Below are positions 1 to 44,871 of a stretch of DNA of 44,871 nucleotides, piece after piece (position 1 is the stretch's first letter; each line of letters opens with the position of its first letter). A model generated the notes under the pieces. That model was not told the DNA's origin and searched no databases. It saw nothing but the letters and a program-made list of their open reading frames with translations. The translations under genes were made by a program, and so were the position numbers. The DNA comes from Candidatus Magnetocorallium paracelense (GTDB taxonomy: Bacteria; Nitrospirota; Thermodesulfovibrionia; Thermodesulfovibrionales; Magnetobacteriaceae), in contig JAREWP010000040.1 in NCBI GenBank assembly GCA_029001845.1, positions 1 to 44,871 on the forward strand, given 5' to 3'.

Positions 1-327
1 GGGGGAGAGATACTCCATACACTGACCGCGGATGTGGAGACAGGGGCGGATATGCAGGCAATGACAGAGGAGATTATTGCCGGGCTGCAGGAGCTTTCCC
101 TGAGTGACAAAGAGGAAAAAGAGGCCGATAAGGCGGTGAAGTATCTGGAAAAGGTGCTTGACAGGGGAAATGATAAAGAGAAGAATGTCAAAAAGAACAT
201 AAAAGACATCATAAAGGCGATAAACCGTATCATAGCCATAACAGAGGTCGATACGAAAGCGCTGCGCCTGAAAGCCGATGATCTCCTCATGGCCCAGGAG
301 GCTCTCTTTTATCTCTTCGATTTGTAA
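1..327 (+). CDS. Unknown protein, C-terminal part (5' end outside window)
   Basis: The reading frame is open from base 1 to a TAA stop at 325-327, so this is probably the C-terminal part of a gene that starts before the window. A GTG at position 34 could also start a 97-residue protein, but I see no convincing ribosome binding site before it. The visible part is highly charged, rich in Lys, Glu and Asp, and predicted to be almost entirely alpha-helical, with no Cys and no membrane segment. I do not recognise a family. A repeat end follows directly after the stop, and the next gene runs convergently. Confidence 0.5.
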   Translation, partial: GGEILHTLTADVETGADMQAMTEEIIAGLQELSLSDKEEKEADKAVKYLEKVLDRGNDKEKNVKKNIKDIIKAINRIIAITEVDTKALRLKADDLLMAQEALFYLFDL

Positions 328-334
328 GGGGGAA

Positions 335-360
335 TAAAAAAACAGCAGTCAGCTTTCAGC
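335..360. repeat. Solo terminal repeat of the AACAGC MITE-like family
   Basis: This short stretch matches the outer end of the repeat family found in full at 26444-26592, 30788-30939 and 37276-37437 (an A-run, then AACAGCAGTCAGCTTTCAGC). Only one end is present. It contains the stop codon (TCA on the plus strand, 356-358) of the minus-strand pyruvate-kinase-like gene. The last residues of that protein may therefore be encoded at the edge of a repeat remnant. Confidence 0.6.
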
Positions 361-1393
361 GAATGTGTTTTGAATTGTTCCCTTTCATCCTCGACAATGC
401 CTCGTTTATCAGGGCGTTGATGGTGCGAACGGCATTAACCGGATCTACGCCTACAGCCGTTTCGTCTGACAGTATAAAGCCGTTTACGCCCTGTTCCACG
501 GCAGTTACTATATCCGTCAATTCGGCTCTGTAAGGGGTATGTCTGTGGACCAGAGAGAAGAGCAACTCGCCGGCCAAAAGGAGAGGTTTTTTTTGACCTT
601 TGGCTTCAGCAACAATGTGTCTTTGTGCGTAAGGCAGTTCGGGCAGGGGGATTTCAGTACCCAGGTCACCCCTGGCAATACATATGCCGTCGGACTCTGC
701 GACAATCTCTCCTATATGATTGACTGCCGAAAGAAGTTCGACTTTGGCGATAATCGGTATTTCCCTGTAAAGCTCTTTTAAGGTGTTTCGCAGAAATCGG
801 ATGTCTTGCGCCGTTTCTACATAGGATAAATAAACATGGTCAATAACGTTTTCCGGAAAAGAGTTGATGTCTTCATAATCCTTCTCAGTCAGAGGCGGGA
901 TATTTGTCGAATGTCCGGGTATGTTCACTCCGCTTCTTTCAGGCAGTTCTCCCCCTTTTTCGACAACACATACAACCTCGCTTTGTAATGTTTCCTTCAC
1001 CTCTAAAACAAGCGCGCCGTCGTCAAGAAGAATGGTTGTCCCCTCTTTTATGGAAGAGGACATATCGGGATAATTGACAGAGGCTCGATCGTAACTGCCT
1101 AAAAATTCCTGTTCCGACGGAATCAGGCGGAAGTCAGCTCCCCTTTGAAGAATAATCTTACCATCGGGAAAGGGGCCTGTTCTCAGTTTTCTGCCTCTGA
1201 TATCAGTGCCTATCTTTATACTCGGAGAGGTTTCACGTATAAGATTTATCGACTCGGCAAGGTCGCTCTCCTTAATGTGAGAGAGATTTAGTCTTACTGC
1301 ACTAACACCGGTATCAAGCAGTTCCTTTAATACCTTTCGATCCTTACAGGAAGGCCCCTGTGTAATATGTATATCCATTGAATGTTCAGCCAT
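356..1393 (-). CDS. Pyruvate-kinase-like protein lacking the C-terminal domain
   Basis: The protein resembles the A and B domains of pyruvate kinase, which makes pyruvate and ATP from phosphoenolpyruvate and ADP. Recognisable motifs (numbered from an alternative TTG start at 1408) are VRLNLSH (38-44), a Lys-Val-Glu near 222-224 matching the catalytic Lys region, ARGDLGTEIP (245-254) and LSDETAVG (313-320). It stops near residue 345, whereas typical enzymes run to about 470, so the regulatory C-terminal domain is absent. The usual TQMLESM segment reads AGELLFS and the DTKGPEIRTG segment reads TDIRGRKLRTG, so activity is uncertain. The ATG at 1393 is chosen because GAGG lies 9 bases upstream. 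It overlaps the antitoxin gene stop by 8 bases, implying translational coupling. Confidence 0.75.
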   Translation of the reverse strand: MAEHSMDIHITQGPSCKDRKVLKELLDTGVSAVRLNLSHIKESDLAESINLIRETSPSIKIGTDIRGRKLRTGPFPDGKIILQRGADFRLIPSEQEFLGSYDRASVNYPDMSSSIKEGTTILLDDGALVLEVKETLQSEVVCVVEKGGELPERSGVNIPGHSTNIPPLTEKDYEDINSFPENVIDHVYLSYVETAQDIRFLRNTLKELYREIPIIAKVELLSAVNHIGEIVAESDGICIARGDLGTEIPLPELPYAQRHIVAEAKGQKKPLLLAGELLFSLVHRHTPYRAELTDIVTAVEQGVNGFILSDETAVGVDPVNAVRTINALINEALSRMKGNNSKHIR

Positions 1394-1676
1394 TTTTAAA
1401 AACCTCAAATCCTTCTAAATAATCGTCATAATCTATAGGTGACTCTATCCCGAATTCAGCCAATAAATCTATCGTCTCACTCAAAGACAGCTCAAGTTTA
1501 GACGAAAGAACTCCAATGGAAATTTTACCTTTTCTGTAAATATCGATCATCAAAAATCTCCATCCATATTCGATTAATTCCCTGGCTACAGTAGATTTTT
1601 CTTTATGCTCTACAGTGGAGAGTTCATTGATCCTGTTCATTTCCTTCTCTTTAAGCCTTAAACTTATTACACTCAT
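1386..1676 (-). CDS. UPF0175-family protein, probable antitoxin of PIN toxin
   Basis: This 96-residue protein has an N-terminal beta-strand/helix resembling a ribbon-helix-helix DNA-binding start (MSVISLRLKEKEMNRI). It is followed by the helical region typical of UPF0175 proteins (ARELIEYGWRFLMIDIYRKG, then SLSETIDLLAEFGI). UPF0175 genes commonly pair with PIN-domain (DUF3368) genes and are thought to be antitoxins. Here the start overlaps the PIN gene stop in a TAATG arrangement. The unusual point is order: the toxin-like gene comes first and the antitoxin-like gene second. Its 3' end overlaps the pyruvate-kinase-like gene. The family assignment is by motif reading. Confidence 0.75.
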   Translation of the reverse strand: MSVISLRLKEKEMNRINELSTVEHKEKSTVARELIEYGWRFLMIDIYRKGKISIGVLSSKLELSLSETIDLLAEFGIESPIDYDDYLEGFEVFKNG

Positions 1677-2170
1677 TATACACCTCTTTCTAATTTGTCC
1701 CTTGCATGTTCAATGATTTTTTGTTTATATCTACCATAATAAGAGAGCTTTTCAAGCTTTGCAAAAGCAATTTCATTGTTTATGATTCCATTATCATGTA
1801 AGGTAATAAGAAGGTGAATAGCAGTAGTAAATGGATGATTTAATACTTTACATGCTTTGATTGCCTGCAAATCGTCAACAGCTATGGGAATACCTCTTTC
1901 AATTGCCAGGGTTATCGCTTCAGCTTCCACGGCATGAAGCTTAAAATCGTCACGTAGTTTGTTGAGGATCTTCTTTCCTTTTACTCTTTCTACAGTGATG
2001 CTGTTTTCATTTAATAAAGATACAATATGCCTGGCGTCTAACCAATTCTTTCTAGTAGATTCATCCTTTACAGCTTCGGGTATTAATATATGAATATGTT
2101 TTACAACTTTCCCGATTATCTCTATTTTAGACAATAAGATTAATGTCGATGAATCAAATATAATGTCCAT
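1676..2170 (-). CDS. PIN-domain (DUF3368-like) putative ribonuclease toxin
   Basis: This 164-residue protein begins with the PIN-domain signature MDIIFDSSTLILLSK. The acidic residues expected for a metal-binding RNase site are present: D6, E32, E82/E84 and D99/D100 (in IAVDDLQAI). This pattern fits the DUF3368 subgroup of VapC-like proteins, which would cleave RNA when not held by a partner. The partner is most likely the UPF0175 gene directly downstream. The ATG at 2170 has no ribosome binding site. A promoter-like -35/-10 pair ends just before it, so the transcript may be leaderless or nearly so. Confidence 0.75.
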   Translation of the reverse strand: MDIIFDSSTLILLSKIEIIGKVVKHIHILIPEAVKDESTRKNWLDARHIVSLLNENSITVERVKGKKILNKLRDDFKLHAVEAEAITLAIERGIPIAVDDLQAIKACKVLNHPFTTAIHLLITLHDNGIINNEIAFAKLEKLSYYGRYKQKIIEHARDKLERGV

Positions 2171-2208
2171 ATGTATTCATTGTACTACATCTGTAATACA
2201 TATCGCAA
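2171..2208 (-). promoter_or_regulatory. Putative promoter and operator of the PIN/UPF0175 operon
   Basis: On the minus strand, TTGCGA (2208-2203) and TACAAT (2184-2179) lie 18 bases apart and fit -35 and -10 boxes. A start point about 7 bases downstream would fall at about 2172, next to the toxin ATG at 2170. An inverted repeat, ATGTATT (2171-2177) and AATACAT (2195-2201), covers the -10 box, as expected for an operator of a self-repressing toxin-antitoxin pair. The divergent molybdoenzyme gene starts about 70 bases away. Confidence 0.4.
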
Positions 2209-2278
2209 GGTTTTATACAAATTTGATACAATAAATGACTGCTCAGATATCAATTACCGGAAAAGAAGCTATACAGAC

Positions 2279-4360
2279 ATGAAAAAAGACAGAGTATTTT
2301 CCATATGCGGGATGTGTACAGGGCGGTGTCCTGTTGAAGTAGAGGTCGAAGGCGGAAGGGTGAAGCTTATTCGCGGAAACAGGCATTACTCAGGTTCCGG
2401 GAAGATTTGTGCAAGAGGGGCGGCAGGGGTCTCTTTTCTTTATGACAGGGAGCGTCCTCAATATCCGATGCTTAGAAACGGCGCAAGGGGTTCAGGCAGT
2501 TGGAAAAAGATAAGCTGGGATGAGGCTCTGGATTTTGTGTCCGGGAAACTCAGTTCAGCAATAGAAAGGAATGGGGCAAAAACTGTCGCATTAAGCGACA
2601 GAGGTGGCCCGACAACGGATTTTCAAAAAGCTTTTATCAGAGCCCTAGGGTCTCCCAACTATTTCAACCACCATGCAACCTGTTCGAACAGCGTTCACAA
2701 CGCCCATATGTCAATAGCAGGACTGGCTCGAAACCAGGTAGGTTATGACTATATAAATTCTAAATACCTGGTCCTCTACGGCCGCAATCTCTTCGAATCT
2801 CTTGTTGTAGGAGAAGTCAATGATGTATTGGACATGATCGAATCGGGAGGCAGGGTTGTCTATATCGATCCCAGATGGACATATACGGCGTCAAAAGCCT
2901 CGGAGTCTTATATAATCAGACCGGGATCGGATTATGCGTTTAATCTTGCATTAATTCATGTGATTTTACAAAAGAGGCTCTACAATGAGGAATTTGTAAC
3001 CGAAAATGTAATCGGCCTGGAAAAATTGAGGGAGTTTGTATCAGCCTGCACTCCTGAATGGGCCGAGAAGGAAACAGGAATATCTGAAGGAGTTATAAAA
3101 AAAATCGCCTTCGAATCGGCTGAGGCAAGCCCGGCCGTCATCTTTCATCCGGGATGGATGACGGCATGGGGAAGTGATGATTTTTACCTCAGAAGATCGA
3201 TATATACCTTAAACGCCCTGATGGGCTCTTATGAGGCCAAAGGCGGATTGTTTATTAATAAAACACCTAAAGATTTGGGGGTGAATGTTAAGTCGCTCCT
3301 TTCTTCCGTACCGGAGATCAGGGAAGAGAGATTCGACGGTGCAGGAACGAAATTCCCGCACTTGGGACCTCAGTGGGGACTGGGCCAGATGCTGCCTGAC
3401 GCTATAGAGAGCGAGAGTCCGTATCCGATAAGGGCCTATATTGCAATGAGACATGATCCTCTGGCCTCCATGCCGGATCCCGACAGATTCAGGAAGGCCC
3501 TGTCAAAGCTGGATTTGCTCGTATCGATAGATGTGAATTACAGTGAAACGGCCTGGTTTTCCGATATAATTCTGCCGGAATCAACTTTTCTTGAAAGAAC
3601 GGATCATGTTATAGCACGGAACGGATTGAATCCGAAACTGATTGTACGTAAAAAAGCGGTGGACCCCGTATTCGATACAAAGGCAAGGTCATTTATATTT
3701 ACATCTCTGGCCCGAAGACTGGGGATTGGCAAATTCTTTCCTTACGAATCGATAGAGGAATATATAGAGCAGCAATTGTCGGATACTGATTTTACTTTAG
3801 AAGATTTCAATGAAAAGGGATTTGTCGAACTCAGTGACAAACCTTTGTGGAGAAAGAGGAAAGAGGGGCTTCAATTTAAGACTCCCTCCGGTAAACTCGA
3901 ATTGTATTCCGAAAGGCCGGAGAAAAAAAGTATACCATCTTTTATAAAATACAATCCTCCCCCTCTGCCTGAACCGGGGAGCTTCCGCCTCCTGACCGGT
4001 AAAAAGGCTGTACACACCCAGGGAAGGACGACTTTAAATAACGCCGTTCTCAATGAATTGGCATCTGACAACTATCTTTGGATAAACAGACCGGCAGCCC
4101 TGAACATGGGTATAACAGAAGGGGAAGAGGTGGAGATATCCGGTGGAGGGAATACTTTTACTATGAAGGTCAGACTAACGGACCATATTCATCGGGAAGC
4201 TGTTTTTATGTTACACGGATTCGGAGATTCCGTACCCCTGCGCAGTCGATCTTATAACAAAGGCGTAAGTGATGTGAAATTGCAAAGCGGTCTTCTCAAG
4301 GCGTCGGTTGGCGGCAACTGCCCGTTGACAGAGTGTGAAGTTAAGATTAGGAAGATTTGA
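2279..4360 (+). CDS. Molybdopterin oxidoreductase catalytic subunit (Psr/Phs-like, soluble)
   Basis: This 693-residue protein belongs to the DMSO-reductase superfamily, which uses a molybdenum bis-pterin cofactor. Counting from the ATG at 2279, an N-terminal [4Fe-4S] motif is visible at C10, C13, C17 and C44 (SICGMCTGRCPVEV). A Cys in HATCSNS (C135) sits where polysulfide and thiosulfate reductases place the Cys ligand to Mo. The C-terminal part shows the molydopterin-dinucleotide-binding region (LTGKKAVHTQGRTT). There is no twin-arginine signal, so it should stay in the cytoplasm, unlike classical PhsA/PsrA. The frame is open upstream to 2171, but the extra 36 residues look non-conserved. 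The gene ends in a TGATG overlap with its electron-transfer subunit. The substrate cannot be told from sequence. Confidence 0.85.
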   Translation: MKKDRVFSICGMCTGRCPVEVEVEGGRVKLIRGNRHYSGSGKICARGAAGVSFLYDRERPQYPMLRNGARGSGSWKKISWDEALDFVSGKLSSAIERNGAKTVALSDRGGPTTDFQKAFIRALGSPNYFNHHATCSNSVHNAHMSIAGLARNQVGYDYINSKYLVLYGRNLFESLVVGEVNDVLDMIESGGRVVYIDPRWTYTASKASESYIIRPGSDYAFNLALIHVILQKRLYNEEFVTENVIGLEKLREFVSACTPEWAEKETGISEGVIKKIAFESAEASPAVIFHPGWMTAWGSDDFYLRRSIYTLNALMGSYEAKGGLFINKTPKDLGVNVKSLLSSVPEIREERFDGAGTKFPHLGPQWGLGQMLPDAIESESPYPIRAYIAMRHDPLASMPDPDRFRKALSKLDLLVSIDVNYSETAWFSDIILPESTFLERTDHVIARNGLNPKLIVRKKAVDPVFDTKARSFIFTSLARRLGIGKFFPYESIEEYIEQQLSDTDFTLEDFNEKGFVELSDKPLWRKRKEGLQFKTPSGKLELYSERPEKKSIPSFIKYNPPPLPEPGSFRLLTGKKAVHTQGRTTLNNAVLNELASDNYLWINRPAALNMGITEGEEVEISGGGNTFTMKVRLTDHIHREAVFMLHGFGDSVPLRSRSYNKGVSDVKLQSGLLKASVGGNCPLTECEVKIRKI

Positions 4361-4794
4361 TGTTCATAAAACTTAATCGAAAACGGTGCATAGGGTGTCA
4401 CGCATGTGAAGTGCTTTGTAAAATCGAAAAGGGACTGCGTCCGGATCTTTATCTGTGCAAAATCAGATCATCTAAGAAAAGGGATGAAAGGGGGGATTTG
4501 AAAATAGCATTCAGCTATGAAAACTGTACTCACTGTAAACGATTAAGTTGTGTTTCCTCCTGTAAATCCGGTGCTGTCAAAAAGAAAGATGAGGATAACA
4601 TTGTTTATCTTGATTATGGTTTATGTAACAGTTGCGGAGAGTGTCTCGATGCCTGTAAAAGAGGGATAAGGTGGGACAGTAAAGAGAGAAAACCTCTTAA
4701 ATGCGACCTCTGCATGGAAAGGATCGATAACAATCTCCTGCCGGTCTGTGTAGATGGCTGTTGTACATCGGCTCTTACCCTTGTCAGAGGATAG
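4360..4794 (+). CDS. Four-cluster ferredoxin subunit of the molybdoenzyme
   Basis: This 144-residue protein carries four Cys groups fitting four [4Fe-4S] clusters: CIGCHACEVLC, CTHCKRLSCVSSC, CNSCGECLDAC, and CDLC followed later by CVDGC. This is the layout of DmsB/PhsB/PsrB-type electron-transfer subunits. The ATG overlaps the stop of the catalytic subunit by one base, so the two are surely co-translated. No membrane-anchor (C) gene follows; the next gene is convergent. The pair is therefore probably a soluble reductase or oxidase that exchanges electrons with a cytoplasmic carrier. At about 145 residues it is shorter than most PhsB/DmsB proteins, which are about 190-205. Confidence 0.85.
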   Translation: MFIKLNRKRCIGCHACEVLCKIEKGLRPDLYLCKIRSSKKRDERGDLKIAFSYENCTHCKRLSCVSSCKSGAVKKKDEDNIVYLDYGLCNSCGECLDACKRGIRWDSKERKPLKCDLCMERIDNNLLPVCVDGCCTSALTLVRG

Positions 4795-4804
4795 GAGTAT
4801 TTTC

Positions 4805-4840
4805 AGATAATCAAGAGGCATCATAATCTCTCGATTATCT
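4805..4840. terminator. Hairpin between convergent genes, possible two-way terminator
   Basis: AGATAATC (4805-4812) pairs perfectly with GATTATCT (4833-4840). AGAG and CTCT extend the stem after one mismatch, leaving a loop of about 10 bases. It lies across the 26-base gap between the ferredoxin gene and the tilS stop codon. It has no clear T-run on either side, so intrinsic termination is only possible, not certain. Confidence 0.35.
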
Positions 4841-6185
4841 CCAGTCTTACACAAACATCCGTGCTGTCTGTTACCTTAAACCTATCGTCTGCTCTGAATC
4901 CGGCGATCCATACAATATCGCCTTGAGAAAGCAGAATCGGAACCCTGTCCCTTTCGTCTTTGGGGACTTTTTCGTCAACAAAGAAATCCTGTAGTTTTTT
5001 TCTTCTGCCGAAACCGAGAGGATAAAAATGATCTCCACTCTTTCTTCCTCGAATTTTCAACGTCTTGTTAAGTTTTTCGGCATCAAGGCAGACAGAGGTT
5101 TTTGAGTCATCTTTAGAACATTTCTCGATTATTTCGGTTTTAATGACACTGCCTGTCTCTTTTAGAAGCAACTCTCCCGGTATATCCAATTCATATTCTC
5201 CAATTTTAACCGGAGGTTCACAGGTTATAATAAGAGTGGAATACCCTTTAATGACCCGTATTTCATCGGGCAGGTAAACCCTTGCCCCTGAAAGGCCGTT
5301 TTTTATTAAAAGCATTATATCCTCGATATGACCACGTCCGATGCCGTGCAACGAATCCACCGAATCCACGGCTCGCCTCAAAAGCCTTCTGAGAATAACT
5401 TTATCCATATATTGAAGGGGAGACAAAAAAAGTTCGATTCGATTCTCACCTTTTCTGCTAATAAGTTTCATCAGTTTTTTTGAGACTTCCATCTCTATAT
5501 AATTATTTTCCTCCCTCATAATCGCGGCAGTATTTGAAAGTGCGTCCGTAATGGAAGGGTTATAATGTTTAAGTACGGGGATGAGGGAGTTTCTTACTCT
5601 GTTTCTTATATATTTCATATTGTTGTTGGAAGAATCGATTATATAATCCACTCTCTGTTCTTCAAGATATTCCTCTATCTCTTCACGACTCGCTTCTATC
5701 AACGGTCTTATGATCGCGTCCCTCACAGGCGGAATTCCCGAAAGCCCGGTCGGGCCCGAGCCTCGCAGAAAATTCATTAAAAGGGTTTCTGCATTGTCGT
5801 TTTTGTTGTGGGCAATTGCTATTTTATCTGCACCGACCTCGTCTGCTCTTTCATGAAATTTTTTGTATCTCTCCTCTCTTGCAACAGACTGCCTGTTACC
5901 TGACATGAGATCGAGTGAGGCGATCTTCTTTACGGAAAAAGGAATGTTTAATGTGTTACACAAAAGGGAGCAGAAATCGATTTCTGAGGTTATTTCGTCA
6001 GGTCTGAGGCCGTGGTCAACATAAAGGGCATGTAGAGTTATGTCCAGATCGAGGTTACAAAGGAGATGTGTCAGACATACGGAATCCGGCCCGCCCGACA
6101 GGCCGACAATAACGGATTCACCGCCTTTTAACATATTATAATAGTAAATGGAGGTTTTTATTCTTTCTGTAAAAGAGAGAGGCAT
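4821..6185 (-). CDS. tilS: tRNA(Ile)-lysidine synthase TilS
   Basis: TilS attaches lysine to C34 of tRNA-Ile2 (anticodon CAU), using ATP, so that it reads AUA codons. The PP-loop ATPase motif GLSGGPDSVCL lies near the N-terminus, followed by the N-type synthase fold (AIAHNKNDNAETLLMNFLRG, GLSGIPPVR). The C-terminal TilS domain is recognisable (LKIRGRKSGDHFYPLGFG, KKLQDFFVDEKVP). The length, about 454 residues, is normal. I choose the ATG at 6185, 7 bases after the stop of the upstream fusion gene. A GTG at 6239 would add 18 residues and overlap that gene, and looks less likely. The gene probably forms an operon with the upstream AckA-PduL fusion. Confidence 0.92.
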   Translation of the reverse strand: MPLSFTERIKTSIYYYNMLKGGESVIVGLSGGPDSVCLTHLLCNLDLDITLHALYVDHGLRPDEITSEIDFCSLLCNTLNIPFSVKKIASLDLMSGNRQSVAREERYKKFHERADEVGADKIAIAHNKNDNAETLLMNFLRGSGPTGLSGIPPVRDAIIRPLIEASREEIEEYLEEQRVDYIIDSSNNNMKYIRNRVRNSLIPVLKHYNPSITDALSNTAAIMREENNYIEMEVSKKLMKLISRKGENRIELFLSPLQYMDKVILRRLLRRAVDSVDSLHGIGRGHIEDIMLLIKNGLSGARVYLPDEIRVIKGYSTLIITCEPPVKIGEYELDIPGELLLKETGSVIKTEIIEKCSKDDSKTSVCLDAEKLNKTLKIRGRKSGDHFYPLGFGRRKKLQDFFVDEKVPKDERDRVPILLSQGDIVWIAGFRADDRFKVTDSTDVCVRLEIIERL

Positions 6186-6192
6186 GTGATCG

Positions 6193-8481
6193 CTACATAT
6201 ACAATCTGGACCGTATTGACTCAATATCTCCTGTGTCACCCCTTTTAATATTCAGAGCCAATGCCTCGTCTTTGTCTATATGAATAGCTGAAACGGAATC
6301 TGACCATACTTTGACTAAAATGTCTCCAAGTATGCTGTTCTTGTCATTTTCAGTTCTTACCGTTACTATATCCCTGTCTTTCAAGCCTCTCATAAGAGCC
6401 TCTTTTACTGAAATATGTATATGCTTTCTGACGCGGATCACACCTCTTTTAATCTTAACGGCCCCCTTGCTTCCCTCTATTGTCAACCCCGGTGTTCCCT
6501 CGAGATCGCCGGCGTCTCTTAATGGCGCCATTATTCCGAGCCTGAACTCATCCGTGCTTGACACTTCCACCTGCGTTTTGTCTCTGAATGAACCGGATAC
6601 AGCAACCTCGTCTATCTCTCCACCAGGCCCGATTAATCTGACTCTCTCTTTAAAAGCAGTCTGTAAACCGGCGACCGGCAACTTCCCGGCATCGTTGTTT
6701 CCAAAGAGAGTTGTAAAATCACTCCTGCTTAAGTGCACATGAGAGGGCTGCACGACAAAGGGAATACTCCCGGCTGTACGATGTCCGGCGCCGGCCATTC
6801 TGGCGGCATGGAGGGTCTCCCTGGCTATCATTCGTTCTTCGTCCGCCGGAATCACCAATATTCTTATCTTCGAATCACTCTTCGAGATGTCGATAACCTC
6901 GCCTTTTTGAGGCCTTGCATTCCTGTTCGCCCGATGATCCATATGAATTCCAAAGGACTCAAGGCCGTTACAAATCCTCGCCCTCACTTCAGAGGAATTT
7001 TCTCCTATGCCTGCCGTAAAAATAAGGGCGTCAGCGTCGCCGAGAACAGCCATATAGGAGCCGATATATTTCCTTACTCTGTAACAAAATATATTAATTG
7101 CGCTCTTACTGCCGATATCTCCCTCTAAGGCGGACTTAAAAAGCTCCCGCATGTCGTTACTCTTTCCGCTTACTCCCAAAAGACCGCTTTTTTTATTAAG
7201 AATTTTATCTACGTCGTCTGGTGACATATTCAATGTTCTCATCAGATGAAACACGATCCCCGGGTCTATGTCTCCTGAGCGCGTTCCCATGACAAGCCCT
7301 TCAAGGGGCGTCATACCCATACTCGTATCCACGCTTCCGCCTCTTTCGATGGCGCATAATGAGACTCCGTTTCCAAGATGGCAGGAAATCAGTTTCATTG
7401 AATGCAGCGGTCGTTTTAGAAACATGGAAGCCCTTAAACAGACAAATTTATGATTCGATCCGTGAAAACCATATCGTCTTATCTGCTGTTTTTCATATAG
7501 TTCACCGGGAATTGCATATTTAAATGCTCTCTCCGGCATACTCTGGTGAAAAGCGGTGTCAAATACAGCCACATGAAGGGCAGAGGGCAGGAGTCTCCTC
7601 ATCTCCTCTATGCCTGCGAGATTATACGGATTATGGAGAGGCGCAAGCTCGGAACACTCTTTTACAGATGTGATAACATCGTCAGTCAGAACAACGGATC
7701 CGGAAAACTTCTCCCCTCCGTGTACGACCCTGTGACCAACGGCGCTTATCTCCGAAATATCGCCGATTCCGCTTACCGGAGATTCTTTAATAAAAGAAAC
7801 CATTTCAGAGAGGGCCTCGCCGATTCCGTCAATTTTTAGATGGCGCTCTTCCTTTCCCTCTCTGGTGTCGGTTTTATGGACAGACTCGGCGGAACCGATA
7901 TTTTCTATTAATCCTGTAAATAAGGTAATATTTTTCGATGTATCAAAAAGAGAGTATTTAAGAGAGGAACTGCCTGTATTAATAACCAATATTTTTATGG
8001 AGTCATCTGTAGATGTAAAAGCCAGATCATAGGGGTCATTATTAAGAGATAATGCCGTGAGCAGACGAGTATCGTCATGCCTTTCTCTAAATAACGATGA
8101 TAAAACATCATTTACGGGGTTCAAAAATTTTTCGTTTTCACCTATTATGAAAGACAAGATTTTTTCACTTATTCGGATAATCCTGCACTCATTGAGAGCG
8201 ATGATCTTGTAGATTGAGGGCTCACCTGTCAGTAATGACATCTCCCCGAAAATATCGCCTCTCTTAAGAGTTTTTATGGAAGCGTTTTCATCACCATCCG
8301 ACATAACCCTGACACTGCCGTCGTATATAAGATAAAGGTGTCTTTGTATGTCGCCGATTCTCATAACAGACTCTCCCTCTCTGAACTCGACAACTCTCGA
8401 CTCTGACAAGAGCTTTTCCAACTCCTTGGCGTTAAGCACCGAAAAGGGATGTACCGACTTTAAAAGTTCATTTATTCCCAT
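6193..8481 (-). CDS. Fusion: cNMP-binding-like domain + acetate kinase + PduL phosphotransacylase
   Basis: This 762-residue protein has three parts. Residues 1-135 resemble a cyclic-nucleotide-binding (CAP_ED) domain, with GDIFGEMSLLTGEPS at 75-89. Residues 162-560 are a full acetate/propionate kinase: VINTGSSSLKYSLFD (166-180), GHRVVHGG (249-256), FDTAFHQ (307-313, with the Asp expected in catalysis), RYGFHGSNH (336-344), GTRSGDIDPG (399-408) and FTAGIGEN (488-495). Residues 571-762 match PduL-type phosphotransacylases, with two His-rich motifs, QPSHVHLS (578-585) and RKHIHIS (685-691), that bind zinc in the family. The chain could convert acyl-CoA plus phosphate to acyl-phosphate and then to acid plus ATP, or the reverse. 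In the CAP_ED part, the Arg that normally contacts the cyclic phosphate is replaced by Ser89. No encapsulation peptide is obvious. Confidence 0.9.
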   Translation of the reverse strand: MGINELLKSVHPFSVLNAKELEKLLSESRVVEFREGESVMRIGDIQRHLYLIYDGSVRVMSDGDENASIKTLKRGDIFGEMSLLTGEPSIYKIIALNECRIIRISEKILSFIIGENEKFLNPVNDVLSSLFRERHDDTRLLTALSLNNDPYDLAFTSTDDSIKILVINTGSSSLKYSLFDTSKNITLFTGLIENIGSAESVHKTDTREGKEERHLKIDGIGEALSEMVSFIKESPVSGIGDISEISAVGHRVVHGGEKFSGSVVLTDDVITSVKECSELAPLHNPYNLAGIEEMRRLLPSALHVAVFDTAFHQSMPERAFKYAIPGELYEKQQIRRYGFHGSNHKFVCLRASMFLKRPLHSMKLISCHLGNGVSLCAIERGGSVDTSMGMTPLEGLVMGTRSGDIDPGIVFHLMRTLNMSPDDVDKILNKKSGLLGVSGKSNDMRELFKSALEGDIGSKSAINIFCYRVRKYIGSYMAVLGDADALIFTAGIGENSSEVRARICNGLESFGIHMDHRANRNARPQKGEVIDISKSDSKIRILVIPADEERMIARETLHAARMAGAGHRTAGSIPFVVQPSHVHLSRSDFTTLFGNNDAGKLPVAGLQTAFKERVRLIGPGGEIDEVAVSGSFRDKTQVEVSSTDEFRLGIMAPLRDAGDLEGTPGLTIEGSKGAVKIKRGVIRVRKHIHISVKEALMRGLKDRDIVTVRTENDKNSILGDILVKVWSDSVSAIHIDKDEALALNIKRGDTGDIESIRSRLYM

Positions 8482-8664
8482 AACTCCATACCTCTTTGGA
8501 AAATATATAAAACTAACACAAATTACTTTAAAGAGGCAATAAAAACCGTTTGTTCGGAATTAGACATCCTCTTTTGTAACATACGATACAGACCGGGATC
8601 ATTTGTTTTTTTTAAAATTAAGATAAAAATACTCTTATTTAATTTTTCTTTTTAGGAGCTCCCA

Positions 8665-9552
8665 ATGCACAGGAAGGTATTAAGAAGATTAATACAAGGG
8701 GTGTTCCTGGCGCTTACTTTTTTAATACCTGTTATGGATATCCTGAGATTCGATATCCTCACAAAAGAACTGTACCTTTTTGGCCAGGTATGGTCATTCG
8801 CCCATGAAAGCAGCACTTCCTCTAACCCTATGGACTTTCTGACAAAGGGTGTTTTCCCTCTTTTTCTCTCTTTTATCTCCCTTCCGATTTCAGGTATTAT
8901 ACTGGGAAGGCTTTTCTGTGGATGGTTCTGTCCCACAGGAGCGATACTTGAGAGCGCCGATTTTCTGGCTGCAAAAGCACTGAGACTTAAAAGTATTTTT
9001 CTAAAAAAAGATGAAAACGATCACCGGAAAGAGTTACTATCCGGAATTTTCTATTTACTGCTCTGCATTATCGGCCTTATATCGGCAGGCGCCTTCCTTT
9101 CAGGTTTTCTTATTTCTCCAACAGAGATATGGAGGCAAATAAGGGAATTGGATTTTTCCGGTACATTTATTATTACGCTTCTGTCCATGATGTTTCTTAT
9201 TGTCATATCCTATGCAGTTGCGCAACGACTCTTTTGCAATTACATCTGCCTTGGCGGAATAGCACAGATGATACCGTCCATTGCAAGCCCGGTCTCACTG
9301 AGAGTCAGATTTATTAAAGAGCGAGCAAGAATGTGCACCAATTGCAAAGGTTGCGAGAGAGCCTGCTTTATGGGCATTAAGCCGAGAATTTTAAAAAATG
9401 CCTCTCCAAGGTGTGTTAATTGCGGGGAGTGTATTACGGCATGTGAAAAGGAACTTGGAGAGAACAGGCTTTTTCAATATGGCTTCGGGCCCGGGAAAAA
9501 ACAGCCCCGTAAAGAGTTAGTGATAAAGCAGAGGGAGAAGGGCGCAAGTTAA
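8665..9552 (+). CDS. NapH/CcoG-like membrane polyferredoxin
   Basis: This 295-residue membrane protein has about four hydrophobic segments (roughly residues 10-27, 63-82, 126-150 and 167-187). It has two paired-Cys motifs, RLFCGWFCPTGAI (C85, C89) and RLFCNYICLGGI (C191, C195), typical of the NapH/MauM/RdxA group. A C-terminal double ferredoxin domain has C224, C227, C230, C234 and C250, C253, C256, C260, enough for two [4Fe-4S] clusters. Such proteins pass electrons from quinol or NADH-linked donors towards reductases. The gene stands alone with no nap or cco genes near it, so the partner is unknown. AGGAGCT precedes the ATG. The second motif lacks the usual Pro after its last Cys. Confidence 0.85.
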   Translation: MHRKVLRRLIQGVFLALTFLIPVMDILRFDILTKELYLFGQVWSFAHESSTSSNPMDFLTKGVFPLFLSFISLPISGIILGRLFCGWFCPTGAILESADFLAAKALRLKSIFLKKDENDHRKELLSGIFYLLLCIIGLISAGAFLSGFLISPTEIWRQIRELDFSGTFIITLLSMMFLIVISYAVAQRLFCNYICLGGIAQMIPSIASPVSLRVRFIKERARMCTNCKGCERACFMGIKPRILKNASPRCVNCGECITACEKELGENRLFQYGFGPGKKQPRKELVIKQREKGAS

Positions 9553-9574
9553 CGTCCTTCGGACGGACTTTAAT

Positions 9575-9660
9575 AGTGGGAGTCACCCGCCCACGGGTGA
9601 CCACCGCCGGCATCTTGCAAGCGGGCCGCAGAGGTCACCTGTGGGCAGGTGACTCTCACT
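9575..9660. repeat. Nested palindrome: two hairpins inside a 28-bp inverted repeat
   Basis: The 28-base arms 9575-9602 and 9633-9660 are inverted copies with three mismatches. Each arm is itself a hairpin (GTCACCC/GGGTGAC on the left, GTCACCTG/CAGGTGAC on the right). The whole 86 bases can form either one long stem or two separate hairpins. No coding potential is seen. It looks like a REP or MITE-type element between the polyferredoxin and the TrpD2-like gene. Confidence 0.75.
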
Positions 9661-9771
9661 AATGCGACTGTTTTGAAATTCCTTTTACATCAGGAAGAGA
9701 GAGACATCCTATAATCTATATACAATACCATTGAATCCATATATACAAGTCTATGAAAAGGAGAAAACGAC

Positions 9772-10827
9772 ATGCCGGACAGATTTTTAAGCGACAGGGC
9801 CAGGCGTGTTAAGCAGAGGCTGATATTCACAGCCAAAGGAAAACGCGGGGCCAGAACAATGACAAGGGAAGAGGCTAAGGAGGCTCTTAGTTTTCTTTTT
9901 TCCTGTGAATCAAACGATATTCAAAAAACGGCTTTTTTGATTTCCATGAGATTTAAAGGAACTGAAGCGGAAGAACTTATGGGCTTTTGCGACGCTATAA
10001 AAGAGGAATCCATATCTATAAATCCCTCTGTTGAAAATATTCTCGATTGCAGCGGTCCCTATGACGGCAGAAAGGAAACGTTGAATGTAAGTGTCGCCTC
10101 TTCCATTACAGCGGCAGCCGGAGGAGTATCAATAATTTTACATTCCGATACTAACATGCCTCCCAAAAAGGGAATCACAACTGCCGAGATATTGGAGGCA
10201 TTGGGAATACCGGCTTTTCTGGAACCTGAAGATGTTCAGAAACAGGTCGAAAAAACCGGCGTCGGATTTATTCATGCTCAAAAGTTCGCCTTCTCTGTAT
10301 CGCTTTTCAGACATATAAGGGAGACCCTGGGGAATCGTTCCTTTCTTCAAAATTGCGAGATACTCAACAACCCGGCGAATGCAAAAAATAAACTTATCGG
10401 GGCCGCTCATTCCCATTTTCTGGAAAAACTCACAAAAACAGCCGCCGGTCTTGGGATCAATCGCGCCATTGCAGTGGAGGGAATAGAAGGTTCCGACGAA
10501 CTGCCTTTGAAAAAAAGCGCCATCGTAGAGTTGAAGGACAATGAGATTACTACAAAGGAAATCGACCCCGAAGAATTCGGCCTGAAGCCCGCCGAACCGT
10601 ACAAAGTAAAAAGTCCATCTGAAAATGCTGAAATCATATATGATGCGCTTTCATGTTCAACAGATAAATATAACGATTCTATCTCTTTGAATGCAGGCAT
10701 AAGATTATATTTGTGCAATGAAGCCTCTTCCATAGAAGATGGCATAAAAAAGGCCGTTGACATAATAAAGAGTAAAGAGGCGTTAAAGAGGCTCGAAATG
10801 ATGAGGTCCGTTGGTAAAACGGGTTGA
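9772..10827 (+). CDS. Anthranilate phosphoribosyltransferase-like protein (TrpD2/YbiB type)
   Basis: This 351-residue protein has the nucleoside phosphorylase/phosphoribosyltransferase family III fold: an N-terminal helical domain with LTREEA-like TMTREEAKEALSFLFS, then the core region ILDCSGPYDGRKETLNVSVA. The true TrpD motif GTGGDG is replaced by CSGPYDG, and the later HSDTNMPPKKGITTAEIL segment resembles YbiB (TrpD2), a relative thought to bind nucleic acid rather than anthranilate. No other trp gene is near. GGAG lies about 10 bases before the ATG. A TATAAT at 9710-9715, with TTTACA 20 bases further upstream, could be a weak promoter. I favour TrpD2/YbiB over a biosynthetic TrpD. Confidence 0.75.
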   Translation: MPDRFLSDRARRVKQRLIFTAKGKRGARTMTREEAKEALSFLFSCESNDIQKTAFLISMRFKGTEAEELMGFCDAIKEESISINPSVENILDCSGPYDGRKETLNVSVASSITAAAGGVSIILHSDTNMPPKKGITTAEILEALGIPAFLEPEDVQKQVEKTGVGFIHAQKFAFSVSLFRHIRETLGNRSFLQNCEILNNPANAKNKLIGAAHSHFLEKLTKTAAGLGINRAIAVEGIEGSDELPLKKSAIVELKDNEITTKEIDPEEFGLKPAEPYKVKSPSENAEIIYDALSCSTDKYNDSISLNAGIRLYLCNEASSIEDGIKKAVDIIKSKEALKRLEMMRSVGKTG

Positions 10828-10847
10828 TATAAAAGAAGCGGTTAGGT

Positions 10848-10977
10848 CTCCTCTCCCCTTGAGGGGAGAGGATCAAGGTGAGGGGTGACGGTGGAGAAGC
10901 GTTACCCTATCGAGCATTGTATCGTACCCCCTCACCCCAGCCCTCTTCCCCTTCAAAGGGGGAGAGGGAGTAAGAAA
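10848..10977. repeat. CTCTCCCC-type inverted-repeat element
   Basis: This is an imperfect inverted repeat. The left end reads CTCCTCTCCCCTTGAGGGGA and the right end is its approximate reverse complement (GGGGTGAGGG and AAGGGGGAGAGGGAG motifs). Both ends also hold their own hairpins. The right end matches, in reverse orientation, the copies at 40811-40874 and 43653-43716. The whole 326-base gap between the TrpD2-like gene and the PRPP synthetase gene (10828-11153) holds only this element and no gene I can support. Confidence 0.65.
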
Positions 10978-11153
10978 TAAATCTCCGCTTACGCAGCTTA
11001 ACTTAAATATAGAAGTTCGTGGTATACAGCACATGAACTTTAGGGATCTGGTCACAAACCCAACCCCGCGTTTCAGACATGAAAAATGTGTTAGCAGGCA
11101 ATTGCTTTTTTCTGTGCGCATCACTTTATTTTCAGGAGTAAAGAGAGAGGTAG

Positions 11154-12101
11154 ATGAAGAATACAGACAAGAATGATAAAACAGTTATTTTCTTTTATCC
11201 TCCTATGGAGGATATGGCTATCAGGGCCGCAGAATACGCCGGAGCGGAAATTGGAAGGATACGATGGAACAGGTTCCCTGACAAATGGCCGAATCTATAT
11301 ATCGAGGGTGTCGAAAACATAGAGGGCAGAGATGTTGTCTTTATCGCATCCTTTCATTCCCACGATGTTCTGTTCGAGCAACTTGCCGTAATCTATGAGC
11401 TCCCACGCTATTTTGTTAAGTCTCTACGAGTGATTCTGCCTTTTTATCCTGTTGGTACAATGGAGAGAATTGATAATGAAGGCGATATTGCAACTGCCAA
11501 AACCATGGCCAGAATGCTCTCCGCTACTCCTATGACCCGTTTTGGTCCTGTTATCTTTACTATCTTCGATATACATGCACTTTCAGGAAGATTTTATTTT
11601 GATGATCAAATTCTTCCGGACCTCAGATCGGCTGTGCCTCTGATAAGGGAAAGAATAAAGAGAGACAACCTGTCGAATCTTGTCCAAAGCATTGCTTTTC
11701 CCGATGAGGGAGCTAAAAAGAGATTCAGCGAGAGGTTTCACGACTATCCTATTATTGTCTGCGACAAGATCCGCAAAGGAGACAAAAGAATAGTAACAAT
11801 CAAAGAAGGCGATCCCAAAGGCAAGTATGTTTTAATAGTAGATGATCTCATCCGGTCAGGCGGAACTTTAATCGAGTGCAGAAATGCATTGATAAAAAAC
11901 GGCGCCCGTGCAGTAAGCGCCTTTGCAACACACGGCGAATTCCCCGACAGATCATGGGAGAAATTCACGCCTGATCTTTTCGAAAAAATCTGGATAACGG
12001 ACTCCTGCCCTCAAACGTATGTAAATGTAAAAGAGAGGGAGCCCTTTGAAGTGCTCTCGCTTGCACGAGTTGTAGGCGATATGATAGGACACCGGATATA
12101 A
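11154..12101 (+). CDS. prs: Ribose-phosphate pyrophosphokinase, plant class II-like
   Basis: PRPP synthetase makes phosphoribosyl pyrophosphate from ribose 5-phosphate and ATP for purine, pyrimidine, His and Trp synthesis. The PRPP-binding loop is VLIVDDLIRSGGT (226-238), and FDIHALSGRFYF (138-149) corresponds to the family's FDIHA-type motif. Several stretches match the plant class II isozymes (Prs3/4) rather than the usual bacterial type: FPDKWPNLY (41-49), FYPVGTMERIDNEGDIATA (97-115), KGDKRIVTIKEGDPKGKY (208-225) and WITDSCPQT (280-288). Class II enzymes do not need phosphate for activity and accept other phosphate donors. At 315 residues the length is normal. The gene stands alone on the plus strand and is followed by a MITE-like repeat. 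Confidence 0.88.
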   Translation: MKNTDKNDKTVIFFYPPMEDMAIRAAEYAGAEIGRIRWNRFPDKWPNLYIEGVENIEGRDVVFIASFHSHDVLFEQLAVIYELPRYFVKSLRVILPFYPVGTMERIDNEGDIATAKTMARMLSATPMTRFGPVIFTIFDIHALSGRFYFDDQILPDLRSAVPLIRERIKRDNLSNLVQSIAFPDEGAKKRFSERFHDYPIIVCDKIRKGDKRIVTIKEGDPKGKYVLIVDDLIRSGGTLIECRNALIKNGARAVSAFATHGEFPDRSWEKFTPDLFEKIWITDSCPQTYVNVKEREPFEVLSLARVVGDMIGHRI

Positions 12102-12110
12102 TATTGCAGT

Positions 12111-12234
12111 CAATGTGATTAACTTAAGGAGCAAAGCACCTTCCGCCTTCACCGGCTAAACTCGAAGGCTGCGCTTTCTCAGACATGCCCCGCTTCCGTC
12201 AAAAGGTGCTTCACCCCTTAAGTTAATGATATTG
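12111..12234. mobile_element. MITE-like element (TTAACTTAAGG family), copy 1, with 10-bp direct repeats
   Basis: This 124-base element has long imperfect terminal inverted repeats, TTAACTTAAGGAGCAAAGCA at the left and the complement of TTAACTTAAGGGGTGAAGCA at the right. It is non-coding. The 10 bases before it (12101-12110) and after it (12235-12244) are identical, ATATTGCAGT, which looks like a target-site duplication. A second copy lies in the opposite orientation at 29352-29485. Confidence 0.8.
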
Positions 12235-12273
12235 ATATTGCAGTACTGATTAAACCGGATTAAAACACACCTG

Positions 12274-15200
12274 ATGAAAAAAAAGTCTTTCCTTAAAACG
12301 ATATTCCGGGCTTTCTCGATTTTTATCTTACTAATCACTGCTTTCTTTTTTGTTTCATTCCTCTATATTGACGATATCGTCAGTTATCTGGTGAATAAAA
12401 CAACCGGCAGGGAATTAATTATCAATGGCGGGACCGATTTCGATTTCTCTTTCTCCTCTGCAGGCGTAATTATTGAGGATATCGGTTTCTCAAACGCCCG
12501 GTGGGGGAAGACTTCCAATATGGTGAAAGTCGGCTCCCTGGACATTCAGCTCGATATTAGGGAGCTGCTTAATGGCAGAGTCCTTTTCGATCACATAATT
12601 ATAAATGACTTGAAACTGGCGTTAGAGATGAATGACAGAGGTGAAGGTAACTGGAAGATTGCTTTGCCCGATGAAAGCAGCGATGAATATGATGAATATA
12701 AGGAAGCATCGGGAGAGAGAGATGGTTCTTTCCCTGCAATCGAGAAACTGGAGATTGGAAATCTGTCGCTATCTTACATCAATCATTACAGTAAATATGA
12801 ATTCAGTTGTATAAAAGCCAAAGTGAAGGGCAGTTTTGTATTTCCAAAGGATAACTCCTCTCTGTCCCTGTCAGGCAGGTGCAAAGAAAAGGAGCTCTCT
12901 GTATATTTGGCATTGAATCCTGACTTGAAAAGCGAGAACTACTCCCTATTGTCGGAAGCAAGTTATGGGAAATCGAAAATCGCTGTAAAAGGCGCTGTAG
13001 AGAATGTCAATAAAGGAATGGCAGTTGACATCGTTTTTTCAGGCGAAAGCAGAGATGTTAAAGAATTCATCTTACCCTTTGGCGTGGATGTCAAAGGAGA
13101 AGATTATTTGAAGTTTACGACACGAATAAAAGCAGAGGAGGACAGGTATTCTCTGGATGACTTAGATCTGCATCTTTTGGGAAGCGATGTACAAGGAGAT
13201 ATAAGTATCGATTTTTCAGCGGTCAAACCAATGATAAAGGCTGATCTTGTTTCAACCCTTCTGGATTTAAAGAGTTTTGAATTGTCAGAGCCTTCAACAG
13301 ATTCGGTAAAACAGGAAAGCAGGCAATTCGATGACGAATCTGAAGAGAAAAGAGAATTCACCGACATAATAAAATCTTTTGAAGGAGAGCTGACTTTCCG
13401 TGGAGGACGCATTTATGCTTCCGATTTCGATATGAAAAACGTTTTGTTAGAAGTAATTCTGAAAGAGGGTCTACTTGAAGTGAGGGAATTAAAAGGGGGC
13501 TTTGACAGAGGTGAATTCAGTGCTCACGCTCTTTTTGATTCGTCAAAACCAATTCCTCCTGTGGAGATAAATATCGAAGGGAGACGCGTTGATATAGGTG
13601 ACCTGTTGGAAGGAATGGGAATAAACGATTTAACGATTGGCGGCGCAAAAGCGATTGTGAGCATGAAAGGAGGCGGGACAGATAAAAATGACCTTCTTAA
13701 GGGGCTTTCCGGAAATTTGATATTCAAAGATATTCGTTTTATCCATCAAAAAGAGAAAGATCGCACCATACCGGTTCATATCGTCGGCATCGAGATAAGC
13801 GATATTGTGCCTGAGCGTCCCTTTAAAGTAAAGACAGCAGGGAAGTACGATGGAAAACCTTTTCGTATACATGGAGAAGCAGGCCCTTTAATTGAACCGG
13901 GCAGAAATAACGGAATCCCTTTAAAGCTTATGGCAAGCTATGCCGGCGCCGCGGCCTCTCTGAAAGGTACGATAGTCGACCCTGTAAAAGGAAAGGGAAT
14001 CTCTCTCGATTTGTCCGTAAAAGGCAGTAACCTTTCAGAGTTTATCAATCTCCCCGGCGCAAAATCCGATAAGCCCTTGCCATTTTCATTGTCAACCAAA
14101 ATCAAAGAAGATAAAGAACGTTATCTGATCGATAAAATGGACATAAAAATCGGAGAGAGCGATATAAAAGGAAGTGTCGTTTTTTACAGTACAAAGAAAA
14201 AACCCGAGATTGCATTAAAGTTAAAATCCGGGACTCTCAATGTCACTCCCTTTTTACCACATCATGAAGTTTCCGAAGACGCTTCTGAGTCGCCACCGGA
14301 CTTTGACGACAGCTTTATAGAGGAATTGAAGAGGTTTAATGCAACGTTGGCGCTGAATCTCGATAAAGTGATTATCGACGACTTAATCGTTACAAATACA
14401 GACCTTGAAGTCACTTTAAAGGACGGGATATTGGAGGTGGAAAAAATTTACGCTTACGCCAACAACGGAAGAATTACAGGAAGAGGAGAGTTGAATGTAA
14501 ATACTGCAATGCCCTCTGTTTCTGCCGGATTTAGCGGCCACACGATAAATTTGTCCAATATAGAAGAATTTACGGGATTGGAGAATTTTGTAATCGAGCA
14601 AATTCTTTTAGATATCAATTTAGATGGCAGCGACATCGTAAATAACGATCTGCTAACCGGTTTAAAGGGGGCTGTACGAATAAAAGACGGAGGATTCGAT
14701 TATTTTGACGAAGAGTCGGGGCAACGACTTCCCGTCATCATAGACAGTCTTGAGATAGACAGTAACGGAATACACTATCCCCTGAATATCAGGCTCGATG
14801 CCGGATATAATAATAAAAAGATCAAATTAAAAGGGGAAGTGTCGCTTATCGGCGATTTGAAAAACAGGAAATCCTTTTCCACTGCCCTGACGATCGATCT
14901 GGGAGAGGGGAGATTAAACGTTAAGGGGACAATAGATAATCCCCTTAAAGGCAGGCGCATAAATCTTGAATTGAAATCAAAAGGCAAGAATCTGTCAGAG
15001 CTCCTCGGAATAATTAATATAAATACAGGTCCCATAGGACCGTACAATGTTATAGCCCGTATCAGGGAAAGGGATAATGTTATTACAATCGACAATCTGG
15101 AAACTCATTTGGAAGAGAGTGATATCACAGGTGAAATAATCTTTGACCTCTCAAATGAGATACCTCGATACAGCATGAATATCTCTTCCGATTTTCTCGA

Positions 15201-16158
15201 TATCGACAGATTAATGATTTTGATGGAAGAAGAGGATTTCTCTCAAAACAACGACATACCGCAGAAAAAGGATAAAACCTCGAAAAAAACAGACAAAATG
15301 GTGTTCATTAACGAAGCGCTTCCATTTGGCGATCTTCAAAAAATGAATCTGTCCGTTGATTTCATTGGCAGACACATGGCCTATGAAAAGTTCGATTTAA
15401 AGGAAGTCGGATTAAGTTTTGATTTGGATCGCAGCGAGTTTACTATAAGCGAACTTAGCGCTTCCATAGAAGGCGGAAGTCTGACCGGCGCAGCGTCTCT
15501 TAAACCGATAAAGGAAACCTATCAGTTATATCTCCATTTAGAGGGTAGAGAGATAGGTATCGGAGACCTTACGGAGTCGCTGGAACTCCACGGGCTGTAT
15601 TTGGATAAAATGGCCTTTGGAATCGATCTCCAAAGCAGCGGTGTTTCGCCCAGAGAGATTGCGGAAAATTTAAACGGAACGAGCGAGTTGATAATAGGAG
15701 GCGGGGAGATAACGAATAAATATTTTAACCTGATCGGTAAAAGCGTGCTCACTGGCTTTGTCGACTTACTCAGGAAGGTGGACAGGGCTGAGCTGAATTG
15801 TTTTGTAACAGACTTCGAGATAAAGGACGGTCTTGCCGATGCAGAGGCTCTTATTCTGGATACTTCTCAAATAACTATCAGCGGGTCCGGGAAAATTGAC
15901 CTGAATGACGAAACTCTGGATCTACGGCTTTCTCCGAGAGCGAAGAAGACGACTCTGATGAGCCTGGCCTTGCCTGTTCATATCAAAGGGACCCTGCTTA
16001 ATCAAAAATTCAAAACCGATAAACTATCTGTGGCAAAGGAAATAGGCGGTGTAGCTTTGGGATTAATCAACCCTTTGGCTGCATTATTAACGACATCGAC
16101 ATTCGAGTTTACAAAAAAACACCCCTGCCTGCCTTATCTTACAAAAGAGAAGAAATAG
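12274..16158 (+). CDS. AsmA-family protein, large
   Basis: This 1294-residue protein has one N-terminal membrane segment (about residues 13-32) followed by a long beta-rich periplasmic region. It opens with the AsmA-type stretch on inserted domains (VSYLVNKTTGRELIINGG, then WGKTSNMVKVGSLDIQLDI) and ends with an AsmA-like C-terminal region (LTGFVDLLRKVDRAELNC, ITISGSGKIDLNDETLDLRL). AsmA-clan proteins such as TamB and YhdP form hydrophobic grooves thought to carry phospholipids to the outer membrane. Three similar modules recur about every 320 residues: a Ser-Asp-(Val/Ile)-x-Gly motif followed by (Ile/Val)-x-Phe is seen near residues 305, 630 and 950. The size is between AsmA (about 617) and TamB (about 1259) or larger. 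There are no obvious operon partners upstream. Confidence 0.85.
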   Translation: MKKKSFLKTIFRAFSIFILLITAFFFVSFLYIDDIVSYLVNKTTGRELIINGGTDFDFSFSSAGVIIEDIGFSNARWGKTSNMVKVGSLDIQLDIRELLNGRVLFDHIIINDLKLALEMNDRGEGNWKIALPDESSDEYDEYKEASGERDGSFPAIEKLEIGNLSLSYINHYSKYEFSCIKAKVKGSFVFPKDNSSLSLSGRCKEKELSVYLALNPDLKSENYSLLSEASYGKSKIAVKGAVENVNKGMAVDIVFSGESRDVKEFILPFGVDVKGEDYLKFTTRIKAEEDRYSLDDLDLHLLGSDVQGDISIDFSAVKPMIKADLVSTLLDLKSFELSEPSTDSVKQESRQFDDESEEKREFTDIIKSFEGELTFRGGRIYASDFDMKNVLLEVILKEGLLEVRELKGGFDRGEFSAHALFDSSKPIPPVEINIEGRRVDIGDLLEGMGINDLTIGGAKAIVSMKGGGTDKNDLLKGLSGNLIFKDIRFIHQKEKDRTIPVHIVGIEISDIVPERPFKVKTAGKYDGKPFRIHGEAGPLIEPGRNNGIPLKLMASYAGAAASLKGTIVDPVKGKGISLDLSVKGSNLSEFINLPGAKSDKPLPFSLSTKIKEDKERYLIDKMDIKIGESDIKGSVVFYSTKKKPEIALKLKSGTLNVTPFLPHHEVSEDASESPPDFDDSFIEELKRFNATLALNLDKVIIDDLIVTNTDLEVTLKDGILEVEKIYAYANNGRITGRGELNVNTAMPSVSAGFSGHTINLSNIEEFTGLENFVIEQILLDINLDGSDIVNNDLLTGLKGAVRIKDGGFDYFDEESGQRLPVIIDSLEIDSNGIHYPLNIRLDAGYNNKKIKLKGEVSLIGDLKNRKSFSTALTIDLGEGRLNVKGTIDNPLKGRRINLELKSKGKNLSELLGIININTGPIGPYNVIARIRERDNVITIDNLETHLEESDITGEIIFDLSNEIPRYSMNISSDFLDIDRLMILMEEEDFSQNNDIPQKKDKTSKKTDKMVFINEALPFGDLQKMNLSVDFIGRHMAYEKFDLKEVGLSFDLDRSEFTISELSASIEGGSLTGAASLKPIKETYQLYLHLEGREIGIGDLTESLELHGLYLDKMAFGIDLQSSGVSPREIAENLNGTSELIIGGGEITNKYFNLIGKSVLTGFVDLLRKVDRAELNCFVTDFEIKDGLADAEALILDTSQITISGSGKIDLNDETLDLRLSPRAKKTTLMSLALPVHIKGTLLNQKFKTDKLSVAKEIGGVALGLINPLAALLTTSTFEFTKKHPCLPYLTKEKK

Positions 16159-16251
16159 GGCCGTCATTCTTTCCATATCTTATCGCCTTTGCAGATCTTT
16201 TACATAATTTTTTTGTAATCCCCATGCCGTTATTGTTATACTAAAAAATAT

Positions 16252-16307
16252 GTAACTACTCAGTTATTAAGCTGAAGGCTGACCGCTGATAGCTGATTGC
16301 TGTTTAT
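16252..16307. repeat. Composite remnant of two MITE families
   Basis: The left part, GTAACTACTCAG followed by a CTGAAGGCTGA motif, matches the ends of the element at 40081-40228. The right part, CGCTGATAGCTGATTGCTGT, matches the outer end of the AACAGC family. It lies directly before the PEGA gene, and its last bases run into the spacer with the putative ribosome binding site (ATAGG before ATG). Confidence 0.55.
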
Positions 16308-16310
16308 AGG

Positions 16311-17018
16311 ATGAAAAGAAAACATATTTTAATTATTGCACTGACGCTCTTACTGACATCGACGATAACCTCCTTATGTTTCGCCCGTGTCAGAGTCGTT
16401 CTGAGACCGTGGTGGCCGCGCGCCATTGTCATAGCTCCTCCTGTCGTCGTATCACCCCTTCCGCGATCTGTTCCTCCTGCTTACAGAGCGCCTGTCGTTA
16501 ACCCGACAAAAATAGGCTATGTAGATTTAAACGTTCAACCTGCCGATGCAGAAGTATATGTAGATGACACATACAGAGGACCGGCTAATCTTTTTTCATG
16601 CTCTTCCGAATGCCTTGCCCTCTACAGAGGCAAGCACACCCTTTCTCTGAGAAAAGAGGGCTATAAGACAACGAATTTCATCATCAAAGTGCTGCCAGGA
16701 GAGATTATGGAAATCGACGCCAGATTACAGGCAGCTGCCGGCGAAAACGTTGAGCCTGCCTCTGACTCGGCCTATCGGCTCGAACTGGAAAAGACAGGTT
16801 TTCTGGCGCTTGAGGTGATTCCCGAAGACGCAGCCATATATATTGACGATAACTTTTACGGGATTGCAACGCAATTCGATCAATCTGAAGGCTCCCTTGT
16901 ACTTCGTTCAGGCGTGCATAAGCTCCAGGTAACAAAGCCCGGTTACGAAACGTACACCAAAGATATCGATATATCGGACGGAGTCGTCGAAAAGGTAGTA
17001 GTGGAATTAAAAAGGTAG
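16311..17018 (+). CDS. Secreted or anchored protein with two PEGA domains
   Basis: This 235-residue protein starts with a signal peptide or anchor (residues 1-25, with a hydrophobic core and a Cys near position 23). A Pro/Arg-rich linker follows. Two PEGA domains are then clear: VDLNVQPADAEVYVDDTYRG (about 72-91) and LALEVIPEDAAIYIDDNFYG (about 165-184). Each ends with the typical GxHxLxxxKxGY segment (GKHTLSLRKEGY, GVHKLQVTKPGY). PEGA domains are small surface or periplasmic modules of unclear ligand. A very small lipoprotein gene follows 9 bases after the stop, so the two are probably co-transcribed. Confidence 0.85.
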   Translation: MKRKHILIIALTLLLTSTITSLCFARVRVVLRPWWPRAIVIAPPVVVSPLPRSVPPAYRAPVVNPTKIGYVDLNVQPADAEVYVDDTYRGPANLFSCSSECLALYRGKHTLSLRKEGYKTTNFIIKVLPGEIMEIDARLQAAAGENVEPASDSAYRLELEKTGFLALEVIPEDAAIYIDDNFYGIATQFDQSEGSLVLRSGVHKLQVTKPGYETYTKDIDISDGVVEKVVVELKR

Positions 17019-17027
17019 GTATATGAA

Positions 17028-17159
17028 ATGAAAAAAAAGATAATTCCCGTAATACTCCTCCTGGCTTTTCTGACAAGTTGTGCAATCTATCCTGCCGTCC
17101 CCAGACGTCCGCACATGCGTCCGCCCGTTCATCAGCCTGCCGTTATCATCATTCCATAG
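17028..17159 (+). CDS. 43-residue predicted lipoprotein
   Basis: This small gene encodes a lipoprotein signal peptide (MKKKIIPVILLLAFLTSC) whose lipobox LTSC would be cut before Cys18. The mature part would be only about 26 residues, rich in Pro, Arg and His. An upstream ATG at 17023 is out of frame and stops at once. The gene begins 9 bases after the PEGA gene, whose own N-terminal linker is also Pro/Arg-rich, so the two may act together at the cell envelope. I know of no named family. Confidence 0.6.
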   Translation: MKKKIIPVILLLAFLTSCAIYPAVPRRPHMRPPVHQPAVIIIP

Positions 17160-17182
17160 CTTTGTTGTTTATATCTTTTAGA

Positions 17183-19948
17183 TTAACGATCGAAAGACTC
17201 CATTTCCTTTACCAGCGACAGCAAATGGGATTCCAACCTTTTATATAAAATACGACAATCGTCAAACCGTCCTTTTCTCGAGGCCAGCACCATTCGAAAT
17301 GCCTCGTCTCTCAACAAGTGTCCTCCGATCCCGGCAGCAGCCTCTTTTAATGAAATTAACCTCTCTTCAAGGGCGACTTCATCTTCGACATCCAATGCGG
17401 ATTTTACGGAATCGAGCATAGAGGAGGAGTCTTTTATAAATGATTTAAAAGACTCATTCAATGCTGTCACATTCCCGTCGAATGACATCAAAGCGGCGTC
17501 CCTGTTGAAGATATCGCCTTCAAGCCGGGGCAGCCTCTCCTGAGAGTCGTCGTCATTATTTGCTTTTTCCACTCCGGTGTCACTTGCAGCCTCTGTAAAT
17601 CTTTTTACAGAGGCCAGTAATTTTTCTGAGTCCAGAGGTTTTGATATGACATCGACCATGCCTGAAGCCAGATATCTCTCTCTGTCGCCTTTTATGACCT
17701 TTGCCGTTACTGCTATAATCGGTATATCGGGATTTTTCACGCCGTTCTTGCTGTTACGAATCATTTCTGTTGCTTCTATTCCGTCCATCCCCGGCATCTG
17801 TATATCCATCAACACAACATCGAAATTCTCATGTTTCAATATGTCAACAGCAGCTTGCGCGCTTTTTAAAGGCTTTACAAAGTACCCTGCTTTTCTAAGA
17901 ATCTCCATTAACAATCTCAAATTATTCTTATCGTCATCTACAATCAGTACCCGCCTCCCTTTGTTGGCTCCTGCCTTGGGGTAAACAGAATTATTCGGAC
18001 AATCAGATTGCTTTTTCCCGCCCTGTTTCAATATTTTGCCAACGGCTTTGAACAATGCATCTCTTTTCACCGGTTTCATCAGGCAGTCCGATAGTCCGGC
18101 CTCATGGCATTTATTTAAATCGCCTCGCCTGTGATTTGTGTTAAAGAGCATAATTATTCCGGGCTGTTTTTGACAAGATTTTTTTATACGATCAACGATC
18201 CGGAATCCGTCTGCGCCATTTAAACGGCAGTCAAGAATGAGAAGCTCGCACTGCCTACCAGATTCGAAACCCCGCATTAACTCGGATAACAACTCTTCAC
18301 TGTTTTCCAATACATTGACATTACCACCCATCTCTGTAAGCATCTCTTTAATTATCTGGCCATTCAACTGATTGCTCACCAGTATCATACACTCCATGCC
18401 GTGTAGAGCCCCCTGTTGTGTTACTCTGTCTTGTGCGGACGATTTTACATGATCCAGCAAAAGAGTGAAATGAAAAGAGCTTCCCTCGCCAACAGTGCTC
18501 ACTGCCTCGATTTCTCCTCCCATCATCTTTACAAGACGGTTCGAGATAGTAAGACCAAGACCGGAGCCGCCATATTTACGTGTCGTAGATGTGTCTTCCT
18601 GGGTAAAGCTCTCAAAGATTTTGTTTAACTTATCGCCCGGTATTCCGATTCCCGTATCGCGCACAAAAAAATTTATTTTTACTTTGCCGTCGATATCATC
18701 TTTAGCGACATCTGCAAGACTGACTTTCAGCAGCACCTCTCCCTTATCGGTAAACTTAATCGCATTACCCAGGAGGTTCATAATGATCTGCCTCAACCTT
18801 CCGGGATCGCCGCCCAACTCATTGGGCGCCTTAGGATCGATATGACAGAGCAGATCGATTCCTTTCCTGTCCGCCTGCACCGCCAATGTTCCCACTGCGC
18901 TTTCGAGCGTATATCGGAGATCGAAAGCGATCGTTTCCAATTCCAGTTTGCCTGCCTCGATTTTGGAAAAATCAAGAATACTGTTCAGGAGAGAAAGCAA
19001 TGACATTGCCGACTCCTTTACAATATCGAGATATTCTCTCTGGTCTTTTGTCAAGATTGTATCCAGGGTCAGATCAGTCATTCCGATTATAGCGTTCATT
19101 GGAGTTCGAATCTCATGGCTCATATTTGCAAGAAAATCGCTCTTTGCTACATTCGCTTCTTCTGCCTCTTCCTTTGCCTTACGTAAATGCTCTTCAACTT
19201 TTTTTCTGTCCGTAATATCCCTGGTTACAACAACAAATGCCGCCTCTCCGCCCCTTTCGTCCGCTATGGCGGAGATTGTCAGATATACGGGGAATTCAGA
19301 TCCGTCATTCCTTTTATGATAAAGTTCGTCTTTCCAACCCTCTTGCCCGGTAGAGGAAAGACTGTTAATCAGTCTGTCATATGCAGATTCGTCAGCCCAT
19401 AAGACTCTGGAATGTCTCCCTTTTATTTCCTCTTCGCTATAGCCGTAAGTCGTGCAAAAAACCTTATTGACAAAGATTATGCGATTATCGATATTGGTGA
19501 TAAAAACACTGTCATTGATACTCATGATGGCATGTGACAGGATTTGAAACTGTCTCTCCGCCTTTTTCTGCTTGCCGGCCTTTTCAATGTTAACAGGAAG
19601 AACTTTTAAGTAATTGCGGTCAGGGTCTTTGATTAAATAGTCATAGGCGCCCAGTTTCATGGCTTTAACGGCAATTTCTTCGTCGCCGGCGCCGGATATA
19701 AAAATAATAGGTGTGTTTTTTATACAGGAAAAAACATCGAAGGCAGTGCCGTCTCCGAGAAGATAATCCATGATTACAATTTCGAATTGTTCCTTTGCCA
19801 GTATTTCCCTGGCTTCCGAAACGGAACCGGCTATACTGAAGTCATAGTGAAGTTTATCGTTTTTGACCAGCCTTTTAAAGGCCATTTGGTCGACTTTATC
19901 ATCCTCGATTAAAAGAAGCTTCAAATCTCTCTCCTCCTCTATCCCCAT
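17183..19948 (-). CDS. Hybrid sensor kinase: REC-PAS-HisKA-HATPase-REC-REC-degenerate HPt
   Basis: This 921-residue cytoplasmic hybrid kinase has an N-terminal receiver (phospho-acceptor D61), a PAS domain (about 135-248), HisKA with H278 in SHEIRTPMNAI, HATPase with DTGIGIP (431-437) and GGSGLGL (460-466), a second receiver (D573) lacking its usual N-terminal acidic pair, a canonical third receiver (D715 in LMDIQMPGMDG) and a C-terminal HPt-like helical region. In the HPt, the phosphorylatable His of HxLKG is replaced by Ile865 (ISLKE), so it should not accept phosphate. There is no membrane segment. The annotated ATG at 19948 has no ribosome site. A TTG at 19924 follows GAGGAGGAG and would give MKLLLIEDD, a typical receiver start, so it is the likelier start. 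It is the last gene of a four-gene cluster. Confidence 0.9.
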   Translation of the reverse strand: MGIEEERDLKLLLIEDDKVDQMAFKRLVKNDKLHYDFSIAGSVSEAREILAKEQFEIVIMDYLLGDGTAFDVFSCIKNTPIIFISGAGDEEIAVKAMKLGAYDYLIKDPDRNYLKVLPVNIEKAGKQKKAERQFQILSHAIMSINDSVFITNIDNRIIFVNKVFCTTYGYSEEEIKGRHSRVLWADESAYDRLINSLSSTGQEGWKDELYHKRNDGSEFPVYLTISAIADERGGEAAFVVVTRDITDRKKVEEHLRKAKEEAEEANVAKSDFLANMSHEIRTPMNAIIGMTDLTLDTILTKDQREYLDIVKESAMSLLSLLNSILDFSKIEAGKLELETIAFDLRYTLESAVGTLAVQADRKGIDLLCHIDPKAPNELGGDPGRLRQIIMNLLGNAIKFTDKGEVLLKVSLADVAKDDIDGKVKINFFVRDTGIGIPGDKLNKIFESFTQEDTSTTRKYGGSGLGLTISNRLVKMMGGEIEAVSTVGEGSSFHFTLLLDHVKSSAQDRVTQQGALHGMECMILVSNQLNGQIIKEMLTEMGGNVNVLENSEELLSELMRGFESGRQCELLILDCRLNGADGFRIVDRIKKSCQKQPGIIMLFNTNHRRGDLNKCHEAGLSDCLMKPVKRDALFKAVGKILKQGGKKQSDCPNNSVYPKAGANKGRRVLIVDDDKNNLRLLMEILRKAGYFVKPLKSAQAAVDILKHENFDVVLMDIQMPGMDGIEATEMIRNSKNGVKNPDIPIIAVTAKVIKGDRERYLASGMVDVISKPLDSEKLLASVKRFTEAASDTGVEKANNDDDSQERLPRLEGDIFNRDAALMSFDGNVTALNESFKSFIKDSSSMLDSVKSALDVEDEVALEERLISLKEAAAGIGGHLLRDEAFRMVLASRKGRFDDCRILYKRLESHLLSLVKEMESFDR

Positions 19949-19981
19949 ATAAATTGATGTAATATCGTATCCATAGCAACT

Positions 19982-20395
19982 CTATTCCGGCAACTGGCTG
20001 ATCGTCCAGTATACATCGATCGCTTTTATCACCTCTACAAACTGCCTGTAATCGACGGGTTTTAACATATAACCGGCTGCGCATAAGTCGTAGGACTCCA
20101 TTCTGTCCTGCTCTTCCTTTGAAGTCGTAAGAACGATTACAGGAATACCATTGAGCATTTCTGCTTTTCTTGCTTCTCTCATAAACTCTATTCCGTTCAT
20201 TTTAGGCATGTTCAGATCTAAAAGAATGATGCACGGTCGGTCGTTATTGGCGTCTTTCAGGTATTCCAGAGCCTCCTCTCCGTTACTGCATGTGAGCAGC
20301 TTATTAGTCACCTTAACCTCCTTTAAGGCGCGCTTTACTGTCATTGTATCTACTTTATCGTCTTCAACCAGTAAAATAGGTTTCATGCTTAACAT
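19982..20395 (-). CDS. Stand-alone response regulator (Rcp1-like receiver)
   Basis: This 137-residue single receiver domain has no output domain. The acidic pair is in VEDDKVD (10-16), the phospho-acceptor is D60 in LLDLNMPKMNG, and the Lys of LKPVDY is present. The long insert before the last helix (MESYDLCAAGYMLKPV) is typical of Rcp1-type regulators that serve bacteriophytochrome-like or soluble kinases. AGGAG lies 6 bases before the ATG at 20395. It sits between two kinase genes of the same strand and probably passes phosphate between them. Confidence 0.9.
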   Translation of the reverse strand: MLSMKPILLVEDDKVDTMTVKRALKEVKVTNKLLTCSNGEEALEYLKDANNDRPCIILLDLNMPKMNGIEFMREARKAEMLNGIPVIVLTTSKEEQDRMESYDLCAAGYMLKPVDYRQFVEVIKAIDVYWTISQLPE

Positions 20396-20450
20396 CGTCT
20401 TCTCCTTATTATGATAGCCTGCTGTTTAAAAGTATATATATCTGTATCTT

Positions 20451-22262
20451 TTACTGTTTCGGAAGAGTAAAAAAAAATGTGCTCCCCTTTCCGACTTCCG
20501 ATGAAACCCAGATATTTCCTCCCAGAGCCCTTACGATTTTTCTGGCTAAAGAGAGTCCCAAGCCGGCGCCTTCGACTTCATCGCGGGGACTCAACGTCTG
20601 AAAGACCTTAAATATTTTTTCATAGTGTCTCTCTTCTATTCCCGGACCATTGTCGTTTATACTGAATTTCCAGAAACGACTCTCCTCTATGCATTCTATC
20701 AATATCTTCCCGCCGGGTTTGTCCATGTACTTTATACTATTATCAAGAAGATTGGAAAAGACAATCTCGATACCGTTTTTCTCGCTAAGAATAGTTGGTA
20801 ATTCCGCTGTAACAGCGATATCCGTCCCCTTTCCCGGCTTAATCTTCGATATTATATCGCTGACCAGGATGTTAAGGTCCAGTACCTCCCGTTTCTCCAC
20901 AACACGCCCTGCTTTGGAATATTGTAAAATACCGTCGAGCAGATTGTACATCCTCTGTACCCTGCCTGTAAGCATTTCCAGATTATTTCTCCCCTCTTTG
21001 TCAAAGCAGTGCGCATAATCGTCGGCAATGATATCGGCCAGAGAACCTATCGCTCGTAAAGGAGACCTGAGATCATGGGAAAGAATATAGACAAAACTGT
21101 TTAATTCATTATTGGCCTCTTCCAGATTCATGAGCATTGTCGCCTTTGTCTCACTTATTCTTTTACGTTCCAATGTATTTACAAAAACCTCGCCCAACAT
21201 TCTGAGCATCATGCTATCGTCGTTTGACCACTCTCTGACAGTTTCCAGATTTTCAAATCTGAGAAGACCTTTCGCAATTCCGCCATAGTAAAGGGGCGCC
21301 GCTATCATCGATTTCACGCCCTGCTCTTTTAAAATGGCGCCGGCTTCAAAAGGCGCATCATTAACATCGGAAATAACGATATTGTCACCTTTATCGACCA
21401 TGGTTCTGAACCATCCGCTCTTTTCCCGGCAAAAAGACATACATTCGGAACGAATTTGCGAGTCCCCAAGGTCGCGACAAGGGGTATGGAGAAGAAAAAA
21501 ACCCTCTTCCGTAAACTGTTCAAGAATACCCCTATCCGCCTTTAAGAACTCTCCTATGCTTTGCAAACCCGCCTCTATCTCTCTTTCAACGTCACCGGGA
21601 AGGAGATTGATGAACTTGGTGGAGAGATCGGCGATAAATTTCTCTCTATCGACTCTTTCCCGCAGTTCCCAAGTCCTTTTCCTGACCTTCTCTTCAAGAG
21701 ATTCGTTGAGAATCCTCAGTTCGAGCTGAGTCTGACTCAATGTACGATTCTGATTGACCGCACTCTCATATGTCGTAAGCAGAAGGTTGAGTATCTGCCT
21801 TCTGCCTGACCTCAATATATGTCGCTCGCCATCATAATTGAGTTCAAGCGATTCTATCGTCAAATCGTCTCCATGATCGGCGGCATCCAAAAGAATGGAT
21901 TCGATTTTATGTAAAAGGTACTCCTCACTGTAAGGTTTTGTCAAATAATTGTCGGCCCCGACCTCGAGCCCCCGGATAATCTCTTTGGGATTATTCAACT
22001 CTGTAAGCAAAATAACCGGAATGAAACGCAGTTCCCGATCGCCTTTGATTTCGGCGCACATCTCATAACCATTCATCTCAGGCATGGCGATATCGCTGAT
22101 TACAAGAGCAGGTGAAATTTCACGGACCTTTACCAGACCGTCGATCCCGTTTTTCGCTATAGAGACGGAATATCCCTTTTTAAGCAATATTTTCTTCAGG
22201 AATGCAGCCTGAATAGGACTGTCTTCAACTATAAGAATATGGGAATTCTCGTTTTTTAACAT
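20451..22262 (-). CDS. Sensor kinase: REC-GAF-HisKA-HATPase
   Basis: This 603-residue soluble kinase starts with a receiver (IVEDSPIQAAFL, acceptor D57). It has a linker with RRQILNLLLTTYESAV (154-169), a coiled coil, a GAF domain (about 215-365), HisKA with H396 in LSHDLRSPLRAI, and HATPase ending in FFFTLPKQ. The REC-linker-coil layout and the kinase core resemble the upstream neighbour, which has a PAS instead of a GAF. They are probably tandem duplicates that exchanged sensor domains. Its ATG overlaps the stop of the upstream kinase gene by 7 bases, so they are translationally coupled. Confidence 0.9.
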   Translation of the reverse strand: MLKNENSHILIVEDSPIQAAFLKKILLKKGYSVSIAKNGIDGLVKVREISPALVISDIAMPEMNGYEMCAEIKGDRELRFIPVILLTELNNPKEIIRGLEVGADNYLTKPYSEEYLLHKIESILLDAADHGDDLTIESLELNYDGERHILRSGRRQILNLLLTTYESAVNQNRTLSQTQLELRILNESLEEKVRKRTWELRERVDREKFIADLSTKFINLLPGDVEREIEAGLQSIGEFLKADRGILEQFTEEGFFLLHTPCRDLGDSQIRSECMSFCREKSGWFRTMVDKGDNIVISDVNDAPFEAGAILKEQGVKSMIAAPLYYGGIAKGLLRFENLETVREWSNDDSMMLRMLGEVFVNTLERKRISETKATMLMNLEEANNELNSFVYILSHDLRSPLRAIGSLADIIADDYAHCFDKEGRNNLEMLTGRVQRMYNLLDGILQYSKAGRVVEKREVLDLNILVSDIISKIKPGKGTDIAVTAELPTILSEKNGIEIVFSNLLDNSIKYMDKPGGKILIECIEESRFWKFSINDNGPGIEERHYEKIFKVFQTLSPRDEVEGAGLGLSLARKIVRALGGNIWVSSEVGKGSTFFFTLPKQ

Positions 22263-24049
22263 TTCACGCCCTTAGGAAGAGTAAAATAGAAAACACTTCC
22301 CTCTCCTATTATTGATTCGACCCATATCCTTCCTCCATACATCTCTATTATCTTCTTAATCAGTGGGAGCCCCATGCCGCTGCTCGTATTTTCGTCATTT
22401 AAGTCCAGTTTTTGAAAAATCTTAAATATCCTTTCAAAATGTTTCTCATCAATACCAACGCCGTTGTCGGATACATAAAATTTGTGGAAATTTTCTTCCT
22501 CTACATATCCTATCTTTATAACCTTACTGCCCTTATCGTTATATTTTATTGCATTACTTATTAAGTTGTGAAAGATCTGGTCTATATAGCTCTTTTCGAA
22601 CACTATTTCAGGCATGTCCTGCAGGATTTCGACAGTTATTCCTTCATTCGCAGGTAGTGTATCCGTTATATCCCGGATAAGAGAGGAAATATCGATTGCT
22701 AAATCCTTTTCCACAACACGACCGACTTTGGAATAGCGATAAATACTGTCTAACAGATCATACATGCGCCTGACTCGGCTTATGAGCAGGTCCATGTTCT
22801 CCATCCCGTCTTCTCCGAGGCTGACTCCGTGGTCTTCCTTAATCCAGTCTGCAAGTGACCCTATTGAACGAATAGGTGTTTTCAGATCGTGAGAGAGGAT
22901 GTAGAGCAGATTATTCAGTTCCTCATTCGTTCTTTCCTGGTCCATTATGAGCCTTACATGATTCTCCTCTATTCTCTTTCGTTCCTCTATCTCCCTGTGG
23001 AGCTGTAAATTCGCTTTTTTCAGTTCGCCGGTACGTTCTTCAACAAGCTCCTCCAAATGGTTACGGTGTCTCATCAGTTCCAGTTCTGCTCGTTTACGTT
23101 CTGTAATATCAGTGGATATTCCGCAAACCCCGGAGAGCTTCCCATTGGAATCGAATAACGGGAATTTAAAGGATATGTAAGTATGTAAACCGTCTTTTTG
23201 AGAAAAGACCTCTTCCATTTCCAGCGGGGCCGTTTTCTCCAGCACCATTCGATCGTTTATAATGTATGACGAAGCCGCTTCTCCCGGGAAAATATCATAA
23301 TCCGTTTTGTCGGTAATTTCTAAACCGGCAACATCAAAAAGCATTTCGAACTGTCTGTTAACCATCTTATAACGCCCGTTTAGGTCTTTAATATATATCA
23401 CAGCTGTCGTATTGTCCATCAGGGCCTGGAGATATCTCTGATTTTTCAGTAAATCCTCTGTAGACTCCTTAACCCTCTCCTCAAGCTGTTCGTTAAGCCG
23501 CTTAAGCTCTATCTGGGCCTTTAGGAGTTCACGATTTTGCTGAATGGAATTCTCATAGGTGGACAGCAGGAGGTTTAAAATCTGCTGAGGATTGGATTTA
23601 ATTTCATACCGTTCATCGTTGATTATGACTGCAAGGCCGCCCATTTCCGAAGACTTTACATCGCCGTTACGACGAGAGAGCAAGTCAGCTATTCTTCTTA
23701 ACAGATAATCGGAGCTGTAAGGTTTGGTTACGTAATTATCAGCGCCCGACTCTATACCTTTAATTATCTCCCCTGGGTCTCTAAGCTCTGTCAGGAGTAT
23801 TACGGGAACATCTCCATACTCATGATTCTCCTTTATCTCTTTGCACATCTCGTATCCGTTCATAACAGGCATCACGATATCGCTGACAATAATATCGGGT
23901 CTGGTCTCCTTTACCTTTTTTAATCCCTCAGACCCGTTCCTGGCTACTGAAACCCCGTAGCCCTCCTGGATTAGCAATCGTCTTAGCAACTCAGCTTGTA
24001 TAGCGCTGTCTTCGACGATTAAGATATCTTTGCTTTTTTGTTTTTCCAT
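22256..24049 (-). CDS. Sensor kinase: REC-PAS-HisKA-HATPase
   Basis: This 597-residue soluble kinase has an N-terminal receiver (acceptor D57 in VSDIVMPVMNG), a linker with PQQILNLLLSTYENSI (154-169), a coiled coil, a PAS/PAC domain (about 205-320), a second coiled coil, HisKA with H387 in LSHDLKTPIRSI, and HATPase (DNGVGIDEKHFERIFKIFQ). No membrane segment is seen. It is the first gene of the minus-strand signalling cluster, transcribed away from cbiX. The receiver being upstream of the kinase core suggests it is controlled by another kinase rather than passing phosphate on. Confidence 0.9.
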   Translation of the reverse strand: MEKQKSKDILIVEDSAIQAELLRRLLIQEGYGVSVARNGSEGLKKVKETRPDIIVSDIVMPVMNGYEMCKEIKENHEYGDVPVILLTELRDPGEIIKGIESGADNYVTKPYSSDYLLRRIADLLSRRNGDVKSSEMGGLAVIINDERYEIKSNPQQILNLLLSTYENSIQQNRELLKAQIELKRLNEQLEERVKESTEDLLKNQRYLQALMDNTTAVIYIKDLNGRYKMVNRQFEMLFDVAGLEITDKTDYDIFPGEAASSYIINDRMVLEKTAPLEMEEVFSQKDGLHTYISFKFPLFDSNGKLSGVCGISTDITERKRAELELMRHRNHLEELVEERTGELKKANLQLHREIEERKRIEENHVRLIMDQERTNEELNNLLYILSHDLKTPIRSIGSLADWIKEDHGVSLGEDGMENMDLLISRVRRMYDLLDSIYRYSKVGRVVEKDLAIDISSLIRDITDTLPANEGITVEILQDMPEIVFEKSYIDQIFHNLISNAIKYNDKGSKVIKIGYVEEENFHKFYVSDNGVGIDEKHFERIFKIFQKLDLNDENTSSGMGLPLIKKIIEMYGGRIWVESIIGEGSVFYFTLPKGVKC

Positions 24050-24156
24050 AGGATTTAGTCCAATCGGAATCGTGTTAAGAGGTATTTTAAGTCATTTATA
24101 ATAATAAAGCAACCATGCTAATGCAAAAGCGATTTCCCGCCAAAACAGCAATATTA

Positions 24157-24165
24157 TGGTATACT
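24157..24165 (+). promoter_or_regulatory. Extended -10 element for cbiX, possible leaderless transcript
   Basis: TGGTATACT fits an extended -10 box (TGnTATAAT type). A start point 6-7 bases downstream would fall at 24171-24172, on the ATG chosen for cbiX. No good -35 box and no ribosome binding site are visible. Confidence 0.35.
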
Positions 24166-24171
24166 CTAATT

Positions 24172-24549
24172 ATGGAAAGCAGGGGATTGATTTTACTGGT
24201 CCATGGAAGCAAAAATCCCGAATGGCTGATTCCTTTTGAGTCTCTTGCCCGTGAAGTAGGTGCTGTTGCGAAAGATGCTTATGTCTCTATAGCCTGTCTT
24301 CAGTCCTGTGAACCGACTCTGGCGAATGCCATAAAGGAACAGGGACAAAGAGGTATCGCTCATATAATAATCGCACCCTTTTTTATCTCCGCCAGGGGAC
24401 ATGTCTTAAAAGATGTCCCTGTCGTAGTGGAAGGAGTAAAACAGATGTTTCCCCATATCGAAATTACTGTTACCGATGCAATAGGCGAACAATACGAAGT
24501 GAGGGAAGGCATGAGAAAAAGCCTGTTGCGTATATTGGGTGGAGAATAA
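24172..24549 (+). CDS. cbiX: Sirohydrochlorin cobalto-/ferrochelatase, short CbiX type
   Basis: This 125-residue protein is a single-domain CbiX(S) chelatase, which inserts Co2+ into sirohydrochlorin for anaerobic cobalamin synthesis, or Fe2+ for siroheme. The two metal-site histidines are visible: H11 in LLVHGSKNP and H77 in APFFISARGHVLKDVPVV. The small size fits forms that work as homodimers. The frame is open to an ATG at 24115, but the conserved region begins at the 24172 ATG. No other cobalamin genes lie in the window, so whether it serves B12 or siroheme is open. It overlaps no gene and ends 1 base before the next start. Confidence 0.88.
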   Translation: MESRGLILLVHGSKNPEWLIPFESLAREVGAVAKDAYVSIACLQSCEPTLANAIKEQGQRGIAHIIIAPFFISARGHVLKDVPVVVEGVKQMFPHIEITVTDAIGEQYEVREGMRKSLLRILGGE

Positions 24550-24550
24550 C

Positions 24551-26296
24551 ATGGCTACAATGACTAAGAGACGAGTACTATATGGCGAGGCCAATTATAA
24601 AAATCTGATTAAGGGCCATGGTTATTATGTAGACAAGACGGAATATATCCGTCTTATGGAGTCCTACAGGAGTCCGGTCTTTCTGAGGCCACGGAGGTTT
24701 GGAAAATCCCTTATGTGCACAACCCTGTCATATTACTATGATATAAATGAATCGGAAAACTTTAAGGAACTCTTTGGCAATACATCTATTGGGAAAAACC
24801 CCACACCCGGACATAACAGCTACATGGTATTGTCCCTGGATTTTTCGATTATCGATCCGTCAGGGTCAATTGAGGATATCAGGAGACGCTTTAACAATAT
24901 ATGTAATATAGACCTTCAGAGCGTGATCAGGAGGTATAAAAAGTATCTTGGCGAACCGATAGAAATTGACTTGGATAAAGATGTTTCAATCAATTTAAAG
25001 TACATCCTTGCTATGATTAAGGACTATGACCTGCCCAGGTTATATATACTCATAGATGAATACGACAACTTCTCGAACCGGTTGATCACTTCGAACCAGG
25101 ATACTCTCTACAGGGAGTTGACAAAAGATGACTCATTTCTGAAAACCTTTTTTAAAGCCCTGAAAAACGGGATAAAGGAAGATACCATTGTCAGAACCTT
25201 TATTACAGGCGTCCTGCCCATAACCATTGATGACCTTGCCTCAGGTTATAATATTGCCAGATTTCTAACCCTGGAAAGGGAATTCGAGGCCATGCTGGGA
25301 TTTACCCAAAAGGAAGTGGATAATCTCCTCGATATTATCTATTCTGAACATGACATCGATCCGGAAACCAGAAAAGAGGTAACAGAGACTATCGCAAATA
25401 ATTATAATGGTTATCACTTTGTCGATCCGGAGGGCGAGCCCCTCTTTAATTCCACTATACTTATTTATTTTCTGGATACATTTATCAGATACAAGGAAAT
25501 CCCAAGGTACCTGATAGATGTGAACCTGAAGACAGACATATCCTGGGTAAAACGATTAACTGCCTCAAATCCGGCAAACACAGAGGAACTGGTGGACCGG
25601 CTTCTTATTGAAAACAAGATTATTTATAATGAGGTTTCTCTGTTGGAAAAATTTAATATGTCTCAATTTTTCGATAAAAACTTTTATCCAATCTCATTCT
25701 TTTACCTCGGTATGCTCACAAGGAGAGATGATCAGTACATGTGTCTGCCGAATCTGAGTATGAGGAGTATCTTTGTCGACTACTTTAACCAGATCCACAG
25801 TGTTGATATCTCCACAAAATACGCAGAGATGATGAGGGGGTTCATAGATAATCCCGATATACCCAGGTTATTCGGGGATTACTGGAGGTTATACATATCC
25901 CAGTTACCTGAGGCTATATTTCAAAAGGTGAATGAGAACTTTTATCGAACCACATTTTTTGAGCTGTGCAGAAACCATTTATCGGGCTATTTCACATGGG
26001 GAATAGAAAACTCCTATGCCGGTGGCAGGACTGATCTTGAGTTTACAGGCCGGTTTCATACTAAATTCGCAGGTCTCAGATTTCTCTTGGAATTTAAATA
26101 TTACTCCAATGCAAAATGGAATAAGATAAAGACCGGTAAAAAGAGAGGAGAGTTTGAGCCGCCGGAAGATGATTTAAACCGGATAAGGGAGTATAAAGAG
26201 GAGTGGAAGAGAAAACATCCCAATGGACAAAAGGGATGTTTCTTGATTTACTGCTTTGGGAATCAGGGATACAGGGTTTTTCCTGTTGAGGTGTAA
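24551..26296 (+). CDS. AAA-ATPase-like protein with PD-(D/E)XK nuclease domain
   Basis: This 581-residue protein begins with the AAA-ATPase-like (PF09820-type) region. It has YGEANYKNLIKGHGYYVDKT, then a Walker A variant, FLRPRRFGKSLM (44-55), that lacks the usual GxxGxGK spacing, and a Walker B-like YILIDEYDNF. The C-terminus has a PD-(D/E)XK fold of the PDDEXK_9 type: D495 in GRTDLEF and E514-x-K516 in LLEFKYY. The family occurs in many copies in anaerobic bacteria and is of unknown role, with defence or mobile-element links suggested. GGTGGAG lies 6 bases before the ATG at 24551. It starts 1 base after cbiX ends. Confidence 0.88.
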   Translation: MATMTKRRVLYGEANYKNLIKGHGYYVDKTEYIRLMESYRSPVFLRPRRFGKSLMCTTLSYYYDINESENFKELFGNTSIGKNPTPGHNSYMVLSLDFSIIDPSGSIEDIRRRFNNICNIDLQSVIRRYKKYLGEPIEIDLDKDVSINLKYILAMIKDYDLPRLYILIDEYDNFSNRLITSNQDTLYRELTKDDSFLKTFFKALKNGIKEDTIVRTFITGVLPITIDDLASGYNIARFLTLEREFEAMLGFTQKEVDNLLDIIYSEHDIDPETRKEVTETIANNYNGYHFVDPEGEPLFNSTILIYFLDTFIRYKEIPRYLIDVNLKTDISWVKRLTASNPANTEELVDRLLIENKIIYNEVSLLEKFNMSQFFDKNFYPISFFYLGMLTRRDDQYMCLPNLSMRSIFVDYFNQIHSVDISTKYAEMMRGFIDNPDIPRLFGDYWRLYISQLPEAIFQKVNENFYRTTFFELCRNHLSGYFTWGIENSYAGGRTDLEFTGRFHTKFAGLRFLLEFKYYSNAKWNKIKTGKKRGEFEPPEDDLNRIREYKEEWKRKHPNGQKGCFLIYCFGNQGYRVFPVEV

Positions 26297-26752
26297 ATTT
26301 CCTTTACTTAGAGTCAATAAATTGTCCTGTTCCTATCCCGGCCCTTAATAATTTGGTTGCCTGCCCACCGGTCTCACCCTAAAAAAGAATTTGTAGTTGT
26401 TCATTTATCATGATCCTCTGCCTTCCTGGCAGTATATAATAACAAAAAAACAGTAGTCAGCTATCAGAGGTCAGCCTTCAGCTAAGAAAAGAATTGATGT
26501 TATGCCAATAATAAGCTTCACCTTATGGGTGAACCTGTTTTGAACGATCAAATGTTACAATTAAAAAGCTGATAGCTAAATGCTGTTTTTTTGGATAATA
26601 AATGCTACCTGTACAAGAGGTCAGTCCATAATTATTCAACAACAATGTGCATAATTAGCCGCCTCCTTTACAATCCATATTTCAGATTTGTTTTTTTAGT
26701 ATAATAATGGCGGAAAGTGAAGCGAACATAGTCTTTTTTCAGAGAACAGGTA
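26297..26752. other. Intergenic region, mostly repeat
   Basis: The 456 bases between the ATPase and the membrane kinase hold one complete MITE-like element (26444-26592). The rest is AT-rich and shows no supported gene. A TTTTTTTAGTATAATAATGG stretch near 26690-26710 could hold a -10 box (TATAAT) for the kinase gene. Confidence 0.5.
26444..26592. mobile_element. MITE-like element, AACAGC family, complete copy
   Basis: The left end, AAAAAAACAGTAGTCAGCTA, is the near-complement of the right end (TAGCTAAATGCTGTTTTTTT). The centre holds a hairpin around TTCACCTTATGGGTGAA. It is about 149 bases long and non-coding. Near-identical sequence recurs at 30788-30939 (inverted) and 37276-37437, including a conserved GTTATGCCAATAA motif. 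Confidence 0.8.
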
Positions 26753-29350
26753 ATGAGATTCCTTAACAAAATCACTATCGGAAAGAAATTTGTCGGGATT
26801 TTTCTTTTGATAGGATTAACACCGCTGATTCTTGTCGGCTGGATTTCAGATACGATCTTTAAGGATTCCATGAGGGATCAGCTTGTTAAGCAATTGATCT
26901 CCATAAGAGAGCTGAAAAAAGACCAGGTGGAACATTACTTTCTGATGCTCTATGATCAGATTCAGGAACATGCCGGAGACAGAGTCATCATTGATGCAAT
27001 GAGCGGGTTCCATGAGGGGTTCCGGAAGATCAAAAATGAATATGGCGCTGAATTTGAGTCGGGAAGAGAGGAAATCGAAGAAGGGCTTCGGAAAAGATAT
27101 CTTTATCAGAAAGAGCATACAACGAATTCTTCCGCTGATTCAATTGAAAGATGGAGGCCAAAAAGCGACGCCGGCCTGATGCTGCAGCATTTGTATGTCT
27201 TGTCAAATCCGGAGGAAGGCAACGACAAAAATGTGTCCGTCAATTCCGATGACCTCATAACATACAGCAGGATGCACAGGAAATATCACAACTATATAAG
27301 GGGTTTTCTAAAAAGAATCGCCGGATATTACGATGTCTTTCTTATTGAACCAGAAACAGGTTATATTGTTTACTCCGCTTTTAAAGAAATTGATTTCGCC
27401 ACAAGTCTTTTAAAAGGTCCTTACAAGAGTACGAATTTTGCGAAGGTCTTCCGGGCCGTTATCGATTCTGCCGATAAGGATACGGTTTATCTTGCCGATT
27501 TTAAGCCGTACGAGCCCTCATTCAATAAACCTGCTGCTTTTATAGGCACTTCCATATTTAACAAAGGGAAACGAACAGGTGTCCTGGTATTTCAAATGCC
27601 TATTACTGAGATCAATAGAATTATGACATCCTACAGGAAATGGGAGATGGCGGGCATGGGAAAGTCAGTGGATACATATCTTGTTGGAGACAATTTAACT
27701 ATGAGGAGTGATTCAAGATATTTAATAGAGAACAGGAATGGTTTTCTTTTACAGTTAACAAAATCCGGTTATAGTCGTGAGAAGATTAACAAGATAGAGG
27801 ATTTGAATACAACCATATTGTTACAGGAAGTTAAAACGATCGGCACCGAGGAGGCTTTTAATGGAAATGCAGGCCATCGCATCTTTCAAGATTACAGAGA
27901 CGTGGAAGTTCTTAGTGCTTATACCCCCCTGAATATTAAAGGATTGAATTGGATTTTAATGTCTGAAATCGAAACGGGCGATGCATTCAAAAAAACCGAT
28001 ATGCTCAGACTAATCATGTTTGTTGTATTTACAGGTGTTGCAGGCCTGGTGTGTTTTATCGGATTTTATATTGCAGGGATTTTTACAGCGCCCATTATAA
28101 GACTCTCTAAAGCCGTAAAGGAGATAGGCAAGGGGAATTTCAACAAAAGAATCGATGTGGAATCCAAAGATGAGGTCGGTGTACTGGCGGAATCGTTTAA
28201 CATCATGGCAGAGGATTTACAAAACACAACGATATCAAGAGAGCAACTTGAGGGGATTATAAAGCAACGTACAGGAGAATTGTCGAGATTAAACGAACAA
28301 CTGAATGCAGTGATGGAGACAGCCACGGATGCAATCATATCCATTAATAGTGAAGGCAGCATAATTTTCTGCAACACTTCCGCTCGAACCATTTTTGGTT
28401 ATTCCAACAAAGAAATGATAAAAAAACCTCTGTCTATCTTAATGCCCGATAAATTTAGAGCTTCCCATAAAAAAGCATTGGAACGTGTACTGTCGGGAAG
28501 TATATTAAATATGGCTGGAAAGACGCTGGAAGTTGTCGGTCTGCGCAAAAACGGTGAAGAGTTCCCTATAGAGGTATCATTATCCAGTTGGAAGAGCGGA
28601 GAGGAAATTTTTTTTACTGCCATACTGCGGGATATTACAAAGCGTAAAAGAACGGAGCGATTATTGATACAGGCCGATAAAATGACAACAACGGCCCGGC
28701 TGGCAGCCGGTGTTGTCCATGAAGTAAACAATCCTCTGTCAAATGCCTCGTTGAGCGTACAGGAACTAAAGGCTCTGTTACGAGATAGGAATTATTTGAA
28801 AAGCCTTGAATCCATTGATAGAAATATCAAGAAAGCAAGTTTATTTACAAAGGAGTTATTACAGTTTTCCTGGTATGGAGAGGCGGAGTTTATTCAGGTA
28901 GATATAAATGACACGATCAAAAGCGCCATTACACTCCTTAGACATAAGCTTATGCATGTCTCTATACAGGAGGAATTATCCGATATTCCCGATGTCATGG
29001 GAGACCCCATAAAACTGGAGCAGGTTTTTATCAATCTGATCAACAACTCAGTAGATGCAATATCCGAACATGGCGATATCCATATCATCACTTCACACCT
29101 TGATGGCATGGTGAATGTAGAGATAAGCGACACAGGATCAGGTATTTCCGATGAGGATTTAACCGGTGTGTTCGATCCCTTTTTTACAACCAAAAAGGCA
29201 GGGGCCGGCTCCGGTTTAGGCCTATCGATCAGTTATGGAATTATCAAACAACATAACGGTACAATAGAGATAACAAGCAAAGTCGGGAAGGGAACTACGG
29301 TAATCTGTACGATTCCGGCATTTTCAATGAAGCCGAAAACAATTCTTTAA
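26753..29350 (+). CDS. Membrane sensor kinase: Cache-like sensor-HAMP-PAS-HisKA-HATPase
   Basis: This 865-residue kinase has a first membrane segment (about 12-35), a large periplasmic part (about 36-415) resembling a double Cache sensor (YYDVFLIEPETGYIVYSAF at 192-210), a second membrane segment (about 418-442), HAMP (443-495) and a PAS domain (about 515-630). The core holds H656 in AGVVHEVNNPLSNASL, an NtrB/AtoS-like phosphorylation site, then HATPase (DTGSGISDEDL, GAGSGLGLSI). The regulator gene at 29523 is the probable partner, but a MITE-like element separates them. CAGGT is the only weak ribosome site before the ATG. Confidence 0.9.
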   Translation: MRFLNKITIGKKFVGIFLLIGLTPLILVGWISDTIFKDSMRDQLVKQLISIRELKKDQVEHYFLMLYDQIQEHAGDRVIIDAMSGFHEGFRKIKNEYGAEFESGREEIEEGLRKRYLYQKEHTTNSSADSIERWRPKSDAGLMLQHLYVLSNPEEGNDKNVSVNSDDLITYSRMHRKYHNYIRGFLKRIAGYYDVFLIEPETGYIVYSAFKEIDFATSLLKGPYKSTNFAKVFRAVIDSADKDTVYLADFKPYEPSFNKPAAFIGTSIFNKGKRTGVLVFQMPITEINRIMTSYRKWEMAGMGKSVDTYLVGDNLTMRSDSRYLIENRNGFLLQLTKSGYSREKINKIEDLNTTILLQEVKTIGTEEAFNGNAGHRIFQDYRDVEVLSAYTPLNIKGLNWILMSEIETGDAFKKTDMLRLIMFVVFTGVAGLVCFIGFYIAGIFTAPIIRLSKAVKEIGKGNFNKRIDVESKDEVGVLAESFNIMAEDLQNTTISREQLEGIIKQRTGELSRLNEQLNAVMETATDAIISINSEGSIIFCNTSARTIFGYSNKEMIKKPLSILMPDKFRASHKKALERVLSGSILNMAGKTLEVVGLRKNGEEFPIEVSLSSWKSGEEIFFTAILRDITKRKRTERLLIQADKMTTTARLAAGVVHEVNNPLSNASLSVQELKALLRDRNYLKSLESIDRNIKKASLFTKELLQFSWYGEAEFIQVDINDTIKSAITLLRHKLMHVSIQEELSDIPDVMGDPIKLEQVFINLINNSVDAISEHGDIHIITSHLDGMVNVEISDTGSGISDEDLTGVFDPFFTTKKAGAGSGLGLSISYGIIKQHNGTIEITSKVGKGTTVICTIPAFSMKPKTIL

Positions 29351-29351
29351 T

Positions 29352-29485
29352 CAATACCATTAACTTAAGGGGTGAAGCACCTTCCGACGGAAGCGGGTCA
29401 TGTTTGAGAAGGCGCAGCGAAGCGGAGCCTTCGAGTTTAGCCGATGAAGGCGGATGGTGCTTTGCTCCTTAAGTGAATGTCATTG
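29352..29485. mobile_element. MITE-like element (TTAACTTAAGG family), copy 2
   Basis: This copy of about 134 bases runs in reverse orientation to the one at 12111-12234. The ends ATTAACTTAAGGGGTGAAGC and the complement of its right end share the family sequence. The interior (GGAAGCGGGTCATGTTTGAG and CGAGTTTAGCCGATGAAGGC) matches the reverse complement of copy 1, with about 10 extra bases. No flanking direct repeat is seen. It lies between a sensor kinase and its probable regulator. Confidence 0.8.
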
Positions 29486-29522
29486 AAAAAGAACTTGTCA
29501 GAGGCAAAATGGCTGCACCTTT

Positions 29523-30173
29523 ATGGAAAATAAAAAAATTCTGGTAGTTGATGACGACCCCGAAGCAAGGGAGCATTTCCTTCGGATATTAAAAAATGCA
29601 GGGTATCATACAGATGCAAACTCATCCGGTAAAGAGGCGATAGAGACGATTCAGTTAAAGAGCTATGATGTCATGCTGCTTGATCTGATGATGCCGGAGA
29701 TATCGGGAATCGATGTTCTCATAGAATTAAACAGACGTAAAATAAAAACAAAGGTGATTATGATTACTGCCTTCGCCACAGTGGGGACAGCTGTCGAGGC
29801 AATAAAGAGAGGCGCCAGCGACTACATATCAAAACCCTTTCAGGTAGAAGAACTGCTGAGTATTATAGGACGAACACTTGAGGAAACGAAGTTTGAAGAA
29901 AAAGCCAGAAAATTAGACCTTGATGAGCTGTTGTTACAACTATCCAGCCCAATCAGAAGAGAGGTGATTACATTTCTCTTCTCAAACCCGAAGGCGCGCT
30001 TTAAAGATATCTTTGGTAAAACAGGTTTGAATGACCACTCAAAACTGCTTTTTCACTTGAGAGTTCTGAAAGAGGCCGGAATTGTGGAACAGGATAGAGA
30101 TAAGCTGTATATTCTAACCGACAAGGGTGAAAATGTTGCCGATAACCTTAAAAATATCGAGACTCATTTGTGA
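29523..30173 (+). CDS. Response regulator with ArsR-like winged-helix output
   Basis: This 216-residue protein has a receiver domain (acidic pair in VVDDDPEAR, acceptor D54 in MLLDLMMPEISG, and KPFQVEEL). A C-terminal winged helix (about 133-216) resembles ArsR/MarR-type domains: SSPIRREVITFLFSNPKARF, then LLFHLRVLKEAGIVEQD and a wing (KLYILTDKGE). This output is unusual, because NtrB-like kinases normally pair with sigma-54 activators. No ribosome site is obvious upstream, possibly because the MITE-like element replaced the original leader. It is probably partnered with the kinase at 26753. Confidence 0.88.
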   Translation: MENKKILVVDDDPEAREHFLRILKNAGYHTDANSSGKEAIETIQLKSYDVMLLDLMMPEISGIDVLIELNRRKIKTKVIMITAFATVGTAVEAIKRGASDYISKPFQVEELLSIIGRTLEETKFEEKARKLDLDELLLQLSSPIRREVITFLFSNPKARFKDIFGKTGLNDHSKLLFHLRVLKEAGIVEQDRDKLYILTDKGENVADNLKNIETHL

Positions 30174-30428
30174 TGACTACCTGCCTGACCTGACTGCCCC
30201 GTTCTGTTTCAGCATGAAAATCATAACCATGTGATTGAGAGTCTGACCTGCAAATTCCTGCTGTTAGTAAATTTTGACTTACAATATACTTATTAAGTAA
30301 GTCAGAATTTCCTTGAAACCAACCTTTTAATTTTGATTTAATCAATGATAGCTCTAACTTCAAAACACCTGATTCCAACACCTCTAAGTCATTATTTTTA
30401 AAGGAATTGCATACTTGAATCGGGAATA

Positions 30429-30579
30429 TAGTGTCGTGTCAAGCATTAATCGACGTAAGCAATCCGTCATTTCGAACGTAGCGAAGCGAAGGGAGAAATC
30501 TTAAGCGGTGGGATAGAAGTCAACGGCTAAAGATTTCTCCCTCTGGTCGAAATGACAGATCAGGCTTGACGAGACACTA
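30429..30579. repeat. Inverted-repeat element with TAGTGTC ends
   Basis: The ends TAGTGTCGTGTCAAGC and GCTTGACGAGACACTA are inverted copies with two mismatches. Inside, GTCATTTCGA and AGGGAGAAATCTT recur inverted as AAGATTTCTCCCT and TCGAAATGAC. The 151 bases are non-coding and look like a MITE or REP composite. I see only this copy in the window. Confidence 0.65.
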
Positions 30580-30787
30580 GTTTGAGACCAATGTACGAAT
30601 CGTCATTCCAGTTTTCACCGGAACGACAGTATTGTATGGTTTTGCTTTATGATAGAAAACAGAAATACTGATACGATAAGACCACCCATAAAGCCCCGAG
30701 ACACGGATTCTTATCCCTTTATCGACAATCCCTTAAAGGAGTGTTATTGTCTTGAATTAAAAAGCAGAGAGGTGTTATCTGCAATCT

Positions 30788-30939
30788 ATTATCTAAAAAC
30801 AACTATCAGCTAGCTAATTGTATCACTTTATGCTTCAAAGCAGATTCACCCATGAGGTGAAGCTTATTATTGGCATAACATCAATTCTTTCTTTAGCTGA
30901 AAGCTGACCACTGATAGCTGACAGCTGTTTTTAGATAAT
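30788..30939. mobile_element. MITE-like element, AACAGC family, complete inverted copy
   Basis: This is the reverse complement of the 26444-26592 element, with high similarity through the centre (TTCACCCATGAGGTGAAGCT). The inverted ends extend outward to ATTATCTAAAAACA and its complement TGTTTTTAGATAAT. It is about 152 bases long and non-coding. Confidence 0.8.
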
Positions 30940-31021
30940 AAGTGTGAGGTTTATAAAAATATAAGCTTACAGGGCCTTAACCCTTTAATCAAAACATCTT
31001 AAAAACATGGAGGACAAAATT

Positions 31022-31822
31022 ATGAAAAAGGCACTTAATCTGTTAATTATTTTAGCTGTATTGTTTGTTACATTAGGTTCTGCTTATGCTGAGACAGTAA
31101 ACCTGTGGTTTCCTCCCGGCTGGAAAGCCAAAGGAGCCAAAGCCAGAGTCATCTCAAAAGCCCTTGCCGAACAGTCCGGGATAAATATTAAACCAAGAAT
31201 CGCAAAGAGCTATCCTGAAATACTGAAAGCATTCGATTCCGGCCAACCTTCACTGGTTTATGTAGGTTCTTTTGTACAGGCGATAATTAAAGCCAGAGGG
31301 CTTGGCACTCCCCTTGTACAGAGCATTAACGGTAAAGAGCTCTATTCCGGGATTATGGTATACCCGAAAGGTGAGGACCCTGAAGCCATACTCAAGAATA
31401 CTCCCGAACAGATAGCCTTCACGATAGGTGCTTCATCGGGCGAGTCCAGTGCAAAAGCAGCGACTTCGGGAAAAGCATCGATTGGTGTCGCCAATCATGG
31501 AGCCGCATCCGGTGCAGTAAAGGCAGGCAAAGCCAAAGCCGCTGTTGTAAAAAACTGGTGGTGGGAAGCAAATAAGGCTAAGTTCCCGACCCTTGCAACA
31601 TACAAAGTTCCCGGTGTTTCCATAGAGAAAAATCCGGATAATGTGCTGACAGCATCGAAGTCTCTTGGTACGGATACAGTGAGTAAAGTGAAAAGCGCCG
31701 CTCTTCAGTTAAAAGACGCCTTTGGCGCAACCGGTGTAGAAGAATTCGACGCCTCAAAAATAGATTTTTCCATAGAACTGATGAAAAAAGGAAATATAGA
31801 TCCATTGACTTACTCCTGGTAA
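31022..31822 (+). CDS. Periplasmic substrate-binding protein, PhnD-like
   Basis: This 266-residue secreted protein has a signal peptide (about 1-22, ending SAYA) and a type II periplasmic-binding-protein fold. KALAEQSGINIKPRIAKSYP and SGQPSLVYVGSFVQAI resemble the first lobe of PhnD/NMT1-like proteins. VANHGAASGAVKAGKAKAAV resembles the second, hinge-crossing region. The ligand is unknown. There are no ABC permease or ATPase genes nearby. A chemoreceptor follows 127 bases downstream, so this protein probably presents its ligand to that receptor. The ATG at 31022 is preferred over 31007 because GGAGG lies 8 bases before it. Confidence 0.8.
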   Translation: MKKALNLLIILAVLFVTLGSAYAETVNLWFPPGWKAKGAKARVISKALAEQSGINIKPRIAKSYPEILKAFDSGQPSLVYVGSFVQAIIKARGLGTPLVQSINGKELYSGIMVYPKGEDPEAILKNTPEQIAFTIGASSGESSAKAATSGKASIGVANHGAASGAVKAGKAKAAVVKNWWWEANKAKFPTLATYKVPGVSIEKNPDNVLTASKSLGTDTVSKVKSAALQLKDAFGATGVEEFDASKIDFSIELMKKGNIDPLTYSW

Positions 31823-31883
31823 AACAGAAGCTCAACGGGAAATTGTGTTTCAGGAATCTCATGCATATTTTGGTTGAACCTGT

Positions 31884-31919
31884 AATCAAAGGTCAGGCCT
31901 CTTTGCCTGTCCTTTGATT
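31884..31919. promoter_or_regulatory. Intercistronic hairpin between binding protein and chemoreceptor
   Basis: AATCAAAGG pairs with CCTTTGATT, and CAGGC pairs with GCCTG after one mismatch, leaving a 6-base loop. No T-run follows, so strong termination is unlikely. It may stabilise the upstream message, or partly terminate, so that more binding protein than receptor is made. Confidence 0.5.
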
Positions 31920-31949
31920 TACAAAGCCCTTCCCAAAAGGAGTCTCATC

Positions 31950-33536
31950 ATGTCAAATCCGTTTAAAAGCATAAGTATGAAAATCGCCACAGGAATCATT
32001 GTTCCGATTCTGGTTGTCTTCGGGCTCATGGCAGTCATATCCAATAGTATGCTCACCATACAGATGGAAAAACTTTTTACCGAGCATTTGCTCCCCATGT
32101 TACATGATCAATTAGGGGAAATGGAAACGACTGTCGGAAAGATGTTAGCACATCAGGCTCAGGAAAACGCTACATACCAAAGGGAGTTGTTTGAAAGCCA
32201 GATTACAAGTTACGCTGCCGCAATCGCGGAGGCATCTCTGCCTCTTGTAGAAGCATTCGACTACGATGCCGTGAAAGAGCTGGTTTCCAAGCGGCTTAAA
32301 CAAAATCCGGATATAGCCAAAATTATTGTTTATACACAAAAGGATCTTTCTGAAAAAACCGAAGAAGGTCTAGCGCCGGAAGAGACCATTAAGGCTGTTC
32401 ACGAATCTGCTTCTGACTTTGCATACGCCAAAGTCGAGGTATATGCAAAGCTCGATTCATTAATCGAGTCGGCGGACAGGGACGAAAAACTTTCTGAAAG
32501 TGTTGTTAACGGCATGAAGGACGTCAAGAAGACAGTATCCGACAATATGCGTCTGACCTCGGTAGACCTGAAAAACAAGATGATAAAAAACATTAGCACC
32601 CGCCTTGGTATGATCTCAACATTTATTATCATACTTCTTGGTCTCGGAATTGTACTGCTTATGCGAAAACTGGTTGTGAGCCCGGTGAAAAATATGGCGA
32701 AAATGCTGGAACGGATGGTGGAAGGCGAAATAACGCTGCGATTTAAAGATATTACAAGAAAAGACGAATTCGGCGAACTCATGAAATCCGTAAATATGAT
32801 GAGCGATAATCTGTGCTCTTTTTCGAACTCCATAAAGGATGTCGCGAAAAACGTCGTAATAAGCGCCAAGGAGTTAAACTCCGGCTCACAGGAAATGTCT
32901 GACGGTGCTTCTCAACAATCATCTGCCATAGAGGAGACTTCATCGTCTATGGAGCAGATGGTTTCCAATATAAAAGGAACTTCGGAAAATGCTTCAAAAA
33001 CCGAAAAATTATCGTCAAAAGCCGCATCTGACGCAAGATCCGGCAGCGATGCCGTAAAAGAAGCTGTAATGGCGATGAAGGAAATTACAGGCAAGATTTC
33101 CATAATCGAAGATATTGCACGGCAGACGAATCTTTTGGCCCTGAATGCCGCCATTGAAGCAGCACGGGCAGGTGAGGCGGGCAAGGGATTTGCCGTTGTC
33201 GCCTCTGAAGTGAGAAAACTCGCGGAACGGAGCCAGACCGCTGCCGGTGAAATCAATATGCTGTCATCATCTACGATGCAGGTGGCCGAGAACGCAGGCT
33301 CCATGCTCGATAAACTTGTACCTGATATCATGAGTACTGCCGATCTTGTACAGACAATCAGCACGGCAAGTTCCGAACTCTACTCCGGCGCGGAACAGAT
33401 TAATAAAGCACTCCAGCAATTGGATAAGGTTATTCAGCATAATGCCTCTATATCCGAAGAGGTCTCTTCAACATCCAGGGAGTTGCTGTCACTGTCCGAT
33501 ACTCTCCTTGGCAGCTTGTCCGACCAGGAATGTTAG
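31950..33536 (+). CDS. Methyl-accepting chemotaxis protein
   Basis: This 528-residue chemoreceptor has a first membrane segment (about 9-34), a periplasmic part of about 170 residues, a second membrane segment (about 204-225), HAMP, and a methyl-accepting signalling domain. The CheA/CheW-binding tip is canonical ([20 protein letters not shown]). No CheR-docking pentapeptide ends the chain. AAAAGGAG lies before the ATG at 31950. The upstream gene for a PhnD-like binding protein suggests indirect ligand sensing. No che genes occur in the window. Confidence 0.92.
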
Positions 33537-34004
33537 TAATGAGAATATAGGTTTGTAATCTGCCGGGATTCATCGGAAAAGTGAATGGGATGACTCCCGC
33601 CTGGATTTTTAAAGAGGCAAATAGATTTCACGGTAGCTCCTTTTCCGTTTCTTATGTCTATAATGAATTGATGACTTAAAAGTAACACGATACGTCATTC
33701 CGATGAAAACCGGAATCCAAGGGTTCTTGAACAACAAATCATAAACCAATCCCTTATTCCGGACTCCACCCCATTAAGTAACTTCCACAAATCCGCAAAT
33801 CCTTGTCATTGGTGTCAAGTATTATTTTCCTGTCCCATTATACATTCTACAGTGCACGTAAATTCATGAAAAAAAAGCAAATATGTCAATATTTTTTTTG
33901 TGAGATGTGCTATAGTGTTTTTAACGTGAATTTATCATGTAAAAAAATCAAAACTCAATAACCTGAATATTCAATTCAGGCAGAGAAAATTAAGGAGGTA
34001 AGAA
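33537..34004. other. Intergenic region with probable promoter
   Basis: These 468 bases hold no supported gene. A CGTCATTCCGATGAAAACCG remnant at about 33692 resembles, inverted, the one near 30602. An extended -10 box lies at 33908-33916. Two similar 14-16 base stretches flank it (ACGTAAATTCATGA near 33856 and ACGTGAATTTATCATG near 33924) and could be regulator sites. A strong ribosome site (AAGGAGG) precedes the next gene. Confidence 0.5.
33908..33916 (+). promoter_or_regulatory. Extended -10 promoter element of the PSD-like gene
   Basis: TGCTATAGT fits an extended -10 box. It lies about 90 bases before the start codon at 34005. No clear -35 box is visible, as is usual for this promoter class. 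Confidence 0.35.
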
Positions 34005-35147
34005 ATGAAAACAGTCGTGTATTCCGGGAAAATTTTATTACTTACAATACTATTATTCGGATTAATTGCGCCTTTGAATCTTGATCTGGCGCAGGCCAAA
34101 GGAAAACAGTCCACAAACTACAGGCGTGTAATAACGAACCTTGAGAGTTTACTTAATGCAACGCCGGATTTTAAAAACGTGATTGAGGAGGTTTTAAGGT
34201 CACAAGACGGCAAATCATATTACTGGGACAAAAAGGACATTACCTATTTCGTTAATTTCTTCAAAGAGTGGCTTGTTTACAACCCTCCTCCCTGGGATGG
34301 TCCTAAATACATCCAGCCTTTTGATGAATTGGCAAACTCTGAGGGAGGTGCAATTCTTTTTAACAACAACATCTTCAGTTCCTGGTTTATTGATTTTCTC
34401 GATGCCAGAGGAGAGTATTTGAGTACTGAGAAGTCATTAGAGGGTGGGATTTTAGAGGATTGGAACAGTTTCCCTGCCGTTCAAATGGACACTTTTAAAC
34501 CGCCTTACGGACAAAAAAAATACCGTTCTTTTATCGACATCTTTTTACGTGTCCCAAAGAAACCATATACCTTTGCAGATGGAGATGATGTAATGGTTTC
34601 TCCGGCCAGCGGCAAGATACACCAAATTTATACAAAAGACCTGAACAGCAATTTTAAAGTAAAGCGAGACGTTATAAATATCCGTCAGGCGTTAAACAAT
34701 AGCCCGATTGCAAATAAGTTCATCGGCGGTAAGATTGTGGATATTCTTTTGTGGTTTACTGACTACCATTACTTTCACGCTCCCATTGGCGGCGAAATTG
34801 TCGAAATCGGAGAATACGCCGGCTCATACAACTACAATTTTCAGGATGTCAATTGGTACAAGGAGCTTGCAAAGCACAAACGGACTTGTTATATCATTAA
34901 ATCTGAAAAATTTGGCTATGTCACCATGATACCTGTGGGTTTCTGGGGTGTAGGTTCCATAATAACCAAGGTAAAAGCAGGCGATATAATTAAGAAAGGC
35001 GATCTTCTGGGGCGCTTCGGCTACGGCGGTTCTTCAATTCTCCTGATTTTTGAACCCAATAAAATTGAATTCACCATAGATGGCATAGCAACCGATTGGG
35101 AGCTGGTAAAACCCGGCACAAGAATCGGCATAGCACCGAATAATTAA
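34005..35147 (+). CDS. Secreted phosphatidylserine-decarboxylase-like protein
   Basis: This 380-residue protein has a signal peptide (about 1-31, LAQAKG) and a phosphatidylserine decarboxylase fold in its second half. VMVSPASGKIHQIY (197-210) corresponds to the usual SPADG motif, FTDYHYFHAPIGGEI (251-265) keeps both conserved His, and GYGGSSILLIFE (339-350) corresponds to the LGST self-cleavage site that forms the pyruvoyl group. Two points are odd. The Asp of SPADG, part of the self-cleavage triad, is Ser202. The chain also appears to be exported, whereas most such enzymes face the cytoplasm. It may cleave differently or be a non-cleaving relative. AAGGAGG lies 8 bases before the ATG. Confidence 0.8.
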   Translation: MKTVVYSGKILLLTILLFGLIAPLNLDLAQAKGKQSTNYRRVITNLESLLNATPDFKNVIEEVLRSQDGKSYYWDKKDITYFVNFFKEWLVYNPPPWDGPKYIQPFDELANSEGGAILFNNNIFSSWFIDFLDARGEYLSTEKSLEGGILEDWNSFPAVQMDTFKPPYGQKKYRSFIDIFLRVPKKPYTFADGDDVMVSPASGKIHQIYTKDLNSNFKVKRDVINIRQALNNSPIANKFIGGKIVDILLWFTDYHYFHAPIGGEIVEIGEYAGSYNYNFQDVNWYKELAKHKRTCYIIKSEKFGYVTMIPVGFWGVGSIITKVKAGDIIKKGDLLGRFGYGGSSILLIFEPNKIEFTIDGIATDWELVKPGTRIGIAPNN

Positions 35148-35190
35148 TCGTTTTATCTTGATGTTAAGGAATTTCAAAATAATAACGAAC

Positions 35191-35219
35191 CCTAGGACAG
35201 GCGGGACGCCTGTCCTAGG
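35191..35219. repeat. Perfect hairpin, CCTAGGACAGGCG arms
   Basis: Thirteen-base perfect arms (CCTAGGACAGGCG and CGCCTGTCCTAGG) flank a 3-base loop. It starts 43 bases after the PSD-like stop codon. There is no T-run, so it looks more like a REP element than a standard terminator, although it could protect the message end. Confidence 0.7.
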
Positions 35220-35240
35220 TGCAGAAATTTTTCTATGTTA

Positions 35241-35312
35241 GTAGCCGCAGGCTTTAGCCTGCGCGAACCGTTGGTCAGCCAAACCCGGTCGCAGGCTGAA
35301 GCCTGAGGCTAC
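35241..35312. repeat. GTAGCCGCAGG inverted-repeat element, copy 1
   Basis: The ends GTAGCCGCAGGCTTTAGCCT and the complement of AGGCTGAAGCCTGAGGCTAC form an imperfect inverted repeat. The middle, GCGAACCGTTGGTCAGCC, is found inverted in the second copy at 40659-40742. It is about 72 bases long and non-coding. Confidence 0.7.
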
Positions 35313-35410
35313 ATTTGAAGACATCCGCCGAAGACGTTAACTTGACCTTTTCAACATAATGAAAGCGTTTCTTTTCAGCAGAAACCCAAAGTCCCTTTCT
35401 TCTTTTCACT

Positions 35411-35563
35411 CTTTAACTAAAAACAGCATTCAGCTGTCAGTCCTCTGTTTTCAACGTTTTGCATAATACCGGCATATCACTTTTAGGTGAGTGCTCTTTT
35501 TAACGTAACACTTTGATTTTTCTTAGCTGACTGCTGATAGCTGACCACTTTTTTTAGTTTAAG
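35411..35563. repeat. AACAGC MITE-like element, diverged copy
   Basis: The ends CTTTAACTAAAAACAGCATT and the complement of its right end (GACCACTTTTTTTAGTTTAAG region) match the family. The centre has degraded, with only a weak TCACTTTTAGGTGAG hairpin left. The orientation is as at 30788-30939. Confidence 0.6.
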
Positions 35564-35662
35564 TGAATTCTATTGGATGAAGAATAGAATTTGCATGTGC
35601 TATTTCCTTGAAATTTCTAACTTATACTTTGAAGTTTCAAGGAAATGATTGTATAATAAAAG

Positions 35663-36805
35663 ATGTCACATATAATTGAAAGAAAGATCGATATATCGAG
35701 GGTCAGAGAGCTTGTCAGGATATTTCCGGTGACTGCTATTCTTGGGCCCAGACAGTGCGGTAAGACCTTTTTGGCCGGTGTGTTGGGGTACGATCATTAT
35801 TTTGATCTTGAAAACCCCAGGGATTTAGCGAGACTGGATCAGCCGCAATTAGCCCTTGAGGGGCTTGACGGGGTGGTTGTGATCGATGAGATTCAACGTA
35901 AACCCGATTTATTTCCATTAATCAGGTATCTGGTCGATAAGAGCGAGAAATTGAATTTTCTTATTCTGGGCAGTGCTTCGAGAGATTTAATCAGGCAGTC
36001 CTCAGAATCGCTTGCCGGGAGGATCGGTTATTATTCATTAGGCGGATTCAGACCGGCCGATATAGGCAAAGAGAATGTGAGGAAATTGTGGGTTCGCGGA
36101 GGTCTTCCCAGGGCGTATCTGGCAGGTAACGACAGGGAGAGTTTTCTCTGGATTGAAAACTATATCAGTACATTCCTTGAGAGAGATATACCGCAGTTGG
36201 GAATATCCATTCCTGCAAGTAGTCTGAGGAAATTCTGGACGATGCTTAGCCATTATCACGGTCAGGTTCTCAATTACTCTGAACTTGGCCGCTCCTTCGG
36301 CATATCCGATGTAACCGTTAGGAGATATATCGATATTCTGGAAGGAACTTTCATGGTGACTTTGCTTCAGCCGTGGTACGTAAATATCGGAAAACGCCTG
36401 GTCAAGAGACCGAAGCTCTATATAAGGGATAGTGGAATATTTCATTCGCTTATGTCTGTCAATAATTAGGAGCAGCTTAGCTTCCATAACAAGCTTGGGG
36501 CGTCATGGGAAGCTTTCGCCCTTGAATGTGTTTTGCAAAGCTTGGAGATAAGAAGACAGGATGCATACTTTTACAGCACCCATACAGGGGGTGAGCTCGA
36601 TCTGTTTTGGAGGAGCAGGGGAGAAAATTGGGGAGTGGAATTTAAGTACAGCGACGCTCCGGGAATGACTAAGTCGATGAATGTGGTAATTGAAGATCTC
36701 AAACTTTCGCATCTATGGGTAGTGTATCCGGGAAAAGATAATTACCGATTATCGGACCGGATAAGTGTCAAATCTATTATGGATATAGGAGATAAGTGGG
36801 AATAG
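35663..36805 (+). pseudogene. AAA_14/DUF4143 ATPase gene interrupted by an in-frame TAG
   Basis: The first part (35663-36469, 268 codons) encodes an ATPase with Walker A LGPRQCGKTFLA and Walker B VVVIDEIQRKPD. The usual DUF4143 region follows (WVRGGLPRAYLA, then ERDIPQLGISIPA and KLYIRDSGIFHSLM). A TAG at 36467-36469 then stops it. The same frame continues with HNKLGASWEAFALECVLQ and VEFKYSD to 36805, which is exactly the normal C-terminal part of the family, where a REase-like fold sits. Only one codon is wrong, so this is either a young nonsense mutation or a sequencing error. Many other genes here end in TAG, arguing against recoding. The surrounding region is full of repeats. Confidence 0.85.
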
Positions 36806-36878
36806 CTGCTTACATAGTATTACAGGTCGAACGTAATTATTCAGCGAAGAGCATTAATCGACATATCTGCTTGGGTGG

Positions 36879-36902
36879 CATGGACAAACTTGTTTGTCCA
36901 TG
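36879..36902. repeat. Perfect palindromic hairpin
   Basis: CATGGACAAAC and GTTTGTCCATG form an 11-bp perfect stem around a 2-base centre, 74 bases after the interrupted ATPase gene. No T-run follows. It could be a protein-binding palindrome or a REP-type remnant. Confidence 0.6.
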
Positions 36903-36950
36903 TAACGGTCTCTGTATATCGAAAGCAAAACGAACAGGTCTAAATAAAAT

Positions 36951-37042
36951 ATACTCACCTGCCAGGTGATGTTTATTCTTAGCATAATGCAAAGTATTTC
37001 CTTAGCTGAAGGCTGACAGCTGATAGCTGACTGCCGTTTTAA
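36951..37042. repeat. AACAGC MITE-like element, truncated copy
   Basis: This has the central TCACCTGCCAGGTGA hairpin, the TTAGCATAATGC motif and one outer end (GACAGCTGATAGCTGACTGC). The other outer end is missing. It abuts the stop codon of the com-like gene at 37044-37046. Confidence 0.65.
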
Positions 37043-37043
37043 G

Positions 37044-37172
37044 TTAATTGCGAGCAGTCTCGATTTTTTGTATGTATCCGCACTTTGGGCATTTTATCTC
37101 AATTCTCTTAATTGTCCCCTTCATGAGAAGGCGGTTGCATTTCTTACACCTGATTTCTTTCATTTGATCCAT
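37044..37172 (-). CDS. com: Com-like zinc-finger protein (Mu Com family)
   Basis: This 42-residue protein, MDQMKEIRCKKCNRLLMKGT and then 22 more residues, contains two CxxC pairs (C9, C12 and C28, C31) fitting one zinc site. The sequence resembles phage Mu Com (IRCKxCNxLL, then IEIKCPxCG), which binds mom mRNA and frees its translation start. No mom modification gene or phage gene is near, so this is an orphan, probably a phage remnant or a captured regulator. Translation could also start at the second Met (37163). It lies between two MITE-like copies. Confidence 0.7.
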   Translation of the reverse strand: MDQMKEIRCKKCNRLLMKGTIKRIEIKCPKCGYIQKIETARN

Positions 37173-37275
37173 TTGTAATTATAATAGTATGTTTTCATGT
37201 TTTAGCAGCTTAACTTCACATAAAAAAACCAGATTCATCTTCTATCTATCCCCCTAAGAGGTGTTTTCATGGCGA

Positions 37276-37437
37276 ATTATCCTAAACACAGCAGTCAGCT
37301 ATCAGCGGTCAGCCTTCAGTTAAGGAAAGAATTAATGTTATGCCAATAAAAAGCTTCACCTTATGGGTGAATCTGTTTTGAAACATAAAATGTTGCAATG
37401 AAAGAGCTGACAGCTAAATGCTGTTTTTAAGGATTAT
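37276..37437. mobile_element. AACAGC MITE-like element, complete copy
   Basis: The ends ATTATCCTAAACACAGCAGT and the complement of its right end match the family. The centre TTCACCTTATGGGTGAA and the GTTATGCCAATAA motif are conserved with 26444-26592, in the same orientation. It is about 160 bases long and non-coding. Confidence 0.8.
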
Positions 37438-37568
37438 AAACCCGCCTCACATTGGGGGATTCGAAATCCTCTTGTTTTTAACTTTTTGTCCTCGCAGGAC
37501 TATGTTTAATGTAATCAGCAGTACTCTGATTAGTCATTGTAATACAGCATAAGTTAATTTACATGGTT

Positions 37569-39971
37569 TTATACTCCTATTCCCAAAAATCTTCCGCCCT
37601 GATAGATGACAAACGCTGTTACCCAGGCAAGAGTCAGTCCGTAAGCCGTTGCCATACCAAACCATTTCCATGAACCGAACTCATGTTTAAAGGCAATACC
37701 GGTTACGATACAGGGCATGTATAGAAGGACAAACACCATAAAGGCATAGGCGCTCAATGGAGTAAATGTATCTCTTATAAAAGGCTTTATACCTTCCGAT
37801 TGTCGATTTTCATCGGCGGATAAACTTGCTATTCCGAATATAGATACAACATTCTTAAAAGCCTCTCCCGTTGCCTGTAAAAAGGACAAGCCGATTTCAC
37901 GAATTTCCTCCGTAAAAGAAGGAACCCCTTTCTTTTGCTTATGCGCCTGAGCAGCATATATCTCGCTCATTGTTCCTACAACGATCTCCTTGGAAATGAC
38001 TCCTGTAATTAAAGATGACGAGGCCTGCCATGTTCCGAAACCCAGAGGAGTAAAGATCGGAGAAATCGCCTGCCCGGCCTTTCCTAAAAAAGAATCCTTT
38101 CTGTTTTCAACATCCAATGGCAGATTCAAAAGAAACCATACCACTATGGAGGCGGCCAGTATAAATGTTCCTGCTTTGACTATGAAGTGCTTTACCTTTT
38201 CCCATGTGTGTATCAGAAGACTTTTAATTGTCGGTATTCTGTAAGGGGGCAACTCGAGGATAAACATAGGTGTCTCCCCTTTAAAAAGGATTCTTCTGAA
38301 TACAATACCTGTCAGCAAGGCAAGACCGACACCGAGCAGATAAATAGACCACATGACGGTACCTGCATTTTCGGTAAAAAAAACACTTGTAAACAAAACA
38401 TATACAGGGAGCCTGGCGCTACAGGACATCATGGGTACAAGAAGGGAAGTGAGTATCCTCTCTTTCGGTTCTTCCAGTGTCCTTGTAGCATAAACAGCAG
38501 GTACATTACAGCCAAATCCCAAAAGCATGGGAATAAAAGAATTGCCGTGCAATCCCATGCTGTGCATAGATCTGTCCATTACAAAGGCGACTCTGGCCAT
38601 ATATCCGCTGCCTTCCAAAAGAGTGATAAAAAACATCATCGTAGAGAGTACAGGAACGAATATGAGAACAAATCCAGCGCCTCCTATAATCCCCTCTGTT
38701 ACAAGGCTTATAAGCAGGTTGGACGCTCCGAATCCGGACACAATCGCTGCGGCCCATCTGTTTATCGGTCCGGAGGTAACGCTGTCTATCCAGTCGACAA
38801 AGGGCGAGGAAAGATCGAAAGTAAACTTAAACATGAGCCACATGGCAAACAGGAATACAGGAAGTCCCAATGCTCTGTTTAAAACAATATTATCAATTGC
38901 ATAGGTTATGTTGGTTGTACTACGTTTCGGTTTGTCCAGAACTTCAAGAACCAGTCCGGCTGCTTTGCCGTATCTGGCGTCCGATGTCGTGCTTTCTATG
39001 TCTTCCCCGTGAGCTCTCCTCAGATGTTTAACTGCCGCACCTGAGAGAATATCATTTATATCGATATTTGTCTCACTCAACACATGAGTGTCTTCTTCCA
39101 ATAGTTTCAAAGCAAGCCATCGGAGAGGATAATTACTTGTAAGTTCAGTGTACTGTTTATTTAATTTCTCTTCAACTTCTGTAACGGCCTCTTCTATATC
39201 TTCATCGTGAACCAGATCCCTGGGTAGGGGACTGTTTTTTGCGTTGGCAGTGTCCAGAACAGATTTTATGAGGATATCGAGTCCTATGTTTTTTGTAGAT
39301 ACCGTTGGTATCGCTTTGACTCCCAAAAGGTTCTCTATTGTCTTGATATCGATCTTGTCGCCCCTTTTCTCAGCCTCATCAAAGATGTTAAGGGCCAGAA
39401 TAACCGGTATGCCAAGTTCGAGGAGTTGTATGGTTAAATAGAAATTTCTCTCCAGATTTGTCGCATCAATTACATTAACGATCACATCCGGTTTTTCATT
39501 GACCAAATAATTTCTGGCAATGATCTGTTCCTGTGTATAGGGGCTTAAACTATACGCACCGGGCAGGTCTACCAGCCTGATTACACTGTCATCATATTCC
39601 AGTTCCGCTTCCATTTTATCGACTGTAACACCGGACCAGTTACCTACTTTCAGTCTTGTACCTGCTATGGCGTTTATTAAAGTGGATTTTCCGGAATTCG
39701 GATTTCCTACGATTGCCGCTACGATCGTTCTTTTTCCTTCACGATTGATATCGCTTTCCAGGAGAATCTCTTCAGCTTCATTTTTTCGAATAGACAGAGT
39801 GCAACCCTTTATATCGATCACTATGGGATCTCCAAAGGGGGCCACTCTTTTTACACAAACATCTTCACCCTCCAAAAGGCCCATATCCATCAGCCTTCTC
39901 TTCATGGAGCCATTTACTTTAATACTTTTAATTCTACCGCTGTCGCCGGGTTTCAGTGTTGCTAATGTCAT
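37569..39971 (-). CDS. feoB: FeoA-FeoB fusion, ferrous iron transporter
   Basis: This 800-residue protein carries a complete FeoA (SH3-like) domain at about 1-74, then FeoB. The G-protein part has GNPNSGKST (89-97) for G1, DLPGAYS for G3 and NIFD for G4. The Gate-type membrane core follows, with LEGSGYMARVAFVMDR and FGCNVPAVYATRT. FeoB moves Fe2+ into the cytoplasm under low oxygen. The FeoA part is closely similar to the separate FeoA encoded at 40366-40587, so the fusion probably arose from a duplicated feoA-feoB pair. A TTG at 39983 would add 4 residues, but the ATG at 39971 gives the same MTLATLKPG start as the separate FeoA. No Cys-rich C-terminal tail is present. Confidence 0.93.
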   Translation of the reverse strand: MTLATLKPGDSGRIKSIKVNGSMKRRLMDMGLLEGEDVCVKRVAPFGDPIVIDIKGCTLSIRKNEAEEILLESDINREGKRTIVAAIVGNPNSGKSTLINAIAGTRLKVGNWSGVTVDKMEAELEYDDSVIRLVDLPGAYSLSPYTQEQIIARNYLVNEKPDVIVNVIDATNLERNFYLTIQLLELGIPVILALNIFDEAEKRGDKIDIKTIENLLGVKAIPTVSTKNIGLDILIKSVLDTANAKNSPLPRDLVHDEDIEEAVTEVEEKLNKQYTELTSNYPLRWLALKLLEEDTHVLSETNIDINDILSGAAVKHLRRAHGEDIESTTSDARYGKAAGLVLEVLDKPKRSTTNITYAIDNIVLNRALGLPVFLFAMWLMFKFTFDLSSPFVDWIDSVTSGPINRWAAAIVSGFGASNLLISLVTEGIIGGAGFVLIFVPVLSTMMFFITLLEGSGYMARVAFVMDRSMHSMGLHGNSFIPMLLGFGCNVPAVYATRTLEEPKERILTSLLVPMMSCSARLPVYVLFTSVFFTENAGTVMWSIYLLGVGLALLTGIVFRRILFKGETPMFILELPPYRIPTIKSLLIHTWEKVKHFIVKAGTFILAASIVVWFLLNLPLDVENRKDSFLGKAGQAISPIFTPLGFGTWQASSSLITGVISKEIVVGTMSEIYAAQAHKQKKGVPSFTEEIREIGLSFLQATGEAFKNVVSIFGIASLSADENRQSEGIKPFIRDTFTPLSAYAFMVFVLLYMPCIVTGIAFKHEFGSWKWFGMATAYGLTLAWVTAFVIYQGGRFLGIGV

Positions 39972-40080
39972 TTGTTTTCGCAATCTCTTAGTTAAAAAGT
40001 AAAATCAATTTTAAAACAGATCACGAAGTTAAAGAGATATTTCCACGTACTCTTTGTATACTTTGTGATAATAAAAAATC

Positions 40081-40228
40081 GTAACTACTTAGGTGTTTAG
40101 GCTAAAGACTGAAGTGAATAATGAATATTTTCGGCTCCCCGGCCAATTATTAAGGTATAATATTTTGCCAATACTTTTGTTCTTACCTAATAGTCTTCAG
40201 CCTTCAGTCTATCTACCTGAGTAGTTAC
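40081..40228. mobile_element. MITE-like element (GTAACTACTYAG ends) with 8-bp target duplication
   Basis: The ends GTAACTACTTAGGTGTTTAG and the complement of the right end (CTACCTGAGTAGTTAC) are inverted repeats of about 34 bases. The bases directly before (40073-40080) and after (40229-40236) are both AAAAAATC, fitting an 8-bp target-site duplication. The 148-base element is non-coding. It sits in the 394-base gap between feoA and the feoA-feoB fusion. A related end lies at 16252-16285. Confidence 0.85.
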
Positions 40229-40365
40229 AAAAAATCTTATGAGAGTTTTCCGTACTACTTAATGTATAGTGGAGCTATAAAGCTTATCTTCAGGGTTCAT
40301 AAGTTCCTATTGTTGAGAATTGTCAATATAAAATAATCTATTTAGTTAACGTCGGTGTATTGTCT

Positions 40366-40587
40366 CTATGTTTCAAGAAGAATTTCCTGAGCTTCCTTTC
40401 TTCGAATCGCCAGGTTGTATCCTTTTATATCGAGCTCTATGGGATCTCCCATTGGCGCTACTCTTTTTACATGTACATTCTGACCAATAAGAAGACCCAT
40501 ATCCATTAATCTTCTTTTCATGCAACCCTTTACATTGATTTTTTTTATCTTTCCTTTGCCGCCTGGTTTCAGTGTCGCCAATGTCAT
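40366..40587 (-). CDS. feoA: FeoA, ferrous iron transport accessory protein
   Basis: This 73-residue SH3-like protein assists FeoB. It begins MTLATLKPGGKGKIKKINVK and is closely similar along its whole length to the FeoA domain of the downstream fusion (both have MKRRLMDMGLL and KRVAPxGDPI). AAGGAGG lies 8 bases before the ATG. It is the first gene of the second Feo unit. The spacing to the fusion gene was widened by a MITE-like insertion, which may reduce co-expression. Confidence 0.92.
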   Translation of the reverse strand: MTLATLKPGGKGKIKKINVKGCMKRRLMDMGLLIGQNVHVKRVAPMGDPIELDIKGYNLAIRRKEAQEILLET

Positions 40588-40658
40588 TATTGATTTGCCT
40601 CCTTATCAAATGATGTTGTATAGACAACGTAATCGAGTTAACTCCCTCGGCGTACTTT

Positions 40659-40742
40659 AAAAATGTAGCCGCAGGCTTCAGCCTGCGCCGGGGTTCGGTT
40701 GACCAACGGTTCGCACAAACAAAAAGCTGCGGCTACATTTTT
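40659..40742. repeat. GTAGCCGCAGG inverted-repeat element, copy 2
   Basis: The ends AAAAATGTAGCCGCAG (40659-40674) and CTGCGGCTACATTTTT (40727-40742) are perfect inverted copies. The middle contains GACCAACGGTTCGC, the inverse of the middle of copy 1 at 35241-35312. The element is non-coding. Confidence 0.75.
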
Positions 40743-40810
40743 TGCTTATACCCCGAAAAGCTGCATAAAAAAATTCTATGCTTTAAATTAAATTGGTTAA
40801 GCAGCAACTT

Positions 40811-40874
40811 TTTTACTCCCTCTCCCCCTTTGAAGGGGGAGAGGAGAGCTGAAAGGAATTTCTTTGAAATTCCT
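40811..40874. repeat. 64-base double-hairpin repeat, copy downstream of feoP-like gene
   Basis: It has a CTCCCCCTTTGAAGGGGGAG hairpin and an AGGAATTTC-TTT-GAAATTCCT hairpin. Except for a 12-base middle part, it is identical to 43653-43716 and in the same orientation. The two copies bracket the feoA-feoB-feoP-like operon. Confidence 0.8.
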
Positions 40875-40949
40875 AAACCTTTTATGAATAGCGATGTTTC
40901 GCTTTTACTCAATATTGGCTTCTGTCAACGAAAGTTTATAAACTATGAA

Positions 40950-41111
40950 TCAAGGGGAATCGGGCTTTGTTTCGCAGGGATCTTTTGTTTCCGTTTCACA
41001 GGAACATTTGCTCGAACAGCAGCCGCTTTTCCCTCTGAACTGTCGATAAAGCTTTTGACCGACATAGGCAAAGGCCAATACTACAATGAGTAGAACAATA
41101 ATTGTTTCCAT
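40950..41111 (-). CDS. feoP: FeoB-associated Cys-rich membrane protein (FeoP-like)
   Basis: This 53-residue protein has an N-terminal membrane helix (METIIVLLIVVLAFAYVGQK) and a Cys-rich tail with C31, C32, C36, C38 and C46 (GCCSSKCSC). This is the form of the FeoB-associated Cys-rich membrane proteins seen after feoB in many bacteria. They are thought to replace FeoC or bind iron at the channel. The gene begins 12 bases after the feoB stop codon and is surely in the same operon. The second Feo unit has no such gene. Confidence 0.85.
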   Translation of the reverse strand: METIIVLLIVVLAFAYVGQKLYRQFRGKSGCCSSKCSCETETKDPCETKPDSP

Positions 41112-41123
41112 ATAATTAACCTG

Positions 41124-43358
41124 CTAAAACCCCATAGCAGAGCCGATTTGATAAACTAATGTGGCAACTGTGAAAGCCAAAACCGTGTTGAAAATCATGG
41201 AAAAAGCAGCCCATTTCCAGGAACCCGCTTCTCTGCCAATGGCTACTACCGTTACAAAGCAGGGAGCATAAAAAATAGTAAAAAGAATCAGACTGAGGGC
41301 AACCATGGGATTCCAGGCCGGATCCTTCTGCAGGGTTTCACTCAGAGAGCCTGTCTCTTCGGGATCGACTTCACCTAGTGAATAGGCCGTTCCCAGTGTG
41401 GAGACAACAACCTCTTTGGCCGCAAATCCGCCTACCAGGGCAATATTGGTTCTCCAATCGAATCCGGCAGCCTGAGAAATCGGCTCCATTGCCGTTCCGA
41501 TAGAACCGGCAATCGAATTTCTTAATGCCTTTTCAGCTTCCAGCATATCGACCGTTTCCAACTGTTCCTTTATTGCCGCCGCCGCTTCGGAGAATTCGGC
41601 TTCTTCATCTTCGGCGGCTGCTTCTATTTCACCGAGCAATTCGGCGGAAGCGGCCTTTTGGATCGTCTCTCTCTGGTTTTCAAAAAAGGCAACTTCATTT
41701 TCGGTAAGACCGGGAAAGGTCATCATCGCCCAAAGAATAATCGATATTCCCAGAATAATGGTGCCAGCTTTTTTAATATACTGCCACGTTCTCTCCCAGG
41801 TGTGGATCAAAAGACCTTTGATTGTAGGCAGTCTGTAAGGGGGAAGTTCCATGACAAAGGGAGTGGGAGGGCCGGAGATAACGGTCATCCTTAATATTTT
41901 TGCAACGATCAGAGCACCGCTCCAGGCGATTACAGTAATAATAAGCATCATGGTCGCTTCATCTTTGGCAAAAAAAGCCCCTACCAAAAGCGCCATCACC
42001 GGCATCTTGGCGCCGCAATTCATAAAGGGAACAGTAAGCAACGTCGCCAGCTTTTCTTTTTTGGATTTCAAAGTTCTCGACGCCATGACTCCCGGAACGG
42101 CGCATCCCCCTGCAATACCACCGGACACAATAAAAGCCATAACGGAATTTCCGTGTAATCCGAAAACAGCAAATACTTTATCCAGCATAAAGGCGACGCG
42201 GGCCAGATACCCGCTGTCTTCCAATATGGAAATACCAAAAAACATAAACATGATTAAAGGAACAAATCCCAAGACTCCTCCCACACCGTCAATAATACCG
42301 GAAATCACCAGGGATTTAAGCATTCCTTCAGACATATTGTTGGAGGCGGCTTCGTTTAACAGGCCAAAAAATCCCTCTACCCAGCCTACAGGCGTTTCAC
42401 TGTAAGTAAAAACAAACTGGTAGAGGCCGTATACAATGGCCGCCATAATCAAAGGGCCGAAGAATCGGTTAGTAAGCACCTTGTCAATCTTGTCGGACAG
42501 TTCCAGCTTATTAATATCACCCTGTCGTTTGATAACACCCTGCTTCAGAATCGATGCGATGTAACCATATCGATAGTCTGAGATAAGGGCTTCCGGGTAA
42601 GTGTTAAGAGTTTTTTGCAGATGAGTTGACGTGTTTTTAACAATTTTTTTCAATTTGTTCGAAACTGTGGGATTTACGGCATCTCCTTTAGAGATAATTA
42701 ATTCGTCATTCTCAAGATACTTAATGCCTAACCAACGGGCAGGGTATTGGTTGGAAAGAAAGTTGTTCTCCTCAATGATGGTAACCATCTCCGACAGCGC
42801 GCTGTCCAGATCGTCACCGTAGGATATCTCGAATTCCGTTCTTTTTTCCGTTGTCCTGCTGAGCTTGATGGCTTCATCCATAAGTTCGTTCTTACCATGG
42901 CCGGTTCTGGCAATGGTGGGAATAACAGGGATACCCATCAATTGAGAAAGTTTATCTGCATCAATGGTAATGCCTCTTTTCTCGGCTGCATCGATCATAT
43001 TCAGAGCGACGCAAACAGGAACACCCAGCTCAAGCAATTGGACTGTCAGATAGAGGTTACGCTCCAAATTGGACGAATCCACAATATTAATTACGGTCCT
43101 CACATTGGATTCCGTTATAAAGTTTCTGGCTACCACCTCATCCTGGGAATAGGCTGTGAGAGAATAGGTTCCCGGGAGGTCTACAATATGAACTTCAGTA
43201 CCGTTTCGCCTGGTATAACCTTCCTTTTTTTCGACAGTTACACCCGGGTAATTCCCGACATGTTGGCGGGCGCCTGTCAGTTCATTAAACAACGTTGTTT
43301 TACCGCAGTTGGGGTTACCGCCCAATGCAACGGAAACACGTTCTAATTGTTTCTCCAT
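41124..43358 (-). CDS. feoB: FeoB, ferrous iron transporter
   Basis: This 744-residue transporter has the N-terminal G domain (GGNPNCGKTTLFN at 13-25, DLPGTYS at 60-66, NMID at 120-123). It also has the Gate membrane core (LEDSGYLARVAFMLDKVF, AVPGVMASRTL, ELPPYRLPT). A charged, Glu/Ala-rich segment of about 65 residues (about 553-617) is inserted between membrane parts and looks helical. The FeoAB fusion lacks it. The ATG lies 2 bases after the feoA stop codon, and its ribosome site (GGAGGT) lies inside the end of feoA. A FeoP-like gene follows. Confidence 0.95.
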   Translation of the reverse strand: MEKQLERVSVALGGNPNCGKTTLFNELTGARQHVGNYPGVTVEKKEGYTRRNGTEVHIVDLPGTYSLTAYSQDEVVARNFITESNVRTVINIVDSSNLERNLYLTVQLLELGVPVCVALNMIDAAEKRGITIDADKLSQLMGIPVIPTIARTGHGKNELMDEAIKLSRTTEKRTEFEISYGDDLDSALSEMVTIIEENNFLSNQYPARWLGIKYLENDELIISKGDAVNPTVSNKLKKIVKNTSTHLQKTLNTYPEALISDYRYGYIASILKQGVIKRQGDINKLELSDKIDKVLTNRFFGPLIMAAIVYGLYQFVFTYSETPVGWVEGFFGLLNEAASNNMSEGMLKSLVISGIIDGVGGVLGFVPLIMFMFFGISILEDSGYLARVAFMLDKVFAVFGLHGNSVMAFIVSGGIAGGCAVPGVMASRTLKSKKEKLATLLTVPFMNCGAKMPVMALLVGAFFAKDEATMMLIITVIAWSGALIVAKILRMTVISGPPTPFVMELPPYRLPTIKGLLIHTWERTWQYIKKAGTIILGISIILWAMMTFPGLTENEVAFFENQRETIQKAASAELLGEIEAAAEDEEAEFSEAAAAIKEQLETVDMLEAEKALRNSIAGSIGTAMEPISQAAGFDWRTNIALVGGFAAKEVVVSTLGTAYSLGEVDPEETGSLSETLQKDPAWNPMVALSLILFTIFYAPCFVTVVAIGREAGSWKWAAFSMIFNTVLAFTVATLVYQIGSAMGF

Positions 43359-43360
43359 TG

Positions 43361-43594
43361 TTAATTGACCTCCACATCTATATAGTCTGCTTCCCTGTTT
43401 CTTAAGCTCAATGTAAATCCCCTGACTCTTACGGCTACGGGATCATACAGGGGAGCCCTTCCCTGTACGGTAAATTCGGTTCCGGGAATTAAACCCATAT
43501 CCCGGATTCGTCTGCCAAGTTCACCCTCTACTTTTATCGATGAAATCTTACCGGATTGATTGTCTTTCATCTCTCTCATGTTGATGACTGCCAA
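43361..43594 (-). CDS. feoA: FeoA, ferrous iron transport accessory protein
   Basis: This 77-residue SH3-like protein (GKISSIKVEGELGRRIRDMG, PGTEFTVQGRAPLYDPVAV) is the first gene of the feoA-feoB-feoP-like operon. It is clearly more distant from the other two FeoA domains in the window than those are from each other. This fits a separate origin of the two Feo units rather than a recent local duplication of the whole operon. GAGGA lies upstream of the ATG. Confidence 0.92.
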   Translation of the reverse strand: MAVINMREMKDNQSGKISSIKVEGELGRRIRDMGLIPGTEFTVQGRAPLYDPVAVRVRGFTLSLRNREADYIDVEVN

Positions 43595-43652
43595 TTTGTT
43601 TTCCTCCTCTTTATTTTATTACAAATTAAGCTGCCTCTGGCAGCGACATTTC

Positions 43653-43716
43653 TTTTACTCCCTCTCCCCCTTTGAAGGGGGAGAGGTGACTTGAAGGGAA
43701 TTTCTTTGAAATTCCT
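43653..43716. repeat. 64-base double-hairpin repeat, copy upstream of feoA
   Basis: This is a direct copy of 40811-40874, with identical outer parts (34 and 18 bases) and a differing 12-base middle. It lies between the porin gene and the Feo operon. The first hairpin also occurs inverted at the right end of the repeat at 10848-10977. Confidence 0.8.
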
Positions 43717-43760
43717 ATTCATTGAATTACTCTGTCATACAACTTTGTCATTTCACAGAT

Positions 43761-44871
43761 TTAAAATGTATATTGTCCTCTGAGACCGAAGATCCAGACC
43801 TCGTCGAAGTCATCGTCTCCCGCCGCGTTTTCGATAAGCTGAATATCGGGTGATATGCTTACATGGTCGTTCACAAATATACTGTAAAAGGCCTCGTAGT
43901 GTACTTCATCTTCCTCATCGATACCAACCGCTTCAAGAATGTCCTCATAGTCGTCGGAAAGAAGAGCCATTCCCACGGCTATGCCGAAAACATCGTTGTC
44001 CCTCTTCCAGTAGGAACCGCCAATGCCGAATCCGGCGCTCCAGACCACATCAAAAGCATAGACATCGTCATCCTGATAGGATGCTCTGGCAAAAAAAGTG
44101 ATGTTCTCCGTTATCTGCTGATCGATGCTCGTACCGACACCCCAGCCTTCATCTTCTTCCATCATATCGGCCAGCTTGTTCACATCGGCGCTGACAAGGG
44201 AAACCACGGCGTCGTCAAGACCCATTTCATCACGAAGTGCATCTTCCGTTATATCACCGGCTGCAAAACTGTTAACCGTGTCAATATCCAAACCGGAATC
44301 GCCGAGATAGCCGTTGGACCAGTTATCGGTGGCCTGATTGGTCCAGCCATAGACTCTGTAGTTACCCTGACGATTAAAAATCTTGGGCTTTAAACCGATC
44401 TCTCCAATGACAAAGGGATCCTCGAATATATCTTCCCAGTCAGAATCCCCCACCTGCCAGGCAAGGCTCGCATCGATCAGCTCGTGGGGGCTCACCGTAA
44501 CTCTGACGCCAAGGCTGTTGTCGGGCCAGTCCACGGCAACGGTGTTCACAAAACCCGTGGCCAGAAACTGAGTGGTCTCGTCATTGGCCACTTCGTTCAG
44601 ATCGAAATAGTTGGTCAAATCCACCTTACCGATCGTGAAAAACACTTTATCGTTTATGAATTTGTGCTCGTACCACGCTTCCGTTACTTCCATATTGCTT
44701 CCGTTGTCCCCGGAATCGTCATTGACACCCCAAAAATTCCCGATCTCGTCGTCCTGCAGCCCGTCTCCCGTGCCTGCTTCGATAAGTAAGAAAGCCTGAC
44801 CGTTTTCACCCATTGGAGCCGAAACTTCAAGGTCAGCCGAGTAACTGCCGTCGATCACATCCTCTCCGGTC
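43761..44871 (-). CDS. OprB-like porin, partial (5' end outside window)
   Basis: The frame is open to the window edge, so the N-terminus with its signal peptide is missing. About 370 residues are visible, rich in alternating beta-strand patterns, Asp, Gly and aromatic residues, and ending in Tyr-Thr-Phe (GLRGQYTF), the C-terminal Phe signal for outer-membrane barrel insertion. Motifs such as EAWYEHKFINDKVFFTIGKV and FFARASYQDDDVYAF fit the carbohydrate-selective porin (OprB) family. Being next to Feo genes does not by itself make it an iron porin. The gene is transcribed towards the Feo operon on the same strand, with a repeat in between. Confidence 0.8.
   Translation of the reverse strand, partial: TGEDVIDGSYSADLEVSAPMGENGQAFLLIEAGTGDGLQDDEIGNFWGVNDDSGDNGSNMEVTEAWYEHKFINDKVFFTIGKVDLTNYFDLNEVANDETTQFLATGFVNTVAVDWPDNSLGVRVTVSPHELIDASLAWQVGDSDWEDIFEDPFVIGEIGLKPKIFNRQGNYRVYGWTNQATDNWSNGYLGDSGLDIDTVNSFAAGDITEDALRDEMGLDDAVVSLVSADVNKLADMMEEDEGWGVGTSIDQQITENITFFARASYQDDDVYAFDVVWSAGFGIGGSYWKRDNDVFGIAVGMALLSDDYEDILEAVGIDEEDEVHYEAFYSIFVNDHVSISPDIQLIENAAGDDDFDEVWIFGLRGQYTF

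Follow-up and report, generated by a model that had tools for sequence, protein, structure and literature searches.

Single-chain proteins that join an acetate kinase (AckA) to a PduL-type phosphotransacylase have been noted before. Erbilgin et al. (PLoS Biol, 2016; PMC4784909) reported that PF06130, the PduL family, occurs in multidomain proteins that are mostly annotated as acetate kinases and do not carry encapsulation peptides, and they suggested that fusion to the kinase may aid channelling. The two-sentence passage on these proteins makes no mention of a cyclic-nucleotide-binding-like (cNMP-like) domain, of duplicate copies or of divergence between copies. For the free-standing kinases, Porphyromonas gingivalis AckA lost its activity when the counterpart of E384 was mutated (PMC6461089), and the N211S substitution lowered the activity of Methanosarcina thermophila AckA about 200-fold (PMC4390882).

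The window analysed here is a stretch of 44,871 nucleotides from Candidatus Magnetocorallium paracelense, a member of the Magnetobacteriaceae (Nitrospirota). Like the fusions described in 2016, the protein studied here combines AckA and PduL (PF06130) in a single chain, lacks an encapsulation peptide and lies outside any microcompartment.

Domains and active sites of the window protein

The fusion gene lies at 6193..8481 on the minus strand, with AGGTATGGAG immediately 5' of its ATG, and encodes 762 amino acids in one open frame of 762 codons. Three non-overlapping Pfam domains, all far above their cut-offs, were found in it: a cNMP-binding-like domain at residues 31-110 (8152..8391; PF00027, 64.3 bits, cut-off 27.5), an acetate kinase at residues 163-554 (6820..7995; PF00871, 494 bits) and a PduL-type phosphotransacylase at residues 580-745 (6247..6744; PTAC/PF06130, 158 bits, cut-off 25), each likewise on the minus strand. 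An AlphaFold2 model built with 23 family sequences (mean pLDDT 76.8, pTM 0.72) matched acetate kinase 1G99 (Foldseek E 4e-40), Rhodopseudomonas palustris PduL 5CUO (E 3e-18, rmsd 1.5 over 185 columns) and cAMP-bound PfPKA-R (E 1.1e-8). The frame and the three domains are thus exactly as the initial annotation had described them, and its further statements that the kinase is complete and that PduL is complete with both His motifs held when the active sites were aligned.

The kinase domain covers positions 1-392 of the 392 in the PF00871 profile and scores 494.6 bits against TIGR00016 (cut-off 293.4). Numbered by alignment to the M. thermophila structure 1G99, window residues N168, G170, S171, S173, K175, R251 and H283 correspond to N7, G9, S10, S12, K14, R91 and H123, and D308, H340, N371, R401, G491 and E548 to D148, H180, N211, R241, G331 and E384. 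All 12 catalytic residues tested (these positions without G9) are therefore present, and G239 and E385 are kept as well. The domain shares its complete fold and all of the tested residues with the AckA of M. thermophila (1G99) and P. gingivalis (6IOY), but those enzymes are free-standing whereas this one is embedded in a fusion.

The PduL domain covers positions 7-175 of a 176-position profile and carries both His pairs, H581/H583 and H687/H689. Together with E639 and H734 these align with the six Zn ligands of R. palustris PduL, and R633 corresponds to its phosphate-contacting Arg103 (residue roles as given in PMC4784909). The two-Zn active-site residues and the phosphate Arg are hence common to both proteins; the window domain differs in having no encapsulation peptide or microcompartment, in forming the C-terminal part of a larger protein and in its sequence. 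It scored 162 bits against NCBIfam PRK15070, below the cut-off of 209, and it sits on a long branch in the tree. By these sequence measures it is a diverged PduL domain.

The window protein is likely, judging from its sequence, to be a bifunctional acetate/ATP enzyme. The PduL domain would interconvert acetyl-CoA plus phosphate with acetyl-phosphate plus CoA, and the kinase domain acetyl-phosphate plus ADP with acetate plus ATP. The route from acyl-CoA through acyl-phosphate to acid and ATP that was originally proposed for it fits two domains that are both complete and carry their catalytic residues. We infer that acyl-phosphate may be channelled within the fusion, the same suggestion that was made by Erbilgin et al. 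(PMC4784909).

Downstream lies tilS (tRNA-Ile lysidine synthetase; 4821..6239, minus strand), which has no evident tie to acetate metabolism; as called, its frame shares 47 bases with the 3' end of the fusion gene. Elsewhere in the window, a 350-aa frame (356-1408, minus strand) matches the pyruvate kinase barrel domain only, the C-terminal pyruvate kinase domain not being seen there. A molybdopterin oxidoreductase gene followed by that of a 4Fe-4S dicluster protein with a 4-base overlap (2171-4794, plus strand) likely encodes a two-subunit redox enzyme. A protein with AAA-ATPase_like and PDDEXK_9 nuclease domains (24539-26296, plus strand) adjoins two hybrid histidine kinases (20451-24049, minus strand).

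Two copies of the fusion in Magnetobacteriaceae

The window genome (6,007,824 bases) encodes two copies of the fusion. AckA and PduL were found in 18 of the 19 Magnetobacteriaceae genomes compared, always as fusions or fragments of fusions, and the 19 genomes hold no other AckA or PduL genes. We refer to the window's copy as x and to the second copy as y. In the window genome (G000), y encodes 770 amino acids on contig C73 (144869-147175; L044:6867-9179, plus strand in L044). It is located directly 3' of genes for a PilT/T2SSE-type ATPase and a penicillin-binding protein. The y copies form one clade in a quick AckA tree (SH-aLRT 99); x denotes a grouping rather than an established clade. Nine x loci have in common a downstream CCA-adding-type nucleotidyltransferase (PolyA_pol) and a DUF401 membrane protein, while the y copies have no obvious common neighbors and the window copy is upstream of tilS.

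The kinase cleft is altered in y. The window genome's y carries G9R, S10M, E384D and E385K. Position 9, in the phosphate-1 loop, is Arg in all 15 y rows, and E385 is changed in all 15 as well (Lys in 13, Asn in one, Thr in one). N211H occurs in 14 of the 15; the remaining row, the y of the window genome, retains Asn. G9, N211 and E385 are canonical in the window protein, in the x rows and in G005. Loss of the metal ligand E384 from y was considered and ruled out: it is kept in 14 of the 15 rows and is Asp in the window genome's y. Because this ligand is retained, the y kinases may still be active, and their cleft, as read from the alignment, is remodelled but not necessarily dead.

The PduL domains show the opposite pattern. 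Between genera they are 73-80% identical in y versus 29-50% in x, and within genus g4 their dN/dS lies at 0.04-0.08 for the y copies and at 0.13-0.28 for the x copies. For AckA within g4 the trend is reversed and weaker (0.055-0.077 in x, 0.06-0.14 in y). In the window genome the PduL domain of y scores about 254 bits, compared with 158 for the window copy. Lesions in x PduL were seen in several genera: R103K throughout g4, loss of five of the six Zn ligands in G006, and no PduL at all in the x copies of G007, G010 and G004. The x kinase of genus g3 stands alone as a free AckA, and in the same genus PduL proteins of 347-348 amino acids (L058-L061) retain a truncated piece of AckA at the N-terminus (E about 1e-7 to 5e-7 in hmmsearch, where the best of 200 shuffles gave 0.16). 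G005, the sole high-quality genome with a single copy, has kept every tested residue of both enzymes.

The simplest reading of this opposite constraint on the two domains is complementary specialisation after duplication, as far as sequences can tell. The Magnetobacteriaceae would have acquired or inherited a single bifunctional fusion and then duplicated it. In x the kinase would be the conserved activity, with PduL drifting; in y it would be PduL, with the kinase cleft remodelled.

A more extreme version of this history is that the window copy is effectively a monofunctional kinase, its PduL a decaying remnant, and that acetyl-phosphate is supplied by y or by Pta. We lean against it but consider it a serious possibility. 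The fast evolution of x PduL, its loss or destruction in at least three genera, its relaxed though not neutral dN/dS in g4 and the long branch of the window domain all point this way. So does a full classical Pta (AAA_26-DRTGG-PTA_PTB, 722 aa), which among the 19 genomes is found in the window genome only; other PF01515 matches in the family are weak and partial and lie in frames of about 345 aa. With a divergent PduL, and with a separate Pta encoded in the genome, the window protein may act chiefly as a kinase. However, the window frame is open, the seven catalytic PduL residues tested are all preserved there, and the dN/dS of x PduL is well below 1 in g4, a genus to which the window genome, with no congener in this set, does not belong.

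Under complementary specialisation, x and y would not have to act apart. Acetate kinase is a known dimer, and x and y could for this reason form a mixed complex through the dimer interface. It could be speculated further, although we think this unlikely, that such a complex pairs a canonical x kinase with a y phosphotransacylase subunit whose cleft, with its added basic residues (Arg 9 in all, Lys 385 in most and His 211 outside the window genome), has taken on a new role. That role might be the use of another phosphoryl donor such as pyrophosphate, or the sensing of acetyl-phosphate or a nucleotide, and the cNMP-like domain would then bind a ligand other than a cyclic nucleotide.

The N-terminal cNMP-like domain

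In known cyclic-nucleotide sites, an Arg and the Ser/Thr that follows it contact the cyclic phosphate. The corresponding cassette of the window protein (GEMSLLTGEPSIYK, residues 79-92; 8206..8247, minus strand) keeps the Gly-Glu, but it has Ser89 at the Arg position and Lys92 at the Thr/Ser position; PKG sequences read EPRSATII over the stretch where the window protein aligns as EPSIYKII. Among the 84 fusions with a readable cassette, Gly-Glu is kept in all, the phosphate-binding Arg is found in none, and Asp occupies the Thr/Ser position in 66. These domains therefore share the fold and the cassette Gly-Glu with those of PKG, PKA-R and SthK, but differ in having no phosphate-binding Arg and, usually, in having Asp for Thr/Ser.

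This bears on the initial view of the protein as a ligand-gated acetate or propionate switch, in which cAMP or cGMP bound to the N-terminal domain would toggle the joined enzymes. The domain does score as cNMP_binding, its Gly-Glu is invariant, and 19 loci for class III cyclases (PF00211) are present in the window genome. Yet the Arg is missing from every cassette, the Ser/Thr position is mostly Asp, the window copy departs from the canonical residues at both sites, and the x copies reduced to AckA have lost the cNMP-like domain altogether. As the phosphate-binding Arg is absent throughout, canonical cyclic-nucleotide gating is not supported, and we regard a switch of this kind as improbable. 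Conservation of the cassette across phyla nevertheless argues that the N-terminal domain has some function. It is most likely a non-canonical module for regulation or oligomerisation rather than a cAMP/cGMP switch.

Distribution of the fusion

The three-domain protein occurs across Magnetobacteriaceae, Syntrophales, Myxococcota, Planctomycetota, Chloroflexota, Fibrobacterota and other groups. We scanned one genome per species with the C-terminus of AckA plus PduL as the query, and 367 stretches were found to encode a relative. The best 80 of the 367 all match across the AckA-PduL joint. Their hosts include Magnetobacteriaceae (Ca. Magnetominusculus, Ca. Magnetomicrobium), Syntrophales, Myxococcota and Planctomycetota (a Kuenenia among them), together with Aminicenantes, Hydrogenedentes, Chloroflexota, Fibrobacterota, Elusimicrobiota, Spirochaetota, Armatimonadota and Alphaproteobacteria. 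Most of the genes not cut by a contig end also encode the cNMP-like domain; a few do not (for example L119, L142 and L154). In a search of 296 Nitrospirota genomes, joined AckA-PduL was confined, among the matches listed, to Magnetobacteriaceae, and free AckA was found in other families.

Changes in the kinase are not limited to the y copies. In fusions from Planctomycetota (L122, L135, L140, L146), Armatimonadota (L141) and Myxococcota (L119, L154), core kinase residues such as N7, S12, H123 or H180 are missing, but PduL keeps its own. These losses or changes are apparently independent.

That separate genes were joined by misassembly or misannotation has practically no chance of being true: no point in its favor was found, and the same architecture recurs across many phyla in genomes that were assembled independently, among them the single-contig genome G008 and chromosome CP070750. 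This recurrence rules out a frameshift and excludes a chance or chimeric join.

The statement that AckA and PduL are normally separate proteins needs qualifying, because the fusion is common and has been on record since 2016. The AckA-PduL fusion itself is thus both known and widespread. On the other hand, a literature search of largely open-access journals returned no paper joining acetate kinase, PduL and a cyclic-nucleotide-binding domain. Within that literature, two points appear to be undescribed and are new here: the sensor-like module that lacks the Arg, and the reciprocal specialisation of x and y.

Metabolic setting and proposed role

The CdhC subunit of CODH/ACS was found in 15 of the 19 Magnetobacteriaceae genomes and in all 12 of the high-quality ones. 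The microcompartment shell protein PF00936 was found in none of the 19, which agrees with the original placement of the enzyme outside any microcompartment and rules it out as a microcompartment enzyme. In the window genome, contigs C42, C30, C100, C40 and C81 also contain very long frames, of up to 6526 aa, in which AMP-ligase matches recur; their make-up is suggestive of non-ribosomal peptide synthetases.

We consider it probable that the fusion is a soluble cytosolic enzyme of energy metabolism and that the x/y pair supplies the whole pathway from acetyl-CoA to acetate and ATP. In a host that encodes CODH/ACS, the net direction would most likely be from acetyl-CoA to acetate with a gain of ATP. 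Flow toward acetate uptake would also be possible, because an AcsA-type acetyl-CoA synthetase is encoded in most of the genomes (15 of 19 above the cut-off).

A 6.01-Mb genome of a marine magnetotactic Nitrospirota, XS-1, was described in 2023 as having a Pta-AckA route, unlike its freshwater relatives (PMC10278575). This contrast may not apply to the entire route, because the fused AckA-PduL is present in relatives, Ca. Magnetominusculus xianensis (L109) among them, and looking for Pta would overlook it. Across the Magnetobacteriaceae, the predicted route to acetate and ATP is encoded with PduL in the place of Pta.

The cNMP-like module, conserved yet without the Arg, raises the question of whether acetate metabolism in many anaerobes is controlled by a ligand, and by which one. 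The Magnetobacteriaceae themselves would represent a natural experiment in gene duplication, with the two steps of a fused enzyme shared out again between its copies; altered kinase residues are found in the fusions of Planctomycetota and others as well.
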